Assembly: GCA_016281495.1 (NCBI GenBank) | Contig: JAEEIU010000012.1 | Location: 1-64,000, forward strand | Reading direction: 5' to 3' | Source: Treponema sp. | GTDB lineage: Bacteria; Spirochaetota; Spirochaetia; Treponematales; Treponemataceae | DNA: 64,000 bases | Shown: piece by piece, positions 1-64,000 of the stretch | Layout: every line of letters begins with the position of its first letter | How positions within the stretch are numbered: position 1 is the first letter of the stretch | Notes under the pieces: model-generated | Seen by the model: the letters and a program-made list of their open reading frames with translations, nothing else | Databases searched by the model: none | What the model was told of the DNA's origin: nothing | Translations under genes and position numbers: made by a program

Positions 1-235
1 AGCCTTCTGTTGTCTGGATGAATGAAATGCCGTTCTTTGCGTTTTCTGAAGCTTTGTTCAAGCCACGAATCTGGCTGCGCATTTTTTCTGAAACGGCAAG
101 ACCTGAAGCATCATCACCAGCACGGTTGATCCTCATGCCGGATGAAAGCTTTTCCATGTTCTTCTGGTTGCTTACTTCTGTGAGACCTTCAGAACGCTGT
201 GCAAACATTGCACTCATGTTGTGATTGATAACCAT
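1..235 (-). CDS. flaB: Flagellin FlaB, N-terminal part (cut by window edge)
   Basis: Core filament protein of the spirochaete periplasmic flagellum. The 78 visible residues carry the flagellin D0/D1 N-terminus: [14 protein letters not shown], then [21 protein letters not shown] and [25 protein letters not shown]-like segments, which are typical of Treponema FlaB rather than the sheath protein FlaA. The C-terminal half lies outside the window. The start is ATG at 235, preceded by the strong ribosome site AGGAGA. A sigma28-type promoter lies about 90 bases upstream, so expression is probably late-class flagellar. The family call is firm; which FlaB paralog it is cannot be told. Confidence 0.93.
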
Positions 236-269
236 AATGTATCTCCTCTAAACAATTTAAGAGTTACAG

Positions 270-293
270 GCAAACACATTAGTACATGTTTGC
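270..293 (-). other. Stem-loop in flaB leader
   Basis: GCAAACA and TGTTTGC form a perfect 7-bp stem around a 10-base loop in the roughly 80-base flaB untranslated leader, 35 bases before the start codon. It may stabilise the message or present a site for a translational regulator such as CsrA. The pairing is seen; the role is inference. Confidence 0.45.
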
Positions 294-324
294 TGCCCCC
301 GGGTAGAACCACCCTATATACTGA

Positions 325-351
325 TTTTCGGCTTATGATTTTTGGACTTTA
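325..351 (-). promoter_or_regulatory. Sigma28 (FliA) promoter of flaB
   Basis: On the minus strand TAAAGTCC (344-351) is followed after exactly 11 bases by GCCGAAAA (325-332). The sigma28 consensus is TAAAGTTT-N11-GCCGATAA, so the match is near complete with correct spacing. It points toward flaB and leaves a leader of about 80 bases. Confidence 0.88.
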
Positions 352-391
352 GGGATTTTTTTGTAAGTTGAAAGATGAAAACTGAGAGTTG

Positions 392-494
392 AAAAAAAAG
401 AGCTTACCGGGGCTGTCCATTAAGTTTATAAAACAGTGTCATTCCGGACTTGATCCGGAATCTCAACACTACAATACGTTTTTTGTCAGCCCCG
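392..494 (-). terminator. Probable terminator of the AICAR transformylase gene, with nested repeat hairpin
   Basis: Eight bases downstream of the transformylase stop codon, CGGGGCTG (487-494) pairs with CAGCCCCG (complement of 408-415), followed on the minus strand by GTAAGCTC and a run of eight T. The long loop holds a second perfect hairpin, the palindromic repeat at 438-463. It reads as an intrinsic terminator in which a mobile palindrome has landed. Confidence 0.55.
438..463. repeat. Single REP-like palindrome
   Basis: ATTCCGGA, loop CTTGA, TCCGGAAT is a perfect 8-bp stem framed by GTC and CT. It has the same pattern as the paired elements at 25110-25169 and 42998-43064, but only one half-unit is present here. 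Confidence 0.7.
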
Positions 495-501
495 ACATTT
501 T

Positions 502-1674
502 TTAGTGATGGAACAGCCTTATTCCGTTAAAGGCCATTACGATCTTATACTTGTTGCACACTTCGATTACGTTGTCGTCACGGATTGAGCCGCCTGGCTG
601 GGCAACAACGGTAACTCCAGAACGATGGGCCCTTTCGATATTGTCGCCGAACGGGAAGAATGCATCGCTGCCTACCGCAACATTTGTGTTTTTGGCTATC
701 CATGCCTTGCGTTCCTCACGTGTAAAGACAGCCGGCTTTGTGTTGAACCACTTCTGCCATTCGCCCTCGCCTATTACATCCTCGTAGTCGTCGCCTGTAT
801 AGACGTCTATCGTATTGTCCCTGTCAGCACGCTTGATGTCGGCCTTAAAGTCAAGGTTCAGTACCTGTGGAGCCTGACGGAGCCACCATTTGTCCGCCTT
901 GTCGCCTGCAAGCCTTGTACAGTGGATCCTGCTCTGCTGTCCCGCACCGATACCGATGGCCTGACCGTCCTTTACGTAGCACACGCTGTTTGACTGGGTG
1001 TATTTGAGGATGATGAGCGAAATCAGGAGGTTGTCCCTGTCTTCCTTGCTCAGATCCTTTGCCTCAGTTACGATGTTAGAAAGGCATGAGTCGTCAATCT
1101 TGATGAAATTGTGGCCCTGCTCAAAAGTAACACCGAAAACCTGCTTTTTTTCCAGTTCGGCCGGAACATAGTTGGGGTCTATCTGAAGGACGCAATAACC
1201 GCCCTTTTTCTTTGCCTTGAGGATTTCCAGAGCTTCAGGTTCGTATCCCGGTGCAATGATGCCGTCACTTACTTCCTTTTTGATAAGGAGGGCCGTAGAC
1301 TTGTCGCACACGTCGCTAAGGGAAATGAAGTCACCAAAGGAAGACATCCTGTCCGCACCACGTGCACGCGCATAAGCAGCAGCCAAAGGAGTGAGTTCAA
1401 CATCGTCGGTGTAGTAGATTTTCTTGAGGGTATCAGAGAGGGGCCTTCCCACAGCAGCACCCGCCGGAGAAACGTGCTTGAATGAAGTTGCAGCCGGAAG
1501 CCCAGTCGCCTCCTTGAGTTCCTTTACAAGCTGCCATCCGTTGAGCGCATCCAGCAGATTTATGTATCCAGGTTTGCCGTTCAAGACAGTAACGGGCAAA
1601 TCGCCATTTTCCATATAAACCCTGGCCGGTTTCTGGTTAGGGTTGCATCCGTATTTAAGTTGAATTTCCGTCAT
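502..1674 (-). CDS. Stand-alone AICAR transformylase (PurH C-terminal domain homolog)
   Basis: Transfers a formyl group from 10-formyl-tetrahydrofolate to AICAR, the penultimate step of purine synthesis, in the cytoplasm. The product of 390 residues opens with LKYGCNPNQKPA and holds the catalytic Lys66-His67 pair in SFKHVSPAG, the family's signature, and ends FNGIRLFHH. The IMP cyclohydrolase domain that precedes this domain in classical PurH is absent, so cyclisation needs another protein. An in-frame ATG 18 bases upstream (1692) is possible; I chose 1674 because the homologous block starts right after it. No purine gene is next to it. Confidence 0.88.
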   Translation of the reverse strand: MTEIQLKYGCNPNQKPARVYMENGDLPVTVLNGKPGYINLLDALNGWQLVKELKEATGLPAATSFKHVSPAGAAVGRPLSDTLKKIYYTDDVELTPLAAAYARARGADRMSSFGDFISLSDVCDKSTALLIKKEVSDGIIAPGYEPEALEILKAKKKGGYCVLQIDPNYVPAELEKKQVFGVTFEQGHNFIKIDDSCLSNIVTEAKDLSKEDRDNLLISLIILKYTQSNSVCYVKDGQAIGIGAGQQSRIHCTRLAGDKADKWWLRQAPQVLNLDFKADIKRADRDNTIDVYTGDDYEDVIGEGEWQKWFNTKPAVFTREERKAWIAKNTNVAVGSDAFFPFGDNIERAHRSGVTVVAQPGGSIRDDNVIEVCNKYKIVMAFNGIRLFHH

Positions 1675-1733
1675 GGCACCATGATACAACATATCAAGGT
1701 CTTTTTCAATGCAGGATTAGAAAGGGAATGAAA

Positions 1734-2015
1734 TTATGCGATATTCAAAAGAGGATCAGAAATGTTCTCCCCTTTCTCATAAATTACATAGGGATCAATG
1801 TCCAGGCAATTTGATTTGTCATACATTCCGTCTATAGTCCAAGCCAAAGTACCGTTAAGAACTGTACAATTGTTTTTATAAAAATTTATATCCTTGAGCT
1901 TTTCAAAAACACCATCTCCGACAAGATGAGAAACGTCATATTTTTTTATGATACCATCAACAAAGTAAACTATTACTTTATAATCTTCCAGCGGTAAAAC
2001 CTGAATGACTTCCAT
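1734..2015 (-). CDS. DUF2442 family protein
   Basis: A 93-residue protein starting MEVIQVLPLEDYKVIVYFVDG, matching the DUF2442 pattern, with the core KKYDVSHL...FEKLKD and a later WTIDG segment. Start at 2015 is supported by GGAGGT nine bases upstream; this ribosome site overlaps the stop region of the gene before it, so the two are translationally linked. DUF2442 proteins are commonly encoded next to DUF4160 proteins, as here. A toxin-antitoxin-like role has been suspected for such pairs, but no biochemical function follows from the sequence. Confidence 0.8.
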   Translation of the reverse strand: MEVIQVLPLEDYKVIVYFVDGIIKKYDVSHLVGDGVFEKLKDINFYKNNCTVLNGTLAWTIDGMYDKSNCLDIDPYVIYEKGENISDPLLNIA

Positions 2016-2029
2016 AAATGTTATACCTC

Positions 2030-2290
2030 CTATTTCAAAGGTGCTATTTTCTGCGGGAGCTGTTTTAGACTTGCTTTTTCCCAATTTGCCGTCAATTCAT
2101 CTTTATGCAGTTCACTCCATGCAAGTACGAGCTTAAGTTTGTTTGAAGGCAAAGCCCCTTTCAATACACAGGAATTGTTAATATCAACCAAGGCTTCAGC
2201 CTCTCCATATTTTGCATGAAAATGCGGCGGCAAGTGATCATCAAAATAAAAACAAATTTCTATACCTTCAAACTCACTTACTATTGGCAT
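2030..2290 (-). CDS. DUF4160 family protein
   Basis: An 86-residue protein with the DUF4160 hallmark IxFYFDDHLPPHFHAKYG near the N-terminus and a C-terminal WxxxH...LTANW segment. It is the first gene of a two-gene minus-strand operon with the DUF2442 gene, whose ribosome site abuts this gene's TAG. The ATG at 2290 has TGAGG five bases upstream; a GTG directly before it is less likely. The conserved His-rich loop suggests metal or nucleic-acid contact, but this is inference. Confidence 0.8.
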   Translation of the reverse strand: MPIVSEFEGIEICFYFDDHLPPHFHAKYGEAEALVDINNSCVLKGALPSNKLKLVLAWSELHKDELTANWEKASLKQLPQKIAPLK

Positions 2291-2479
2291 CACAACCTCA
2301 CTAAGTTTATTTTATGTTGAAATTGTAAAATTGACAAGTATTATCTTAGGGGGCTTAGGGAATTGTCCTTGAAAGGTGGTGAGGAAGTTACAGGCCTTCC
2401 AAAAAGCATCTACACAGAACAATCATGAATGAGCGCAATAAGCCACAAAGGATTCCGACTTCACTTACATCCTTTTTTC

Positions 2480-2540
2480 TTGACAAATAACCGTGCAGAG
2501 TAGTATATTGTAGTTGGAGGTAGTAAATATGACTACAATA
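2480..2540 (+). promoter_or_regulatory. relB promoter with inverted repeat across the ribosome site
   Basis: TTGACA (2480-2485), 18-base spacer, TATATT (2504-2509). Nine-base arms TATTGTAGT (2506-2514) and ACTACAATA (2532-2540) flank GGAGGT and the ATG of relB. The arms could be an operator for RelB or fold in the RNA to hide the start. Confidence 0.7.
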
Positions 2541-2789
2541 TCTGCTAAAATTGAAAATGAAGACAAGAATACATTTGAAACCATCATAAATTCAATTGGC
2601 TTAAATGTAACTACAGCAATAACTGCCTTCGTAAAGGCCACAATAAGGGAAAATGGAATTCCATTTGAATTAAAAGCAACAAAAGATCCATATATTTATT
2701 CAGAAGAAAACATGAAGTATCTTCGCCAGAGCATAGCCCAAATTGAAAGTGGCAACGGTAAAATTCACGAGCTCAGGGAGGATTCCTGA
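2529..2789 (+). CDS. relB: RelB/DinJ family antitoxin
   Basis: An 86-residue protein beginning MTTISAKIENEDKNTFETI, with the ribbon-helix-helix region NSIGLNVTTAITAFVKATIRENGIPFEL that defines RelB/DinJ antitoxins. Its C-terminal tail would wrap the cognate toxin. The start at ATG 2529 has GGAGGT seven bases upstream. The partner gene overlaps its stop by one base (TGATG), but that toxin has lost its core, so this antitoxin seems orphaned. It is probably autoregulated through the palindrome in its promoter. Confidence 0.85.
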   Translation: MTTISAKIENEDKNTFETIINSIGLNVTTAITAFVKATIRENGIPFELKATKDPYIYSEENMKYLRQSIAQIESGNGKIHELREDS

Positions 2790-2848
2790 TGATAAAAATC
2801 TGGTCAGACATAGTTCAGTGTGGCACACATTATCATCAAGGAAAATAA
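2789..2848 (+). pseudogene. YoeB-type toxin reduced by internal deletion
   Basis: A 19-residue reading frame in the toxin position after relB, MIKIWSD followed by IVQCGTHYHQGK. The first seven residues match the YoeB N-terminus and the last dozen resemble the C-terminal strand of YoeB/RelE toxins (IxxCxxHY). About 60-70 codons of the middle, including the RNase core, are missing with frame kept. A terminator follows directly. The deletion reading is inference from the two matching ends. Confidence 0.6.
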
Positions 2849-2862
2849 CAAACCAACATTAC

Positions 2863-2887
2863 GGCGGGTCACTCCCGCCTTTTTTTT
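2863..2887 (+). terminator. Intrinsic terminator after relB
   Basis: GGCGGG, loop TCACT, CCCGCC, then eight T. Perfect 6-bp G+C stem, 14 bases after the toxin remnant. Confidence 0.92.
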
Positions 2888-3002
2888 AGCAGAACATCTA
2901 CAACCAATAAGAAAATTTGACATATCAAAAGGATATCAAACCAGGCTTAATGGAGTAATTCGTTGGGCAAGAATGAACGGCTGTCCCATTGCGCAGATGT
3001 AA
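2888..3002 (+). pseudogene. Possible BrnA-like antitoxin fragment
   Basis: The open frame behind the terminator reads KFDISKGYQTRLNGVIRWAR near its end, close to the KGYQTRINxVLR motif of BrnA and related CopG-fold antitoxins. There is no plausible start or ribosome site and the N-terminal part is missing. I read it as a remnant in a toxin-antitoxin hot spot; a chance match over this short length cannot be excluded. Confidence 0.35.
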
Positions 3003-3031
3003 AAAAAACTAACATGCTTTTCAATTCGACC

Positions 3032-3060
3032 TTGACATACATATATGATATATGTATATT
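3032..3060 (+). promoter_or_regulatory. vapBC promoter with embedded perfect palindrome
   Basis: TTGACA (3032-3037), 17-base spacer, TATATT (3055-3060). The 21-base palindrome 3037-3057 (ten-base arms ATACATATAT and ATATATGTAT around G) fills the spacer and enters the -10 box, as expected for a ribbon-helix-helix antitoxin operator. The predicted transcript start falls on or next to the antitoxin ATG at 3067. Confidence 0.8.
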
Positions 3061-3066
3061 ATAATT

Positions 3067-3330
3067 ATGGCAATCGCATTAAAGAAAAAGCCGGTTACGG
3101 TTTATTTGCAGGAATTGAAATACCTCACGTTCCAGAAAATGGCAGCGGATCAAAACCGCAAGGCCGCGGAATTGGTGCGTGATGCCATGGACGAATACAT
3201 TCAAAATCACTCGCAGCCGAAAAAAACTCTTGATGAATGGCAGCCTGTTTCCCTGGGAGGATTAAAACCGGGTGCAAGAGATTGGATATTAAAGGATTAT
3301 CAAGATGAACTGCTTGGGAGTGCGTTTTGA
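3067..3330 (+). CDS. Ribbon-helix-helix antitoxin of a VapBC pair
   Basis: An 87-residue protein, MAIALKKKPVTVYLQELKYLTFQKMAADQNRKAAELVRDAM, with a beta strand followed by two helices typical of CopG/MetJ-type DNA-binding antitoxins and a C-terminal toxin-binding tail. I chose the ATG at 3067 rather than 3052, because the earlier codon lies inside the -10 box. No ribosome site can precede 3067 in the mRNA, so translation is probably leaderless. The stop overlaps the toxin start (TTGA). Confidence 0.82.
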   Translation: MAIALKKKPVTVYLQELKYLTFQKMAADQNRKAAELVRDAMDEYIQNHSQPKKTLDEWQPVSLGGLKPGARDWILKDYQDELLGSAF

Positions 3331-3761
3331 TAGGAATCGACACCACTTTTTTGATTGACCTTGAAATCAGCGATTCACCACGACATGATGGGGCTGTTAA
3401 ACTGTTTGAAAAATGGCTCAAAGAAAAACACGCGGAACTTGCAATCTTCAATCAGGCTTTTCTTGAATTCCAGCATGTCATAACTGATTCCCGGAGATTT
3501 GTTTCCCCTCTATCCATGAATCAGGCGGTTGAACGGACATGGTTTTGGGTTGATCAGGAACGGATAAAAATCATTTATCCCACAGAGAATTCCCTCAAGC
3601 GTGCCCTGCTCTGGACAAGCATGTACAAGCTTGGTCGAAAACGCATTCAGGATACACACATGGCGGCCGCCTTTGCCGAAGCGGGTGTAACGGAACTGTG
3701 GACCGCAAACCCCTCCGATTTTGAAATCTTTGAAACCTTCGACTTGGTTGATTACAGCTAG
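3327..3761 (+). CDS. vapC: PIN-domain toxin, VapC family
   Basis: A 144-residue PIN-domain ribonuclease that would cut RNA when freed from its antitoxin. Acidic metal-binding residues are in place: Asp5 in MIGIDTTFLIDLE, Glu47 in AFLEFQ, Asp109 in KRIQDTHMAAA and Asp131 in NPSDFEIF. The start codon is TTG, overlapping the antitoxin stop by four bases, which couples translation and keeps toxin output low. All active-site residues are present, so the module looks functional. Confidence 0.87.
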   Translation: MIGIDTTFLIDLEISDSPRHDGAVKLFEKWLKEKHAELAIFNQAFLEFQHVITDSRRFVSPLSMNQAVERTWFWVDQERIKIIYPTENSLKRALLWTSMYKLGRKRIQDTHMAAAFAEAGVTELWTANPSDFEIFETFDLVDYS

Positions 3762-3782
3762 CCTTTCCCTCCCACCTTCCGC

Positions 3783-3811
3783 TTGACCTGCATTTCATTT
3801 AATCCGATAAT
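3783..3811 (+). promoter_or_regulatory. Promoter of HD-GYP gene, probably leaderless
   Basis: TTGACC (3783-3788), 17-base spacer, GATAAT (3806-3811). The ATG is at 3821, only nine bases after the -10 box and with no Shine-Dalgarno sequence, so the mRNA would start within a few bases of the codon. Confidence 0.65.
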
Positions 3812-3820
3812 ATTTTTGTA

Positions 3821-5515
3821 ATGAAACTATATTATGCACTTCTTTTTGCTATTTCTCTTGTAATGACCGGAATCTATGCCATAATCTGGAGGAAACGGTT
3901 TTCTGTTTTTCTTACGTTAAGTTTTGCGTTCATTCCGATTGTCAATTTGGGGTATTATATCGTTTCATTTTCACAGACTGTACCGGAAGCGATACTCGGT
4001 ATAAAAATATCATATATAGGAATATTCATCCACATCTTTTTCATGTATGCAATATTCAACCTGTGCAACCTGAACATAAGGAAACCCATTAGGCTGATTT
4101 TGCTCGGCATTTCCACAGCATTTTTCCTTCTTTCCCTTACAATCGGTTCGTCGCCGATTTTCTACAAGAGCATCACCGGAGAACTGGTTGGGGACCGTCT
4201 TGTGCTTCACAAAAGCTATGGATTTCTGCATACGCTCTATTACATTCAGATTTTCATCTACATGGCTCTGGCAATTTCCGCCACCTTTTACGCATTCCGC
4301 AAGAAAAACGATGTTTCGCGCCACAACCTGCGTTACATACTTGCCTGTGAGTCCATTTCCGTGCTCTCTTTCTTTGCAGGAAAACTTTTCCACCTTTCTG
4401 TCGATCTGACCCCGCTTTCCTATATCCTTGGAGAAGTAGTACTCCTCATAATCAGCCGCAGGATCATACTCTATGATGTAACGGAAACTGCAATAGAGGC
4501 GATAGCATTCAACGGCAAGACAGGTTTCGCCTCTTTTGACGACAGGTTCCGCTATCTGGGAAGCAACCAGACTGCAAAGGACGTTTATCCAGCCCTGGCC
4601 AAGCTGAAGGTGGATGATTCCGCCCTAAATAATCCTGAACTGAACGAAGGAATTCTGGAAAACCTACGCAAATATAGAGGGGATCCAAAACATGACAGCT
4701 TTTTTAAAAAACTTGGCAAACAGATTTTCAAGGTGGACATAAACAGGCTTGTTGACGGACGCAACAACCGGGGCTACATCCTCTACATGCAGGACGACAC
4801 AAAGGACCAGAACTACATCTCGCTGCTGAACAAATTCAACGACAAGCTCAAGGATGAGGTTGCAGAAAAAACCAAGCACATCATAAAGATGCACGACAAC
4901 CTGATTCTGGGAATGGCAACCATGGTGGAAAGCCGCGACAATTCCACAGGCGGTCACATCAAGAGGACCAGTGAAGTTGTAAAGATTCTTGCCAGAGAGA
5001 TTCTTAATGACAAAAGCGAAGACGCAGTTAAAAAATCTGATGAATTCTACCGCAACCTGATAAAGGCCGCTCCAATGCACGACTTGGGGAAAATCGCCGT
5101 AGATGATGCAATCCTCCGTAAACCTGGAAAGTTCACCCCGCAGGAATTTGAGATGATGAAAAAACACGCCACAGAAGGTGCAGGCATCGTTCACGAAATC
5201 CTTAAGGAAACTGACGACAAGGCCTTTCATGTTCTTGCTGAAAACGTCGCACATTACCACCACGAACGCTGGGACGGTTCAGGTTATCCGAAAGGCCTGA
5301 AGGGCGAAGAGATTCCACTTGAGGCACGCATAATGGCGGTTGCAGACGTATACGATGCCCTAGTAAGCAAGCGTGTTTACAAAGAGGCAATGAGTTTTGA
5401 AAAAGCAGATTCAATCATGCAGGAAAGTTTCGGAAAGCATTTTGACGGCAAGCTTGAAAAGTATTACAAGTCAGCCCGCCCCAAACTTGAGGCATATTAT
5501 ACCGCCAACAAATGA
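3821..5515 (+). CDS. Membrane HD-GYP protein, putative cyclic-di-GMP phosphodiesterase
   Basis: A 564-residue protein. Residues 1-220 form about seven hydrophobic segments of the 7TM sensor type found in histidine kinases; residues about 225-330 look like a PAS-like linker; a short helix leads to the HD-GYP domain from about residue 350. Catalytic motifs are intact: His420-Asp421 in MHDLGKI, HHERWDGSGYPKGL with GYP at 488-490, and ADVYDAL. It should hydrolyse c-di-GMP in response to an extracellular or membrane signal. No ribosome site is seen before the ATG. It ends eight bases from the convergent phosphatase gene. Confidence 0.88.
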   Translation: MKLYYALLFAISLVMTGIYAIIWRKRFSVFLTLSFAFIPIVNLGYYIVSFSQTVPEAILGIKISYIGIFIHIFFMYAIFNLCNLNIRKPIRLILLGISTAFFLLSLTIGSSPIFYKSITGELVGDRLVLHKSYGFLHTLYYIQIFIYMALAISATFYAFRKKNDVSRHNLRYILACESISVLSFFAGKLFHLSVDLTPLSYILGEVVLLIISRRIILYDVTETAIEAIAFNGKTGFASFDDRFRYLGSNQTAKDVYPALAKLKVDDSALNNPELNEGILENLRKYRGDPKHDSFFKKLGKQIFKVDINRLVDGRNNRGYILYMQDDTKDQNYISLLNKFNDKLKDEVAEKTKHIIKMHDNLILGMATMVESRDNSTGGHIKRTSEVVKILAREILNDKSEDAVKKSDEFYRNLIKAAPMHDLGKIAVDDAILRKPGKFTPQEFEMMKKHATEGAGIVHEILKETDDKAFHVLAENVAHYHHERWDGSGYPKGLKGEEIPLEARIMAVADVYDALVSKRVYKEAMSFEKADSIMQESFGKHFDGKLEKYYKSARPKLEAYYTANK

Positions 5516-5523
5516 TTCTTGAT

Positions 5524-5976
5524 TCAAGATTCCAGTTTGTCCAGGAACGCGGTGCATCCGGCAAGGACCTGGTCGTAGGTAATGTCAAAGTTTCCGGTGT
5601 ACCATGGGTCTGCAATGTCCTCATAGGAACCCGTAAATTCCCTGAGCTTGCAAATCTTGTCATCTGGGTCGCCGCCAAAAATCCTGAGCATGTTGCGTAT
5701 GTTGGCATCATCCATGCCTATGATGTAGTCGAATTTTCCGTAATCTGACCTTGAAATCTGGGATGCCTGATGGGAGCGCATGGGTATTCCTTCCTGAAGC
5801 ATCTTTCTTCTGGCAGGGGGATATGGAGGATTCCCGAGTTCTTCCGTGCTGGTGGCCTTGGAGTCAATGTAATAATTTTCCTTGAGGCCCCTTTGTTCTA
5901 CAAGCCATTCCATCACAAACTGTGCCATGGGTGAACGGCAGATGTTTCCGTGGCAGACAAATAATATGTTAATCAT
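5524..5976 (-). CDS. Low-molecular-weight protein tyrosine phosphatase
   Basis: A 150-residue cytoplasmic phosphatase. The P-loop CHGNICRS carries the nucleophile Cys8 and Arg14 (CX5R), and the general acid Asp123 sits in IADPWYTG; both are required in this family. Length fits the family. Substrates cannot be told from context: no kinase or polysaccharide gene is adjacent. It is transcribed away from the neighbouring HTH gene and converges with the HD-GYP gene. The start is ATG at 5976, about 16 bases downstream of the expected transcript start. Confidence 0.93.
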   Translation of the reverse strand: MINILFVCHGNICRSPMAQFVMEWLVEQRGLKENYYIDSKATSTEELGNPPYPPARRKMLQEGIPMRSHQASQISRSDYGKFDYIIGMDDANIRNMLRIFGGDPDDKICKLREFTGSYEDIADPWYTGNFDITYDQVLAGCTAFLDKLES

Positions 5977-5998
5977 GTTTCATTCACTTCCTGAATTC

Positions 5999-6004
5999 AT
6001 TATA
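5999..6004 (-). promoter_or_regulatory. Extended -10 box for the phosphatase gene
   Basis: TATAAT on the minus strand preceded by TGTGC, giving the extended -10 element TGnTATAAT. The -35 region is poor. The same TGTGCTATAATG word drives the GNAT gene at 43574-43579. Confidence 0.5.
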
Positions 6005-6026
6005 GCACAAAGCCACACATAAAAAA

Positions 6027-6055
6027 TAGACTAAAAGATAATTCTACTATATAAT
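6027..6055 (+). promoter_or_regulatory. Promoter of membrane HTH gene, probably leaderless
   Basis: TAGACT (6027-6032), 17-base spacer, TATAAT (6050-6055). The ATG at 6062 begins six bases after the -10 box, exactly where transcription should start, and no ribosome site is present. Confidence 0.65.
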
Positions 6056-6061
6056 GAAACT

Positions 6062-6796
6062 ATGAAATCACTTTATTCAAAACAGTTTCTGCTTTTTATA
6101 CGGATTGCCTCTGTGACCTTTATCCTGCTTTTGCTTTATTTGACGGGACATGCCGTTTACGATGTTTTTTTTGTCAGGGATTACGGATGCATTTTTGGTC
6201 TTGTATGCGGTCCACTGAGCATAGTGGTTCTTTCTTTTGTGGTGTTCAAGCCGGAAAAGCTTGCCCTGTTTGTTCCGCCGCTTTTATTATATTCAATCTC
6301 CAATTCCATAGGGAATGCAAACCCAGCCTTTCCAATCATCTTTATTGAGCTTGCCGCCCTTCTTTTGTGGATACGCGGATTTTTCAACACCCACAGGGGC
6401 ATAAAGATTACAGGCCTTGTCCTGATTTACCTCATACCCATGCTTTTTAACATACGTTTTGGTTTGCCGGAATTTTTAGATCAGCTTTTGGACATCCTTC
6501 AAATCATACTTGTAACTTTCTGTACGATTTTCATCCTCTATGAATATCTTAAGTCGCAGACCGTAAAAGACAAGATTTTGAATTTGGCCGATTATCCCGA
6601 AACCACGGAACGCGATGCAAAATGGCTGACCCTTGTTCAGCAGGGCGTAAAATATGAAGCGATCGCCATCGACTATGAACTGACTCTGGGAACCGTTCAA
6701 AACAGGCTCAACAAAGTCTATCACATTCTTGAAATTGGCGACCGCATCGGATTCCTTTCGATTTATTCCAATGCACAGATCATTTACAAAAAATAA
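6062..6796 (+). CDS. Membrane protein with C-terminal HTH, putative membrane-anchored regulator
   Basis: A 244-residue protein. About six hydrophobic segments cover residues 10-165; the C-terminal ~65 residues are soluble and carry a helix-turn-helix of LuxR/sigma-region-4 type (LTLVQQGVKYEAIAIDYELT, then LGTVQNRLNKVYHIL). A membrane sensor fused directly to a DNA-binding domain would act as a one-component regulator. Target genes are unknown; the downstream outer-membrane genes are on the other strand. The family was not recognised by name. Its promoter implies a leaderless message. Confidence 0.7.
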   Translation: MKSLYSKQFLLFIRIASVTFILLLLYLTGHAVYDVFFVRDYGCIFGLVCGPLSIVVLSFVVFKPEKLALFVPPLLLYSISNSIGNANPAFPIIFIELAALLLWIRGFFNTHRGIKITGLVLIYLIPMLFNIRFGLPEFLDQLLDILQIILVTFCTIFILYEYLKSQTVKDKILNLADYPETTERDAKWLTLVQQGVKYEAIAIDYELTLGTVQNRLNKVYHILEIGDRIGFLSIYSNAQIIYKK

Positions 6797-6816
6797 TCCG
6801 TGCACCACATATTCCG

Positions 6817-7806
6817 TTAAATGAACCTGTGGGTCCAGCTGATTGCAAGACGCTTAAAGTACCACTCACGGCCGCTTACATTTGAAGTCAGCATCTCATA
6901 TTCACTGTTGAACTCTGAGTCAAAGCTTCTGCGGCTGGAAAAATCAAATATGCACGAGAGGCTGTCTTTTTCTCCCAGCTTGAACTGAGCGACAGGGCTT
7001 ATTGAAATCTCCGCAAAATCTCCGTCAAAAGTTGCGTCAAATTCTCCGTAAACAGAACCGTCATAATATCCCACGGATTTGAACATCAATCCCACTACAT
7101 TCAATGGAAGCGGCATCTGATAGCCCAAGACTACCTGTGCTTCATAGGCAAACCCCTGTGCCTTGGTTCTTGTGCACTGCCATTCAAAAAGCGTGTCCTT
7201 GTCTACTCCCGCCATGCCCGTATAAACCGCGGTATAGGAAGCGATCAAAAGTACATGGCTCCAGTCTCCGGGAATCAGCGCGCCGGTGTCAAACTGAAAT
7301 GTCGCACCCGCATAAAAGTCATAATACGGATGAGTAAAAGTAGAAAGCGTATCATACTCATGCGAAATCTTGTTATACTCGGCAACCCCTTCAAGGCCAA
7401 GATAATTCCATCCCCAGCCGATTGAAGCTCCCGCTCGCAGAATTAAAAAAGGAACGGGCACAAATTCAACACCAAATTTCGGTCTGATGGAAACGGGTGT
7501 AAGTTCAAGGCCGCCACACAGATTTACGCACGCATCCTTAAGGAGCATGTTCTCTCCAAGCGGGGTGCTGATGGTGTAGGAGCCGTTGAGTGTTGTTGCC
7601 AGTTCTACACCATCATAAGGACCTGTAATCGGAGAAAAATGTGTTCCTCCGGTAATAAAGTCGGATTTGGGATAATAGGCAAAATCTGTTGTCAAAGACA
7701 AAGAATATGGCAGGCTCTCTTCTGTTGCCTCCTCTGCACAAAGCTGCGGGCCAAAAATCATCATGGCGGAAACCACAGCCGTCAATAAAAGTTTGTTTTT
7801 CCTCAT
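6817..7806 (-). CDS. Outer-membrane beta-barrel protein, paralog 1
   Basis: A 329-residue exported protein: Sec signal peptide ending near ...FGPQLCAEE, then alternating-strand segments rich in Tyr, Phe and Gly (FAYYPKSDFITGGTHFSPITG; GGLELTPVSIRPKFGVEF) and a C-terminal aromatic strand WYFKRLAISWTHRFI, as expected for a BAM-assembled barrel. It closely matches the gene at 9407-10396 along its whole length. Function (pore, adhesin or structural) is unknown. The ATG at 7806 has AAGGAGA upstream. Confidence 0.75.
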   Translation of the reverse strand: MRKNKLLLTAVVSAMMIFGPQLCAEEATEESLPYSLSLTTDFAYYPKSDFITGGTHFSPITGPYDGVELATTLNGSYTISTPLGENMLLKDACVNLCGGLELTPVSIRPKFGVEFVPVPFLILRAGASIGWGWNYLGLEGVAEYNKISHEYDTLSTFTHPYYDFYAGATFQFDTGALIPGDWSHVLLIASYTAVYTGMAGVDKDTLFEWQCTRTKAQGFAYEAQVVLGYQMPLPLNVVGLMFKSVGYYDGSVYGEFDATFDGDFAEISISPVAQFKLGEKDSLSCIFDFSSRRSFDSEFNSEYEMLTSNVSGREWYFKRLAISWTHRFI

Positions 7807-7862
7807 ACTTGATTCTCCTTAAAAATCAATTTAATTTATTTACTCTTCCTGAATCTTAATCT

Positions 7863-9251
7863 TTAGCGTTTGCGGCATATCCTGAAAACTTTAACGATTC
7901 CACCGATGAACGCAAGAGATGCAGAAACCAAAAGCACGATGTAAAGATCCGGCACGAACAGCCTTACAACCCATAGCGGCGTATCCAGCAGAATCTTTGT
8001 AAAGGTCAAAAGGAACAGGGGGAAAACAAGATAACCAAGAATGCCCAAGATGATTTTTACCACCCTTCTTTTCTTTCCCTGTGACTCAACACGACGAGAT
8101 TTAAAGGCCCTTACCAAAATGAAAAGTGACAGGCAGAATATCAAAAGATAGATTGCGTCATAGAGAAGATGCAGCTTAATGTATTCGGTTTTGCTTACTT
8201 CCTCCACAGACTCGCCCCCTAAGATTGAGACAGTGTTCCAGACTACGTCGTTCATAAGATTGTTCAGAACAAACTCATCGTTGGCATTTATCATAAAGCA
8301 GCATGCAAGGTTTTCTCCCGGCAGGATGAACATGTAGGTGATGCCGTTCTCCACCTGGCCTCCGTGAAACACCATGGGATAACCCTCCCACTTCATGTAG
8401 TTCCAGCCCATTCCGTAATAGGCGTCATATTCATCTACACCCAGCGGAACGTTTTTATACCACATCTTGCTTATAGACTCGCTCGTGATTATTCTTTCAC
8501 CCTTTTCCGTAAGTCCACCGTTAAGATACATCCTCAGATATTTCGCATGATTGTTTGGTGTAGAGGCGATATAGCCCGCAGGCTCATGGAACCAAGATTT
8601 TTCCGTAGGGAAATCCGCGTCACCCTGCTTGAAAAAACCGAAGTAATTTCTGTTGCCCTTCAAAAGCTTTGGGCTGTCCTTTATCTTCCATGCATTTGCC
8701 ATTGTGTCCGGCATGCCAATAGGTTCAAAAACATTCTTCCGGCCATAATCCTCATAGGACATGCCGCTCACCGACTCAATTATTTTTCCAAGCAAATCGT
8801 AATTCACATTTGCATACTCATACTTTCCATAAGAATCCGTAACCTTTACATTATGAAGTTTGGCATGAGTGTCAAAGCCGCTTGTCTGATTCAAGAGTGA
8901 AAGCACCGTGACTCTTTTCTCAAATTGAAAATCTGGAAGATATGCGGAAACATCCTCTTCAAGATTCACAAGGCCTTTTTCAACCAATTGCATGATGCAA
9001 AGTGCCGTATAAGATTTGCTCATTGATCCTATGTAGAACTGCCGGTTCATGTCCGTACACTCGCCGTAAGTCCTTTCCATAATGGCCTGATCTGGATCTG
9101 TCAAAACGAATGCCATTCCCGGAATGTGATATGCTTCTGTTATCTGATTAAGATAATCATCAAGCTTCTGAATCCGGGAAGAGTCCAAAGCCTCCTGTGC
9201 AAAACACATCGGAGCCAATACAAATAAAATTACTGATAAGAATCTTTTCAT
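7863..9251 (-). CDS. Serine beta-lactamase-like hydrolase with C-terminal membrane domain
   Basis: A 462-residue protein with a signal peptide, a class C beta-lactamase/DD-peptidase fold and three or four C-terminal membrane helices. Active-site motifs are visible: SMSK (SxxK nucleophile and base), YANVNY (YxN) and HGG in MVFHGGQ. Such proteins cleave D-amino-acid peptides, esters or beta-lactams at the cell surface; the substrate is not predictable. I chose ATG 9251 because GAGG lies six bases before it; in-frame codons further upstream have no ribosome site. It lies between the two barrel paralogs on the same strand. Confidence 0.82.
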   Translation of the reverse strand: MKRFLSVILFVLAPMCFAQEALDSSRIQKLDDYLNQITEAYHIPGMAFVLTDPDQAIMERTYGECTDMNRQFYIGSMSKSYTALCIMQLVEKGLVNLEEDVSAYLPDFQFEKRVTVLSLLNQTSGFDTHAKLHNVKVTDSYGKYEYANVNYDLLGKIIESVSGMSYEDYGRKNVFEPIGMPDTMANAWKIKDSPKLLKGNRNYFGFFKQGDADFPTEKSWFHEPAGYIASTPNNHAKYLRMYLNGGLTEKGERIITSESISKMWYKNVPLGVDEYDAYYGMGWNYMKWEGYPMVFHGGQVENGITYMFILPGENLACCFMINANDEFVLNNLMNDVVWNTVSILGGESVEEVSKTEYIKLHLLYDAIYLLIFCLSLFILVRAFKSRRVESQGKKRRVVKIILGILGYLVFPLFLLTFTKILLDTPLWVVRLFVPDLYIVLLVSASLAFIGGIVKVFRICRKR

Positions 9252-9354
9252 AAAAAACCTCATGACGCAAATCATAACGCATCGAAAAAAATACGCAATA
9301 TCAAAATGAGGAACCTAACATGCATTTATGAGGTACTTAATATGGCAGGAAACA

Positions 9355-9389
9355 AAGAAAAAGACCGGGCTGCAAGACGCTTCCCGGCC
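9355..9389 (-). terminator. Intrinsic terminator after barrel paralog 2
   Basis: On the minus strand GCCGGG pairs with CCCGGT around AAGCGTCTTGCAG, followed by CTTTTTCTTTG. It stands 18 bases beyond the stop codon at 9407. Confidence 0.65.
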
Positions 9390-9406
9390 ATTGTAAGCAT
9401 GAATTT

Positions 9407-10396
9407 TTACATGAACTTGTGTGACCAGCTAAATGCAATACGCTTAAAGTACCATTCACGGCCCGTTACATTTGTGATCAATTTTTCACCTGGCTTGCTG
9501 TATTCAGTCTCAAAACTTCTTTGGCTTGAAAAATCAAAGAGGCATGTAAGTTCATCCTTGTCGCCAAAATTGAACCTTGCAAGTGGACTTATGGAAATCT
9601 CCGCAAAATCTCCGTCATAGGTATTGTCAAAGCTTCCGTAAACCGCACCGTCATAATATCCTGTAACCTTGAACAGCATACCCGCAAGAGTCAGAGGAAG
9701 CGGCATCTGGTATCCCAAAACACCCTGGAACTCATAGGAAAGACCGCGAGCCTTACCCTTACTGCACTGCCATTCATAGACGCTGTAATCATCAAGCCCC
9801 GCAATGCCAGAATAAGTTGTTGTATATGAAGCAAGAATTACAACATGAGTCCAGTCGCCCTTGATGATGGCACCGGTATCAAACTGGAATGTAGCACCCG
9901 CCCAGAAATCATAATACGGATGACTGAAAGTTGAAAGCTTTTCATAATCATAGTTGACCGTATTGAGCACACACAGTCCCTCTATGCTTCCAATATTCCA
10001 GCCCCATCCAATTGAAGTTCCGGCAGAAAAAATCAGGAAAGGCACAGGAGTAAAGTCAACACTGAGCTTGGGCCTGATGGAAACAGGAGTCAGCTCAAGG
10101 CCACCTTTAAATGCCACATTCGCATCTTTAAGAAGAAAATTTTCTCCAAGAGGTGTGGCCAGAGTATAGGATGCCGTAAGGGTTGTACGTATCTCAACTG
10201 AGTCGTAGATTCCCGTTATCGGTGCAAAATGCGTTCCACCTGTAATGACGTCTGATTTTGGATAATAGGCAAAATCCGTAACAAGCTTAAGGCCAAAGGG
10301 TGACTTTTCCTCTGCCTCATCCTCTGCAAAGATCGGCACGGTAAATGCCATCATGGCAGTAATCAATGCCATAAAAATCATTTTATTTCGTTTCAT
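9407..10396 (-). CDS. Outer-membrane beta-barrel protein, paralog 2
   Basis: A 329-residue exported protein that resembles the 6817-7806 product throughout, with shared segments such as FAYYPKSD, ITGGTHF, TPVSIRPK and DFSSxRSF and the C-terminal WYFKRIAFSWSHKFM. It has a Sec signal peptide ending near VPIFAEDE. The start at ATG 10396 has AAGGAG eight bases upstream; a farther upstream in-frame ATG has none. The pair probably arose by tandem duplication, now separated by the hydrolase gene. The role at the surface is unknown. Confidence 0.75.
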   Translation of the reverse strand: MKRNKMIFMALITAMMAFTVPIFAEDEAEEKSPFGLKLVTDFAYYPKSDVITGGTHFAPITGIYDSVEIRTTLTASYTLATPLGENFLLKDANVAFKGGLELTPVSIRPKLSVDFTPVPFLIFSAGTSIGWGWNIGSIEGLCVLNTVNYDYEKLSTFSHPYYDFWAGATFQFDTGAIIKGDWTHVVILASYTTTYSGIAGLDDYSVYEWQCSKGKARGLSYEFQGVLGYQMPLPLTLAGMLFKVTGYYDGAVYGSFDNTYDGDFAEISISPLARFNFGDKDELTCLFDFSSQRSFETEYSKPGEKLITNVTGREWYFKRIAFSWSHKFM

Positions 10397-10458
10397 CTTC
10401 AATTCTCCTTTATTGCTGGCCATTATACTGACATTTCTCCGTCATGACAAGTTTAATG

Positions 10459-10497
10459 AAAAAAAATGGCCGGGCGTAAAAAACAATTCCCGGTCAT
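10459..10497 (-). terminator. Intrinsic terminator of the alcohol dehydrogenase gene
   Basis: Minus strand ATGACCGGG pairs with CCCGGCCAT (one mismatch) and is followed by eight T. It begins 13 bases after the stop codon. Confidence 0.8.
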
Positions 10498-10510
10498 TTT
10501 TACAGAGCCT

Positions 10511-11689
10511 TTATTTGCTCATTTTATAAATCTCGTACATGTCCTCTTCTTTTAGGAATCTTGCCGAGCCTTTGCCGCCGTTTACACCGACAGCGCATTT
10601 GTGTGCCATGAGCCTAAGGTCTTCTTCCGTTGCATTTACTCCAAGTTCACGCAGGTTTGTAGGCATCTTTATTTCACGGTAGAAGTCTTCCATCGCCTCT
10701 ATTCCACTGAGTGCAATTTCTTCGTCAGTGCCAACCGGAGCAACACCCATGACATTAAGAGCATAGCGCTTGAACCGTGGGAGGCAGTTCTTGTAAACGT
10801 ATCTTGCCCAGCTTCCCCAGATTGCCGCAAGTCCAGCACCATGTGCAACATCATAAAGTCCGCCCAGCTCATGCTCAAGCTTGTGGGTCATCCAGTCGCC
10901 GCCGTCGTTTCCGCAGCCAGTGAGTCCGTTATGAGAAAGGCTTCCCGCCCACATCACCTCAGCACGCGCATCGTAATTCTTCGGGTCCTTAACAAGTATT
11001 TTGGCATTTTCCTTTACCGTGCGCAACAAAGCCTCTGCCATTGAGTCAGTCAGTTCCATGTTACCGCCGTTGGTAAAATAGCGTTCCATAGTGTGCATCA
11101 TGATGTCCGTACAGCCGCATGCAGTCTGATAGTCGGGGAGTGTCATTGTGAGTTCTGGATTCAAGATTGCAAAACGTGGCCGGCAATAATCACTTGAATA
11201 TCCCCTCTTAACAAGGCCCTCTTCCTTTGTGATTACGGATGAATCGCTCATTTCACTACCGGTGGCCGCAAGAGTAAGGATTACGCCAAGGGGCATGCAG
11301 TCTTTTGCCTCACGCTTGTAATCGTAAAAATCCCAGACATCACCCTCGTTCATTAAACCGTAACCGATTGCCTTTGCAGAATCAATTGCGCTTCCACCAC
11401 CCACGGCAAGAAGGAAATCAACACCCTCTTTCTTACAAAGTTCAATTCCCTCGTAGACAAGACTCAAGTGTGGATTTGGTACTGCCCCACCAAGCTTTAC
11501 GTATGGGATACCTGCGGCATCAAGTTTGTCCGTGACCTTTTGCATGAGCCCTGATTTGATGACGCTTCCACCACCATAGTGAATCAAAACCTTCTTTCCG
11601 CCGAATTCTTTAACCAGATCGGCAACCTTTTCCTCGGTATTCTTTCCGAATACAACCTTTGTCGGTGTAAAATACTTGAAGTCAAACAT
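10511..11689 (-). CDS. Iron-containing alcohol dehydrogenase (butanol dehydrogenase / YqhD type)
   Basis: A 392-residue group III alcohol dehydrogenase that would reduce aldehydes to alcohols with NAD(P)H. The nucleotide-binding GGGS patch (LLAVGGGSAIDSAKAIGYG), LTLAATGSEMSDSSVI and the metal-binding Asp/His set in DIMMHTMERYF and HKLEHELGGLYDVAHGAGLA are all in place. The ATG at 11689 has GGAGG eight bases upstream; a GTG two codons earlier lacks spacing. It is a single gene with its own terminator, likely serving fermentative redox balance or aldehyde detoxification. Confidence 0.92.
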   Translation of the reverse strand: MFDFKYFTPTKVVFGKNTEEKVADLVKEFGGKKVLIHYGGGSVIKSGLMQKVTDKLDAAGIPYVKLGGAVPNPHLSLVYEGIELCKKEGVDFLLAVGGGSAIDSAKAIGYGLMNEGDVWDFYDYKREAKDCMPLGVILTLAATGSEMSDSSVITKEEGLVKRGYSSDYCRPRFAILNPELTMTLPDYQTACGCTDIMMHTMERYFTNGGNMELTDSMAEALLRTVKENAKILVKDPKNYDARAEVMWAGSLSHNGLTGCGNDGGDWMTHKLEHELGGLYDVAHGAGLAAIWGSWARYVYKNCLPRFKRYALNVMGVAPVGTDEEIALSGIEAMEDFYREIKMPTNLRELGVNATEEDLRLMAHKCAVGVNGGKGSARFLKEEDMYEIYKMSK

Positions 11690-11757
11690 AAACACATCCT
11701 CCTTTATTATGGATAAAAGTTTAGCATAAAAAGATGAACAATGATAGGCTCAAGGTA

Positions 11758-11786
11758 TCAACAACATGATAAAAATGTGCTATACT
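11758..11786 (+). promoter_or_regulatory. Promoter of esterase-acyltransferase-galK operon
   Basis: TCAACA (11758-11763), 17-base spacer, TATACT (11781-11786). The leader contains a small hairpin, TGCCA-GTAA-TGGCA (11798-11811), before the AGGAGA ribosome site. Confidence 0.6.
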
Positions 11787-11842
11787 TTTTACATTCATGC
11801 CAGTAATGGCAGGCCGCTAATGATTTTTTTTAGGAGAATGAA

Positions 11843-12820
11843 ATGGTTTTGACAAATGAAGAATTAAAGAAGATTTACTTTGGGGCCTACAGTTTTGAAG
11901 AAACACCGGACGGATACCTAAAGGCAAACCAGCACACAAAGGAACAGATGGAATATTTTAAGGGTGCGCTGGACTTCTGGTATGAACGATGTGATGCAAG
12001 CACGGCAAAGACCTTTGAGTTCCAGACCGAGGCAACGGAAGTTTCATTCGATTACAAAATCATCTGGACAGGCTCATTAGACTCCTTTGAAATGGCAGTT
12101 GACGGACTTATAACAAAAATCATTTACTTAAAGGATATTGTAAAGGGCGACACTGTAAAAGAACCATTCCCGGAAGGCACTCTCACATGGGAACTTCCTG
12201 AAGGCAAGAAAAACGTAATCATTTATCTTCCTGCAGACGCTACCGTAGTGGTACGTAATTTTAAAATCAACGCATCATACACTCCGGCAAAAAAGGGTGA
12301 AAAAGTCTTGTGGCTCGGGGATTCAATCACACAGGGATTCGGTCCGCTCCGTTCTTCACAAACTTATGTCAGCGTGGCAAACAGGCTCCTGAATTATGAC
12401 ATCATCAATCAGGGAATCGGCGGTTACGTATACGACAAAAAATCACTCTTAAAAATGGAAGGCTACAGTCCCGACAAAATCATCGTTGCCCTTGGAACAA
12501 ACCAGTACGGCTGCGAGACAATGAAGGATATCGAGGAATACTATGAAACCTTGATTAACCTTTATGGAACAAAGATTCCGATTCTGTGCATAAGCCCACT
12601 CTGGCGTGGAGACAACGTGGACGGAATTCCAACCCTGACCCGCTTCTGTGAGGACGTAAAGAAAATCGCCGCACAATATTCCAACGTAAAGATCGTGGAC
12701 GGATTCAAGCTGGTACCGCATTTGAGCGAATACTATCTGGACAACCTTCACCCGAATCAGCTGGGCACGGAAGTATATGCACGGAATCTGGTAGAAGAAA
12801 TACGAAGGATTGGATTTTAG
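11843..12820 (+). CDS. SGNH/GDSL hydrolase, putative carbohydrate esterase
   Basis: A 325-residue protein with an N-terminal beta-sandwich (residues 1-150) of the type seen before SGNH domains in CE2-like enzymes, and a C-terminal SGNH domain. Blocks are complete: LGDSIT with nucleophile Ser161, the Gly in NQGIGG, GTNQ, and DNLHPN with the catalytic Asp-His. There is no signal peptide, so it should act in the cytoplasm on imported acetylated oligosaccharides. It heads an operon with an acyltransferase and galactokinase, which supports a role in de-acetylating galactose-bearing glycans. The exact substrate is inferred. Confidence 0.83.
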   Translation: MVLTNEELKKIYFGAYSFEETPDGYLKANQHTKEQMEYFKGALDFWYERCDASTAKTFEFQTEATEVSFDYKIIWTGSLDSFEMAVDGLITKIIYLKDIVKGDTVKEPFPEGTLTWELPEGKKNVIIYLPADATVVVRNFKINASYTPAKKGEKVLWLGDSITQGFGPLRSSQTYVSVANRLLNYDIINQGIGGYVYDKKSLLKMEGYSPDKIIVALGTNQYGCETMKDIEEYYETLINLYGTKIPILCISPLWRGDNVDGIPTLTRFCEDVKKIAAQYSNVKIVDGFKLVPHLSEYYLDNLHPNQLGTEVYARNLVEEIRRIGF

Positions 12821-12823
12821 GAA

Positions 12824-13837
12824 ATGTCTATGCAGGAACAGAGAAACGGTATAATTGATTTTTGGAAATTCATCTTTGCCATCGGAGTAATCCTGGTCCA
12901 CATTCCACTTCCTGGTGCTTGGGGCAACATAGGAACTGCCGTGGGAGTCTGCGGTGTTGGATTCTTTTACCTTATAAGCGGTTATGCATGTTACGGTCCC
13001 GACAAAAACGTAATGTGCTCAAAAATAATGAAACGCTTCCGACGCAATGGAATTATAACCATCATCGCGGTGGCGGTATATTTCCTGTTTGCAGTCATCA
13101 TGGCAAAATTTTTTGGGACCAGGCAGGAAGTTCTTTTATTCAAGCAGTACCTAAGGAATCCCATGTCTTACGTCCGCATGATTTTACTAGGTGACTTTGA
13201 GTACATCTACGGTTCCGCACTCTGGTTCATGGTTGCACTTTTATACTGTTACCTGATTTTCTATGCAATCGTCCGCTTTGAACTTAAGAAACTTGTTTAT
13301 GTCCTGACACCGATCCTCCTGCTTGTCCGAATTGTTGTTGATTCCTATGTGAACTCCTTCCCGGTAAGCTGGCACATCAGCGCAAACGTGATTGTCGGCG
13401 CCCTGCCCATGATGCTTCTTGGCTATGTGATTGCAGATAAAAAAGAAAGCCTGTGCAAGATTTCAAATCCGGTCTTGATCATTTCATGCATTGTTTCCGC
13501 AGCCCTCATGTTCCTTGCCGTGAACTTTAAGGTCGGAAGGATTGACATATCCCAGCCGTTCAAGATTCTGTGCGGTGCATCGATTTTCGTTTGTGGAATT
13601 AAAAATTCAGGAAGGCATATTTTTAAACCGGTTGAAAAGCTTGGCCGCGAAGATTCACTTTACATTTACCTCTGCCACTTCATCATAATCGTATTGCTTT
13701 CCGGTTGGATTTACAGCTTTTACTATAATGAAAAAAATCTATCATGGCAACTTCCTCTACTGGTAATCATCGTATCCATCCTGGCTGCAAGAGTAATCTC
13801 GCTTATTGTCAGGGCAATGACACGACATAGGGCATGA
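12824..13837 (+). CDS. Acyltransferase 3 family membrane protein
   Basis: A 337-residue integral membrane protein with about ten helices. It opens with the family's hallmark IIDFWKFIFAIGVILVHI, whose His in the first helix is conserved, followed by GFFYLISGYACY. These enzymes move acyl groups, often acetyl, onto envelope carbohydrates. It starts three bases after the esterase stop codon, so the two are co-translated; the operon then runs to galK. The acceptor is unknown. Confidence 0.82.
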   Translation: MSMQEQRNGIIDFWKFIFAIGVILVHIPLPGAWGNIGTAVGVCGVGFFYLISGYACYGPDKNVMCSKIMKRFRRNGIITIIAVAVYFLFAVIMAKFFGTRQEVLLFKQYLRNPMSYVRMILLGDFEYIYGSALWFMVALLYCYLIFYAIVRFELKKLVYVLTPILLLVRIVVDSYVNSFPVSWHISANVIVGALPMMLLGYVIADKKESLCKISNPVLIISCIVSAALMFLAVNFKVGRIDISQPFKILCGASIFVCGIKNSGRHIFKPVEKLGREDSLYIYLCHFIIIVLLSGWIYSFYYNEKNLSWQLPLLVIIVSILAARVISLIVRAMTRHRA

Positions 13838-13889
13838 TTTTTTTTGAATGGAAGAGAAACATTCCACACTGTAGAAGGAGAAATGAAAG

Positions 13890-15089
13890 ATGTCTAATGA
13901 TTTGACTTCAAGCGAATATACACCGGAAGAACTCAAGAACGCCTTCGTCAAAATGTATGGGGGAGATGAATCCTCATTAAGGCTCTACTCTTCTCCTGCC
14001 AGAATCAACATCATCGGAGAACACATAGACTACAACGGCGGGAAGGTTTTTCCAGCAAGCATAAACCGCTACCTCTACATCGCAATCCGCAAACGAAATG
14101 ACTCAAAGATTTTATACAACGACATAAGGTTCCCGGGCAGTTTTGAATTTGAGGCGAACCAGACTTTTGTTTACGACAAGTCAAATGATTATGCAAATTA
14201 CCTGAACGGCATCCTTCAGCAGCTAAAGGAAAGGGGATTCAAATTTGACTGTGGATTTGAAATCCTGATGGCATCAAACATTCCGGCTGGTGGAGGGATT
14301 TCTTCTTCTTCCGCACTGGAATGTGGTTTTGCCTATGCCGTAATCGACACATTCGGATTTGACATGGACCGCATGGAAATTGCAAAACTTGGGCAAATGA
14401 GCGAGCACAAATTCATGAACGTAAAATGCGGAATCATGGATCAGTTCATCATTGCAACAGGCAAAAAGAATTACGCTGAACTTTTGGACTGCAACACTCT
14501 TGAATACGAATACATCCCTCTTGAACTTGGTGACTACAGATTCGTCGTCATGAATACGAACAAGGTACGCAAGCTTGCCGATTCAAAATACAACGAACGC
14601 CGCGGACAATGCGAACAGGCCCTGAAAATACTTCAGGACAACGGAATAAAGATAAACGCCCTGTGCGAACTGTCTCCCAGTGAATGGAAAAAACACAGTC
14701 ATCTTGTCTCAGACCCAATCCTGAACAAACGCGCCCGTCATTGCATTGCCGAAAACCAGCGTGTAATCGATGCCGCCTCCACACTCAAGGAAGGCAATCT
14801 TGAAAAACTTGGCCAGCTCCTCAACGCCAGCCATAAATCACTCAAGGAAGACTACGAGGTAACCGGAATTGAACTGGACACGCTTGCCGAAACATCGCAA
14901 AAGCAGGAAGGATGTCTCGGTGCCAGAATGACCGGAGCAGGATTCGGTGGATGTGCAATTGCCCTTGTTCATAAGGACAAAATCAACAGTTTTATAGAAA
15001 ACGTCCAGTCCGCTTACGAAAAGGGAATCGGCTACAAGGCAGGATTTTTTGTATGCGAAACTGGAGACGGGGTTGCGAAAATCATCTGA
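13890..15089 (+). CDS. galK: Galactokinase
   Basis: A 399-residue GHMP kinase that phosphorylates galactose to galactose-1-phosphate, the entry to the Leloir pathway. The galactokinase signature ARINIIGEHIDYNGG is near the N-terminus, the ATP loop IPAGGGISSSSALE is in the middle, and GARMTGAGFGGCAIALV is near the C-terminus. Ribosome site AGAAGGAG precedes the ATG. galT and galE are not in the window. With the alpha-galactosidase at 57 kb it would consume galactose released from galactosides. Confidence 0.95.
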   Translation: MSNDLTSSEYTPEELKNAFVKMYGGDESSLRLYSSPARINIIGEHIDYNGGKVFPASINRYLYIAIRKRNDSKILYNDIRFPGSFEFEANQTFVYDKSNDYANYLNGILQQLKERGFKFDCGFEILMASNIPAGGGISSSSALECGFAYAVIDTFGFDMDRMEIAKLGQMSEHKFMNVKCGIMDQFIIATGKKNYAELLDCNTLEYEYIPLELGDYRFVVMNTNKVRKLADSKYNERRGQCEQALKILQDNGIKINALCELSPSEWKKHSHLVSDPILNKRARHCIAENQRVIDAASTLKEGNLEKLGQLLNASHKSLKEDYEVTGIELDTLAETSQKQEGCLGARMTGAGFGGCAIALVHKDKINSFIENVQSAYEKGIGYKAGFFVCETGDGVAKII

Positions 15090-15170
15090 TTTTGTAACAG
15101 ACTCTACCCCTGCAAGATTGCTTTGATATCCGAACCAGCCATGTACGATGATTGATTCGGAATCAGACTT

Positions 15171-16496
15171 CTAGAACCTAACCTTCAGGAACCTTACAAG
15201 ATTTATCAACGCACGGGATGCTTCGTCACACAAAACCGCAATGTACACACCGAGCATTCCCATCTTAAAGACAAAAACGCACAATGCTGCAATTCCTACC
15301 ACACCAACGGTTCCAACTCCCTGAGTAAAGAGCATCCACTTTGTATCACCATAACCACGGATTCCACTGCCAAGGATTATGTTACCCGATTTACCAAAGA
15401 GGTTTGCGGCAACAAGGATTACGAAAATCACGGACATTTCTATTAATTCCACATCCTTTGTGAACAGGCTCAATGTCAGTCGAGGGAAGAACGAAACAAA
15501 TATCAGTGCTGCGGCAGATACCAGGAACGACCATTTTATTGCAGTCTTTACAATGTTGCGGTAGAGTTTGAAATCCTTTGCACCTGTCGCTTCTCCAGTT
15601 AGGGTCAGGGTTCCGCTTCCAAGAGCACCGATTACTACAACCGCAAGAATTTCCAACGTGAACACCATGGTATAAATTCCGGCCGCTATTTCATTGATTG
15701 AATTCAAGATTCTTATGATGAAAAGGTTACCCACATTCCAGAGCAAATCTTCACATGCTGTCGGCACACCAAGCTTTATGGAACGCATGTATGGAACCGC
15801 ATCTGCATGAATGATTGTCTTGAAGCCCGGACTTGTAAAGAATTTATCCTTTTTACGTATCACCACATAAAGGAGGTAAATTGCACCTACATATTCTGCA
15901 ATGGTTGTTCCCAAAGCAGCACCCGCAATCTCCATCTTCGGGAAACCAAATTTTCCAAAAATCAACAGGTAGTCCAGAAGAATGTTCAAGCCGGAACGAA
16001 TTATTCCGTAAGTGACAAGGGGCTTTGTGTAGTTTGAAGTCTGAAATACAACACCGTAAGATGCTCCAAGTCCAAGAATCAAAAATACCGGTGCATAAAT
16101 CCTCGTGTATTTTACACAAAGATCCATTACGTTTTCCGAAACTCCCATCAGCTTAAAGACCAAAGGACTGCAGAAGGTCCAGAAGAAGAACAGCAAAATG
16201 GGGACGACATTATGAAACTTAATCATAGATGCGGCATAGCTTTTTGCCTTGTCTATATTTTTTTCTCCCACCGACTGACTTATCAAAATCGAAGTACCCA
16301 TCGAAAGCGAAAAGATGAACGACATTGTTGTCCAAACCGGAGCAGTTGCATTTCCAACCGCACTCATGTAGAGCTTGTCCATGTGTCCCAAAAATGCACG
16401 GTCAATGACCATTTGAACCTGTGAGATTAAATTGCTTAGCATGATTGGAACAAAAATTTTTACAAGTTTGTTTTTGTACTCTGTTTTAAAAAGCAT
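15171..16496 (-). CDS. MATE family efflux transporter
   Basis: A 441-residue, 12-helix multidrug and toxin extrusion protein with the usual two-fold repeat (FVPIMLSNLISQVQMVIDRAFLG in helix 1 and a related block near residue 240). It would export cationic compounds using an Na+ or H+ gradient. I chose ATG 16496, which has AAGGA seven bases upstream; longer in-frame starts would add a non-homologous 37-residue tail. It is divergent from the SUMF1-like gene. Confidence 0.88.
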   Translation of the reverse strand: MLFKTEYKNKLVKIFVPIMLSNLISQVQMVIDRAFLGHMDKLYMSAVGNATAPVWTTMSFIFSLSMGTSILISQSVGEKNIDKAKSYAASMIKFHNVVPILLFFFWTFCSPLVFKLMGVSENVMDLCVKYTRIYAPVFLILGLGASYGVVFQTSNYTKPLVTYGIIRSGLNILLDYLLIFGKFGFPKMEIAGAALGTTIAEYVGAIYLLYVVIRKKDKFFTSPGFKTIIHADAVPYMRSIKLGVPTACEDLLWNVGNLFIIRILNSINEIAAGIYTMVFTLEILAVVVIGALGSGTLTLTGEATGAKDFKLYRNIVKTAIKWSFLVSAAALIFVSFFPRLTLSLFTKDVELIEMSVIFVILVAANLFGKSGNIILGSGIRGYGDTKWMLFTQGVGTVGVVGIAALCVFVFKMGMLGVYIAVLCDEASRALINLVRFLKVRF

Positions 16497-16575
16497 GATA
16501 TTTTCCTTGGTACGCGGAAGATAAAATAACAAATAACGGAAGAAAAGTAAAGGGAGCCCCATACTGCAAAAGTTG

Positions 16576-16604
16576 ATGACAAGCAAACAATGTTGTGCTA
16601 GAAT
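16576..16604 (+). promoter_or_regulatory. Promoter of SUMF1-like gene
   Basis: ATGACA (16576-16581), 17-base spacer, TAGAAT (16599-16604); the ribosome site AGGAG follows at 16621-16625. Confidence 0.6.
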
Positions 16605-16631
16605 CATTTATATGTTTATCAGGAGTTGCAA

Positions 16632-17426
16632 ATGAAACGAACTTTGATTATACTTGGCACCCTTATACTTTGTTCCGCCATGATTTTTGCCGGTGGTTCA
16701 AAGGAAAAGTACAGTGTGACAACCGCGAGAGAATATGTAGACGTTGACGCAGGAGTCTTCACCATCGGTTCTGAAGATGAATTTGAAAACGAACACGAAG
16801 TCGTTGTATCCGAATTCTACATCTGCACGCACGAAGTCACTCAGGAAGAATTTCAGGCCCTTATGGGATACAACCCCAGCAAGACCAAGGGAAAGAACAA
16901 ACCGGTAACGAACGTCTCATGGTACGAGGCAGTCGATTACTGCAACAAACTCAGTTTGGAAAAAGGCTTAACACCATGCTACAACGATAACTACGAATAT
17001 GATTTTTGTGCCAACGGCTACCGTCTGCCCACCGAAAGTGAATGGGAAATAGCTGCCAAGGGTGGACAAAAGTCACGCGGTTTCATCTTTAGCGGAAGCG
17101 ATTATCTTGAAGATGTTGCATGGTGCGGTTCAAACAGCGGACACAAACCCCATGACGTAAGGACAAAGGCCCCCAATGAACTTGGCATTTACGACATGAC
17201 CGGAAATGTTGCTGAGTGGTGCCTGGACTGGCATGGCGAATACCCCACAGAGAGGCAAGAAATGGATCCAACAGGTCCTGCTCATGGAAAAGAACGCATC
17301 GTTCGTGGCGGAAGCTGTTATTTTATTGATGAAAACTGGTCTGTCACTGCAAGAAATTCCTGTCCACCGGATACAACGGAATCATACATCGGTTTCCGTG
17401 TAGTTCGTTCAGGACCAAGAGGATAA
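16632..17426 (+). CDS. Secreted SUMF1/FGE-sulfatase-domain protein
   Basis: A 264-residue exported protein with signal peptide MKRTLIILGTLILCSAMIFA. The rest is a formylglycine-generating-enzyme fold: FTIGSEDEFENEHEVVVSEF, THEVTQEEF, PVTNVSWYEAVDYCNKLS, GYRLPTESEWE and MTGNVAEWCLDW. In most bacteria such domains are not sulfatase activators but extracellular binding or iron/Cys enzymes of unknown role. Start at ATG 16632 behind AGGAG. A second protein with the same domain lies at 27838-29061. Confidence 0.85.
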   Translation: MKRTLIILGTLILCSAMIFAGGSKEKYSVTTAREYVDVDAGVFTIGSEDEFENEHEVVVSEFYICTHEVTQEEFQALMGYNPSKTKGKNKPVTNVSWYEAVDYCNKLSLEKGLTPCYNDNYEYDFCANGYRLPTESEWEIAAKGGQKSRGFIFSGSDYLEDVAWCGSNSGHKPHDVRTKAPNELGIYDMTGNVAEWCLDWHGEYPTERQEMDPTGPAHGKERIVRGGSCYFIDENWSVTARNSCPPDTTESYIGFRVVRSGPRG

Positions 17427-17458
17427 AGGACAAACACAAGAATAATTACATCTTAAAC

Positions 17459-17493
17459 GGCATCTTCCTTTTGCGGGAGGGTGCCATTTTTTT
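17459..17493 (+). terminator. Intrinsic terminator of SUMF1-like gene
   Basis: GGCATCTTCC pairs over ten positions (two G-U) with GGAGGGTGCC around TTTTGCG, followed by A and seven T. Confidence 0.88.
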
Positions 17494-17512
17494 CGTCTTA
17501 TCGGCAGGCAGT

Positions 17513-18145
17513 TTAAAAAGTCACCTTGTAGGCACGCTTGGCTCCGGGGGGCACGAAATCGATTGGCTCAAAACCAAAAGACAGGGCCTTGTCTCCGGAA
17601 AGTTTTTCAACTTCATCCTTTACATTTTCGGTTACAAGGATTTCCCATGACTTTGCGGTGTCTTCTCCGAGCTTGCTTGCGGCATTTACTTCTGCACCAA
17701 AAACATCAGCAAAACCGATGTTTAAAATATCACCATAGCCGAGACCGATGCATAACAGAATCTGTTCTTCCTCACTTTTTGTCTTGTTGTATTCGTGAAG
17801 AATTTCGTGGATTTTCTTGCAGCACAAAAGGGCCTTTTCTGGACGCTTGAACAAAACAAGCAGGCTGTCACCTTCGGTCTTAATCAAAAATCCGTCAAAA
17901 TCTTCGATAACCGGCAGAATAAGACGTTCAGATTCAAAAATGATTTGCATGAAGTGAATGATTCCAAACTTTTCCGTTCCTCTGGAAAACCCGCTCAAGT
18001 CAGTGAACATGACGCACCATTTTTCGCCAAAGGAATCCCAAATGCGCCCGTCAATTTTTTCCTTGTCTGCTCCAGGTTCAAGACGTGACGTCATAAGACT
18101 TTCAAGACGTTTTTGTGGTGTGGAAGTGTGTTGGTTTATGGGCAT
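17513..18145 (-). CDS. Class III adenylate/guanylate cyclase-like protein, altered active site
   Basis: A 210-residue soluble protein with one class III cyclase domain. Both metal-binding aspartates are present (Asp49 in FTDLSGFS, Asp93 in EGDSLLVLF). The purine-selecting pair appears as Lys89 (IKTEG) and Asp147 (DVFGAEVN), which favours ATP. The transition-state Asn is Asn154, but the usual Arg four residues on is Lys158. It could be a weak adenylate cyclase or a degenerate sensor. No other domain is attached. GGAGG precedes the ATG. Confidence 0.78.
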   Translation of the reverse strand: MPINQHTSTPQKRLESLMTSRLEPGADKEKIDGRIWDSFGEKWCVMFTDLSGFSRGTEKFGIIHFMQIIFESERLILPVIEDFDGFLIKTEGDSLLVLFKRPEKALLCCKKIHEILHEYNKTKSEEEQILLCIGLGYGDILNIGFADVFGAEVNAASKLGEDTAKSWEILVTENVKDEVEKLSGDKALSFGFEPIDFVPPGAKRAYKVTF

Positions 18146-18215
18146 TTTTTCAGGCCTCCTTATTCACTTGCTGCAGCTGTTTCATCCTAAGCCAGCCAGT
18201 TTTCATTCAACTAAA

Positions 18216-18243
18216 AGTATATCACAAATCCCAAAAAGTTCAA
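18216..18243 (-). promoter_or_regulatory. Promoter of cyclase-like gene
   Basis: Minus strand TTGAAC (18238-18243), 16-base spacer, TATACT (18216-18221). Confidence 0.6.
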
Positions 18244-18262
18244 TTCAAAAAGAACCGACTTG

Positions 18263-19594
18263 CTAAATCTTATTCTTCATGTAAAGGTAACGGAGCCATG
18301 CTGTAAATCCGCTCAGGAACCAGACGATACCCACAGACCACCATATGCCCCACAGGCCTATGAACGCAACACCAGTGAGCAAAACCGGAACAACAAAACG
18401 TCCCACAACTTCGGTAGCTCCATTTATCAAAGCAAAGGTTGCATCCCCTATTCCGTTAAGCACTCCGCGGACAACATAGATTATCCCAAGGAAAATGTAA
18501 AACAAGCTTGTAATCCTGAGCGCCCTGGCCCCCATGGAGATGACTTCCGTATCCTTTACAAAAAGCGATGTGATTGGATTTCCGAAAATCTGGATAAGCG
18601 GAACCATCAAAACCGTAAAAACCGCCATTATTAACATGCTCTTTCTGTAGCCTTCCAAAATGCGTGCCTTGTTTTTTGCGCCATAATTCTGTCCGCAATA
18701 GGTTGCAAGAGCCGTTCCCAAAGTTCCATACGGTTGATGAATAAGCTGTTCAATCCTGCTGGTTGCGGTAAAGGCTGCCACAGCTACAGGGCCAAAAGTG
18801 TTTACGACACGCTGCAATGCCATGCACGAGATTGCAATCAAGGAGAACTGAAGTGAAAGGGGCACACCAAGCTTAATGCACTTTTTAAGCAGGACAGGGT
18901 TCACCTTCCAGTCCGACTTGCTCATCTTGAAATAGGGGTTGGTTTTAAATGCAAAGGCAAGGCAGAGCACTCCGCAGATAAAGCTTGCAATCAAGGTGGC
19001 AATGCCCGCACCGAACACTCCAAGATGAAGGTTATAAACGAAAATGATGTCCAGCACGATATTCAAAATGCATGAGAAAATCAAAAAATTAAGGGGTGTC
19101 TTTGAATCCCCAAGTGCCCTGAGCATTGATGAGGCGTAATTGTATGCGGATACCAGAACAAGATTCACGCACATAATCCGCATGTAGACTTTTGATTCCT
19201 GCATGATAGACTCAGGCGTACGGAGCAGCTCCAGGATTGGACCGGCAGCAAAGAAAGCTATGATTCCAATGACTGTCGGAACAAGGAGCATGATGTAGGC
19301 TGTATTTGCTATGCAGTTTTTAACCTTGTCCTCACTCCCCTCCCCAAAAAACTGGGATGTGATTATTCCGCCGGCAGAACCGATTCCGTTGCAGAGGGCG
19401 AAAAAGAAAAAAGTTATTGAACCTGTGGCCCCTATTGCAGCCAGGGCGTCCGCACCGACAAACTGACCGACTATTACAGAATCGGCGAAGTTGTAGAACT
19501 GCTGGAAAATGTTTCCGATGAGCATTGGAATCGAAAAAAGTAAAATCAGGCGGACAGGATTTCCTTCCGTCATTTTAACGGTACTTTCTTTCAT
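18263..19594 (-). CDS. MATE family efflux transporter
   Basis: A 443-residue, 12-helix MATE protein, distinct from the one at 15171-16496 (different N-terminal block: GNPVRLILLFSIPMLIGNIFQQFYNFADSVIVGQFVG). It belongs to the NorM/DinF-like group that exports drugs or metabolites. I chose ATG 19594 with AGGGTG upstream because MKESTVKMTEGNP is the usual N-terminus of this subgroup; a longer start is possible. Single gene; no regulator nearby. Confidence 0.88.
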   Translation of the reverse strand: MKESTVKMTEGNPVRLILLFSIPMLIGNIFQQFYNFADSVIVGQFVGADALAAIGATGSITFFFFALCNGIGSAGGIITSQFFGEGSEDKVKNCIANTAYIMLLVPTVIGIIAFFAAGPILELLRTPESIMQESKVYMRIMCVNLVLVSAYNYASSMLRALGDSKTPLNFLIFSCILNIVLDIIFVYNLHLGVFGAGIATLIASFICGVLCLAFAFKTNPYFKMSKSDWKVNPVLLKKCIKLGVPLSLQFSLIAISCMALQRVVNTFGPVAVAAFTATSRIEQLIHQPYGTLGTALATYCGQNYGAKNKARILEGYRKSMLIMAVFTVLMVPLIQIFGNPITSLFVKDTEVISMGARALRITSLFYIFLGIIYVVRGVLNGIGDATFALINGATEVVGRFVVPVLLTGVAFIGLWGIWWSVGIVWFLSGFTAWLRYLYMKNKI

Positions 19595-19726
19595 AAACAC
19601 CCTACTTTCATAGTCTATATGTTTATTCAATAAATGTCAAACAAAGACGTTCGTAGATTGCGTTTTTCCAGTTTTTGGGATAAACTTAAAACTATGATTG
19701 GAATCAATTCTTAAGGAAGGTGTTTT

Positions 19727-21691
19727 ATGAAAAAACTATTTACAGCTATCTTTATCTTTTTGTTCTCGGCCCTGACCGTTTTTGCACAGGTTTTAAGCAT
19801 TCCAAAGGTCCCGCTCGCCCTGCAGAAAAACAATCCGGTTCCTTCAATCTTGGACGGACAGGTTATATATGCCCAGGAGAATTCCAAAAAGGCAATGAAA
19901 TCATCCTTTGACATTCCCGAGGAACTTTCCAATGGCGTCATGATAATCAAGTATAACACCGAGTATTATTACCTTGGACAAAAACGAAACGTAATCTATC
20001 AGATGGTTTATTCAAACGTCAAGCCGGATAAAGAATTCCTTAAGGCAAGCGACAAAAAGCCAGTTGACGTAAAAGAAAGCGATATCCTTGGTGTAGCGAC
20101 AGGTGACGTTACGGTCGTTATCCGCTGCATTGACATAGACGAACATCTTTCCATGATTGCAAGATCAACACCTGTTCAGTCAGGCGCATACTGGTATTTC
20201 GGACTTGAATCCTTTATGCCCAACGTAATGAAATTCCTTCTCTTCCAGCCCCTTGAATCAAAGAAAACCGAAATCTCCATTGAAGCCGGAAAATCACAGT
20301 CACTTGCATCCATGGTTTCAAGTGCAGATCCCAAGTCAGTCGTCACATATCCTGCCATGCCCATTAAAATCAAGACCAGACTTAAATCTATTCCGGGACA
20401 AAGGCATAAGGCGGAAACTTTTGCCGAACAGATGATTTACCAAAAGGAACTTGCTGACATGACGATTGAGGCAACAACTGTATTCGACGGCCTGACCATG
20501 CACTTCCTTTATCCCGAAAACTTTGCCGCATATTTCAAGGATGAATATAAAACCGGCAATGACATCTGGCTCTACGGAAACATTCTCTACATATACAAGG
20601 GAGAAATATTTTTATATGGCCGCGATTTTTCACTCAAGGATCCGGATCAGGACGTAAACCAAAAGGTGAACAATATCGTAATGATCAACAGGTCGGCAAG
20701 AACCCAGAGCAATCAAAAGCTAAAGAATCAGGGTGTGGATCCTGAAGCAGGCGATTATGTTGACATGACCCAGAAAATTCCATCGGGCGGATATGCCACC
20801 TACGAGCGTTTCTTTGTGGTAGATCAGGACACAGGAATAGCACGTGAAAACACTGGAAACACAGAAGTACATTATTATGATAAAAAAGGCCGTCTTGTTG
20901 CAAGGCTTTTATACTATGACAACTCGGACATGGTAAGAAACACAACAACGTTTAAATACGACAGCAAGGACCGCCTTATCGAACAATGCCATTACGATTC
21001 CAAAATGTATCAGGACAACGGATGGAAAGTAGATCCAGCCCGAAGCAGGCTTTTTAACAAGGATGTGACCGTTTACAAGGACACAAAGGATGGCATGATA
21101 GCGGAGACAACTTCTTTTAGATACAGTTATTTGCCAAGAGTTGAACACCCTGACGGACAGCTGATCAAGAAATACAACAAAAACGGAACCCTTATCCGAA
21201 TTGAAAGGCGAAATGAGGGAGAAGCGGAACCTGAAACAATCACCGAGTACGATGACCACGGAAACAAAACTTATGACCTGAACAATGGAGAAAAGCCGTA
21301 TGAGTATTCCTACGAAAATGTTTATGACGGAGACAAGCTCATTCGGGGAACACAAAAGGATCTTAAAACCGGTGAAGAAACAAACTGGACTTGTGAATAT
21401 GATGAAAAGGGTCGACTTATAAAAAAAGTCTATCCGAAATATCTTTATGAATACCGTTACAACAAGGATGGCAAGCTTATTGAATCCAAGAGTACCAACA
21501 CAGAAACAGGTGTTGTATGGCAAAAGGAGTCATACCGCTACGACAAGAAAACGGGCATAATGCTCCTTCACATAGAGGAAAGTGATTACGGCTCATGGTC
21601 AATGACAAGGTTCTGGTACACCGAACTGAAAAAAGATGGATGGGAAAAAGATCTTGATCCATGGAAGCTGTTAGAGGAACTTCCCGAATAA
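19727..21691 (+). CDS. Secreted protein with C-terminal YD-type repeats
   Basis: A 654-residue protein with signal peptide MKKLFTAIFIFLFSALTVFA. The first ~350 residues match no family I recognise; residues about 370-620 hold degenerate YD repeats of the RHS type (YDKKGRLVARLLYYD, KYDSKDRLIEQCHYD, EYDEKGRLIKKVYP). No toxin or cell-wall anchor is seen. The stop is 13 bases before the LytTR regulator, so it may head that operon. A surface or periplasmic carbohydrate-binding role is possible but unproven. Ribosome site AAGGAAGGTG. Confidence 0.7.
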   Translation: MKKLFTAIFIFLFSALTVFAQVLSIPKVPLALQKNNPVPSILDGQVIYAQENSKKAMKSSFDIPEELSNGVMIIKYNTEYYYLGQKRNVIYQMVYSNVKPDKEFLKASDKKPVDVKESDILGVATGDVTVVIRCIDIDEHLSMIARSTPVQSGAYWYFGLESFMPNVMKFLLFQPLESKKTEISIEAGKSQSLASMVSSADPKSVVTYPAMPIKIKTRLKSIPGQRHKAETFAEQMIYQKELADMTIEATTVFDGLTMHFLYPENFAAYFKDEYKTGNDIWLYGNILYIYKGEIFLYGRDFSLKDPDQDVNQKVNNIVMINRSARTQSNQKLKNQGVDPEAGDYVDMTQKIPSGGYATYERFFVVDQDTGIARENTGNTEVHYYDKKGRLVARLLYYDNSDMVRNTTTFKYDSKDRLIEQCHYDSKMYQDNGWKVDPARSRLFNKDVTVYKDTKDGMIAETTSFRYSYLPRVEHPDGQLIKKYNKNGTLIRIERRNEGEAEPETITEYDDHGNKTYDLNNGEKPYEYSYENVYDGDKLIRGTQKDLKTGEETNWTCEYDEKGRLIKKVYPKYLYEYRYNKDGKLIESKSTNTETGVVWQKESYRYDKKTGIMLLHIEESDYGSWSMTRFWYTELKKDGWEKDLDPWKLLEELPE

Positions 21692-21704
21692 AACAATTTG
21701 AAAC

Positions 21705-22427
21705 ATGTTCCGCATTGCCATTTGTGAAGATGAAAAAAACATTCTCGATTATGAAAACTCCATTGTAAAACAGTGGGCGGAAAAAAGGAATCTTTCGCAG
21801 ATGGTTGAGCTGGACTCCTACGTTTCTGCAGAACAGTTCCTGTTTGAGATGGAAGACAAGGCACCCTACGACGTCCTGATTTTTGACATTCAGATGAAAG
21901 ACATGAACGGAATGGAGCTGGCGAAAAAACTCAGGGCAAGCGGCTGTGATTCTGTCATCATCTTTGTAACCGGAGTTCCCGATTATGCGATTGAAGGATA
22001 CGAGGTTGGAGCGGTCCGTTACATTTTAAAGCCCGTAAAGCCGGAGCTGCTCTGCACTATTCTTGATGCGGCATTTGAAGAACGGAAGAAAAAAACGGAA
22101 GATTACTTTGTTCTTGGTCAGGGGGCGGATCTTGAACGCATAGCGTTTGATAAAATTCTTTACATCGAAGCCCGGGGTCACTACGTTTACATGAAGGGCA
22201 TGGATTTTGAACGTGAATGGAAGTCTTCTTTTTCTGATGCAAGTGTTGCATTTGAAGGAAAAAACTTCTTCTGCCTGCGCCGTGGCCTACTTGTAAACCT
22301 CTGCCATGTTTCAAGAATCACACGCACCGACTGCATCCTTGACGATGAAGAAAGCCTGCCCGTTGCACGAGGGGTCTACAAGGATTTGAACGATGCATTC
22401 ATAAAATGTTTCAGGGGAGAGTCATGA
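21705..22427 (+). CDS. LytTR-family response regulator
   Basis: A 240-residue regulator: receiver domain with acidic pair Glu8/Asp9, phospho-acceptor Asp61 (LIFDIQMKDMNGME) and Lys in YILKPVKPE; then a LytTR DNA-binding domain from about residue 130 (ILYIEARGHYVYM, FFCLRRGLLVNLCHV). This is the AgrA/ComE architecture, usually controlling peptide export or cell-density traits. Its stop overlaps the kinase start (ATGA). A perfect LytTR-type repeat lies after the kinase gene, so the ABC genes downstream are the likely targets. Confidence 0.93.
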   Translation: MFRIAICEDEKNILDYENSIVKQWAEKRNLSQMVELDSYVSAEQFLFEMEDKAPYDVLIFDIQMKDMNGMELAKKLRASGCDSVIIFVTGVPDYAIEGYEVGAVRYILKPVKPELLCTILDAAFEERKKKTEDYFVLGQGADLERIAFDKILYIEARGHYVYMKGMDFEREWKSSFSDASVAFEGKNFFCLRRGLLVNLCHVSRITRTDCILDDEESLPVARGVYKDLNDAFIKCFRGES

Positions 22428-23164
22428 TGAACCATTATGTACTGCTTGTTTCATTAATCCCCATAGTCGTAATAATTTCAGTTACAGTCACAATCATAGT
22501 CCTCAAGAAAAAATATGACAGGCGGCTCTCGGATTTTCAGGACAGCGTGCTCAGGAAACAGCGCGATGAAGTTCAAAACATCTACCAGACGATGAGGGCA
22601 TGGAGGCACGACTACCACAACCACATACAGTCAATCAAGGCCATGCTTTCAATGGACAAAAGGGAAGAACTGGATAATTACCTGGACAATCTGGAAAAGG
22701 ATCTGGACAGCATAGACATCGCAATCCGCACAGGCAACGTCGGACTGGATGCCATCTTGAGCAGCAAGGTTTCAATCGCAAGGAAAAACAGCATCGAAGT
22801 AAACTGCACGGCAAAGGTTCCAGGCGAACTTAAGATTACAGACGTTCACCTCTGTGCCATTGTCGGAAACCTCATGGACAACGCAATCGAGGCATGTGAG
22901 AAAATACCCCTTGGGGAAAATGGGGTTGCCACACGCTTTATCCGCATCTACATCGGCCTGTTCAAAAACCAGTTGTACATTTCCATCACCAATTCCACAA
23001 ACGTAAAAAAAAGACAGCGCGTTACCGAACTTGTCACCTCAAAAATCGGAGAACACGGTTTTGGCCTCCGCCGCATAGACAAGCTCGTAGACAAATACGA
23101 CGGTTACGTTAACCGCAAGAATGAACCCGGTGTTTTCGCCACAGAAATCATGCTGCCGCTGTAA
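22424..23164 (+). CDS. GHKL-type sensor histidine kinase, AgrC-like, minimal sensor
   Basis: A 246-residue kinase with only one N-terminal membrane helix (residues about 5-28), a coiled dimerisation segment, the phospho-acceptor His62 in WRHDYHNHIQSIKAM (HPK10-type box) and a GHKL ATPase domain (NLMDNAIEAC N-box, GEHGFGLRRI G-box). The multi-helix sensor of AgrC is missing, so it may sense through a partner, perhaps the adjacent ABC transporters, or cytoplasmic cues. It overlaps the regulator gene by four bases. Confidence 0.9.
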   Translation: MMNHYVLLVSLIPIVVIISVTVTIIVLKKKYDRRLSDFQDSVLRKQRDEVQNIYQTMRAWRHDYHNHIQSIKAMLSMDKREELDNYLDNLEKDLDSIDIAIRTGNVGLDAILSSKVSIARKNSIEVNCTAKVPGELKITDVHLCAIVGNLMDNAIEACEKIPLGENGVATRFIRIYIGLFKNQLYISITNSTNVKKRQRVTELVTSKIGEHGFGLRRIDKLVDKYDGYVNRKNEPGVFATEIMLPL

Positions 23165-23165
23165 A

Positions 23166-23195
23166 TTACATTTCACGCCCGAATTTTTACATTTC
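23166..23195 (+). promoter_or_regulatory. LytTR-type binding site, perfect 9-bp direct repeat
   Basis: TTACATTTC at 23166-23174 and again at 23187-23195, 12 bases apart, so 21 bases start to start (two helical turns). Spacing and the ACATTTC core match AgrA/ComE-class LytTR sites. It begins two bases after the kinase stop codon and lies just upstream of a promoter with a poor -35 box. Confidence 0.8.
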
Positions 23196-23205
23196 GTGAA
23201 CTTTC

Positions 23206-23234
23206 CAAACAAACTCAAATTTCCATGTTATACT
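23206..23234 (+). promoter_or_regulatory. Activator-dependent promoter of the ABC gene pair
   Basis: TATACT (23229-23234) with no recognisable -35 box at the expected place (23206-23211), ten bases downstream of the LytTR repeat. This is the geometry of an activated promoter. Confidence 0.5.
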
Positions 23235-23263
23235 TCCAGCAGAAATTAAAATGGAGGTCCATG

Positions 23264-25168
23264 ATGGAAACTAAAAAGCCAAAACGCAACAATATCTTTC
23301 AAAATGCGTTTATCGTCTACAAGTCCATGTTCAAGCGCTATCCGACTGCGGTACCACTTGTGCTGGTGTATATTGTCATCTCGGTTTCCCTGCCGTTCAT
23401 CAACACTCTTATTCCTGCAATGGCCATAAAGGGGATTACAAGCCGGAGCGTTAAGACTTTTCTGATTTACATTGCAGTTACTGCCTGTTTTTTCTGTGTC
23501 TTTTCCATTGTCAAGGTTTTTTGCGAAAAGAAAATGAAGCTCAAGCATACCTATAACAGAATCAGTGTTTTCATGCTGAACTTTATCAAAAAGGCAATCA
23601 ACACGGACTATCTGAACATTGAGCCACAACCCAAGCAGAAGATAATGGGCAAGGCTGTTCAGGGAATCAACAGCAACTACGAGGGTGCCGAACTGGTTTC
23701 TACGCTCACTCTGGAATTTGTCGTTATCGTTCTGGGGATTTTCAGCTATGGAACCGTGATTTTCATTCTTGACTGGAAGATTCTTGCACTTACTTTGGGA
23801 ATGTTTGTTGCTGATGTTTTGATCCGAAATCATGCCGTAAAGTTTGGTGACAGCCACCGCGAAAGCTTTTCGGAACCATGGCGCAAGATGAACTATTATG
23901 AACGCAACAGCATGAACATCAGTGCCGGAAAAGACATAAGGATTTTTGGACTTAAGAAACTGTTTAACTATCATTTTGATCTGATGATAAACACTTACCG
24001 GAAATTCCGTTACAAATATCAGCTCAAGTGGTATTACCCTACAATTTCTGATACCGCCTTTAATTTTGTGCGCGACTGGGCTGCCTATACGCTTTTGATC
24101 CACAAGGTTCTTTCGGGTCAAATTGATGCGGCAACCTTTACGATTTATCTGGGGGTCATAGCAAACTTTTCCCAGTACATTTACGACGTTTCGATGCACT
24201 TTGCAAACCTTAGGGATGCAAGCCACCAGTTCAATGATTACCACGAATTCATGAAGCAAAAGGATTTGTTTGTACATGGCAATAACACCCTTGACGAGGA
24301 AGGGTCTGGGAAAGATTATCGGGTCAAGCCCGATAATGACATGCCCGCTCCTTCCATAGAGTTCAAGAACGTGAGCTTTGCCTACGAGGGAAGTGAAAAG
24401 GCTGTACTGAAAGATGTCAGCTTTAAGATTGGTGCCGACGAAAAGATTGCTTTGGTTGGAAACAATGGTGCGGGAAAGACTACAATCGTAAAGCTTTTGT
24501 GCGGACTTTACCAGCCGACCAGTGGCGAGATTCTGATTGACGGCAAGAGCATCAACGACATTGGTGTGGAAAAATATCAGGACATGATAAGCGTCTTGTT
24601 CCAGGATACTTCTCCAATTGCACTTTCAATTGCAGAAAATGTCTGCGGATGTGAACCAAAAGATGTTGACGGCAAAAGACTTCATGAATGTCTTGAAAAA
24701 GCGGGCCTTCTTTCTAAGGTGGACAGTCTTCCCAAAAAAGAGGAAACCTACATCACCCAGACTCTGGATGAAAAGGGTGTCGTTCTTTCCGGTGGAGAAA
24801 CCCAAAAGCTCCTTCTGGCAAAGGCAATGTACAAGGATGGACCAATGTTGATTCTTGACGAACCGACAAGCGCCCTTGACCCGATTGCCGAAAGCAAGAT
24901 CTACGAGGAATACAATCAGATGGCATCGCAAAAAACTGCCGTGTTCATCTCGCACAGGCTTGCAAGCACAAAGTTCTGCGACCGCATTCTGTTTTTGGAC
25001 GGAGGCCAGATTGTAGAAGAAGGAACCCACGACCAGCTTATGGAAAAGGGCGGCAAGTATAGGGAAATTTTTGACATACAGAGTCATTATTACAAAGAAG
25101 GTGATCAAGGTCATGCTGAACTTGATTCAGCATCTACAGATTCAGATTCCGAATCAAGTTCGGAATGA
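23264..25168 (+). CDS. ABC exporter half-transporter (permease-ATPase), first of pair
   Basis: About 634 residues: six membrane helices in residues 1-320, then an ATPase domain with Walker A GNNGAGKTT, signature LSGGETQKLL, Walker B MLILDEPTSALDP and the H-loop His in FISHRLAS. There is no C39 peptidase domain. GGAGG precedes tandem ATGs; 23264 has the better spacing. The C-terminal tail after HYYKEGDQ is the translation of a palindromic mobile repeat, which supplies the stop codon. It is paired with the next gene as a probable heterodimer under the LytTR system. Cargo unknown. Confidence 0.87.
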   Translation: METKKPKRNNIFQNAFIVYKSMFKRYPTAVPLVLVYIVISVSLPFINTLIPAMAIKGITSRSVKTFLIYIAVTACFFCVFSIVKVFCEKKMKLKHTYNRISVFMLNFIKKAINTDYLNIEPQPKQKIMGKAVQGINSNYEGAELVSTLTLEFVVIVLGIFSYGTVIFILDWKILALTLGMFVADVLIRNHAVKFGDSHRESFSEPWRKMNYYERNSMNISAGKDIRIFGLKKLFNYHFDLMINTYRKFRYKYQLKWYYPTISDTAFNFVRDWAAYTLLIHKVLSGQIDAATFTIYLGVIANFSQYIYDVSMHFANLRDASHQFNDYHEFMKQKDLFVHGNNTLDEEGSGKDYRVKPDNDMPAPSIEFKNVSFAYEGSEKAVLKDVSFKIGADEKIALVGNNGAGKTTIVKLLCGLYQPTSGEILIDGKSINDIGVEKYQDMISVLFQDTSPIALSIAENVCGCEPKDVDGKRLHECLEKAGLLSKVDSLPKKEETYITQTLDEKGVVLSGGETQKLLLAKAMYKDGPMLILDEPTSALDPIAESKIYEEYNQMASQKTAVFISHRLASTKFCDRILFLDGGQIVEEGTHDQLMEKGGKYREIFDIQSHYYKEGDQGHAELDSASTDSDSESSSE

Positions 25169-25169
25169 C
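25110..25169. repeat. REPIN-like double palindrome inside the 3' end of an ABC gene
   Basis: Left half: GTCATGCTGAA, CTTGA, TTCAGCATCT. Right half: AGATTCCGAA, TCAAG, TTCGGAATGAC. Each half is a hairpin and the halves are inverted to each other, with ends GTCAT/ATGAC. It encodes the last ~19 residues and stop of the first ABC gene and lies 12 bases before the next start. Confidence 0.8.
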
Positions 25170-25181
25170 GCAGGAGAAATT

Positions 25182-27035
25182 ATGAAAACAAATAAACACA
25201 TTGTCCCAGGAACAGTTTCTAAAGTATTAAACCTTACTCACCGCATTGTTCCAGGTTATATTACCTTCGTTGTCATTGTAAAGCTCATTGCGGCGGGTCA
25301 GCCTTTTGTCTCGATTTATTTTTCAAGCCTCATTCTGGACGGTCTGTTCAGGATGGACAGCTTTGAATCAATCTTCAAAAACGTTCTCATACTTCTTTGC
25401 ATTGATTCGGTGCTGGTTCTTATCCGCTGGGGCCTTGAATTAATCAACTGGGTAAAAAAACACGAGCTTACCCAAAAAATAAACAAGATGCTTGTTTCCA
25501 AAACCATGGACCTTGATTTTGACATTCTTGAAAAGCACGAAACCCTTGACATGTACAAAAAGGCCAAGGATGGAATGCTGGCTGGAGGTGACATCAGAAG
25601 CTTTATCGACAATCTTGCGGGGCTTGTGGAAAAAATAGCAACCATTGTTTATTCGCTTGTGCTGATTGTTCCGCTCTTTATTCCGCAGGTCGTCCAGGAT
25701 GCCGGTGCTCTTGGCGGAATCGGCTATTTCCTGAATCAGTGGTACAGCTTTGTTGTCATGGTAATTGTTCTTGCAGTTCACGTGTTCATGTCGTATAAGA
25801 TGAACAAAAAGGCTTCACTCCTTCAGGTGGCATTTTTTGAAAAGAACGTTTCCTACAACCGCTACTTTGGCTACTGGTTCAATTTGATTTTTGACTACTC
25901 AATCGGAAAGTACATCCGCCTGTACAAGATGCAGAAGCTCATGACCAAACGGGTTCAGGAAACAAACGATAAGCTCGAGGAAGAAGGCAATGCATGGATC
26001 AACAAGGATTTGAAGATTTCCATTGTTCCCCTTCTGTCCCAGTGTTTCATGCAGCTGGCAAGCTATGCCTATGTCGGACTCAAGGCTGTGTTTGGCCTGA
26101 TTAGCGCAGGAAAATGTATCATGTACGTCTCCAGCTACACAAAACTGGTGGAAAGCATTACGGGAATAAGCTCAAACTTTGTAAACCTCAAGACAGAAAG
26201 CCGCTACCTCTCATTCTTCTATGATTACATGGAGATTCAAAACAAACGCTACGACGGATCAATACCAACGGAAAAACGCGACGATAATGTTTACGAAATT
26301 GAATTCCGTGACGTTTCATTCAAGTATGCAAACTCAGAGACATGGGCGCTGCGTCATGTAAACAAAAAGATTACGCTTGGAACAAAAAATGCAGTGGTTG
26401 GAAAAAACGGTGCGGGTAAGACAACCTTCATCAAGCTCCTGTGCCGCCTGTATGAACCGACCGAGGGGCAGATTCTTTTGAACGGTGTGGACATCCGTTA
26501 TTACGACAATGAGGAATATGCAAAACTGTTTGCCATCGTGTTCCAGGACTTCAACCTGTTTTCATTTCCGCTTGGAGAAAACGTTGCTTCCGGTGTTGAT
26601 GTTGACAGGGAACGTGCCGTCAAATGTCTGGAAGATGCGGGATTCAAGGAACGGCTTGATAAAATGGAAAAGGGACTTGATACTCCTCTTTATCAGTATG
26701 ATGATGAAAACGGCGTAGAGATTTCCGGCGGTGAGGCCCAGAAGATTGCAATCGCACGCTCACTCTACAAGGACGCTCCATTTGTAATCATGGATGAACC
26801 GACCAGTGCGCTTGACCCTGTTGCAGAATATGAAATCTATCAGAGGTTTGACCAGATGGTGGAAGGCAAAACTTCGATTTACATCTCGCACAGAATGTCC
26901 AGCTGCCGTTTCTGCGACAACATCATCGTGTTTGACGAGGGAAAGATTGTCGAACAGGGAAGCCATGATCAGCTGATGAGTGATGGAGGGTTATACAGCG
27001 AATTGTGGAATGCCCAGGCTCAGTATTACGAATAA
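25182..27035 (+). CDS. ABC exporter half-transporter (permease-ATPase), second of pair
   Basis: A 617-residue half-transporter: about six membrane helices in residues 20-300 and an ATPase domain with Walker A GKNGAGKTT, signature ISGGEAQKIA, Walker B FVIMDEPTSALDP and H-loop ISHRMSS. I chose ATG 25182 (CAGGAG upstream); an in-frame start at 25071 would add residues that are only the translated repeat element (…LNLIQHL…NQVRND). It partners the preceding gene. Both sites look catalytically complete, unlike many asymmetric exporters. Confidence 0.87.
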   Translation: MKTNKHIVPGTVSKVLNLTHRIVPGYITFVVIVKLIAAGQPFVSIYFSSLILDGLFRMDSFESIFKNVLILLCIDSVLVLIRWGLELINWVKKHELTQKINKMLVSKTMDLDFDILEKHETLDMYKKAKDGMLAGGDIRSFIDNLAGLVEKIATIVYSLVLIVPLFIPQVVQDAGALGGIGYFLNQWYSFVVMVIVLAVHVFMSYKMNKKASLLQVAFFEKNVSYNRYFGYWFNLIFDYSIGKYIRLYKMQKLMTKRVQETNDKLEEEGNAWINKDLKISIVPLLSQCFMQLASYAYVGLKAVFGLISAGKCIMYVSSYTKLVESITGISSNFVNLKTESRYLSFFYDYMEIQNKRYDGSIPTEKRDDNVYEIEFRDVSFKYANSETWALRHVNKKITLGTKNAVVGKNGAGKTTFIKLLCRLYEPTEGQILLNGVDIRYYDNEEYAKLFAIVFQDFNLFSFPLGENVASGVDVDRERAVKCLEDAGFKERLDKMEKGLDTPLYQYDDENGVEISGGEAQKIAIARSLYKDAPFVIMDEPTSALDPVAEYEIYQRFDQMVEGKTSIYISHRMSSCRFCDNIIVFDEGKIVEQGSHDQLMSDGGLYSELWNAQAQYYE

Positions 27036-27045
27036 TATATAAACA

Positions 27046-27084
27046 AAAAGAGGCTGCCCTTTATCAAATTAGGTGGCCTCTTTT
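27046..27084. terminator. Bidirectional terminator between convergent genes
   Basis: AAAAGAGGC and GCCTCTTTT form a 9-bp stem with A and T runs on both sides, serving the ABC operon and the convergent reductase gene. Confidence 0.85.
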
Positions 27085-27088
27085 ACAT

Positions 27089-27790
27089 TCAGTCTGCTTT
27101 CCACGGTTTTTTGCCGTCAAACCAGCCATGCTCCTTCCAATAGGCCGCTTCTACCGGGGAGGAATCCCAGCCTTTTTTGTGGAGCATTCCCATCAATGCA
27201 AAGATTGCCCTTGTCTTTATGCCAACCGTGGGTTTTCTTTTGACACTGAGTTTTCTGGCAAGTTTTGTGACATCTTTTTGAATTTTGGCCTTTTTCTTTT
27301 CTGCCACACCTTTCCAGTTCATTGCCTGAACAGCAAGACCGTAAGTTTTAACTTCCGGGACTCCCATGTAGAACAGCTTATCCTTTACTTCCTTGAATAA
27401 TGATTTAGGAGAGGATCCGGCACTGGTTGTCACCACAAGCGCGCGTTTCTGGAACATGGATTTCATTGGCCTGTGGGGCATCCACAAATCAAAGGTCAGA
27501 TCAAAAAATGCCTTGAGTGATGCACTCATACCCAGGCAGTAGGTTGGAGTTGCAAGAATGATAAGGTCAGAGGCATCCATCGCATCAATGATTTTCTTCT
27601 TTTCTTCATAAAAAGGACAGCGTGCCATATCCTCAATGCACTGGTAGCAGCCTGTACAAAAATGATTCAAATCTCGGGGGAAAAAGAATTCGACAATCTC
27701 ATTTTCCCCTTCAATTGTATCCGCAATCATCCTGGCAATATTGTAGGTGCTGCCCTTGTGGTTTTGACCATTCAACATGAGTATTTTCAT
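27089..27790 (-). CDS. Flavodoxin-fold NAD(P)H-dependent oxidoreductase
   Basis: A 233-residue protein with the FMN-binding loop LNGQNHKGSTYNIA, the iron-sulfur-flavoprotein-like cysteine cluster CTGCYQCIEDMARCPF and the second flavin loop ATPTYCLGMSASLKAFFD. It should bind FMN and shuttle electrons from NAD(P)H; the clustered Cys residues could bind a 4Fe-4S centre as in iron-sulfur flavoproteins. The last ~60 basic residues (KGWDSSPVEAAYWKEHGWFDGKKPW) occur in related Clostridium/Treponema proteins. Physiological partner unknown. Confidence 0.82.
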   Translation of the reverse strand: MKILMLNGQNHKGSTYNIARMIADTIEGENEIVEFFFPRDLNHFCTGCYQCIEDMARCPFYEEKKKIIDAMDASDLIILATPTYCLGMSASLKAFFDLTFDLWMPHRPMKSMFQKRALVVTTSAGSSPKSLFKEVKDKLFYMGVPEVKTYGLAVQAMNWKGVAEKKKAKIQKDVTKLARKLSVKRKPTVGIKTRAIFALMGMLHKKGWDSSPVEAAYWKEHGWFDGKKPWKAD

Positions 27791-27837
27791 TATTTTGCTC
27801 CCATGTTATTGTAACAAAATCTCAAAGATTATATAAG

Positions 27838-29061
27838 TCATTCGCCACAGGAACACACCACACGAAGGCCACCCGGAGAACTACGATATGATGGAGCACG
27901 TGGAGTACCCCGACTTTCTATGGTACAATCCGCGGATTTTCCATTGTCCCAGCATCCACCACGTCTGACACATGTACTGCCAGTTTCAGGACCGTTGGCA
28001 CCTACCGATGCATCTATTGTTTCAACATACCAGTCATAGCAGATTTCAGCGACATTTCCGCACATATCGTATATTCCAAGGGCATTCGGGGCCTTTTGCT
28101 TTACCTCATGGGACTGGCCATCACTGTTAGACTTCCACCAGGCAACCTCATCTATATCATTGCTTCCGCTGTATTTGGTCTGTTCTCCGGCAAGCCCTTC
28201 TTCTCCACCACGAGCTACATACTCCCATTCAGCTTCTGTGGGAAGACGATAACCATTTGCGCTTGTGTCATAGAATATTCCGGCATTCGGTTTCAGAGTA
28301 TTTGTATCACCCGTTGAATTGTAGTAATACTTTCCATCTGCATTCATCGCAACATTGGAGCCGCTTACTTCTGCCCATTCTGCAACATCATAGACATTTT
28401 CACCGTCTATCACCATGTAATAGGCAGGCCTAAGTCCTTCAGCTGCACTCCTTAAGTTGCAGTAGATTACACATTCATACCAGTTGATGAAATATGCCGG
28501 ATAATTATCTCCCATACCAAATTTTGCCTGAGGTTTTTTGTCACCGCCCTTTTCCATGCCATACCAAGTCATGTATTCCGCCCACTCAGCCTGAGTAACC
28601 TCGTGGTCACACATGCAGATGGAACCAATTGTAATGTTGCGGCCATCAATGAAAAGTTTTGAACCTGTTACCTTCTCTTCAATTGTGGTTCCCTCGGTCA
28701 TGACACAACCCTTTAGCCACTTGGCGTAAACTGTGGTTTCCTCGGTGATCGGAGTGTTGAAGTTGAATTCCCTTGTGCAATTTAAATCAGCATACCAGCC
28801 AAAGAACTGATGATCCTCTTTTATAGGGCTTTCCGGAACAACAGCAGTTGCTCCACTTTCTACGCTCTGGTCGTCAATTTCGCTTCCACCGTTGGTAACG
28901 AATGACACGGTATAGTAAATCGTGGGTGGCACTTCTTCAGGAGTTTCCTGTTCTGCAGATGAAATCTCAGTTTCAGGCAGTTCAATGGACATGTGGCAGC
29001 CCATAAAGATTGTGGCAAACAAAAATCCGCAAAGGACACGGCTAAAAACGCTTCTTTTCAT
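27838..29061 (-). CDS. Lipoprotein with InlB-type repeat and SUMF1 domain
   Basis: A 407-residue surface lipoprotein: signal peptide with lipobox IFMGC (Cys22), a Glu/Pro-rich spacer, one Listeria-Bacteroides (InlB B) repeat at residues about 48-115 (YYTVSFVTNGGSEID…FFGWYAD…TTVYAKW) and a C-terminal SUMF1/FGE domain (CDHEVTQAEW, NGYRLPTEAEWEYVARGG, DMCGNVAEICYDW, CVRRGGCWDNG). The repeat module suggests display at the surface and partner binding. It is a divergent relative of the protein at 16632-17426. GGAGG precedes the ATG. Confidence 0.87.
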   Translation of the reverse strand: MKRSVFSRVLCGFLFATIFMGCHMSIELPETEISSAEQETPEEVPPTIYYTVSFVTNGGSEIDDQSVESGATAVVPESPIKEDHQFFGWYADLNCTREFNFNTPITEETTVYAKWLKGCVMTEGTTIEEKVTGSKLFIDGRNITIGSICMCDHEVTQAEWAEYMTWYGMEKGGDKKPQAKFGMGDNYPAYFINWYECVIYCNLRSAAEGLRPAYYMVIDGENVYDVAEWAEVSGSNVAMNADGKYYYNSTGDTNTLKPNAGIFYDTSANGYRLPTEAEWEYVARGGEEGLAGEQTKYSGSNDIDEVAWWKSNSDGQSHEVKQKAPNALGIYDMCGNVAEICYDWYVETIDASVGANGPETGSTCVRRGGCWDNGKSADCTIESRGTPRAPSYRSSPGGLRVVCSCGE

Positions 29062-29295
29062 AACACACCTCCTCTTTTCCTCGAACCAATCCCCTACCCT
29101 CTATTGCTTAAACATTCAGCAGATGGCAAAGGATACATACTAAAGCAAAAATTTATCTAAAATCTCCATATCTCTATTTCTATAATATCTCCAATATCTA
29201 CATTTGTCAAATGAAATTTTAAGAATTTTTAGGAAATTTTAGGAAAAATAAGGCTCCAAGAGGGTCAAGAGGTTCACGAAGCTATAATATTGTTC

Positions 29296-29331
29296 TTGAC
29301 TATATATAAAAATATATATTATTATATATAG
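29296..29331 (+). promoter_or_regulatory. Promoter and operator of Phd/RelE module
   Basis: TTGACT (29296-29301), 18-base spacer, TATTAT (29320-29325). Ten-base arms CTATATATAA (29300-29309) and TTATATATAG (29322-29331) lie 12 bases apart across the core promoter, as expected for antitoxin autorepression. Confidence 0.7.
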
Positions 29332-29343
29332 AGAGGTGACGAT

Positions 29344-29616
29344 ATGTTAGTAGAAACTTCACAAATGATGCCAATAACAAAACTTCAAAAAGAACTCACC
29401 CAAACTGTAAGGAAAGTGTCTGAAGGAAATGAATCTATTTATATCCTCAAAAATAACAATATGGAAGCCGTGATGATTCCATTTCAGCAGTATGAATATC
29501 TTTCAATGCTTGAGGAGGTATTTGAAAGGCTTGAAATTGCACAGAATATAAAAGACCGCATGAAACATTATGATGCCTCTAAAAACATTAGCTGGGATTC
29601 AATAAGGGAAGACTGA
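29344..29616 (+). CDS. Phd/YefM family antitoxin
   Basis: A 90-residue antitoxin, MLVETSQMMPITKLQKELTQTVRKVSEGNESIYILKNNNMEAVMIPFQQYEYL, the usual Phd/YefM pattern (N-terminal dimerisation and DNA binding, C-terminal toxin-binding tail). Start follows GAGAGGTGA. It overlaps the toxin gene by one base (TGATG). It should repress its own promoter through the A+T palindrome and neutralise the RelE-type partner. Confidence 0.87.
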   Translation: MLVETSQMMPITKLQKELTQTVRKVSEGNESIYILKNNNMEAVMIPFQQYEYLSMLEEVFERLEIAQNIKDRMKHYDASKNISWDSIRED

Positions 29617-29945
29617 TGGAAGAAGAAAAAAAAGAAATTCAGATTCAGTTCATTCCAGAAGCAGTGGAGGATTATAAAAGACTTGATGGGAGTCAGAAAA
29701 AGCCGGTAAATAAGGAAATTGATAAACTAAGGACAAATCCATTTGCAGGTGGAGAACTTGGAAACAAAGACAATGTTGATTTAACAGGCTTTTATAAATT
29801 ATATGCTTGTAACAAAAGTATAAGAATTGTTTACCGCTTGCTTACTCCAGAAAAAGTAGAAATTGTTGAAATCTGGGGAATCGGAAAAAGAGATAAACTA
29901 AAGATTTATAAAATAGTTGGAGAACGATTGGGAAAATTAAAATAA
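29616..29945 (+). CDS. RelE/ParE-superfamily toxin
   Basis: A 109-residue basic protein with the RelE fold pattern: FIPEAVEDYKRLDGSQKKPVNKEIDKLRTNPF, then LTGFYKLYACNKSIRIVYRLL and a C-terminal IWGIGKRDKLKIYKI. Lys/Arg/Tyr residues typical of mRNA interferases are present, but the exact subfamily (RelE or ParE) cannot be settled by eye. It is in the toxin position behind a Phd-type antitoxin. Confidence 0.83.
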   Translation: MEEEKKEIQIQFIPEAVEDYKRLDGSQKKPVNKEIDKLRTNPFAGGELGNKDNVDLTGFYKLYACNKSIRIVYRLLTPEKVEIVEIWGIGKRDKLKIYKIVGERLGKLK

Positions 29946-29960
29946 TGACTAATAAGAAGT

Positions 29961-30380
29961 TTAGGCTTCAATCCACTGGCACATGCCGCAACCGTGGGAT
30001 TCATCGGGACGAGTAATAAAGCCGAATTTTTTATAGAACTCTTCCTTTCCCTGTGCCGACATAAGGCTCACCATCACACGCCAACCGGGCTTGAGCATGC
30101 CCCTGATGTATTCCATCGCATGATTCATGAGCGCGCGTCCAAGCCCCTGTCCCTGATATTCCGGCCTTACAATTACATCAGCAATATAGACGACATAACC
30201 GTGATCCCACAGAACACGTAACAGCGCAATGGGTTTCCCGTCTTTTCTATAGCAGCATGTATGGGTCGTACCAGCCAATCCTCCTTCTGCCTGTTCCAGC
30301 GGAAACTGTGGCCATCCAACAAGTTCCCTAAGTTCCATATACTCTTGCGGTGTTATTTTGTCCGTTATTTCGTATTCCAT
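29961..30380 (-). CDS. GNAT family N-acetyltransferase
   Basis: A 139-residue GNAT protein with the acetyl-CoA loop VRPEYQGQGLGRALM (R/QxxGxG/A) and a C-terminal FYKKFGFITRPDESHGCGMCQWIE, a small stand-alone subgroup often called PhnO-like or tyramine-type acetyltransferases. It would acetylate a small amine; the substrate is not predictable. Single gene, converging with the RelE operon. Confidence 0.88.
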   Translation of the reverse strand: MEYEITDKITPQEYMELRELVGWPQFPLEQAEGGLAGTTHTCCYRKDGKPIALLRVLWDHGYVVYIADVIVRPEYQGQGLGRALMNHAMEYIRGMLKPGWRVMVSLMSAQGKEEFYKKFGFITRPDESHGCGMCQWIEA

Positions 30381-30471
30381 GGTTTTACGTTGCCTCCTAT
30401 AAAAGTTTCCCCTTTTCCGTCCTCCATGTCAAGAACCAAATCCCACGAGGTCCGGGTGTGGTCGTAAACTA

Positions 30472-30511
30472 TTGAAAAAAAGATGGAATGTGGTATCATA
30501 AGAGGATAGGT
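30472..30511 (+). promoter_or_regulatory. Promoter of the DUF3791-DUF3990 cassette (left copy of repeat)
   Basis: TTGAAA (30472-30477), 16-base spacer, TATCAT (30494-30499). Bases 30485-30511 (GGAATGTGGTATCATAAGAG…GGATAGGT) recur nearly unchanged at 31480-31508 after the cassette. Confidence 0.6.
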
Positions 30512-30546
30512 GCGGGTAAGAATGCCCAGGGAATAAATGGTGAGAT

Positions 30547-30747
30547 ATGTCGGAACTTTCTTTTAAAGTATATTGCATCGAAAATTATGCAGAATACAAG
30601 AATAAATCATCCTCTGCAGTATTTGAACAGTTTTCAAAGACAAAACTTTTGAATCATTTAAAAACAGATTATGAAGACCTACATGGCATGGGAAAAGAAT
30701 TCCTCATGGACTATTTTGACCAGTGGTTCGGGGAGAAAAAAATATGA
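30547..30747 (+). CDS. DUF3791 family small protein, probable antitoxin-like partner
   Basis: A 66-residue protein, FKVYCIENYAEYKNKSSSAVFEQF…LLNHLKTDYEDLHGMGKEFLMDYFDQWF, matching DUF3791 (short helical proteins encoded next to DUF3990). It overlaps the DUF3990 gene by four bases (ATGA), so the two are translated together. The pairing is that of an antitoxin followed by toxin, but no experiment on this pair is known to me. Confidence 0.75.
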   Translation: MSELSFKVYCIENYAEYKNKSSSAVFEQFSKTKLLNHLKTDYEDLHGMGKEFLMDYFDQWFGEKKI

Positions 30748-31262
30748 TTGTTTACCATGGTTCCTATGTTCAAATAGAAAAACCAAAAATCTTAATACAA
30801 GAAAAAGGCCGTGATTTTGGATTTGGGTTTTATACAACAACAATAAAACAACAAGCCGAAAGATGGGCAATTAGAACCGCAAGACTTCTTTCTCGAAATT
30901 CAGGCAAAGATGAAAATGCCATTGTAAACGTATATGAATTTGATGAAACTTTTGAAAAAGAGCTTAGTATAAAATCATTCCCAAATGCAGATTTAGAGTG
31001 GCTGGAACTTGTTATCAAATGTCGTTCGGATTTGAATTTCAAGCACGGTTATGACATAGTTTCTGGTAAAATTGCAAATGATAATGTTGGTGAAACAGTA
31101 CAATATGTGCTTGCTGGAATCATGAGAAAAGAAGATGCCGTTGAAAGATTGAAATTTGAAAAAATCAATGACCAAATTTGCTTTTGTACTGATAAAGCAT
31201 TGAATGCGATTTCGTTTAATGAAAGCTATATTGTGGAAACTGTAAATTGGAGGGATATCTAA
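30744..31262 (+). CDS. DUF3990 protein, putative ADP-ribosyltransferase toxin
   Basis: A 172-residue protein. MIVYHGSY (His5), DFGFGFYTTT (Tyr30) and NDQICF (Gln144) stand where ADP-ribosyltransferase folds place their H-Y-[EQ] triad, and YDIVSGKIANDNV is a DUF3990 hallmark. An NAD-dependent modifying activity, probably on RNA or protein, is inferred. It is the middle gene of a tightly overlapping three-gene cassette (4-base and 1-base overlaps). I chose ATG 30744 over an upstream in-frame GTG because of the overlap pattern. Confidence 0.75.
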   Translation: MIVYHGSYVQIEKPKILIQEKGRDFGFGFYTTTIKQQAERWAIRTARLLSRNSGKDENAIVNVYEFDETFEKELSIKSFPNADLEWLELVIKCRSDLNFKHGYDIVSGKIANDNVGETVQYVLAGIMRKEDAVERLKFEKINDQICFCTDKALNAISFNESYIVETVNWRDI

Positions 31263-31471
31263 TGGCAGATACCCATCACCTTGTAAAAACAATTTTGATC
31301 CCTCAAGTTGCGGAACTTCTTATGAAAAACAAAGGCTTGTCGGAAGATGAGGCTTTACGTGCGATTTATGAATCTCCGATTGCCCCTCTGTTGGAAGATG
31401 ACTCAATGGGACTCTATGGTCAGAGCGCTTGGTATGTTTACAGTCTAATTGAGAATAATGGGAAATATTGA
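31262..31471 (+). CDS. Small helical protein, third gene of DUF3990 cassette
   Basis: A 69-residue acidic protein, HLVKTILIPQVAELLMKNKGLSEDEALRAIYESPIAPLLEDDSMGLYGQSAWYVYSLIE. It resembles DUF3791-type small proteins in length and helical layout, though the match is weaker than for the first gene. GGAGG lies eight bases before the ATG, whose A overlaps the DUF3990 stop (TAATG). It could be a second antitoxin or co-factor. Function unknown. Confidence 0.68.
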   Translation: MADTHHLVKTILIPQVAELLMKNKGLSEDEALRAIYESPIAPLLEDDSMGLYGQSAWYVYSLIENNGKY

Positions 31472-31508
31472 TTTTATTGGGAATTGTGGTATCATAAAGG
31501 GGATAGGT
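31468..31508 (+). promoter_or_regulatory. Promoter after the cassette (right copy of repeat)
   Basis: TTGATT (31468-31473), 16-base spacer, TATCAT (31490-31495). It shares GGAAT-TGTGGTATCATAA-GG-GGATAGGT with the promoter before the cassette and would drive the exported-protein genes downstream. Confidence 0.55.
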
Positions 31509-31663
31509 TGTTCAGCAGATTGTTTATTGTAGATAAATAGTTTTTTTTTGATATGGAAAAACATTCTGTAAATGGATATAAGAACCGGCTGATGATTCAT
31601 ATTGGCTCTGGGATGAATAGATTCATACAAATATTTATCATCACCAGACAAAGGAGTAAAAAA

Positions 31664-32146
31664 ATGAAAAACAAAAGAATTATAATATTTTTGATATTCT
31701 CGATTTTACTACAGAGTATTTTTGCACATGATGAATCTCCGGCTGACAAATTAACATACTTGGAAAATGAGCATGATTATTATGACCAATATTCTTTAAA
31801 AGAATCGCTGACTGCAAGTGATTGTGAAAATCTTGAATTCATAAAATGGCTCTTCGAATATGAAAGTGGAATTGAAATAAACGACAAAAACATTGAATTG
31901 ATTAAACCAGATTATTTAGGTGGGGTCCCTGTACAAATCACGGAGCTTCCGTATTATTATAAAATTAATCTTTCAAATTCAGAATACAAACAATTGAAGA
32001 AGGCTCTTAAAAAGAATGATAATTGGGAAATATCTAAGGACGGCAAAATATCATTACTCCTTGTAACAAAGTTTTATTTAGGCTGTGTTATAAAAGAAAA
32101 AGAGTTGATTTTTGGATTCAGTAATATGAATTTAATTCGTCCATAA
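31664..32146 (+). CDS. Small exported protein, unknown function
   Basis: A 160-residue protein starting MKNKRIIIFLIFSILLQSIFAHDES, a clear Sec signal peptide with cleavage near SIFA-HD. The mature part is acidic and mixed alpha/beta with no recognised family. AAAGGAG precedes ATG 31664; an upstream in-frame ATG at 31553 would bury the signal peptide. It is the first of a run of A+T-rich envelope genes. Confidence 0.6.
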   Translation: MKNKRIIIFLIFSILLQSIFAHDESPADKLTYLENEHDYYDQYSLKESLTASDCENLEFIKWLFEYESGIEINDKNIELIKPDYLGGVPVQITELPYYYKINLSNSEYKQLKKALKKNDNWEISKDGKISLLLVTKFYLGCVIKEKELIFGFSNMNLIRP

Positions 32147-32193
32147 GAACATGACCTACACTGACCATTAAACCTAATTTAAAGAGGAGAACT

Positions 32194-32622
32194 ATGGAAC
32201 TAAGCATTTATAAAAATAGAAAAATAAGCATTTTTCTGGGTCTTCTAGAATTTAGCAATACATATTTTTTAATCAAGTTACTAATTGGACTTTTCGGAAC
32301 CATAAAAATGAATTCTATGGTTGAAATTCCGATTTTATGGAAATTATCACCGTTTTTACAAATATTATTGATTATAAGTATTTTTGTTACAGGCGTGCTT
32401 TATTTAGTTAATAATATCACAGCTTATTACATTTATTTTGGACAGATAGTATTAAGGTTTTTGTTTTGCATGCCATCTTTAGGGCTCTTACTAAAACTCA
32501 ATATTTTTGTAAATAACAATTTATTCTATAGAATTCTTTTATACTTTTGCTTTATAATGGAAGTAGTACGTTTGATTTTTACTATTATAATCATTGTTAA
32601 AAGCAGGCGAACCGGAAAGTGA
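32194..32622 (+). CDS. Four-helix membrane protein, unknown function
   Basis: A 142-residue protein with four hydrophobic stretches (about residues 15-35, 50-72, 78-100 and 112-135) and a basic C-terminus KSRRTGK. No family recognised. AGAGGAGA precedes the ATG. Strong A+T bias and many Ile/Leu/Phe codons set it apart from flanking metabolic genes. Confidence 0.6.
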   Translation: MELSIYKNRKISIFLGLLEFSNTYFLIKLLIGLFGTIKMNSMVEIPILWKLSPFLQILLIISIFVTGVLYLVNNITAYYIYFGQIVLRFLFCMPSLGLLLKLNIFVNNNLFYRILLYFCFIMEVVRLIFTIIIIVKSRRTGK

Positions 32623-32658
32623 TTGTCAAATGACCTTAGCGAAATGAGAGGATATAAA

Positions 32659-33603
32659 ATGAATAAAAAAAGTGTTCTTAAACTAATTCTTCTTTTTCTT
32701 TGCATTGGCATTTATTGTCTTTCTCCAGAAGAGGAATACGATTTTCTAATAAAGGATTTATATAATTATTCAACTTATGCTTACAAAAGAACCTTTGATG
32801 TTGATGCCGATAAAACCGACGGAATAATAAATCTGTCACAAGGCTGTATTCAAACAACAGATTTTAATTTAGATATTGCCATTCAGGGAGATGGATTCTT
32901 TACGGTTAAAGATGAAAAAGGGAATATATATTACACAAGATATGGAAAACTTAGGTATGACCATGAATCTTGTTCTTTGTATATCTTGGTTAACAATTCA
33001 AAATATTTCTTAGATTTAAAACCCTTCCCTAAGTATCCTCTTATGTCTGACGAAATTCATATCCACAGGAATGGAAGTGTTGAGTGTATAATTCCAGAAG
33101 AATCAAGCTATGAAAATGATGATAGAACTAAAAGCATATCTGAAATGTTCGAATTAAGAAACGGATTAAATGGAAAAAGAATAATTGATAACAAAGAGTT
33201 TAATGAAATAACCGTAGAGAAGAAAAAAGAAAAAAAAGAAATAATTGATAAAATTCCCTTATATAACATTGACGAATCAAATATAGATTCTTATGACGGT
33301 TATCTTATTAAAACAAAACTCCCCCCAAAAACAATTGACAACCCTCATTTTATACCGGGCGCATTGGAATTGAGTAATGTTTATCTTGATAAAGTTCTAA
33401 TAAGGATGTTATTCGTAATTGAAAAATTGGATGACAACCAAATAAAACAAAAGGAAACAAAAAAGTATTTAATTCAAAAAATGCTTGACCCAAATTTTAT
33501 TAGAGTTATTTTATTTGGATATTTTTATGAAGAACATCCAAACCTGGATGATATCAGCGGATTAAAAGAGTATGTTCATTTTCTTGAACGATCTTACGAA
33601 TAA
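32659..33603 (+). CDS. Exported protein with FlgF/FlgG-like rod-protein features
   Basis: A 314-residue protein. Residues 1-22 are a hydrophobic signal (KLILLFLCIGIYCLS). Then come an N-terminal rod-like motif (LYNYSTYAYKRTFDVD, compare N-ANxxTxGYKR), the FlgE/F/G core at residues 57-101 (INLSQGCIQTTDFNLDIAIQ then GDGFFTVKDEKG…YYTRYGKLRYD) and near residue 250 GALELSNVYLDKVLIRM, like the C-terminal GxLExSNVDxxxEMxxM. True rod proteins leave through the flagellar apparatus and lack a Sec signal, so this is an unusual relocated relative. It sits among exported proteins, not flagellar genes. The role is unknown. Confidence 0.65.
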   Translation: MNKKSVLKLILLFLCIGIYCLSPEEEYDFLIKDLYNYSTYAYKRTFDVDADKTDGIINLSQGCIQTTDFNLDIAIQGDGFFTVKDEKGNIYYTRYGKLRYDHESCSLYILVNNSKYFLDLKPFPKYPLMSDEIHIHRNGSVECIIPEESSYENDDRTKSISEMFELRNGLNGKRIIDNKEFNEITVEKKKEKKEIIDKIPLYNIDESNIDSYDGYLIKTKLPPKTIDNPHFIPGALELSNVYLDKVLIRMLFVIEKLDDNQIKQKETKKYLIQKMLDPNFIRVILFGYFYEEHPNLDDISGLKEYVHFLERSYE

Positions 33604-33644
33604 ACATTTAACAGATAGTTCAAATGAGGTGCAAGGAGATAAAG

Positions 33645-34556
33645 ATGAAAAAAGCAATTAGCATATTGTTTTGTTTAACAGTTTTGGTCACTTCGGCGTT
33701 TGCGGATAAAAGTCGGTTTTATGAAAATGGAAAAGTTATCGACACGATGTATGTCGACTCAAAAGAAGGTTTGCGCGTCCGGGATTATCCTTCACTCAAA
33801 TCGAACAGAATTTGTGGTTTGACTCACAGACTTCCGGTAAAAGTTGTTGCAATCGGAAAGGAAGAGACAATTGACGGCATAAAGGCTCCGTGGGTTGAAA
33901 TCCTGATTCCGCGATATGAATGGAAATCTGCTGAACCTGAATACGGCTGGGTGTTTGGAGGATATCTTTCTGCCACCCAACCAAGATTTAAAACTCCATC
34001 GAACAGAGAAGAATTATTCAAATATTTGTGTTCCTTTCCATACTGGCAGAGTAATGATACACCTGGTTTTAATTTGAGCTTTTCTTCTGATGGGAAATTC
34101 TGGTGTGGAGCTTTTGAAAAAGGAGAACCAACAGTAGGGACATTCGAGGTTGTTGACAAAGATACTGTTCGTATAACTTCTGCTTTTATGGGGATGGAAG
34201 TTGAAATTGAATATACTACTCAAGAATTAAACATTTCTGAAATAACAGAATATTCTTTTAAATATGGCGGCCCATTCTTTAAATATCACATCGGATCAAC
34301 TTTTTGTGGGAATTTCCAATATGACTATAAATATTTTGAAAACTTTTATAAAGAGAAATTCATTTACAATAAATTTAAACGTTCAATTTATGAAGTTGAA
34401 TATGAATATCAAAAAGATCATTTTGAGGAAGAATTGTTAGACAAATATATTCAAGCCGGCATCTCTGCCAAAGGGACAGAATATGAACAACAGTACCACG
34501 ACTATTGGAACCCGATCATGAAAGAGCATCAGAAAAAGGCCGATACGATGAAATAA
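33645..34556 (+). CDS. Exported SH3-domain protein
   Basis: A 303-residue protein with signal peptide (MKKAISILFCLTVLVTSAFA) and a bacterial SH3 domain at residues about 35-100 (SKEGLRVRDYPSLKSNRICGL…EYGWVFGGYLS), a fold that often binds cell-wall peptides. The remaining ~200 residues, Tyr/Glu/Phe-rich with a helical end, match nothing I recognise. AAGGAGA precedes ATG 33645. A related SH3 block ends the protein at 36653-37495. Confidence 0.72.
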   Translation: MKKAISILFCLTVLVTSAFADKSRFYENGKVIDTMYVDSKEGLRVRDYPSLKSNRICGLTHRLPVKVVAIGKEETIDGIKAPWVEILIPRYEWKSAEPEYGWVFGGYLSATQPRFKTPSNREELFKYLCSFPYWQSNDTPGFNLSFSSDGKFWCGAFEKGEPTVGTFEVVDKDTVRITSAFMGMEVEIEYTTQELNISEITEYSFKYGGPFFKYHIGSTFCGNFQYDYKYFENFYKEKFIYNKFKRSIYEVEYEYQKDHFEEELLDKYIQAGISAKGTEYEQQYHDYWNPIMKEHQKKADTMK

Positions 34557-34589
34557 GGAAACTCCAGCAGGGGAAAGTGGATTGAAACA

Positions 34590-35222
34590 ATGAACAAATC
34601 TTACAAGATTATAAGTTTTCTTTTGCTATGTTTCGCTCTGTTAATAATTTGCGGGATTGTCCTTTCTGCGTTTTTTAACAGGACTGACTTAATGATGAAT
34701 CTTTCACTTACAGATGGAATTATTGTCATATGGTTTTTGCTGTTTATTATTATTTTGTTGGGTCTGTTTTTCTACAGGCAGCAAATAATATCGCTTAAGC
34801 TATTCATCACATCCATGGTTTTGATATTTGTGAATTATTACCTTACTTATCTGTGTCAGTTTATTCATACTCCAGATATTTTTTCCAGTGACGATTTTAT
34901 ATGTTATACAAAAAGATTCTTTTTCCATTTCCCTAAAACTTCAATTTGTGAAATTTTACAAGGTCTTTCTTATATTATTTCGGTTATTGTAAAAGACAAG
35001 AAACAATTAAAAGGCCTTAAGACAAACCTGATAATCAGTTTGCTCAGAATAATCCTTTTAGTTTTTACCATGATACCGTTTTTCATGGATGACATTTTGA
35101 TAATGGGTATGAATTTTGTTTGTTCATTAAGCCTCATGGTCTTAATTTATTTCATCATAAGCTGTATAATTGAATTTGGAATAGATTTTGTTATAAAAAA
35201 ATGTCAAAAGCCAAACTCCTAA
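34590..35222 (+). CDS. Polytopic membrane protein, unknown function
   Basis: A 210-residue protein with about six hydrophobic segments spread over the full length and little soluble sequence; no family recognised. The ribosome site before the ATG is weak (GGGGAAAG, 18 bases upstream). It lies 33 bases behind the SH3 gene and shares the region's A+T bias, so it is probably part of the same transcript. Confidence 0.55.
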   Translation: MNKSYKIISFLLLCFALLIICGIVLSAFFNRTDLMMNLSLTDGIIVIWFLLFIIILLGLFFYRQQIISLKLFITSMVLIFVNYYLTYLCQFIHTPDIFSSDDFICYTKRFFFHFPKTSICEILQGLSYIISVIVKDKKQLKGLKTNLIISLLRIILLVFTMIPFFMDDILIMGMNFVCSLSLMVLIYFIISCIIEFGIDFVIKKCQKPNS

Positions 35223-35281
35223 GACAAACTATTCATCCCCAAAGATGCTGACAGTTTGCCTGAAGAGTTTTTTGGAAGAGA

Positions 35282-36406
35282 ATGGGGGAAAACATGACAG
35301 GAAAAGAACGCGAAAAAGTAATAGTTCAAACCAGCATTATAGGAATAGCCACGAATGTCATGCTGGTTGCATTTAAAATGACGGTAGGACTTATATCAAA
35401 TTCAATTGCCGTAATTCTGGATGCCATAAACAATCTTTCGGATGCACTTTCATCTGTAATAACTATTGTTGGCGCCAAACTTGCCGGAAAAGCTCCAAAT
35501 AAAAAACATCCACTTGGTTACGGTAGAATAGAATATATCACCTCGATGATTGTTGCTGCCATTGTTTTGTATGCCGGTATCACGTCTCTTGTGGAATCGG
35601 TTAAGAAAATCATTCATCCCGAAAAAGCTGAATATTCCATTGCAACGATCATAATCATCGCAGTTGCAGTAATAGTAAAACTGTTGCTCGGTACATTTGT
35701 CAAGAAACGGGGCAAAAAGGTTAATTCAGGTGCACTCATTGCTTCCGGTTCAGACGCTCTTTTTGATGCAATCCTTTCTGCTTCAGTTCTTGCTTCTGCA
35801 TTGGTTTACATGTTTTTCCACATATCGCTCGAAGCCTTTATTGGTGTTGTTATAGCATTATTCATCATTAAGGCTGGCATAGAAATGCTGGTTGAAACTC
35901 TGGATGACATACTTGGTAAACGTGCGGACAAGGAGTTGGTTCTGCGGATAAAAAAGTTGATTAACGAAGAGGAAGAAGTCCGTGGGGCCTACGACTTGAT
36001 TATCAACAATTATGGACCGAATAAAAACATTGCATCTGTTCATGTGGAGCTTCCCGATACAATGACTGTGGAAGAAGTTGACAAACTTACGCGAAAACTT
36101 GAAGAAAAGATTTACAAAGAAACGGCCGTTATACTTACTGGGGTCGGAGTCTATTCACATAATACCAAAAATGACGAGGCCTCCGCAATCAGAAACAACG
36201 TACAAAAAATAGTAACAACACATGATTATGTTCTTCAGATGCATGGTTTTTATCTTGATATGGAAAACAAAAAAATGCGTTTCGATACTGTTCTGACTTT
36301 TGCCGTATCATTCAGGGAAGCAGTGGAAACTTTGATAAAAGAGGTAAAGGCCGCATATCCGGACTATGAAATAACAATTTCACCAGACGCCGACATTTCA
36401 GATTAA
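35282..36406 (+). CDS. Cation diffusion facilitator (CDF) transporter
   Basis: A 374-residue metal exporter with six helices in residues 15-205 and a cytoplasmic metal-binding ferredoxin-like domain after it. The transport-site aspartates are present (DAINNLSDAL in helix 2, SDALFDA in helix 5), as is HPLGYGRIEYI. It would export Zn2+, Mn2+ or Fe2+ by proton exchange. The C-terminal part extends beyond the usual CDF domain. ATG 35294 behind GGGGGA is an equally good start. Confidence 0.9.
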   Translation: MGENMTGKEREKVIVQTSIIGIATNVMLVAFKMTVGLISNSIAVILDAINNLSDALSSVITIVGAKLAGKAPNKKHPLGYGRIEYITSMIVAAIVLYAGITSLVESVKKIIHPEKAEYSIATIIIIAVAVIVKLLLGTFVKKRGKKVNSGALIASGSDALFDAILSASVLASALVYMFFHISLEAFIGVVIALFIIKAGIEMLVETLDDILGKRADKELVLRIKKLINEEEEVRGAYDLIINNYGPNKNIASVHVELPDTMTVEEVDKLTRKLEEKIYKETAVILTGVGVYSHNTKNDEASAIRNNVQKIVTTHDYVLQMHGFYLDMENKKMRFDTVLTFAVSFREAVETLIKEVKAAYPDYEITISPDADISD

Positions 36407-36413
36407 TGAGGAA

Positions 36414-36593
36414 GCAAGGAGTAAAGGGTGATCAAAGAAATTGACAAAAAACAATGTTGCAGAATGTGCGGAGGTCATAAGGAAAAGCTTTTTGACAATT
36501 GCTGAACAATTCGGTTTCTTCCCGTTTACATGCAGCTACATGGTAAAAGAATTAAAACCACAAGACCAAGCTTAAAGAATCTTTACTCCTTGC
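36414..36593. repeat. Perfect 13-bp inverted repeat bounding a decayed gene
   Basis: GCAAGGAGTAAAG (36414-36426) and CTTTACTCCTTGC (36581-36593) flank 154 bases that hold a GNAT remnant. The left arm is the remnant's own ribosome site, so the right arm looks like an inverted copy of the gene's start. No flanking target duplication is obvious. Confidence 0.6.
36428..36575 (+). pseudogene. GNAT acetyltransferase remnant, frameshifted and truncated
   Basis: From GTG 36428 (AAGGAG upstream) the frame reads MIKEIDK, then a run of six A (36446-36451) shifts it; the next frame continues NNVAECAEVIRKSFLTIAEQ and FGFF. Together this matches the N-terminus of a GNAT subgroup (M-I-x-E-I-x-K-x-N-V-xx-C-xx-V-I-R-x-S-F). 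The remaining ~100 residues with the acetyl-CoA site are missing. The gene is dead by two lesions. Confidence 0.65.
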
Positions 36594-36652
36594 ATGAAGA
36601 TTAAATCCGATGTAGAATCAGAGAAAGGACGTGGCTGTTCTTTGGAGGAAAG

Positions 36653-37495
36653 ATGAAAAGAAGGATTTTATTCACCATGCTGGCTTTATTGTCAATTGCA
36701 GCATATTCTCAGAAACTTGATAATGTAAATTTATCCAACTATACGGGTTTTGAAAATGAATTCAATTTTGAAGATGGAGATTATTATGTAAATGAAATCA
36801 GGCTTTTGTCTGAAAAATATGAACTGAACGCTCCTCAAAAGGATTTTCAAAAATATGCCATAAGGGTCAGGAATAACAAGGTCTATTTGTTTTACAGATA
36901 TAACGGTAAATGGATTGAACGAAAACTTGAAAAATTTGTTGACAACTATTCGGATCCCAAAGACAATTTGTATGATTGGTTTAACAAGCTGAATTCAAAA
37001 ACGGTCATGTCTTACCTTAAGAAAGATGGTTTGTATTATTATCTTGTCAGCGAATTGGCAATGGGCCACAATTTCTATTGCATGATCAGCGAAGGTAAAA
37101 ATCCTGTTGTCATTTTTGAATCACAGGAAGATGATTATGAAGGACCTATGATGCTGGAAACATATATTTATGTTTTTGGCAAGGAAAATGTTACGCCCAC
37201 AGTCAAAGAGTACAATTCAAATCTAACTGCAAGCACAAATGTCAGCGTGAATAAAATAATGACGGCAAAAGAAAACCTCCGTTTAAGAAAAGCAGAAGTT
37301 ACATCAAGCGAAATCATCACCACAATGAAGGCAGGAACAAAAGTCAAGATTGTTGAACTTGGTAAGGCAGAAGTAATAGACGGCATTTCAAGCAACTGGG
37401 TTAAAGTTGAGGTTCAATCTGGCGCAAAAGACAGGAACGGAAATGCAATCAAAGCTGGAACAGTCGGCTGGTGCTACGGCGGTTATTTGAAATAG
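36653..37495 (+). CDS. Exported SH3-domain protein
   Basis: A 280-residue protein with a signal peptide (MKRRILFTMLALLSIAAYSQ), an unrecognised central region rich in Tyr, Asn and Lys, and a C-terminal bacterial SH3 domain (TAKENLRLRKAEVTSSEIITT…KAGTVGWCYGGYLK). The SH3 part resembles that of the 33645-34556 protein, where the domain is N-terminal. Probably periplasmic or surface-bound, perhaps touching peptidoglycan. GGAGGAAAG precedes the ATG. Confidence 0.7.
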   Translation: MKRRILFTMLALLSIAAYSQKLDNVNLSNYTGFENEFNFEDGDYYVNEIRLLSEKYELNAPQKDFQKYAIRVRNNKVYLFYRYNGKWIERKLEKFVDNYSDPKDNLYDWFNKLNSKTVMSYLKKDGLYYYLVSELAMGHNFYCMISEGKNPVVIFESQEDDYEGPMMLETYIYVFGKENVTPTVKEYNSNLTASTNVSVNKIMTAKENLRLRKAEVTSSEIITTMKAGTKVKIVELGKAEVIDGISSNWVKVEVQSGAKDRNGNAIKAGTVGWCYGGYLK

Positions 37496-37534
37496 CTGTT
37501 AATTCCACATCATAGAAATGGAAGGTATTTGATT

Positions 37535-37822
37535 GTGAGCAAAAATCAACTTGAAAGGTTTTTTGGTGGAATAATTTTAGTTACAATTATAATTATTCTT
37601 GAAATTTTGGCATTACTCGGTTTGAATGCTTTACCTTTGTTCGAAAATTGGCCTTTTTTAATCGGATTAGCAGTTGGTATTTTGGTAATAGTCCATTTTA
37701 TTCCAGAATCGGTTTATGATTATTATGATGAGTTTCCAGCACTGTTTTATACAGTGTATTTTATTGAGACAGTCATGATGATTATTTTAGCAATAGCTTG
37801 TCATAATAAGTTGTTTTCATAA
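37535..37822 (+). CDS. Small membrane protein, unknown function
   Basis: About 95 residues with three hydrophobic stretches. I chose GTG 37535 because GGAAGGT lies eight bases upstream; the TTG at 37529 is too close to that site. No family recognised. It stands between an SH3 protein and a large YD-repeat protein on the same strand. Confidence 0.5.
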   Translation: MSKNQLERFFGGIILVTIIIILEILALLGLNALPLFENWPFLIGLAVGILVIVHFIPESVYDYYDEFPALFYTVYFIETVMMIILAIACHNKLFS

Positions 37823-37846
37823 TTTTGTGTGAGGTAGGTAGTCAAA

Positions 37847-40765
37847 ATGAAACTGGTGAATGATTTTGTTGGCGCAGGTATGTCCATCATCGTGCTTTTG
37901 TCAAATCTAGGACTTTATCCGCAGAAACTTGAAGTAAAGAAAGACTTGCACAAGGAAATTCAACTCAAGATAAAGGAAAGTGATGAAGAATTCAAAAACA
38001 TGACCGTGGAATTCAAACCTCTTGAACGATTTGAGTTTGACAGCGAGGGACGGGAAACTTATTACGAAGATTTGAGTAATGGCGCATGGTTTTATGACAT
38101 TTATGAATACTACAACAAGGCAGAACTGAAAGGCAAACAGAACGATAAAAAGCGGATTGCAACTTACGACAAAAACGGCAGGAATACATACTTGGTCAAG
38201 GAAAATGCAAAAGGAGAGGAAGAGCTGGTCCGCGAGTATGGCAAGAATGGAACCCCAATCCACATCAAGGGTAACATCATGGATTTTAAGGATTTCTTTG
38301 AAAACAGGGACGTGGATGTTTACTGGCGCAGTTGCACGGAAATCTGGCTTGACGAAAATGGGAATGTGACCCATGCCATAAGTGATCATGGATTTGAAGA
38401 ATGGTTTGAGTATGACGAAAATTCCAATTGCCTTCACAAATGGAACAACAAGGGTTATGACTGCAAATCCGAATATGATAAAGACGGAAATCGAATTCAC
38501 CTTTATGTTAAGTCTCCAACGACATATAGCAGTTATTCTAAAGATGCCACAAAGGAAATGTGGATGACATATTCGGCCGACGGAAAGATGCTTACCGAAA
38601 AGTCTGAATTGAATTTTTATGACGATAATACTTATACAAATAAAGTCAGTTTTAACAACTTTTACTCAGAGTATGAATACGACAGCCAGGGAAGGCTTAT
38701 AACGGATAATACCATAGTAAGCGACACGACATACGAAGTCGAAGACGAATTCTACCGCATGAAGATAAGCTACATTTATTCGGATGACGAAAGGACATTC
38801 ACAGAAAGAACAGAGTATCACTATTACGAGGATGATGCGTTTGCAGAATTAATATACAGCGAACTGGAAGAGATAGAAACACTAAATGATGAAAAAGGCA
38901 GGCCGCTTCGTATTTTGACAAGGGGATGTGAGCGTTGGGATATAGACGAACCTAATCCAGATTTTGATTATGAAGATGAAGAGTTGTACAGCTACGATGC
39001 GGACGGAACCCAACACCATATAATTTCTACGGGAGAAGAAGATGCATATTCTCCAAACGGCAACATCGTTTATTCAAAACAAAACATCTACAGCAACGAA
39101 TGGCGCGAAGAACGTTATCTCGACAATGACAGAAAACAGGATACCTATGCCACACACTACAAAATCCTGAAAAACGGTAAAAAGGAAGTTACCTACGAAG
39201 CCTGGACCGAATATGATGATGCTGGAAGGGAAACACATTACAAATACCTGTCCTACACCAGCGACCGCCATCCACAGGAAGAATCATGGCACGAGTACAC
39301 ACCCGGCGGAAACCTTAAGTACGAAAAGAAGCTGAAGGTTGAATATGAGGATCCGGACACAGGTTTGTATTCACCTGTAAAGACGGAAAAAACTGAGGAA
39401 TACATATCCACCTTTGATGAGCATGAAAATGAACTTTCTTTAGACATGTATGAAAACGGCGAGAAAACAGACTATTCAAGAAAAGGTTCATATAAATATG
39501 ATGACCAGGGCAGGATGACCTATGAGTTCCACGGCAATTACTACGAAGGAAAATTGAGTGAAAACACAGAGGGCTGGTATGAATACGACGAAAACGGATA
39601 TCTTACCCACAAGAAACTAAAGGGATACAGCACATCATCTTTTGGAAGCTACAAGCCGGAAAGCGTTCCCATGTGCGAATACTTTTTTGTAAATCAATAC
39701 AGCTACCACAATAATGGCAAAGTAAAGGAATGTGTGCGGTATTATTACAAGAATGAATTCTACGAGCGTGACTGGCAGCCAGATCTTCTTCGCCTTGCTG
39801 ATATAGAGGAAGCCAAACAGCCAAAGAAACCTGTCATTGTTCCCGACCCCATGAATGATGGAAAAGATTATGTTGAAGAAATCCGTTTTGAATCTTCATC
39901 AAAATACATCGGCATAAACAACAACTTCTGGGGTGTAGTTGCAAATACTACGGCTCCGGTTTACGAAAACATTCAGCACAAGTTTGGAGACGAGCCTGCG
40001 TTCACCATGAAAAAAGGTGATGCGGTAAAGCTTCATGCAGTGTCCAAGGACGGTTACCAGTACGGCTCCGGGGACTTTTTCCACAGATGGAAGATTGAAA
40101 CTGATGACGGCAAGACTGGCTGGATATCGGGACATGACCTAATTCCAGTCGGCATGAGGAATGATGTTCCTCCGATATATGCAAATTATTTTGTCGTGGT
40201 CGGAAGCTATCCAGGATACCTGATGGATGCAGGAAAGTTTACCCTTTGTGTAACGGGAAGCAGTTATGGTTCCATGGGATTTTACAATGGAGACATCCGC
40301 TATGACACAGGCATGACAGGCGACACTCCATTCTATATGGAAGGATTTGTTGTAAGCCGGACAGACAGGAAGCGTGCCTATCGCTGGAATGAAGAGGGGG
40401 GATGCTTTGTGTCAGAGTATTACGAAAAGGCAAAAGATTCCGACCAGTGGAAGCTTGTTGAAACAAATGAAAGTTCTACAAGTGAAAATGAAACAATACT
40501 TCGCATAAAAGGATATTATTATTCAGAAGAATACTATGCGGCAAAGAACGCCATAGAAGACAACGACATGGATCTGCTTTCAAAAGTTATTGCAAGCGGC
40601 TACAAGGCAGACACGATGGAAGAAGACCAAAGTTTGCTTCTCTGCGCCATCAGAAACAATAACCAGACCGCCTTGGACATGATGCTTGAAAACGGATTCT
40701 CCCGCTATGTGTATGTTCCGGGAGAAGAAGATGTGTACATGGTGGACATAGACGAATGGCGTTGA
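37847..40765 (+). CDS. Large YD-repeat protein with SH3-like and ankyrin-like C-terminal parts
   Basis: A 972-residue protein with an N-terminal hydrophobic segment (signal or anchor), then about 600 residues of RHS/YD-type repeats (EYDENSNCLHKWNNKGYD, EYDSQGRLITDN, KYDDQGRMTYEFHGNYYEG, EYDENGYLTHKKLKGYS), an SH3-like block at about 690-760 (FWGVVANTTAPVYE…KTGWISGHDL) and a short ankyrin-like tail (LLLCAIRNNNQTALDMMLENGF). No toxin domain or RHS core box is visible. It belongs with the repeat proteins at 40878 and 51458. Function unknown. Confidence 0.7.
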   Translation: MKLVNDFVGAGMSIIVLLSNLGLYPQKLEVKKDLHKEIQLKIKESDEEFKNMTVEFKPLERFEFDSEGRETYYEDLSNGAWFYDIYEYYNKAELKGKQNDKKRIATYDKNGRNTYLVKENAKGEEELVREYGKNGTPIHIKGNIMDFKDFFENRDVDVYWRSCTEIWLDENGNVTHAISDHGFEEWFEYDENSNCLHKWNNKGYDCKSEYDKDGNRIHLYVKSPTTYSSYSKDATKEMWMTYSADGKMLTEKSELNFYDDNTYTNKVSFNNFYSEYEYDSQGRLITDNTIVSDTTYEVEDEFYRMKISYIYSDDERTFTERTEYHYYEDDAFAELIYSELEEIETLNDEKGRPLRILTRGCERWDIDEPNPDFDYEDEELYSYDADGTQHHIISTGEEDAYSPNGNIVYSKQNIYSNEWREERYLDNDRKQDTYATHYKILKNGKKEVTYEAWTEYDDAGRETHYKYLSYTSDRHPQEESWHEYTPGGNLKYEKKLKVEYEDPDTGLYSPVKTEKTEEYISTFDEHENELSLDMYENGEKTDYSRKGSYKYDDQGRMTYEFHGNYYEGKLSENTEGWYEYDENGYLTHKKLKGYSTSSFGSYKPESVPMCEYFFVNQYSYHNNGKVKECVRYYYKNEFYERDWQPDLLRLADIEEAKQPKKPVIVPDPMNDGKDYVEEIRFESSSKYIGINNNFWGVVANTTAPVYENIQHKFGDEPAFTMKKGDAVKLHAVSKDGYQYGSGDFFHRWKIETDDGKTGWISGHDLIPVGMRNDVPPIYANYFVVVGSYPGYLMDAGKFTLCVTGSSYGSMGFYNGDIRYDTGMTGDTPFYMEGFVVSRTDRKRAYRWNEEGGCFVSEYYEKAKDSDQWKLVETNESSTSENETILRIKGYYYSEEYYAAKNAIEDNDMDLLSKVIASGYKADTMEEDQSLLLCAIRNNNQTALDMMLENGFSRYVYVPGEEDVYMVDIDEWR

Positions 40766-40819
40766 TGTCATTCAATCTCTATCACAGTTTATATTATAAA
40801 GTAAAAAGTCATATTTGTC

Positions 40820-40848
40820 TTGAAAAAATTCCTTTACACCCCTATACT
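40820..40848 (+). promoter_or_regulatory. Promoter of repeat-protein gene 1
   Basis: TTGAAA (40820-40825), 17-base spacer, TATACT (40843-40848). The preceding ATATTTGTC and both boxes are identical to the promoter at 51399-51427. Confidence 0.75.
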
Positions 40849-40877
40849 GTTATAAAAGAGTTTTTTAGGAGCATACC

Positions 40878-41780
40878 ATGAAGTTAAAGAATCCTGCCTT
40901 GATTTTAACCTTTCTCGCACTCAGCACATTCCCCATATTCGGACAGAATGCCGGACCAGAGGTCGGGCCAAAGGTCGGGGATGTGATTATTAAAAATGTT
41001 AATGTGGATGGCAAACCAACTCCAAAACTTGTGGGTGTTTATTCATTTTTTGAATACACAAAGGATGGAAAAGAATTATATGGCATTGAACTGGACTCTC
41101 GAGAATTTTTAAATGAATATGACTCAAAGGGAAATGCAGTACATAAACTCCTGGTCACTTCAACAGGCCAAACAGAATCTTGGAGAGAGTTTGATAAAAA
41201 TGGAAACATAACACACTGTACGGTAATCAGTAACATAATAGGCGATATGGAATATTGGCGGGAATATGACAAAAAGGGAAATATGATATACGACCATCGA
41301 ATCGGTGAAGAACTTGGTGATTATGAATATTGGTACGAATATGACAAAAAAGGAAACCAGATTCATTACAAAGTTTCCACAGGCTTTGAAAAATGGTTTG
41401 AGTATGATTCAAAGGGAAACTTAATTCATGTTTATACATCCGACGGATATGAAGAATGGTACGAATACGATAAAAAAGGAAACAAAATCCATTACAAAGA
41501 ATCAAGTGGTTTTGAGGAATGGTGGGAATATGATTCCAAGGGTAACATGATATATTCAAAAAACAACACTGGCCCTGAAGAATGGTACGAGTATGACAAG
41601 AAGGGAAATGAAGTCCATGCAAAATGGACTTTTGATGATTTTGAATATTGGAAAGAGTATGATTCCAAAGGAAATGAGACACATATAAAGTATGCTTCCG
41701 GAACAGAGATATGGTACGAATACACTTTCCACTCCAACGGAAAAGTTAAGACAAAAACAAGTTACATGGCCATCCAATAA
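40878..41780 (+). CDS. Secreted 21-residue-repeat protein, paralog 1
   Basis: A 300-residue protein with a signal peptide (MKLKNPALILTFLALSTFPIFG) followed by about nine tandem units of 21-24 residues built on W-x-EYD-S/K-KGN-x-IHxKxSxGxE, a YD/MORN-like repeat. It ends YTFHSNGKVKTKTSYMAIQ. The signal peptide, repeat and end block match the protein at 51458-52297. A ligand-binding solenoid is likely; its target is unknown. The ATG has TTAGGAG upstream; the YcaQ-like gene follows after 15 bases. Confidence 0.72.
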   Translation: MKLKNPALILTFLALSTFPIFGQNAGPEVGPKVGDVIIKNVNVDGKPTPKLVGVYSFFEYTKDGKELYGIELDSREFLNEYDSKGNAVHKLLVTSTGQTESWREFDKNGNITHCTVISNIIGDMEYWREYDKKGNMIYDHRIGEELGDYEYWYEYDKKGNQIHYKVSTGFEKWFEYDSKGNLIHVYTSDGYEEWYEYDKKGNKIHYKESSGFEEWWEYDSKGNMIYSKNNTGPEEWYEYDKKGNEVHAKWTFDDFEYWKEYDSKGNETHIKYASGTEIWYEYTFHSNGKVKTKTSYMAIQ

Positions 41781-41795
41781 TAAAGGTGAATCGAT

Positions 41796-43007
41796 ATGAA
41801 GGAATATTCAAGGGAAGAAATCAGGGTCATGCTGTGCCGCTATCATAATCTGGATGGGGCGGAAGATTTTTACGGAAAGAATGGTGCTGAAAAAATCATG
41901 AAGAGGATTGGGACCATCCAATATGACCCCCTGAATGTTGTCTCCCGAAATGCGGATTTGGTTTTGCATGCTAGGGTAAAAGATTATCACGAGGAACATC
42001 TTTTCGATTTGCTCTATAAAGATCACAAGCTGGTAGACGGTTATGACAAGGAGATGTCCATCTACACTGTATCGGATTTTGGGGGCTTTGGTTTTGTACG
42101 ACGTGAAAGCAAAAACATGATGCTTGCGATATTGAACTGGCGGCATCAGATGGCGGCTCTGGACATTCTTGATGAGGTTCTGGCCTATGTTGAGGAAAAC
42201 GGAAAAACCAGCACAAAGGCTCTTTCGATTGGCAAAGTCCGCAACAACAGTAACTGGGGGCACAAGAAGCTTTCAAGCGCGGCATTGGATTATCTTTTTA
42301 ATACCGGAGTCCTGTCGGTAGCAGAAAAAAGCGGAACCCACCGATACTTTGATTTGACGGAAAGGGTGGTTAAGAAACTGGACGGCACAAGGGAAAATTT
42401 TTACTCAGACCCCAACATGAGTGAAGAGGAATTCTACGAATGGTATGTTGAGCGCAGAATTAAATGTGTCGGATTGGTGTGGAACAAAAGCGGAGGAATC
42501 TGGCTGGGACATTATCTTGGCAATTCGGAGCTCAGGACAAAAACAATTGCATCTCTTGAAGAAAAAGGACGAATCAAAAAAATAGCGATACAGAGAATAA
42601 AGGAACCGTTTTACGTTCCAAAGAATTTCAGCAGATACATGAATGCACCCGCACCAGAAGATTACGCTAGATTCATTGCCCCATTGGACAACCTGATGTG
42701 GGACAGGCAGATGCTTCAGAAGCTTTTTGATTTTGAATACCGCTGGGAAGTTTATACGCCCGCGCCAAAACGTAAGTATGGATATTATGTCCTTCCTGTT
42801 TTGTACAACGGAAACTTTGTTGCCAGATTTGAACCAGATTATGCAGGCAAAACCGGAAAATTCATCGTTAAAAACTGGTGGTGGGAAGATGGTGTAAAGC
42901 CCGACAAAAAAATGCGCTCTGCAATCGAAAAAGAAATGAAACGATTTGCAAATTTCCTTCAAGTGGAAAACTCGGCGGATAATGTGAAAAAAACTTTGTC
43001 ATGCTGA
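41796..43007 (+). CDS. YcaQ-family winged-helix DNA glycosylase
   Basis: A 403-residue HTH_42/YcaQ-type protein: tandem winged helices with the family's catalytic QxD motif at Gln42-Tyr43-Asp44 in RIGTIQYDPLNVVSRNADLVL. E. coli YcaQ and Streptomyces AlkZ unhook DNA interstrand crosslinks and alkylated bases. YDKEMSIY fits the conserved second block and FIAPLDNLMWDR the C-terminal domain. The last residues KTLSC and the TGA stop come from a palindromic repeat, so the original end may have been altered. Probably co-transcribed with the repeat protein before it. Confidence 0.83.
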   Translation: MKEYSREEIRVMLCRYHNLDGAEDFYGKNGAEKIMKRIGTIQYDPLNVVSRNADLVLHARVKDYHEEHLFDLLYKDHKLVDGYDKEMSIYTVSDFGGFGFVRRESKNMMLAILNWRHQMAALDILDEVLAYVEENGKTSTKALSIGKVRNNSNWGHKKLSSAALDYLFNTGVLSVAEKSGTHRYFDLTERVVKKLDGTRENFYSDPNMSEEEFYEWYVERRIKCVGLVWNKSGGIWLGHYLGNSELRTKTIASLEEKGRIKKIAIQRIKEPFYVPKNFSRYMNAPAPEDYARFIAPLDNLMWDRQMLQKLFDFEYRWEVYTPAPKRKYGYYVLPVLYNGNFVARFEPDYAGKTGKFIVKNWWWEDGVKPDKKMRSAIEKEMKRFANFLQVENSADNVKKTLSC

Positions 43008-43064
43008 ACTTGATTCAGCATCTTATCATACCTGATTAAGATTCCGGATCAAGTCCGGAATGAC
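42998..43064. repeat. REPIN-like double palindrome at a gene end
   Basis: GTC-ATGCTGAA-CTTGA-TTCAGCAT-CT (42998-43023), 15 bases, then AG-ATTCCGGA-TCAAG-TCCGGAAT-GAC (43039-43064). Two 8-bp hairpins in inverted order, the same layout as 25110-25169. It gives the YcaQ-like gene its stop codon and fills the gap to the convergent GNAT gene. Confidence 0.8.
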
Positions 43065-43073
43065 ACTATGCAA

Positions 43074-43544
43074 CTATAAGTCACATTCAATCGTAATCAT
43101 CTTTGTTGAAAAACCGTTCCGCTCATAAAAACGCATTCCATCTTTATTCATCGGGAATACCTGCGTGCGGAAAAACTCTGCTCCCTTTTCCCTGCCATAT
43201 TCTTTTGAGGCATTCAACAGCATGGTACCGGTTCCCTTGCTCCGTAAACTTGATGTGACCACCAGATCCTGGAGATAAATGTTTGTCTGTGGTTTAAGGC
43301 ATGAAACGGCCTTTGCCTTTTGGAGCATGACATGTGCAAAGCCAATTACCTTTCTGTCATCTTCTGCCACAAGCATGACCTGATTTTCGCTTGCCAGTAT
43401 TTCTTCCAGCTGCCTTGAACGTGCACCCTTTGGACTCAGGACAAAATGTTCGCTCTGATACATGACGCCATCTTTTTCAAGCTCGGTGTAAAGTTCCTCA
43501 AGCACTTCAAAATCATCTCTGACTGCCTTGCGTATTGTGACCAT
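43074..43544 (-). CDS. GNAT family N-acetyltransferase
   Basis: A 156-residue GNAT protein, MVTIRKAVRDDFEVLEELYTELEKDG…, with NIYLQDLVVTSSLRSKGTGTMLLNAS as the acetyl-CoA binding block and a C-terminal MRFYERNGFSTKMITIECDL. The usual QxxGxG/A reads RSKGTGT. I chose ATG 43544, with GGGAG eight bases upstream, over an in-frame ATG at 43559. Substrate unknown. Confidence 0.88.
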   Translation of the reverse strand: MVTIRKAVRDDFEVLEELYTELEKDGVMYQSEHFVLSPKGARSRQLEEILASENQVMLVAEDDRKVIGFAHVMLQKAKAVSCLKPQTNIYLQDLVVTSSLRSKGTGTMLLNASKEYGREKGAEFFRTQVFPMNKDGMRFYERNGFSTKMITIECDL

Positions 43545-43573
43545 CTTTTTTTCTCCCATGTAAAATCATTCAC

Positions 43574-43601
43574 ATTATAGCACACAAATCTACAAAAGCA
43601 A
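43574..43601 (-). promoter_or_regulatory. Promoter of GNAT gene
   Basis: Minus strand TTGCTT (43596-43601), 16-base spacer, TATAAT (43574-43579), with an extended -10 TGCTATAAT. Confidence 0.6.
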
Positions 43602-43687
43602 CACTCGGACAGTTCCATTTTTTACAAGAACAGAAAATAAAAAATTCATATATTTATTCCAACAGTTCAAGAAAAAGGAGATTCAAT

Positions 43688-44011
43688 ATGGAAACTCAAA
43701 GAATTACTGAACATCCTATACTGGGAGTACCTGAAAAAGGTGCCCTCGTAACATTCACTTTGGACGGAAAAGAAATGCAGGGCTACGAAGGAGAACCCAT
43801 TGCGGCTGCCTTGCGTGCATCTGGAATTCTAAAACACAGGGAAACTGCAAAACTCCACAAACCAAGAGGCATTTTCTGCGCCATTGGACGCTGTACGGAT
43901 TGCGTAATGGTTGTAGACGGTGTGCCAAATACAAGGACATGCATCACGACTCTAAAGGCTGGAATGAAGGTGCAGACTCAATACGGCTGCTCGGCTGAAA
44001 AGTCATGGTAA
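43688..44011 (+). CDS. 2Fe-2S ferredoxin-like small subunit of an amine/opine oxidase
   Basis: A 107-residue protein of the (2Fe-2S)-binding HcnA/SoxA-N type. It has a ubiquitin-like fold with GIFCAIGRCTDCVMVVDG and a later RTCIT, together giving the cysteines of a plant-type 2Fe-2S centre. In opine, hydroxyproline and sarcosine-type oxidases such a subunit carries electrons between the two flavoproteins. It is the first of four genes for one complex: small 2Fe-2S, FAD/NAD subunit, BFD-like protein, DadA-like subunit. AAGGAGA precedes the ATG. Confidence 0.85.
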   Translation: METQRITEHPILGVPEKGALVTFTLDGKEMQGYEGEPIAAALRASGILKHRETAKLHKPRGIFCAIGRCTDCVMVVDGVPNTRTCITTLKAGMKVQTQYGCSAEKSW

Positions 44012-44030
44012 AGGGGACAGGAGGATTAAA

Positions 44031-45617
44031 ATGGAAAGATATAACTTGATTGTAGTCGGTGCGGGTCCTGCTGGTCTTAGTGCGGCAATAGAAGCGGCCA
44101 AACGTGGAATGTCTGTAATGGTCTTTGACGAAAACCACAAGCCTGGCGGTCAGCTGTTTAAGCAGATACACAAGTTTTTTGGATCTAAGGAACACAAGGC
44201 AAAAATCAGGGGCTTCAACATCGGTGAGGAACTTTTAAAGGAAGCTTCTGACGTTGGAGTACAGGTAAAGCTGAACGCAACTGTAACAGGTATTTTTGAA
44301 AACAAGGAACTTACTGTAAACCATGACGGAGCAATTCAGCATTACAAGGGTGACAGTGTAATCATCGCAACCGGTGCCGCAGAGAATATGGTTCCGTTTG
44401 AAGGCTGGACTCTCCCAGGTGTTATAGGTGCGGGTGCGGCACAGACCATGATGAACCTTCACGGAGTCAGGCCCGGAAAAAGAATCCTGATGCTTGGTAG
44501 CGGAAACGTAGGTCTGGTTGTAAGTTTTCAGCTACTTCAGGCCGGATGTGAAGTTGCCGCTCTGGTTGATGCTGCTCCACGTATCGGTGGGTATGGAGTT
44601 CATGCCGCAAAGGTTGCAAGGACAGGAGTGCCTTTTTACCTTGGCTATACGATTAAGCGTGTCATTGGTGCGGAAAAAGTTGAAGGTGTGGAAATAGGAA
44701 AGGTAGACGAACACTTTAAGATTATCCCCGGTACTGAAATAAAATTTGATGTTGATACGGTTTGTGTTGCCGTAGGACTTTCGCCGATGAGCCAGCTTTT
44801 GAAGATGACCGGTTGCAAAATGGAAGACAATCCCCGTCGAGGCGGACAGGTCCCGATTGTTGACGAATACGGGGAAACTTCTGTTGAATGTCTTTTTGCA
44901 GCGGGTGATGTCAGCGGAATTGAAGAGGCAAGCTCAGCAATGATAAAGGGACGCATGGCAGGCCTTAGGGCAGCATACAAGCTTGGATATACAGAAGAAT
45001 ACATCATGAAGGATACCGAAGCGCTTTATGCAAAGGATCTGGAAAGTTTGCGACAGGGCATGTTTGCACCGTCAAATCGTGGAAAGCTGATTGAAAAAAC
45101 GGACGAAGGAATTCCAGTTTCCATGAATCTTTTGACAAAGGGATTTGTTGCGGACGATGAAATTGAACTGTATCCGGGAGTTACGCATCAAAAGGGGATT
45201 CATCCTGTAATTGAATGTACACAAAACATTCCGTGTAATCCGTGTCAGGATGCATGCATTAAAAACTGCATCAAGATTGGTGCATGCATTACATCGCTTC
45301 CAGTGGTTGCTAAAGAAAACTGCGGATGTTCTGGATGTGGCATGTGTGTCGCAAGCTGTTCAGGGCAGGCAATATTTCTTGTGCACGAAGATTTTGAACC
45401 TGGATTCACGAGCATTACCCTGCCTTATGAATTTCTTCCTCTGCCGGAAAAGGGAACTGTTGGGAAGGCACTTAGCCGTAGCGGAGAGGTTCTTTGTGAT
45501 GCGGAAATTGTCAGCGTAAAGAGCGCGGGAGTATTTGACCATACCCATCTTTTGACGATGAAGGTTCCGAATGAATTTGGTTACAAGGCCAGATTCTGGA
45601 AGTTGGTTAAGGAGTAA
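44031..45617 (+). CDS. FAD/NAD(P)-binding large subunit with iron-sulfur domain (HcnB/OoxA-like)
   Basis: A 528-residue flavoprotein. Residues 4-35 are a Rossmann FAD loop (LIVVGAGPAGLSAAIEAAKRG), about 150-175 a second nucleotide loop (ILMLGSGNVGLVVS) and about 275 the ATG-like LFAAGDVSG. After the oxidoreductase core comes a Cys-rich insert (CTQNIPCNPCQDACIKNCIK…CGCSGCGMCVASCSG) able to hold 4Fe-4S centres, which simple opine oxidases lack. It probably takes electrons from the DadA-like subunit. It starts 19 bases after the 2Fe-2S gene. Confidence 0.85.
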   Translation: MERYNLIVVGAGPAGLSAAIEAAKRGMSVMVFDENHKPGGQLFKQIHKFFGSKEHKAKIRGFNIGEELLKEASDVGVQVKLNATVTGIFENKELTVNHDGAIQHYKGDSVIIATGAAENMVPFEGWTLPGVIGAGAAQTMMNLHGVRPGKRILMLGSGNVGLVVSFQLLQAGCEVAALVDAAPRIGGYGVHAAKVARTGVPFYLGYTIKRVIGAEKVEGVEIGKVDEHFKIIPGTEIKFDVDTVCVAVGLSPMSQLLKMTGCKMEDNPRRGGQVPIVDEYGETSVECLFAAGDVSGIEEASSAMIKGRMAGLRAAYKLGYTEEYIMKDTEALYAKDLESLRQGMFAPSNRGKLIEKTDEGIPVSMNLLTKGFVADDEIELYPGVTHQKGIHPVIECTQNIPCNPCQDACIKNCIKIGACITSLPVVAKENCGCSGCGMCVASCSGQAIFLVHEDFEPGFTSITLPYEFLPLPEKGTVGKALSRSGEVLCDAEIVSVKSAGVFDHTHLLTMKVPNEFGYKARFWKLVKE

Positions 45618-45621
45618 ACAG

Positions 45622-45936
45622 ATGATGAATGACAGAAGCAAAGATATTGGTGATTTTTTTCCGATGCCGGATGATGACATGATAATCTGCCGGTGTGAGG
45701 AAATTACAAAAGGTGAAATCAGAAAAGCGGTTCATGACGGAATGTTTACCATGCAGGAAATCAGGCGCTATCTGCGTGCTGGCATGGGATTGTGTCAGGG
45801 ACAGACATGTTCAAGACTTGTAAAGGGAATTGTGGCGGCGGAACAAAAGGCAAGTCCTGCGACAATTGCACCCGCTACAAGCCGTGGACCAATCAGACCA
45901 ACAGAAATGAAGACCCTTGCTTCGGAGGTATTGTAA
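45622..45936 (+). CDS. BFD-like 2Fe-2S protein
   Basis: A 104-residue protein with the bacterioferritin-associated-ferredoxin pattern CRCEEITKGEIRKAV…LRAGMGLCQGQTC, four cysteines for a 2Fe-2S centre. In related oxidases this domain is fused to the HcnB/OoxA subunit; here it is a separate gene four bases downstream. The Ala/Pro/Thr-rich C-terminus looks like a flexible linker. Start at ATG 45622 behind AAGGAG (a second ATG follows). Confidence 0.85.
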   Translation: MMNDRSKDIGDFFPMPDDDMIICRCEEITKGEIRKAVHDGMFTMQEIRRYLRAGMGLCQGQTCSRLVKGIVAAEQKASPATIAPATSRGPIRPTEMKTLASEVL

Positions 45937-45937
45937 T

Positions 45938-47071
45938 ATGATGACAAAGGCTGACGTAATAGTAATAGGTGCAGGAATAGTTGGAAACGCAACAGCTTAT
46001 TATCTTGCCAAAAAGGGAAAGAGCGTAATCGTTTTGGAAGCGAGTGACTATATCGGTAACGGAGGTTCATCGCGGAACGGTGGTGGTGTACGGCAATCAG
46101 GACGAAATCCAAAGGAACTGCCCCTGATGAAATGGGGTGTCCAAAACCTTTGGCCCACACTTAGTCAGGAACTCGGCGTTGATACGGAATACACTCAGGA
46201 AGGAAACCTGCGTCTTGGCAAAAACGAGCAGCACAGGGCAATTCTACAAAAGCTTGCGGATGGAGCCAATGCCTGTGGTGTTGAAGTCAAGATGATTGAT
46301 GCGGCAGAAGTCAAGAAAATCAATCCCTATCTGAGTGATGAAGTTACTTGCGCCTCCTGGTGTCCGACAGATGGTCATGCAAATCCGCTGACAACAACTC
46401 TGGGATTTTATAAGAAGGCGCGTGAGCTTGGTGTGGATTTTATTACAGGTGCTCCAGTGACACGAATCATCACAAAGGCGGGAAAGATAAGTGGAGTAGA
46501 AACTCCGGAGCAGATATTTGAAGCGGAAACCGTAGTAGTTGCGGCCGGATACGAAAGCAATGCAATTCTGGAAACAGTCGGCATTTCAATTCCGATGAAA
46601 AAGCATGCTGTGACATGCCTTGTAACGGAAGCGGAACCTCAGATGTTCAGGCAGATGCTAGGTACTGCAATGGCAGACTTTTACGGACATCAGACTAAGC
46701 ATGGTTCTTTCGTCATGGGCGGTACCGATGGTTTTGATGAGTGTCCTTCAAGAATTGACGATTCATATCCCTTGGTCGGTTCAAGCATGGTGAGTGCCAC
46801 AAGCCGTGGAATCCTTGGATATTTCCCCATGCTGGAGAATGCCAAGATTGTCCGTGCGTGGGGTGGTTATGCGGATTTCTCAGTAGATGCCGTTGCCACC
46901 GTATCAAAGTGCGATGAGGTACCTGGCCTTTATATTGAATGTGGATTTACAGGGCATGGTTTTGGAATTGGACCTGCCGCCGCCTATAATATTGCGGAAT
47001 TGATTTGTACAGGTTCATGTCCTGCCGATATAAGTCCGCTAAGATACAACAGGTTTAAGCCTGCGAAATAA
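45938..47071 (+). CDS. DadA-family FAD-dependent amino-acid/amine oxidase subunit
   Basis: A 377-residue D-amino-acid-oxidase-fold flavoprotein. FAD loop VIVIGAGIVGNATAYYLAKKG, the conserved SSRNGGGVRQSGRNPKELPL after it, and the C-terminal GFTGHGFGIGPAAAYNIAELI. It is the substrate-oxidising (beta, OoxB/HcnC/LhpB-like) subunit and should attack a secondary amine such as an N-alkyl amino acid, opine, sarcosine or hydroxyproline. It starts one base after the BFD-like gene; GGAGG upstream. Exact substrate unresolved. Confidence 0.85.
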   Translation: MMTKADVIVIGAGIVGNATAYYLAKKGKSVIVLEASDYIGNGGSSRNGGGVRQSGRNPKELPLMKWGVQNLWPTLSQELGVDTEYTQEGNLRLGKNEQHRAILQKLADGANACGVEVKMIDAAEVKKINPYLSDEVTCASWCPTDGHANPLTTTLGFYKKARELGVDFITGAPVTRIITKAGKISGVETPEQIFEAETVVVAAGYESNAILETVGISIPMKKHAVTCLVTEAEPQMFRQMLGTAMADFYGHQTKHGSFVMGGTDGFDECPSRIDDSYPLVGSSMVSATSRGILGYFPMLENAKIVRAWGGYADFSVDAVATVSKCDEVPGLYIECGFTGHGFGIGPAAAYNIAELICTGSCPADISPLRYNRFKPAK

Positions 47072-47084
47072 AGTGCGATGGTGT

Positions 47085-47113
47085 TTGACAAAAGTATGAT
47101 TTTCCTCCATAAT
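47085..47113 (+). promoter_or_regulatory. Promoter upstream of the araC-type gene
   Basis: TTGACA (47085-47090), 17-base spacer, CATAAT (47108-47113). Transcripts would begin about 47120, at the foot of the terminator hairpin. Confidence 0.55.
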
Positions 47114-47121
47114 AGGCTCAG

Positions 47122-47171
47122 AGACGCAATGGTGCGTGATTAATTTTCACGGATCATCGCGTCTTTTTTTT
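47122..47171 (+). terminator. Leader terminator or attenuator before the AraC-type gene
   Basis: A long hairpin: AGACGC…GCGTCT closes an interrupted stem (ATGGT with ATCAT, CGTGA with TCACG) around TTAATT, followed by eight T. It ends 12-24 bases before the AraC start codon, too close for another promoter, so expression of that gene must pass it. Confidence 0.75.
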
Positions 47172-47194
47172 ATTTTGCCATCATGGGGTCTTTC

Positions 47195-48025
47195 ATGCAG
47201 GAAAAAAACAGGGAAAAACTGATTTCCATTCAGCCGTATTTTGTAATGGAAGCAGATGACTTTTGCCAGCACGTTCTTATTGAAAACGGAATATCACATT
47301 TTTTCAGCTTTTCAAATAAATCAGCGCAGGACATTACGGTACCGCTTTTGGTGGACAGCTGCAGTAATTTGATTTTTGAATACAGGGATGAAACTGTCAG
47401 GACACATTTAATCGGAATAACCGTGGAAAAAAGGACCTTTTCGGTAAAGGCAAATGCAGAATATTTTGGAGTGCGGCTCCAACCAAGCTTTACAAAATTC
47501 GTCAGGGAATATCAGCCCAAGGACATCATCGGTAAAATCGTAATTCTTGATGACCTTCCTTCTACAAGGGATTTCTGCAAGATAATGGGCGTGCAGAAGG
47601 ATTTCAACTCTCGCATGTACACTTTCCTTCAGGAGTACTCCAAATTTCAGAGCAAGGGAAGAGATGATACAAAAGCCGATTTGTTCAGGCAGATATCCGA
47701 TTTGATCATTCAGAGAAAAGGCATTGTCAGGGTCAGTGAGCTTGAAGATCTGGCAGGATATTCTTCAAGATATATAAACAAGATTTTTGAAAAGGAATTG
47801 GGGTTGAGTGCTAAACAGCTTTGCAGTACGGTTAAGTTTCAGTTTCTTCTTTCGGATTTGAATAAAGGCACTTCAGAGAGTTTTACAAGCATAGCATCAG
47901 AATATAATTTCTATGATCAGGCGCACTTTATCCATGAATTCAAGGAATTCTCCGGCAAGACTCCAAGTGAATATGCACGGGAAGTTGAGCAAAGGAAATA
48001 TGTTGATTCAATCAAAAACATATAG
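47195..48025 (+). CDS. AraC family transcriptional regulator
   Basis: A 276-residue regulator: an N-terminal ~150-residue sensing domain of no recognised type (IQPYFVMEADDF…FFSFSNKS) and a C-terminal AraC double HTH (VRVSELEDLAGYSSRYINKIFEKELGLSAKQLC, then SFTSIASEYNFYDQAHFIHEFKEFSGKTPSEYA). It probably activates the flanking oxidase and OCD operons. Start is uncertain: ATG 47195 has GGGG six bases upstream; ATG 47183 has nothing. It lies directly behind a terminator hairpin. Confidence 0.87.
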   Translation: MQEKNREKLISIQPYFVMEADDFCQHVLIENGISHFFSFSNKSAQDITVPLLVDSCSNLIFEYRDETVRTHLIGITVEKRTFSVKANAEYFGVRLQPSFTKFVREYQPKDIIGKIVILDDLPSTRDFCKIMGVQKDFNSRMYTFLQEYSKFQSKGRDDTKADLFRQISDLIIQRKGIVRVSELEDLAGYSSRYINKIFEKELGLSAKQLCSTVKFQFLLSDLNKGTSESFTSIASEYNFYDQAHFIHEFKEFSGKTPSEYAREVEQRKYVDSIKNI

Positions 48026-48106
48026 CCGAATAACTTGTTCCCATTTTTACAATTTATAAAATCAACAATTCTATAAACTCTGAATCAATGAATCAAATGA
48101 AACAAA

Positions 48107-48144
48107 GGCGTTGGATTTCAAAGAAAGTCCGACGTCTTTTTTTT
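48107..48144 (+). terminator. Leader terminator or attenuator before the OCD-like gene
   Basis: GGCGTTGGA pairs with TCCGACGTC (nine pairs, two G-U) around 12 bases, followed by eight T (48137-48144). The next ATG is at 48164 with its ribosome site at 48150-48156, leaving no room for a promoter. It may also end the AraC transcript. Confidence 0.8.
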
Positions 48145-48163
48145 ATTTGAAGGAGGAATAACT

Positions 48164-49303
48164 ATGGGATATCCAAAAATCGATTTTTTGTACCTGAACG
48201 AACAGGACATGATTGCGGCTGGAGTCAAAGACATGAAAGGCTGCATTGAAGCAATGGAAGAAATGTTTAAGCTGATGAAAGCAGGAAATTATAGAATGGG
48301 TGGAGCAAATGGAAACTCCCATGGAACAATGGTAACGTTCCCGCCCAGTTCTCCTTTTCCTGAAATGCCTGTTGATGGTCCAGACCGTCGCTTTATGGCA
48401 ATGCCTGCTTATCTTGGCGGAAAGTTTGATATGGCAGGAATGAAGTGGTACGGATCAAACTGTGCAAACAAGGAGAAAGGTCTTCCGCGTTCAATCCTGA
48501 TGCTGACCTTGAACGACAAGGATACCGGTGCTCCCTTGGCTTACATGAGCGCAAACATTCTTTCGGCATACAGAACCGGTGCTGTTCCTGGAGTAGGATA
48601 CAAGTATTTTGCTCCGGAAGATTCAAAGGTCATCGGTGTTGTAGGTCCAGGTGTCATGAGCAAGACTGCGCTGGCGGCGGCAATGGCTGTGCGTCCTGGA
48701 ATCGAAGTGATAAAGGTAAAGGGACGTGGAAAGGCAAGCCTTGAAAAATTCATTGAGGATGCAAAAAAGGATTATCCGACCGTAAAGGAAATCTATGCGG
48801 TTGATTCAATTGAAGAGGCATGCAGGGACGCTGACATCGTTTCCGTGAGCACTTCTACTCCAACAACTGGAGACACAAGCATCTATCCTTACATCAAGGA
48901 AGACTGGATCAAACCGGGGGCAATCATCAGTTCAACTGCAGCCCTTAGATTTGATGACGACTTTATCATCAACAGGGCAAGGACGGTTACGGACAACATT
49001 GCACTGTACGAGGCATGGGAAGAAGAATATGCCCCGGAAGCATTCAAGACTGTTCCGATTCCGGCAGTTCATGTTGAGGACCTGATTGCAGAAGGAAAAA
49101 TGAAGCGCGAGCAGATTGATGACTTGGGCGATGTACTTACGGGAAAAATTCCGGTTCATCGTGATCCAAAGGAAATCGTTGTTTATTCGATTGGCGGTAT
49201 GCCGGTTGAAGATGTGGCCTGGGGAACAATTGTTTACCGCAATGCTCTGGCAAAGGGCATCGGTACAAAATTGAACCTCTGGGAAACACCAGAATTAAAG
49301 TAG
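48164..49303 (+). CDS. Ornithine cyclodeaminase/mu-crystallin family protein
   Basis: A 379-residue OCD/mu-crystallin protein with a Rossmann NAD(P) loop at about 165-175 (KVIGVVGPGVMSKTALAAA), the substrate-side block GGKFDMAGMKWYGSN and LSAYRTGAVPGVGYKYF. It is of the subgroup that databases label tyramine oxidase subunit B. Members deaminate ornithine, form or cleave imines, or act as opine-type dehydrogenases. Next to an opine-type oxidase it probably handles the imine or amino-acid product. AGGAGG precedes the ATG. Confidence 0.85.
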   Translation: MGYPKIDFLYLNEQDMIAAGVKDMKGCIEAMEEMFKLMKAGNYRMGGANGNSHGTMVTFPPSSPFPEMPVDGPDRRFMAMPAYLGGKFDMAGMKWYGSNCANKEKGLPRSILMLTLNDKDTGAPLAYMSANILSAYRTGAVPGVGYKYFAPEDSKVIGVVGPGVMSKTALAAAMAVRPGIEVIKVKGRGKASLEKFIEDAKKDYPTVKEIYAVDSIEEACRDADIVSVSTSTPTTGDTSIYPYIKEDWIKPGAIISSTAALRFDDDFIINRARTVTDNIALYEAWEEEYAPEAFKTVPIPAVHVEDLIAEGKMKREQIDDLGDVLTGKIPVHRDPKEIVVYSIGGMPVEDVAWGTIVYRNALAKGIGTKLNLWETPELK

Positions 49304-49324
49304 AAACAGAAAGGAGAATTTACT

Positions 49325-49687
49325 ATGGAAAAGTTTAGTCGTGTAGAAGTTATTACTGGTATTTCAAAGATTACAGCACTTCAGAGTGCCCTTGGAAAAT
49401 TTCATATCTCAGGCATGACGGTTTATCAGGTCCTTGGATGTGGAGTCCAGCACGGAACGCAGGAGTTTGAGGTTGAATCAAAGAAAGACATTCAGCTGCT
49501 GCCAAAGGAAGTCGTCATGATTGTGCTTCCGACCAGCGAGGTTGAGGATCTTATAGAATTCCTGAAGAAGGAGCTTTATACGGGTCACATCGGCGATGGA
49601 AAGATTTTCGTCTCTGATGTTACAAACATTGTCCGTGTACGTACCGGCGAAGAAGGCATGGATGCTCTGATATCCGGCGAAAAGTAG
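49325..49687 (+). CDS. PII-like signal protein (GlnB/GlnK family)
   Basis: A 120-residue PII-fold protein: VEVITGISKITALQSALGKFHISGMTVYQVLGCG, a T-loop at about 41-57, and the C-terminal block HIGDGKIFVSDVTNIVRVRTGEEGMDAL, close to GlnB. The T-loop lacks the Tyr51 that is uridylylated in enteric PII (Lys stands there). It is encoded between the OCD-like enzyme and an amino-acid permease, so it may gate that permease as GlnK gates AmtB, reading ATP/ADP or 2-oxoglutarate. That partnership is inference. Confidence 0.87.
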   Translation: MEKFSRVEVITGISKITALQSALGKFHISGMTVYQVLGCGVQHGTQEFEVESKKDIQLLPKEVVMIVLPTSEVEDLIEFLKKELYTGHIGDGKIFVSDVTNIVRVRTGEEGMDALISGEK

Positions 49688-49700
49688 GAGGGATGATAAA

Positions 49701-51179
49701 ATGGCAGATCAAAAGAGATTAGGTTTGCCAAGTGTCATTGCTACAGGCGTTGGCCTGATTGTTGCAACAAGCTGCTTGCTTTCAATCGGGCAGGGCGCCA
49801 GCATACTTGGTTTACCCTTCATCATAACAATGTCTATTGCATGTGCATTTAACATTCTTACGGCACTTTCGATTTGCGAGTTGAATGCACTCATGCCGAA
49901 CCTTACAGGAGGCCTGGCACAGTTTACTCTGGCAAGCTGCGGACCATTCATCACAATCATCACGAACATGGGTGGTTTTATATGCTGTCAGCTTATACTG
50001 GGAAGCTCTGAGGCAGCCATGTTTGGAAACACGTTGAGCACAGTTCTTCCAGGCATTCCGGTTTCACCAACAATATGGTCGATTATACTGATTGTCGTTC
50101 TGTTTGTCCTAAACCTTTTTGGCGTTGACATGTTTGCAAAGATTCAGAACGTAGTTGCTTACGGTCTGATTATCTCGCTTGTAATCATGGGAATACTCGG
50201 ATGCATCAAGGTGAATCCGGATACCCTTATTGAGCAGCCTTCAGTTCTCAGTGAGAATTTTTCGGATACGCTTTCACTTCTGGGACTTGCATTCTTCCTG
50301 TTCATTGGTGTTGAGTTCATCGTTCCAATTTCACCAAACGTAAAGAATTCCAGGAAGATAGTTCCAATCGGAATGGTATTGAGCCTTGTAATCATTCTTG
50401 TAATGCAGATCCTTATGACAATCGGTTTCAAGAATTATACAGAGTGGTCAGAACTGGGAGAGAGCACAGTTCCACATATATTATACGGGTCATTGCTTCT
50501 GGGTAACGCCGGAACAATCTGGATGTCGGTAGTTTCAATGCTTGCCGTAATCAGCACGTTGAATACAGCTATGTTTGGTGTAAGTCAGCTTTGTGCTGGT
50601 ATGGCAAAGATTGGCTTGCTTCCATCGACTTTCTTAAGGAAAACTCCTGCCGGGTCACCATTTGTCGGATTGATTCTGGTTGCGGTCGTAATGATCATCC
50701 TGAATGCAATCGGGTTAACAAGCAGCGATTCACTGGTATTCCTGATCCTGACGGGATGTACCTTCTGGATTTTCTGCTACGTGATGGTCCACATCGACGT
50801 AATCATCCTGAGGAAGAAAATGCCCAAGGCTCCTAGAACATTCAAGCTGCCGTTGGGAATTGTGATTCCCCTCTTTGGTGTAATCGGAAACCTTTTCATG
50901 ATCTGGAATATTGATCCGAGCTGGGAGCTTAAGAAAGTCATTTATCTGATCTTTGTCGGAGTTTCGGTCATTCTTGCAGTATACGCATTCTTCTGGTGCA
51001 AGTTTGTAATCAAGAGGCCGCTGTTCAAGGGCTATGCAATTAAGGAAGTAATGGCAATGGATACGGACCTGTATCAAATCCGCCATTATCCAAAGGTTGC
51101 CCAAAAGCTGCATCTGGAAGCGGAACCTGATGTTGAGCCTGTTCCGCCAGATACAAATACAGGAACCAGACCGGAATAG
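49701..51179 (+). CDS. APC superfamily amino-acid/amine permease
   Basis: A 492-residue transporter with about 12 helices, beginning LGLPSVIATGVGLIVATSCLLSIGQGAS, where helix 1 is broken by the Gly/Ser motif used for substrate binding in APC carriers, and FFLFIGVEFIVPISPNVKNSRK in the middle. It should import the substrate of the adjacent oxidase operon. The ~45-residue hydrophilic Pro/Glu-rich C-terminus could be a contact for the PII-like protein. It starts 13 bases after the PII gene; a terminator follows. Confidence 0.88.
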   Translation: MADQKRLGLPSVIATGVGLIVATSCLLSIGQGASILGLPFIITMSIACAFNILTALSICELNALMPNLTGGLAQFTLASCGPFITIITNMGGFICCQLILGSSEAAMFGNTLSTVLPGIPVSPTIWSIILIVVLFVLNLFGVDMFAKIQNVVAYGLIISLVIMGILGCIKVNPDTLIEQPSVLSENFSDTLSLLGLAFFLFIGVEFIVPISPNVKNSRKIVPIGMVLSLVIILVMQILMTIGFKNYTEWSELGESTVPHILYGSLLLGNAGTIWMSVVSMLAVISTLNTAMFGVSQLCAGMAKIGLLPSTFLRKTPAGSPFVGLILVAVVMIILNAIGLTSSDSLVFLILTGCTFWIFCYVMVHIDVIILRKKMPKAPRTFKLPLGIVIPLFGVIGNLFMIWNIDPSWELKKVIYLIFVGVSVILAVYAFFWCKFVIKRPLFKGYAIKEVMAMDTDLYQIRHYPKVAQKLHLEAEPDVEPVPPDTNTGTRPE

Positions 51180-51199
51180 ACAAAGTTTTAATTGTTCGT

Positions 51200-51249
51200 G
51201 GCAGGACTGTATTCTGTAAGCACTCCAGTTTATGGCCCTGCCCTTTTTT
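51200..51249 (+). terminator. Intrinsic terminator of the permease operon
   Basis: GGCAGG and CCTGCC close a stem with an inner CTG/CAG, followed by C and six T. Confidence 0.75.
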
Positions 51250-51288
51250 ATTTGAACTCACCTTGAGTAAATGCCCGTCAGGACTTCC

Positions 51289-51354
51289 CTTTTCCAACGC
51301 AAGAGTCGCCGGCATGTTCCCATGCAAATCCGCCAAAAACAAAATCCTCGCCAT
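51289..51354 (-). pseudogene. N-terminal remnant of a metallophosphoesterase
   Basis: Minus-strand ATG 51354 reads MARILFLADLHGNMPATLAL, matching the start of calcineurin-type phosphoesterases (DLHGN metal-binding motif), then similarity ends after about 22 residues and the frame runs into the permease terminator. TATAAT remains upstream (51374-51379). It is a broken leftover of a deleted gene. Confidence 0.55.
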
Positions 51355-51398
51355 ATTCTACCCCATGTCCCATTATAAGGCAAAAACCGATATTTGTC

Positions 51399-51427
51399 TT
51401 GAAATAATTGAGTTATCGCCCTATACT
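51399..51427 (+). promoter_or_regulatory. Promoter of repeat-protein gene 2
   Basis: TTGAAA (51399-51404), 17-base spacer, TATACT (51422-51427), with the same upstream ATATTTGTC word as at 40811-40819. Confidence 0.75.
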
Positions 51428-51457
51428 ATATTTTAGGAAAGTTTTCAGGAGGCCTAC

Positions 51458-52297
51458 ATGAAACTAAGGACCCCGATCTTGATTTTTTCATTTATCGCAC
51501 TTAGCACACTCCCGCTATTTGCACAGGAGCTAGGCGATAAAATTTCCAAGAAAGTCATGGTGAAGGGCAAGCAGCTTTACAAGTGGCTTGAGTATGACCG
51601 CATCCAAGAATATGACGAAAATGAAAATCTAATCCATGACAAAGATGCCTACGGCCATGATATCTGGCTCGAATATGACTCAAAGGGAAATAAAACTCAT
51701 GTAAAAGACGGTGACATGTTTGAGTGGTGGCTTGAATACGACTCTAAGGGAAATTTAATCCATGACAAAGATTCTTCCGGCGCTGAGTGGTGGTATGAAT
51801 ATGACTCCAAGGGATATTTAATCCATGAAAAAAAATCCACCGGAGCTGAGTGGTGGTACGAATATGACTCCAAAGGAAATAAAATCCACGAAAGAAAATC
51901 CTCCGGTTCTGAGGGGTTGTACGAATATGACTCAAAAGAAAAGAAAATCCTCGAAAGAAAACCCGACGTTTTTGAAAGTTGGTTTGAATATGACTCACAG
52001 GGAAACATGATTCATGCAAAAGATTCCACTGGCTCAGAGTACTGGCACGAATATGACTCAAAGGGAAATAGTATCCATGATAAAAATTCTTCCGGCTATG
52101 AGTGGTGGTACGAATATGACTCAAAGGAGAATTTAATCCATGAAAAAGATTCTACCGGATTTGCCTGCTGGTACGAATATGACTCAGATGGGAATGAAAT
52201 TCATGGCAAAATCTCTTCTGGCTTTGAATATTGGTACAAATACACCTTCCACCCCAACGGAAAGGTAAAGACAAGGAAAAGATACGTATTGCCCTAA
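51458..52297 (+). CDS. Secreted 21-residue-repeat protein, paralog 2
   Basis: A 279-residue protein with a signal peptide (LILIFSFIALSTLPLFA type) and nine or ten tandem 21-residue units, E-W/Y-W-Y-EYDSKGN-x-IH-x-K-x-S-S/T-G. At DNA level the units are about 63 bases and alike enough (51660-52240) for slippage. It ends YKYTFHPNGKVKTRKRYVLP, as in paralog 1 at 40878. CAGGAGG precedes the ATG. Probably a secreted or periplasmic solenoid; function unknown. Confidence 0.72.
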   Translation: MKLRTPILIFSFIALSTLPLFAQELGDKISKKVMVKGKQLYKWLEYDRIQEYDENENLIHDKDAYGHDIWLEYDSKGNKTHVKDGDMFEWWLEYDSKGNLIHDKDSSGAEWWYEYDSKGYLIHEKKSTGAEWWYEYDSKGNKIHERKSSGSEGLYEYDSKEKKILERKPDVFESWFEYDSQGNMIHAKDSTGSEYWHEYDSKGNSIHDKNSSGYEWWYEYDSKENLIHEKDSTGFACWYEYDSDGNEIHGKISSGFEYWYKYTFHPNGKVKTRKRYVLP

Positions 52298-52341
52298 AGC
52301 AACAGGGGAAAAGTGTAAAAAGGTGCAAAAATCTCTTGCAG

Positions 52342-54123
52342 CTACAGCAGTGCGAACTGGGATGAATACAGTTTGTAGTATGGACCCAGATGTGCCATAA
52401 GCTCGTAATGTGCTCCATGTTCAACAATCTGACCGTGATCCACATAGAAAATGGTGGAACAGTTTTTGATTGTGGAAAGCCTGTGCGCTATGATGAAGCT
52501 TGTGCGCCCCTTTAGGAGTTTGTGAAGCCCCCTCTGCAAAAGAATTTCCGTTTCCGTATCGATTGAAGATGTTGCCTCGTCAAGAATCAAAATCTTTGGA
52601 TCAGCAAGCAATGCACGTGCAAAAGAAATAAGCTGCCTCTGTCCCACGCTGAGCCTAGAGCCCCTTTCATTTACTTCGGTATTGTAACCGTCTTCCATCT
52701 GCATGATAAAGTCATGTGCGCAAACTGTTTTGGCGGCTTCCATTACCTGCTCGTCGGTGGCATCCATGTTTCCGTAGCGTATGTTGTCCATGATGGTTCC
52801 CTTAAAGATAAAGCTGTCCTGCATCATTACACCCATTTGAGTACGAAGGGATTTTATCGTGACATCCTGAAGGTCATGCCCGTCCACAAGAATCTGTCCG
52901 CTGTCTGGATTGTAGAACCGGCTCAAAAGGTTTACGATTGTGGATTTTCCAGCACCAGTAGGCCCAACAATGGCAACACTTTCTCCAGGTTCAATGGTAA
53001 AGTTGATGTCATCCAAAACCTTGACACCTTCGTCATAGCTAAAGTTCACGTTCTTGTATTCAACTTTTCCGACAATCTTCGGAAGCTCACCGGCACCTTC
53101 CTTGTCCTTTATCAGAACAGGTTCTTCCATTGTTTCAAAAATACGTTCCACATAAGAAACCGCAGTCAAAAGATTGTTGATGAAATCCGCAAGTGTGGTT
53201 ATCGGCTGCCAGAAACGGCTGATGTATGCAGTAAATGCAATCAGGGTACCCACGGTCACCCCGCTGAATCCAATTTGAATCCAGTGTATGCCCAGAACAA
53301 ATGCCGCCGCCATTGTTGCAGTTGAGATCAGCTGAACAAAAGGTCCCATCAAAAATGCAACCGAAACCGCCTTAAGCCATGCCGTACGATATGCGGAAGA
53401 CAGATTGTTGAAAATCCTGATGTTTTCATTTTCACGCACAAAGGATTGGGTTACGCGTATTCCGTTTATGCTTTCCGAAATGTATGCGTTCAAGTTGGAC
53501 TGCTTGTTGCTTTGAGCACGCCATGCTTTTCTCTGACGCTTCTTGAGGATAAAGACATAGGCAATGAAAATCGGAAGCCCGCAAAGAACCACCAGAGTAA
53601 GCGGAAGGTTTATGGTGAACATAAAGATGATGATGAAAATAAGCGAGCACAAATCTGTTATCGTGTTGACCAAACCATTGCTCAAAACATCCGAGAGGTT
53701 GTTTACGTAATTAACTATGCGAACCTGAATCTTTCCGTGTGGCCTTGAGTCAAAAAAGGAAAACGGCAGTTTAAGTATATGTGAAAAAAGATCCGAACGT
53801 AAGTCATGTACGATGCCCTGTCCGATTTTCGTCATTATGCTGATCTTAAGCTTTAATGCAAGGGCTGTAAAAAGGGAGATTCCCAAGGTGCATCCGGCTA
53901 GAATCAGTATTGTTTTAAAATCCTTGCTGGGTATGGCTTCGTCCATTATGATTTTGAGGAAGTACGGATAAAGCATTCCAAGCGCCGCTGTCACAAGCAT
54001 TAAAATGATGACTCCAACCATTGCCTTTGAATGTGGCTTTACGTATTTTGTGAGCCTTCTGAGCTGGCCGAAATCGTAGCTGTCCTCGTAGGTTTCATCT
54101 ATATCGTATCTGTTTCTTGCCAT
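52342..54123 (-). CDS. ABC multidrug/lipid exporter half, second of operon
   Basis: A 593-residue half-transporter: six helices in residues 30-320, Walker A GPTGAGKST, signature LSVGQRQLISFARAL (LSVGQ for LSGGQ), Walker B ILILDEATSSID and H-loop IAHRLST. It starts one base after the partner gene's stop codon, with GGAGG eight bases before ATG 54123. Together they form a heterodimeric MsbA/BmrCD-like exporter. An in-frame start at 54165 lacks a ribosome site. Confidence 0.9.
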   Translation of the reverse strand: MARNRYDIDETYEDSYDFGQLRRLTKYVKPHSKAMVGVIILMLVTAALGMLYPYFLKIIMDEAIPSKDFKTILILAGCTLGISLFTALALKLKISIMTKIGQGIVHDLRSDLFSHILKLPFSFFDSRPHGKIQVRIVNYVNNLSDVLSNGLVNTITDLCSLIFIIIFMFTINLPLTLVVLCGLPIFIAYVFILKKRQRKAWRAQSNKQSNLNAYISESINGIRVTQSFVRENENIRIFNNLSSAYRTAWLKAVSVAFLMGPFVQLISTATMAAAFVLGIHWIQIGFSGVTVGTLIAFTAYISRFWQPITTLADFINNLLTAVSYVERIFETMEEPVLIKDKEGAGELPKIVGKVEYKNVNFSYDEGVKVLDDINFTIEPGESVAIVGPTGAGKSTIVNLLSRFYNPDSGQILVDGHDLQDVTIKSLRTQMGVMMQDSFIFKGTIMDNIRYGNMDATDEQVMEAAKTVCAHDFIMQMEDGYNTEVNERGSRLSVGQRQLISFARALLADPKILILDEATSSIDTETEILLQRGLHKLLKGRTSFIIAHRLSTIKNCSTIFYVDHGQIVEHGAHYELMAHLGPYYKLYSSQFALL

Positions 54124-54124
54124 C

Positions 54125-55876
54125 TTAGTTTCCTCCGGTGCTCTCTTGATCTTCTGTAAATTCACCGTACTGATGGTGATAAACTGACGAATAATAACCG
54201 CCCGCTTCTATCAACTCCTTGTGGGTGCCGCGTTCAATTATTTTTCCATCGTTCATGACCAAAATCTGATCGCAGTCCTTTACCGACGAAATCCTATAGG
54301 CAATGACAAAGAGCGTCCTGTTTTCTGAAACCGATTTAAGTGACTCCTGAATCAATGTCTCGGTCTCCATGTCCACCGCAGAAGTAGTGTCATCAAGAAT
54401 GATTATGGCAGGATCCTTTAGCAATGCACGTGCAAGAGATATCCTCTGTTTTTGTCCACCGGAAAGGCCCACTCCCCTTTCACCAACCATCGTGTCATAA
54501 CCGTCCGGCATTTCCCGTATGAACGAATCAGCATCTGCAAGTTTTGCCGCCGCCTCCACCTTTTCAAAAGGACAGTCGGGATCACCGTATGCAATGTTGC
54601 CCTCGATTGTGTCGCTGAAAAGAAAAACGTCCTGCATTGCCATACCGATGTTTTCGCGCAGATTGTACATGTCCATCTCACGCACATCAGTTCCGTCAAC
54701 ACAGACAGAACCATCGGAAACATCATAAAAGCGGCACAAAAGATTCATCACAGTAGTTTTTCCGCTTCCCGTTCCACCGATTATTCCGACCGACTTTCCC
54801 TTTTCCGTCTTAAAGCTTATGTCGTGAAGGATCTCCTCTCCGTGTGTTGAATATGACACATTCTTGAATTCAACCTCACCATCGATATGCTGCTTTACCA
54901 CCGGATGAGATGGAAGCCTGATGTCGGGTTCAACAGAGAAGGTCTTGTAGATTTTGTCGATTGAAGCCTTAAACCGCATGGCATCGTTTATGAGCCAGCC
55001 CAGCATCCTGAGAGGGTTTGTAAGCATCCACAAGTATCCGTTAACAGTAACGAAATTCCCCATTGTCATTTCACCGCGGATGGTTAGGTAGCCTCCGTAA
55101 ATCATCAGGATGACGTTGACTACTGTTCCCAAAAATTCAAATATCGGAACATACCTCTGCCAGATTTTTGAAGCATTTATCTCGCTCTGACGGAATGCCT
55201 CATTTTCCTTTTCAAAACGGTTCCATTCAAATTTTTCCTTGGCAAATGCACGCACCACACGATTAGCCGCAATATGCTCCTGAACATAAGCGTTCAAACT
55301 TGAAAAGCATTGCCTTACTCCGGCAAACGCAGGTCCCACTGCCTTCATCTGAAGGAATACGACAAGGGCAGTAAACGGGAGGACAGCAAGGAACATAAAC
55401 GCAAGCTTTACGTTCACAAAGAAAATCATCACCACGGCAGAAAGAAGCCAAATGCAGTTTCTGAAGACATTGTAAATTACAAATGCAACAAAATGACGCA
55501 CGGCATCCATGTCACCAGTCTGACGGCTCATCAAATCACCGGTGCGGTTGTTATTGTAAAAGGCAAAATCCTCATGCAAGAGTTTCCGGTAAACAGCATC
55601 CCTCATGTCAAAAAGGACACCCTGACTGGAGCGTTCAAAAAGCATCTGAGCAAGGTACTGGAAACCCTCACGGAAAATACACACTCCAAGAAGAATGGCA
55701 ACACATTTCCATAAATAGTCGTAGCGACCACCGATGATTACATTATCCACAAGAAAACCGGACACCTTCGGATTTATAACGGCCATGGCAGAAACTACAG
55801 TGATAATAAAAAGCCCGATGAACATTTTTCCACCATGCTTTCTTAGAAATGAATAAAACCATTTAAATGCAGTCAT
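54125..55876 (-). CDS. ABC multidrug/lipid exporter half, first of operon
   Basis: A 583-residue half-transporter with six helices, Walker A GGTGSGKTT, signature LSGGQKQRISLARAL and Walker B IIILDDTTSAVDME. The Walker B catalytic glutamate is replaced by Asp (LDDTTSAVD), and the H-loop His reads Tyr (IAYRISS), so this subunit probably holds the degenerate site of the heterodimer. The partner gene follows directly. TAGGAGA precedes the ATG. Confidence 0.9.
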   Translation of the reverse strand: MTAFKWFYSFLRKHGGKMFIGLFIITVVSAMAVINPKVSGFLVDNVIIGGRYDYLWKCVAILLGVCIFREGFQYLAQMLFERSSQGVLFDMRDAVYRKLLHEDFAFYNNNRTGDLMSRQTGDMDAVRHFVAFVIYNVFRNCIWLLSAVVMIFFVNVKLAFMFLAVLPFTALVVFLQMKAVGPAFAGVRQCFSSLNAYVQEHIAANRVVRAFAKEKFEWNRFEKENEAFRQSEINASKIWQRYVPIFEFLGTVVNVILMIYGGYLTIRGEMTMGNFVTVNGYLWMLTNPLRMLGWLINDAMRFKASIDKIYKTFSVEPDIRLPSHPVVKQHIDGEVEFKNVSYSTHGEEILHDISFKTEKGKSVGIIGGTGSGKTTVMNLLCRFYDVSDGSVCVDGTDVREMDMYNLRENIGMAMQDVFLFSDTIEGNIAYGDPDCPFEKVEAAAKLADADSFIREMPDGYDTMVGERGVGLSGGQKQRISLARALLKDPAIIILDDTTSAVDMETETLIQESLKSVSENRTLFVIAYRISSVKDCDQILVMNDGKIIERGTHKELIEAGGYYSSVYHHQYGEFTEDQESTGGN

Positions 55877-55913
55877 TCAATCTCCTAAATTCAAGATGTT
55901 AATTCAATTTAAT

Positions 55914-55941
55914 CTTATACGCTATCAGACATAAAAAACAA
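55914..55941 (-). promoter_or_regulatory. Promoter of the ABC exporter operon
   Basis: Minus strand TTGTTT (55936-55941), 16-base spacer, TATAAG (55914-55919). Confidence 0.5.
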
Positions 55942-55959
55942 GTCATTTTTTGCCTTTAG

Positions 55960-55988
55960 CTTACAATTTTTTGCTATTTGAATATAAT
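55960..55988 (+). promoter_or_regulatory. Promoter of the phosphodiesterase gene
   Basis: CTTACA (55960-55965), 17-base spacer, TATAAT (55983-55988). The leader begins with a short tandem GTGATATT GTGATAT. Confidence 0.55.
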
Positions 55989-56036
55989 GTGATATTGTGA
56001 TATACATAGAAAGAATCATTATTCAAGGAGCGGATC

Positions 56037-57215
56037 ATGTACAACAGACAGTTCCCGGATTACAACAACTGCCTTGTAAATCTTGCCAACTCGATATTGA
56101 AAAAATTTGGGGCCAAGACCACGGCTCAAACCTTACCCCTGGCAGACAAATATCTTTCGGGCAATTACAAGAATGTGGTCATTTTTCTTTTGGATGCCCT
56201 GGGAACTTCAATTATGGAAAAACATTTGGATGCAGACGGATTTTTCCGCAGTCATTTTGCAGGTTCATTTAATTCAGTTTATCCTCCGACAACAGTTGCC
56301 GCAACCACTTCCTTGATGAGTGGCCTTTATCCCAATGAACACGCATGGTTGGGATGGGACATCTATTATCCCCAGTTGAATAAAACTGTAACCGTATTCA
56401 GAAACACAGATCAGCTTTCAGAAAAAGAAGGTGCAAAACCAAGCGCAAAAGATTCCAGTGACAATCCATTATGGACGATTGATTCCCTGAACAAACCGCT
56501 ACCCGTCGCAGATTTTAAGGTCGGTAATAAATTCACTCCATATAAAAGCATAGTCGACAAGATTAATGACGCAGGGGGAAAAGCTTATTTTTCTATGCCG
56601 TTTCTGCCGCCCTATCCAAAAGATCTTGAAGCCATCTTTAGCCGCATAAAAAAACTCTGTGATGAAGACGGTCAAAAATTCATCTACTCATACTGGAACG
56701 AACCAGACACTACAATGCACAAAACCGGAACAACAAGCGATGCCACACACGAAATGATTACATCACTCGAAAAACGCATCCAAGAATTGACCTCCACACT
56801 TTCTGACACACTGTTCATAATAACCGCAGACCACGGACACATGGACAGCAAGAACTTATGCATACTTGATTATCCAGAAATCATGAACTGTCTTAAGCAA
56901 GTCCCCTCAATAGAGAGCAGGACCTTGAATCTTTTTGTAAAGGACGAATGCAGGAAAAACTTCCCGTCTCTTTTTAAGAAAAACTTCGGCGATGTTTTTC
57001 TTCTTTTAACAAAGGAAGAAGTTCTTGAGCAAAATGTATTTGGTCCAGGAAAAAATCACTCCGGCCTTACAGGCATGATAGGAGACTTTATTGCTTTTTC
57101 CATTTCAAACACTTCAATCTTCAACACTCATTATCAGGCACAGGTTGAAAAGGGAAACCACGCAGGCCTTACACCAGAGGAAATCTCCATACCATTGATT
57201 GCAATTGAATGCTGA
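56037..57215 (+). CDS. Alkaline-phosphatase-superfamily nucleotide pyrophosphatase/phosphodiesterase
   Basis: A 392-residue enzyme of the type I phosphodiesterase/nucleotide pyrophosphatase group. Metal ligands and nucleophile are visible: Asp in VVIFLLDALG, the catalytic Thr in VYPPTTVAATTSLMSG, IITADHGHMD and NHAGLTPEEISIPLI. There is no signal peptide, so it acts in the cytoplasm. The substrate could be a nucleotide, phosphonate or sugar phosphodiester. It converges on the alpha-galactosidase gene with abutting stop codons. Confidence 0.85.
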   Translation: MYNRQFPDYNNCLVNLANSILKKFGAKTTAQTLPLADKYLSGNYKNVVIFLLDALGTSIMEKHLDADGFFRSHFAGSFNSVYPPTTVAATTSLMSGLYPNEHAWLGWDIYYPQLNKTVTVFRNTDQLSEKEGAKPSAKDSSDNPLWTIDSLNKPLPVADFKVGNKFTPYKSIVDKINDAGGKAYFSMPFLPPYPKDLEAIFSRIKKLCDEDGQKFIYSYWNEPDTTMHKTGTTSDATHEMITSLEKRIQELTSTLSDTLFIITADHGHMDSKNLCILDYPEIMNCLKQVPSIESRTLNLFVKDECRKNFPSLFKKNFGDVFLLLTKEEVLEQNVFGPGKNHSGLTGMIGDFIAFSISNTSIFNTHYQAQVEKGNHAGLTPEEISIPLIAIEC

Positions 57216-59423
57216 TTACGCTTCCAAATAAATCAATTGAGCCTGAAAATCACCCCAGTCGCGGTGGATTGGAATTCCGGCGTTCATGATTGTTGAACCA
57301 GAAAGCTTGAGTGTAGGATATTTTTCCTTATCCTCGTCCGGCCATGAAATCGTATAGGTCCTGTTTTCATCGAGTCCGGGAATTTTCATCATTCGTGTCT
57401 TATAGTTCGGGTGGTTGAAAATCTGCACAAAGGTTACGAAGGCATGAGTCTTGTCACGGCTTATGCTTGCCCATGCGTCATATTCGTTGTTTTCCGCAGC
57501 AGAGGCAATTTTATAGTAGTCTCCTTCACGCACAAGCGGACTGAATTTCTTGTACAGTTCAATCTGACGAGGAATCATCTTCCGGTCTTCTTCACTCAAC
57601 TTTGTAATGTCCAGTTCATAGCCAAAGGTTCCGCTCAAGGCAACATAACCCCTTGTCTTGAATGGAGTCGTCCTTCCGCAGGCATGATTGGGACAAACGC
57701 TGACATGAGCACCCATCGTTGAAAGCGGATAGACAAGCGCCGTCCCTTCCTGAATCGCCAGCCGTTCAAATGCATCGGTGTCATCGCTGCACCAAATTTG
57801 CGGACTGTAATAGAACATTCCTGGGTCAAAGCGTGCTCCTCCACTGGAACAGTTTTCCAAAAGCAGGTTCGGAAAATCCGTAATGAGTTTTTCCTGCATG
57901 CTGTAAATGGCAAGCACGTATCTGTGATTGAATTCCCCGATTTGATCAGCAGGCAATCCCACACTTCCGATATCGCAGATGTGACGGTTCATGTCCCATT
58001 TTACATATTCAATGTTTGCAGAACGCAGCACAGCCTCGATGGAATCCATTATATGGTCGCGCACTTCTTTTCGTGTAATGTCCAGAACATACTGACAGCG
58101 GGCCATTCCAGGTTCACGTCCCTTGATTTGAATTGCCCAGTCCGGATGAGCTCGGAACAGATCAGAGTCTGGGGAAACCATCTCCGGTTCAAACCATATT
58201 CCGAATTTCATCCCAAGTGCATTTACACGGTCAACAAGATTCTTTAATCCGCCCTTAAGCTTTTCCTCATTAACGGTCCAGTCGCCCAGGCTTGTGTCAT
58301 CAAAACTTCTTTTTCCAAACCATCCGTCATCCATTACAAGCATTTCGATTCCGTCTTTGTGTGCTTCCCTTGCAATGTCCAGGAGCTTTTCCGCATCAAA
58401 ATCAAAATACGTTGCCTCCCAGTTGTTTATCAGGACAGGACGCATCTTATTCTTGAAAGGTGAGCGGATGATGTGGTTCCTGTAAAGGTCGTGGAATGCA
58501 TGGCTCATGCCGTTAAGTCCATTCTCGGAAAAAACCAGCACGGCCTCCGGTGTTTCAAAACTTTCTCCATTGCAGAGCTTCCATGAAAAGTTTTCCGGGT
58601 TGATCCCGATTGATGTCCTGAGCGCGTCAAACTGATTCCTCTGAACCTGTGCCGTAAAGCTGCCGGAATAGATGAGGTTTATTCCATAGGCGTTGCCGCT
58701 GTTCCAGTCTGTATTGTGTCCGACTATCGCCATAAACGGATGTTCCTGGTGACTTGTGACACCCCTGGTGCTGCACGTCTTTTGAATGCCCATGTGAACC
58801 GGATGACGCTCTAGGTGGCGTTCCCTTCCCCATGCTCCGTTCAGCGTGATGATGTCGTAACTGTCGTTGTCCATGTCAAACGATGCGGAAAATGCTTTTT
58901 TAATGTAGACCGGATTTTGTGCATTTGAAGTGATTTTTGCAGAACGAACGATGGCATCCGTATCATCAAAAACTGTGTAATAAAGTTCGGCGGTAACTCC
59001 AAGCACTTCGTCAGACATCGTTATCCTTAGGGTCTGTGATTTTGCATTACCTGAATCAAAAACACATGGAAGCCCTGAAAATTTGTTTGTGCCGCCGGAT
59101 ATTTCGTAGGATTTGTATTTTAATTCAACCGCATTGTTTCCGTTTGAATCAGTTATGGCAAGGGCAGATTCCCTAAAGTCGCCAACTCCGTCCGTTGGAT
59201 ATTCCTGTGGAAGAAAATCAAGAAGACCAAGCTTTTCGCGGAATACAGGAGAATCAGAAAAACCATATTCCTTTTGACGAGTTAAATAAGAAACGTCATC
59301 ACAAGCAATTTTTTTTCCGTAATAGCAGTGGGCAACATAAGCCCTGTCGGAAATAAAAATGCAGTAAGTTGAATGAGCCGTATCCAGCCTGAAAAGTTTT
59401 TTTTCCTCGTCAAAAGAAATCAT
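57216..59423 (-). CDS. Alpha-galactosidase, glycoside hydrolase family 36
   Basis: A 735-residue cytoplasmic GH36 enzyme that removes alpha-1,6-galactose from raffinose-type sugars or galactomannan oligosaccharides. The nucleophile Asp477 is in YVKWDMNRH and the acid/base Asp548 in WCSDDTDAFERL, at almost the same positions as in well-studied 730-residue family members; WFEPEMVSPDSDLF and VMDDGWFGKR are also typical. No signal peptide. It is the second gene of an operon with the GH130 phosphorylase, whose stop overlaps its AGGAGG ribosome site. Confidence 0.94.
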   Translation of the reverse strand: MISFDEEKKLFRLDTAHSTYCIFISDRAYVAHCYYGKKIACDDVSYLTRQKEYGFSDSPVFREKLGLLDFLPQEYPTDGVGDFRESALAITDSNGNNAVELKYKSYEISGGTNKFSGLPCVFDSGNAKSQTLRITMSDEVLGVTAELYYTVFDDTDAIVRSAKITSNAQNPVYIKKAFSASFDMDNDSYDIITLNGAWGRERHLERHPVHMGIQKTCSTRGVTSHQEHPFMAIVGHNTDWNSGNAYGINLIYSGSFTAQVQRNQFDALRTSIGINPENFSWKLCNGESFETPEAVLVFSENGLNGMSHAFHDLYRNHIIRSPFKNKMRPVLINNWEATYFDFDAEKLLDIAREAHKDGIEMLVMDDGWFGKRSFDDTSLGDWTVNEEKLKGGLKNLVDRVNALGMKFGIWFEPEMVSPDSDLFRAHPDWAIQIKGREPGMARCQYVLDITRKEVRDHIMDSIEAVLRSANIEYVKWDMNRHICDIGSVGLPADQIGEFNHRYVLAIYSMQEKLITDFPNLLLENCSSGGARFDPGMFYYSPQIWCSDDTDAFERLAIQEGTALVYPLSTMGAHVSVCPNHACGRTTPFKTRGYVALSGTFGYELDITKLSEEDRKMIPRQIELYKKFSPLVREGDYYKIASAAENNEYDAWASISRDKTHAFVTFVQIFNHPNYKTRMMKIPGLDENRTYTISWPDEDKEKYPTLKLSGSTIMNAGIPIHRDWGDFQAQLIYLEA

Positions 59424-59433
59424 GCCCCGCCTC

Positions 59434-60453
59434 CTAGAATCTTCCTTCGTCCTTGTCCAGGGCAGAAAGCTCGTTGTGGTCCTTTATGTATTTGATTGTT
59501 TCATCAATGGTGGTAAAGCAAAGGCCTGTTACAGTATCCGCACAGCCGTAATAAATTGCAATGCGACCTGTGGCCTCGTCGGTTAATGCCGCAACAGGGA
59601 AACATACGTTCGGGACAAAGCCTGTCGTTTCGTAAAGCTCTTCCGGAGTGAGCATGTAATCACCGCATCTGTATTTTACAATTGAAGGATTGTCTATGTC
59701 CAAGATAGCCGCAGAGAATGAATAGATGTAACCGGAGCAAGTCTGGCATACACCGTGATAGAACATGAGCCAGCCTTCGTCAGTTTCAATTGGAGCAGGA
59801 CCGCAGCCAATCTTGAGTCCCTGCCACCAGCCGTCACCACCCTTCTGCATGACAAGACGGTGTTCTCCCCAGTACTTCAAATCAGGAGACTGAGAAAGAA
59901 GGATGTCACCAAATGGAGTGTGGCCTGAATCGCTTGGACGTGAAAGCATTATGTATTTGCCGTTAATCTTACGCGGGAAAAGAACCGCATTCCTGTTGAA
60001 CGGGAGGAATGGATTTTCAAGTCGGGTAAAATCCTTGAAGTCTTTTGTAGAGGCAATACCGATTGCGGCACCGTCAAAATCACCGCACCACATGATGTAG
60101 TATGTTCCTTCGATTAACACACAGCGGGGGTCATAGGCATACAGGGGATCATGGGGCTTACCGTCAGGATCATGCATGTGGATTTTTTCCCTCTGGAATT
60201 CCCAGTGAATGCCGTCATCAGAATCACCAAGATAAAGGAATGGTCTTGCATGTGCGTCTTCGGATCTGAAGACACCCTTGAATTTTCCGTTGAACGGAAC
60301 AACAGCACTGTTGAAAATGCGTCCCATGCCGGGAAACGGATTACGTCCGATTACAGGATTCTCGCTGTAACGCCATATTGGCAGCCACCAGTCCTTTGGT
60401 TTTTCCTGCCACGGAATATTTGGCAAATTGCCACCACTGATGATTTTACTCAT
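59434..60453 (-). CDS. GH130 mannoside phosphorylase
   Basis: A 339-residue five-bladed-propeller enzyme of GH130, which phosphorolyses beta-mannosides to mannose-1-phosphate. Family features: PVIGRNPFPGMGRIFNSAVVPF near the N-terminus and the catalytic Asp108 in YAYDPRCVLIEGTYYI. Length and lack of a signal peptide fit cytoplasmic beta-1,4-mannooligosaccharide phosphorylases rather than the longer mannosylglucose enzymes, but this is not certain. With the alpha-galactosidase behind it, it should degrade imported galactomanno-oligosaccharides after galactose removal. GAGGAGA precedes the ATG. Confidence 0.88.
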   Translation of the reverse strand: MSKIISGGNLPNIPWQEKPKDWWLPIWRYSENPVIGRNPFPGMGRIFNSAVVPFNGKFKGVFRSEDAHARPFLYLGDSDDGIHWEFQREKIHMHDPDGKPHDPLYAYDPRCVLIEGTYYIMWCGDFDGAAIGIASTKDFKDFTRLENPFLPFNRNAVLFPRKINGKYIMLSRPSDSGHTPFGDILLSQSPDLKYWGEHRLVMQKGGDGWWQGLKIGCGPAPIETDEGWLMFYHGVCQTCSGYIYSFSAAILDIDNPSIVKYRCGDYMLTPEELYETTGFVPNVCFPVAALTDEATGRIAIYYGCADTVTGLCFTTIDETIKYIKDHNELSALDKDEGRF

Positions 60454-60475
60454 ATAATTCTCCTCAAAAAATAGG

Positions 60476-60485
60476 CTTAGCTAAG
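60476..60485. promoter_or_regulatory. Palindrome in leader of GH130 operon
   Basis: CTTAGCTAAG, a perfect 10-bp palindrome between the likely promoter (TATATT on the minus strand near 60500) and the ribosome site. It could be an operator of a sugar regulator; no regulator gene is nearby. Confidence 0.35.
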
Positions 60486-60599
60486 TCAGCCCGGATTTCA
60501 AATATATCATGTTTCATCTTTTTTTTCTACGCGCACCACAAGGAATGGAATGCTATTCTTCTAAATCCATATGAAGAATCACTTTCAGGATAAGCTTCC

Positions 60600-60654
60600 T
60601 TATAAAATGATTAAACCCGATAAATCATGTCTCTGTCAAAATGCAAACGGGTTT
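60600..60654 (-). terminator. Possible terminator after plsY
   Basis: Minus strand AAACCCG (60648-60654) pairs with CGGGTTT (60613-60619); the following tract AATCATTTTAT is only weakly T-rich and the loop is long (28 bases). It is the only hairpin between plsY and the GH130 operon's upstream region. Confidence 0.4.
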
Positions 60655-60680
60655 TCCTGAGGCTTGCAGAATGCTTTTAT

Positions 60681-61322
60681 TTAATCCGCGTCCTTCTTTT
60701 TTAAGGTGAATTTTGATTCGGTTCCCTGAATGAGCTTTTTGAAGTTTTCCTTATGCCTGAATACAACAAGCAATGCAGAAACCGCAGAAATGATTATGAC
60801 AACGATGCTTTCCGCACCAAGCAGGGCAAGAACAACCGGACATGTAACGGAAGAAATGCACGAAGCGACAGACATGTACCTTATCAATCCAAGAAGAATA
60901 AGGAATACGGCCATTGCTATGAGCGCCATCCTCCAGTCCACAAACCATATTGTTCCATAACCTGTCATAAAGGCTTTTCCACCTTTAAATCCGTACCACA
61001 CAGGGAAGCAGTGTCCCAGCATGGCAAACAGGCCTGTAAAAGCCGCACCAAACTGCCCCATGCCATACAGTTTTCCAAATGTAATCATTGCAATTGATAC
61101 AGGAATTACAGCCTTGATGATGTCTGACAGCATGACAAAGACTGCCCAGCCGTTAAGGCCATATACCCTCTTGAAGTTTGTAAAGCCAGGGTTACCGCTT
61201 CCAAGAGTCCTGATATCCTGCTTGTATTTAAGTTTTGAAATAACTATTGCGGCATTTATTCCACCGACAAGATAAGCTGCAATCGCAAACACTGCACAAA
61301 TGACATAGAATTTTACATCCAT
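60681..61322 (-). CDS. plsY: Glycerol-3-phosphate acyltransferase PlsY
   Basis: A 213-residue membrane enzyme with about five helices that transfers an acyl group from acyl-phosphate to glycerol-3-phosphate. All three PlsY motifs are present: LGSGNPGFTN, the Gly/His motif GHCFPVWYGFKGGKAF and the C-terminal FRHKENFKKLIQGTE. It overlaps fakA by one base (TGATG), so acyl-phosphate from FakA/FakB can pass straight to it. plsX is not seen in the window. Confidence 0.95.
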   Translation of the reverse strand: MDVKFYVICAVFAIAAYLVGGINAAIVISKLKYKQDIRTLGSGNPGFTNFKRVYGLNGWAVFVMLSDIIKAVIPVSIAMITFGKLYGMGQFGAAFTGLFAMLGHCFPVWYGFKGGKAFMTGYGTIWFVDWRMALIAMAVFLILLGLIRYMSVASCISSVTCPVVLALLGAESIVVIIISAVSALLVVFRHKENFKKLIQGTESKFTLKKKDAD

Positions 61323-62953
61323 CAGTTTACCACCAGAATAAAGTCGTACACGTTTTGTCCACCAAAGCTTTCATATACTTCAAGCCTAGGATAGTTTTCT
61401 TTTGCATATGCTGCAATGTCCTTTGAAACAGCCTCGTCACCAGTTTTTCCCCTTAGGATTATAAGAGAAGAATAATCACCTGGATTCATGAGCTTTAGTG
61501 CCGCCAATGTCGTGTCATAGCAGTCAGTATCAGAAGACACGATTTTTTTACCGAGTATTCCGATGTATTCCCCTTCGTTAACTTCGATGCCATCCATCTG
61601 GGTGCTGCGTATGCTTTTTGAGATTTCCGCTGTAAGTGTTCCCGCCATGGACTCGTTCATGTTTTGTTCAATTGAATCAGCATCATCTGAATCAAGGTCC
61701 AGCATTGAAAGTACGGAATAGCAGTCGCCGATGTTCTTAGAAGGAATGACCCTAACGTCAGATTTTTTATAAAGCTCTGCGGCCTGATTTGCGGCAAGGA
61801 TAATGTTCCCGTTATTTGGCAGCACAAAAATTGTATCTGCATTTGCCTTATCAAAAGCTGCAATAAGATCGCTTGCAGAAGGATTCATGGTCTGGCCGCC
61901 GTCAATGATTACGTCAGCTCCAAAATCAGTCAGTTCCTTTTTTATACCCTCACCGTTGGCAACAGCAATAACCGCATATTTTTTGCGTTCCTTAGACTTT
62001 GACTGCTCATTGGCAACCACTTCGTTGTGCTGAAGCTGCATGTTTTCAATCTTTACCTTTAGGAATTCTCCAAATTGCTGGCAGTATTCAAGAACTTTCT
62101 GCGGTGTCTTTGTGTGGACATGCAACTTGACTATGGTTCCGTCCTTAAAAGCCACGATTGAATCACCGAGTCCCTTCAGGAAATCAATGAGGCCATTTAC
62201 ATCAAATTCATCAGGATTGCACTTGCTGTTCTGAAGGCGCACAAGAAGTTCCGTACAATATCCAAAGCCCAGCTCACTGTCGGCCGTAAAAAGATCTACA
62301 TTTATTGAAGCAGAAGGTTCAGGAGCCGTAAGACTGGCTGTTGATTTTTTTCCTGTCAAACCGTTTTGCATTCCTTCGATTATGTACACAAGTCCTGCCC
62401 CACCAGAATCAACCACACCTGCCTGCTTTAAAACTTCAAGCTGCTCGGGAGTCTTTTCCAGGGCCTTTTTCGCTTCCTTAATGCCACATTCCAGAATTTC
62501 TTCTATACAGTTGAATTCCTTTTCGTTAATGGCATTGGCGCTTTCTTTTGCAACAGTAAGAATGGTGCCTTCTGTAGGAGTTATAACAGAACCATATGCG
62601 CGGGCAACACCCAATTTACATGCGTTTTCTATATCGCTTATACTTGCAGTTTCCAGTCCCTTGAGTCCGTCTGCAATACCTGCAAACAGCTGTGAAAGGA
62701 TTACGCCGGAATTACCTCTTGCAGAAAGAAGCATGTTATGGGCAATGCTTTCGGCTGTATCAGACACAGTTTCAGCTGAACAGTCTGTATTTGCACCGCC
62801 TTTTATCGTAAGGTACATGTTGCTTCCGGTATCACCGTCCGGTATGGGGAAAACATTAAGGTCGTTTACCTCATCACAATGCGACTGCAAACATTCTGCC
62901 CCGGATTTTACCATTTCAAGAAGCATGTCTCCGGTAAGAAACTTAGTATTCAT
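61322..62953 (-). CDS. fakA: Fatty acid kinase FakA (DAK2 domain)
   Basis: A 543-residue ATP-dependent kinase that phosphorylates fatty acids held by FakB. The N-terminal DhaL/DAK2 domain has the Mg-ATP motif LNVFPIPDGDTGSNM and LLSARGNSGVILSQ; the middle contains YCTELLVR and the C-terminal DegV-like domain begins near residue 330 (YAVIAVANGEGIKKEL). Length fits the 540-560 norm. The gene lies between fakB (TAATG overlap) and plsY (TGATG overlap), forming one translation-coupled operon. Confidence 0.94.
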   Translation of the reverse strand: MNTKFLTGDMLLEMVKSGAECLQSHCDEVNDLNVFPIPDGDTGSNMYLTIKGGANTDCSAETVSDTAESIAHNMLLSARGNSGVILSQLFAGIADGLKGLETASISDIENACKLGVARAYGSVITPTEGTILTVAKESANAINEKEFNCIEEILECGIKEAKKALEKTPEQLEVLKQAGVVDSGGAGLVYIIEGMQNGLTGKKSTASLTAPEPSASINVDLFTADSELGFGYCTELLVRLQNSKCNPDEFDVNGLIDFLKGLGDSIVAFKDGTIVKLHVHTKTPQKVLEYCQQFGEFLKVKIENMQLQHNEVVANEQSKSKERKKYAVIAVANGEGIKKELTDFGADVIIDGGQTMNPSASDLIAAFDKANADTIFVLPNNGNIILAANQAAELYKKSDVRVIPSKNIGDCYSVLSMLDLDSDDADSIEQNMNESMAGTLTAEISKSIRSTQMDGIEVNEGEYIGILGKKIVSSDTDCYDTTLAALKLMNPGDYSSLIILRGKTGDEAVSKDIAAYAKENYPRLEVYESFGGQNVYDFILVVN

Positions 62954-63852
62954 TATTTAGCCTCACCAACCTTGTAAGTCACTTCTTTTCCAAATCCCCA
63001 GATTCCTATTGCATCAGGTCCGATTGAAGCTCCGATGATAGGTCCGATGTATACCATGCGGATTTCCTTGCAGCCAATCTTCTGTGAAATAAGATTCTTG
63101 ATCATTTCAAGTTCTTCCGGGTTGCAATCTGCATGAGCGACATACACAGTCTCTTCGGATGGATTTTCCATTGCATCTTTTAAAAGGGAAACAATCTCCT
63201 CAAAAGAATTTGCACGTCCACGGACTTTTTTAATCGGAGTCTGGTCACCGTTAACGTCAGAAACAATAATCGGCTTTACTCCCATCAGGTTACCCAAGAA
63301 AGCACTGCTTGCCTTTACCCTTCCCGCACGTTTTAATGCATCAAGAGAGTGTACGGTTACAAACTGATTTACACGCTTTCTGACAGCCTTTATTTCTGCA
63401 ACTATTTCATCAAAGCTTTTTCCGGCCGCAAGCAATTCCGCCGCATGAATCGCAAGCATTCCTTCGCCCACACTTGCATTAAGGGAATCGATGCAGCTTA
63501 TTCTTGAACCAGGATATTCCTTTAGAAGCTCCTTTGAAACAACAATTCCAGTGTTTACAGAACCTGACTGTTTTGACGAACAGCCTATGTATATGATGTC
63601 ACAACCTTCGTCCAGATATTTTCTAAAAATCCTCATGAACTCCTGGGCAGGAACCTGTGTCGTTGTTATCCTTTCGCCATTCCTCATGATGTCGTAAAGC
63701 TGTTTTGGTGAATATTCATCCCATGTCAGGGTAGCAAGTTTTTCTTCGCCATTATGAACAATATTCATCCTTCCATAGTCAATATCATATTTTTCAAGAA
63801 GTTCGCCGCTAAGATCAGAGCAGGAATCCGTGAGTATTTTGATTTTTTTCAT
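62953..63852 (-). CDS. fakB: DegV family fatty-acid-binding protein (FakB)
   Basis: A 299-residue DegV protein that binds one fatty acid and presents it to FakA. DSCSDLSGELLEKYDID and TTQVPAQEFMRIF mark the N-terminal domain, IDSLNASVGEGMLAIHAAEL the fatty-acid pocket, and the C-terminal block VYIGPIIGASIGPDAIGIWGFGKEV holds the conserved IGPxIGxHxGPG-like loop. Start at ATG 63852 has GGAGG six bases upstream; an upstream in-frame start at 63900 lacks one. First gene of the fakB-fakA-plsY operon. Confidence 0.93.
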   Translation of the reverse strand: MKKIKILTDSCSDLSGELLEKYDIDYGRMNIVHNGEEKLATLTWDEYSPKQLYDIMRNGERITTTQVPAQEFMRIFRKYLDEGCDIIYIGCSSKQSGSVNTGIVVSKELLKEYPGSRISCIDSLNASVGEGMLAIHAAELLAAGKSFDEIVAEIKAVRKRVNQFVTVHSLDALKRAGRVKASSAFLGNLMGVKPIIVSDVNGDQTPIKKVRGRANSFEEIVSLLKDAMENPSEETVYVAHADCNPEELEMIKNLISQKIGCKEIRMVYIGPIIGASIGPDAIGIWGFGKEVTYKVGEAK

Positions 63853-63880
63853 AACTTTCCTCCATATATTTAATACTTGT

Positions 63881-63909
63881 ATTCTATAATCTTTAAGCAT
63901 GAAGGTAAA
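63881..63909 (-). promoter_or_regulatory. Promoter of fakB-fakA-plsY
   Basis: Minus strand TTTACC (63904-63909), 17-base spacer, TAGAAT (63881-63886), about 30 bases before the fakB start. Confidence 0.55.
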
Positions 63910-63935
63910 TGTACATCGGAATAAAAGTGTGCAAA

Positions 63936-63955
63936 TTTAGTACACTCAGACTAAA
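63936..63955. promoter_or_regulatory. Inverted repeat upstream of fakB promoter
   Basis: TTTAGT and ACTAAA separated by eight bases, 27 bases upstream of the -35 box. The TTAGT/ACTAA pattern is reminiscent of fatty-acid regulator sites such as FapR's, but the position is upstream of the promoter and the match is partial. Confidence 0.35.
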
Positions 63956-64000
63956 ATGTCCTAAAAAACTACTTTTCCAAACTGTTCTTGATAAGAGCAT

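Follow-up and report, generated by a model that had tools for sequence, protein, structure and literature searches.

A Sec-exported relative of the flagellar rod proteins FlgF and FlgG in Treponema, probably a solitary member of an Rhs-linked immunity protein family

The window, that is, the whole 64,000-nucleotide stretch of a Treponema sp. genome that was analysed, carries a gene, P0001, whose product joins a hydrophobic N-terminus to a region homologous to the flagellar proteins FlgF and FlgG (Table 1). The ATG start codon has GAGAGG upstream, and an in-frame TTG at 32623 would lengthen the protein by 12 residues; the close homologs all begin at the equivalent ATG. Full-length orthologs were found at 70-74% identity, and comparison with close orthologs gave a dN/dS of ~0.2-0.25, which indicates a real gene under purifying selection; values up to ~0.8 occurred only in one nearly identical pair.

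Table 1. Features of P0001 and its neighbouring genes (window coordinates)
Feature	Position	Strand	Basis or remark
Exported protein, function unassigned	31553..32146	+	69% homolog in the G048 integron array
Small membrane protein directly upstream of P0001	32194..32622	+	
P0001, Sec-exported FlgF/G-like protein, 314 aa	32659..33603	+	Solitary family member
Signal-peptide-like N-terminus, residues 1-22, in place of the first ~15 FlgF residues	32659..32724	+	12-mer hydropathy 2.9
Remnant of FlgF D0-N helix and hinge	32725..32790	+	PEEEYDFLIKDLYNYSTYAYKR matching FlgF QNRLDAISNNLANVDTTGFKK; hhalign with Treponema FlgF
FlgE/F/G D1 beta domain, residues 60-146	32836..33096	+	Hallmark QG...DIAIQGDGFF...YTRYG; PF22692 4.5e-9; Foldseek to FlgG
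Lys/Glu-rich insert, about residues 147-190	33097..33228	+	Family alignment; pLDDT 31-36 over most
G-ALELSNV, the C-terminal hinge motif of FlgF/G, with altered D0-C helix (residues 233-268)	33355..33462	+	
C-terminal extension, residues 269-314, not in FlgF/FlgG	33463..33600	+	Conserved in clade; ends FLER-Y
Exported SH3-domain protein, next gene after P0001	33624..34556	+	PF08239, weak

The first-pass annotation had pointed out three FlgF/FlgG landmarks lying in order in this protein, NYSTYAYKR, AIQGDGFFTV...YTRYGKLRYD and GALELSNVYLDKVLIRM, and the Pfam, NCBIfam and hhalign results indicated that this resemblance is not due to chance. The Pfam D1 profile of FlgE/F/G (PF22692) matched residues 74-118 above its gathering score, and the NCBIfam flgF profile TIGR02490 matched residues 46-253 (E 1.1e-17), with a score of 64 bits that lies far below the equivalog cut-off of 178.5 bits; the score of 46 against flgG likewise did not reach the cut-off of 252.75 bits. 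In profile–profile comparison by hhalign, the family aligned with Treponema FlgF at E 2e-16, from FlgF residue 16, where D0-N ends, as far as D0-C, and with FlgG at E 7e-17. The leading Foldseek matches of two AlphaFold models, of P0001 and of a T. socranskii member, were all FlgG, FlgF or FlgE chains; taken as a whole, these models are poor (mean pLDDT 52.6 and 55.6), and they are informative for D1 only, where pLDDT was 56-90 for most of residues 80-146 in P0001 (patchy, as block means) and 70-91 in the D1 strands of the T. socranskii protein, while the terminal helices were of low confidence in both.

The family thus shares with FlgF and FlgG (TIGR02490, TIGR02488, PF22692) the D1 domain with QG-x-DxAI-x-GxGFF-x-YTRxG, the hinge motifs NxxTxGYK and LExSNV, and the best structural matches, but it differs from them in having a Sec signal for an N-terminus, in the loss of the D0 helix signatures, in an extra C-terminal segment, and in lying not in flagellar operons but, in the case of several relatives, next to Rhs tips. 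The proposed re-routing of a FlgF/G relative through Sec agrees with the combination of this homology and a signal-peptide-like start, whose most hydrophobic 12 residues far exceed those of the compared FlgF/FlgG sequences (2.9 vs 0.1-0.7) and which was present in 18/18 family members. These proteins are true FlgF/G relatives with an export signal predicted from composition. The location outside any flagellar operon was also borne out: the true FlgF, FlgG and FlgE genes of the genome lie on contig C48, and the window, on contig C20, holds no flagellar genes. The Lys/Glu-rich insert was found only in P0001 and in the rest of the five closest members (G132, G117, G187 and G161) and is absent from the T. 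socranskii members (loci L039/L048) and from that of G048; it is therefore not essential.

The 18 family members were scored at 70 columns that do not vary among 12 FlgF and FlgG sequences of Treponema. The D1 hallmark was largely retained, with Q89 in 15/18, G90 in 17/18, G107 in 18/18, F108 in 14/18 and F109 in 17/18 members, and with T120, R121 and G123 in all 18; at the hinge, E220 was kept in 18/18 and S222-N223-V224 in 13-14/18. The D0 residues R3, G11, M12, N13, Q16, I22 and S23 and the D0-C residues V226, V227, N228, E229, R238 and A239 were found in 0/18 members, and Q15, N24, V29, M230 and Y240 in 1/18. FlgF/G residues 3-16 are gone from the family, and the N-terminus of FlgF/G is the part that carries the flagellar type III export signal.

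Close relatives of P0001 were detected with the first profile in 10 of 200 genomes of the genus Treponema (~5%), to which wider profiles added further family members, whereas true FlgE/F/G matches occurred in nearly all of these genomes; relatives were not found in the viral contigs or plasmids searched. The architecture thus recurs in other Treponema, as the first-pass annotation had proposed to check. P0001, G132, G117, G187, G161, G048, T. socranskii copy 1 and G181 form a solitary close clade, and truncated copies of the family were found in G019 and G137. The members of this clade are the least diverged from FlgF/FlgG, and the tree groups them with FlgF/FlgG and not with the Rhs-linked members (95/96), a placement that long branches make unsure. 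Between P0001 and the Rhs-linked members, identity is only ~20-37%; they share the signal, the D1 hallmark and the C-terminal hinge.

In some genomes the solitary clade is carried as an integron cassette. Treponema is known to have chromosomal integrons (PMC3607928), and like their cassettes the solitary-clade genes of G048 and G161 are bounded by attC-like repeats, with a remnant gene beside such repeats in G137; at these three loci (two intact genes and one remnant) the repeats end ...TTTGTTAT(G). For the window copy, in contrast to such cassettes, no recognisable attC was found in the window. The SH3 protein that follows P0001 is 49% identical to the product of L038 6199-7149, which follows the FlgF/G-like gene in the G048 integron array, and for the small membrane protein upstream, which bears no Rhs tip, no homolog was found in the fetched loci. 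The G048 locus (L038 1-14267) is a long chromosomal integron cassette array with ~15 attC-like repeats and mostly exported proteins, and the short G137 contig with the repeats and the remnant also has a transposase-like ORF (L060 534-1667, IS110-like by eye). In three genomes (L036 5914-6585, L037 5735-6514 and L062 9869-10483) the gene after the solitary FlgF/G-like one encodes a pseudopilin-like protein (GspG-like by eye), which is exported or lipoprotein-like in two of the three. Elsewhere in the window, two overlapping small ORFs at 29344-29945, which share the strand of the island genes, have the look of a RelB/RelE-type toxin-antitoxin pair, and exported proteins of YD-like repeats (WYEYDSKGNxIH) are encoded at 37847-40765, 40878-41780 and 51458-52297. 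The clearest of these has a unit of 63 nt, and the proteins have paralogs in the window as well as a homolog in L040.

Outside the solitary clade, Sec-exported FlgF/G-like genes lie directly downstream of Rhs C-terminal tips (CTs) at eight loci in eight Treponema genomes, and these tips fall into three CT families. CT-A was found in G000, G156 and G046, CT-B in the T. socranskii genomes G133 (ATCC 35535), G169 and G187, and CT-C in G089, where the tip was found through its FlgF/G-like partner, and in G121. G000 is the genome of the window itself, and its second Sec-exported FlgF/G-like gene sits on contig C14 (L042) behind an Rhs tip in a tip/immunity array. When the tips were used as bait, a Sec-type FlgF/G-like gene was next in 8/8 confirmed matches; for CT-A and CT-B, with three genomes each, every match among 196 genomes was linked to such a gene. 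In G121 the CT-C match was seen first (E 0.004, full-length but weak), a FlgF/G-like next gene was predicted from it, and the prediction was then confirmed (PF22692, 1.2e-6). Three other matches of the CT-C search (L117, L118 and L119) were partial in length at E 0.005-0.009; of these, L117 and L119 proved on reading to be no Rhs tips of this sort, with unrelated genes at the match. CT and partner overlap by 8 bp in G000, G156, G089 and G121 and by 1 bp in G133, and they are separated by 3 bp in G169 and G187. In G046 the CT is decayed, its match being interrupted by four stops, and an intact FlgF/G-like ORF lies behind it; a decayed toxin tip beside an intact partner is the usual pattern of immunity genes.

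All of the tips have the Rhs core boundary NPVRYIDPDG before the CT, and partial TIGR03696 matches (4.5e-7 to 6e-3) were obtained in them. No Pfam, NCBIfam, PADLOC or meaningful PHROG match and no PDB sequence match was found that would indicate the function of the CTs. Outside the genus, CT-A gave a single match (E 7.6e-4 over 55 residues) in 296 genomes of the phylum and CT-B none in 215 genomes of the family. Between CT-A and CT-B the similarity is only weak (E 0.07 by hhalign; of four pairs in a shuffle test, two reached z ~3 and the others gave nothing), and CT-C resembles neither. Among sister tips in these arrays, three carry a Peptidase_M91 effector domain (L084 7081-7893, L085 121-1305 and L093 3750-4439), and a small exported protein is encoded behind each of the three. 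Overall, a hydrophobic N-terminus (signal peptide, lipoprotein or TM) was present in 20 of 21 genes after tips, vs 63% of background ORFs (p 8e-4), an enrichment that is modest because the hydrophobicity cut-off was lax. The tip arrays give the impression of toxins that act in the envelope, paired with exported immunity proteins. When the other immunity genes in these arrays were compared with host proteins as a general test of such resemblance, nothing beyond TPR and DUF6438 emerged.

Collectively, these data suggest that P0001 is probably a solitary, orphan member of a Treponema immunity protein family that was built from a duplicated FlgF/FlgG and whose linked members would neutralise Rhs CTs. 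A spare FlgF/FlgG copy would have had its N-terminus swapped for a Sec signal peptide, its D1 beta domain retained and its polymerising D0 helices degraded, so that a soluble protein of the periplasm is to be expected. At the eight Rhs loci the CT would be toxic in the periplasm, where its partner would bind and neutralise it, and the window copy, with no toxin beside it, would do likewise, probably protecting against toxins from neighbouring treponemes. The Rhs-linked members resemble the immunity proteins of Rhs and other polymorphic toxins as described in the consulted passages of Zhang et al. 2012 (PMC3482391) in lying directly behind the CT, in the short overlap and in the orphan CT/immunity arrays, and solitary copies occur there as well. 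The same passages report polyimmunity loci and, for T. denticola, stand-alone immunity genes and immunity proteins in excess of toxins, and P0001 is for this reason read as an orphan immunity protein; they also give a precedent for export in Imm65, with its signal peptide and lipobox, and, unlike the present family, no immunity family is described in them as having a flagellar-rod fold. P0001 itself does not lie downstream of an Rhs CT, its neighbours being the small membrane protein and the SH3 protein, and no Rhs tip adjoins any of the eight members of its close clade in the genomes examined. This absence, the position of the clade with FlgF/FlgG, the low identity to the linked members and the failure to assign a function to any CT were counted against the immunity reading, and the signal, hallmark and hinge common to P0001 and the linked members were counted in its favour, as were the patchy spread and integron cassette setting of the clade. 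Since its relatives occupy the antidote-gene position behind Rhs tips, P0001 most likely serves as an antidote standing on its own and not as a part of the flagellum.

The choice of a flagellar protein for this role may point to the periplasmic flagellum as the target, or it may reflect nothing more than the recruitment of a convenient beta domain. The former is a sub-case of the immunity reading with a target added: the Rhs tips would attack the periplasmic rod or hook, or else its assembly, with the FlgF/G-like protein as a soluble decoy bearing the surface that the toxin recognises. We consider this possible though doubtful. Spirochaete flagella, the organelle of motility, are periplasmic, and it is to the periplasm that the FlgF/G-like protein would be sent; members down to 20% identity keep the D1 hallmark (Q-G 15-17/18, G-FF 14-18/18, T-R-G 18/18, E-SNV 13-18/18) with D0 lost, and three dissimilar CT families have the same partner fold. 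However, the conservation of these residues may reflect no more than their place in the structural core of D1, the recruitment of immunity folds often bears no relation to the target, and no CT domain has a recognisable flagellar link. Toxin attack on the periplasmic flagellum with decoy immunity is speculative, and the wider proposal that treponemes fight with Rhs toxins aimed at this organelle and are protected by secreted rod-protein decoys through target mimicry appears decidedly doubtful.

For P0001 itself the main rival, because its clade is closest to FlgF/FlgG in the tree, is that the solitary clade comprises an accessory periplasmic flagellar factor, e.g., a rod or hook chaperone or cap, from which the Rhs modules later borrowed the fold. 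The low divergence of the clade, the strong purifying selection on P0001 pairs and the fact that Rhs never adjoins its members in the genomes seen are consistent with such a factor; we regard it as unlikely, however, given that the gene is carried by so few of the genomes with true FlgE/F/G, sits in integron cassettes and accessory islands, has truncated copies and is not linked to flagellar genes. The first-pass annotation had instead suggested a novel flagellum-associated or unrelated filament of Sec-exported rod-like subunits, for which FlgF/G homology and periplasmic routing would speak. This suggestion was not supported and is very improbable: hardly any of the 18 members keeps the invariant D0 residues that are conserved for polymerisation, which makes a rod polymer unlikely, the genes are single with no conserved assembly partners, the terminal helices were modelled with low confidence, the gene is sparsely distributed and found in integron cassettes, and relatives stand in the immunity position behind Rhs tips. 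Rejection of the filament was based on D0 loss and gene context. That P0001 is a pseudogene or a chance resemblance, as the patchy distribution and the two truncated relatives might hint, has practically no probability and is refuted by Pfam and NCBIfam E-values of 1e-9 to 1e-17, the full-length orthologs and the dN/dS.

On the immunity reading, the Rhs and polymorphic toxin field gains what appears to be a new immunity protein family; no paper pairing FlgG-like proteins with polymorphic toxins was found in the openly accessible literature searched, including the consulted part of PMC3482391. In this family a rod subunit of the flagellum would have been exapted for use elsewhere, and the family gives annotators a reason against naming proteins of the P0001 type FlgF or FlgG. 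If the immunity works by mimicry, the toxins would act on the periplasmic flagellum, an idea that is testable.
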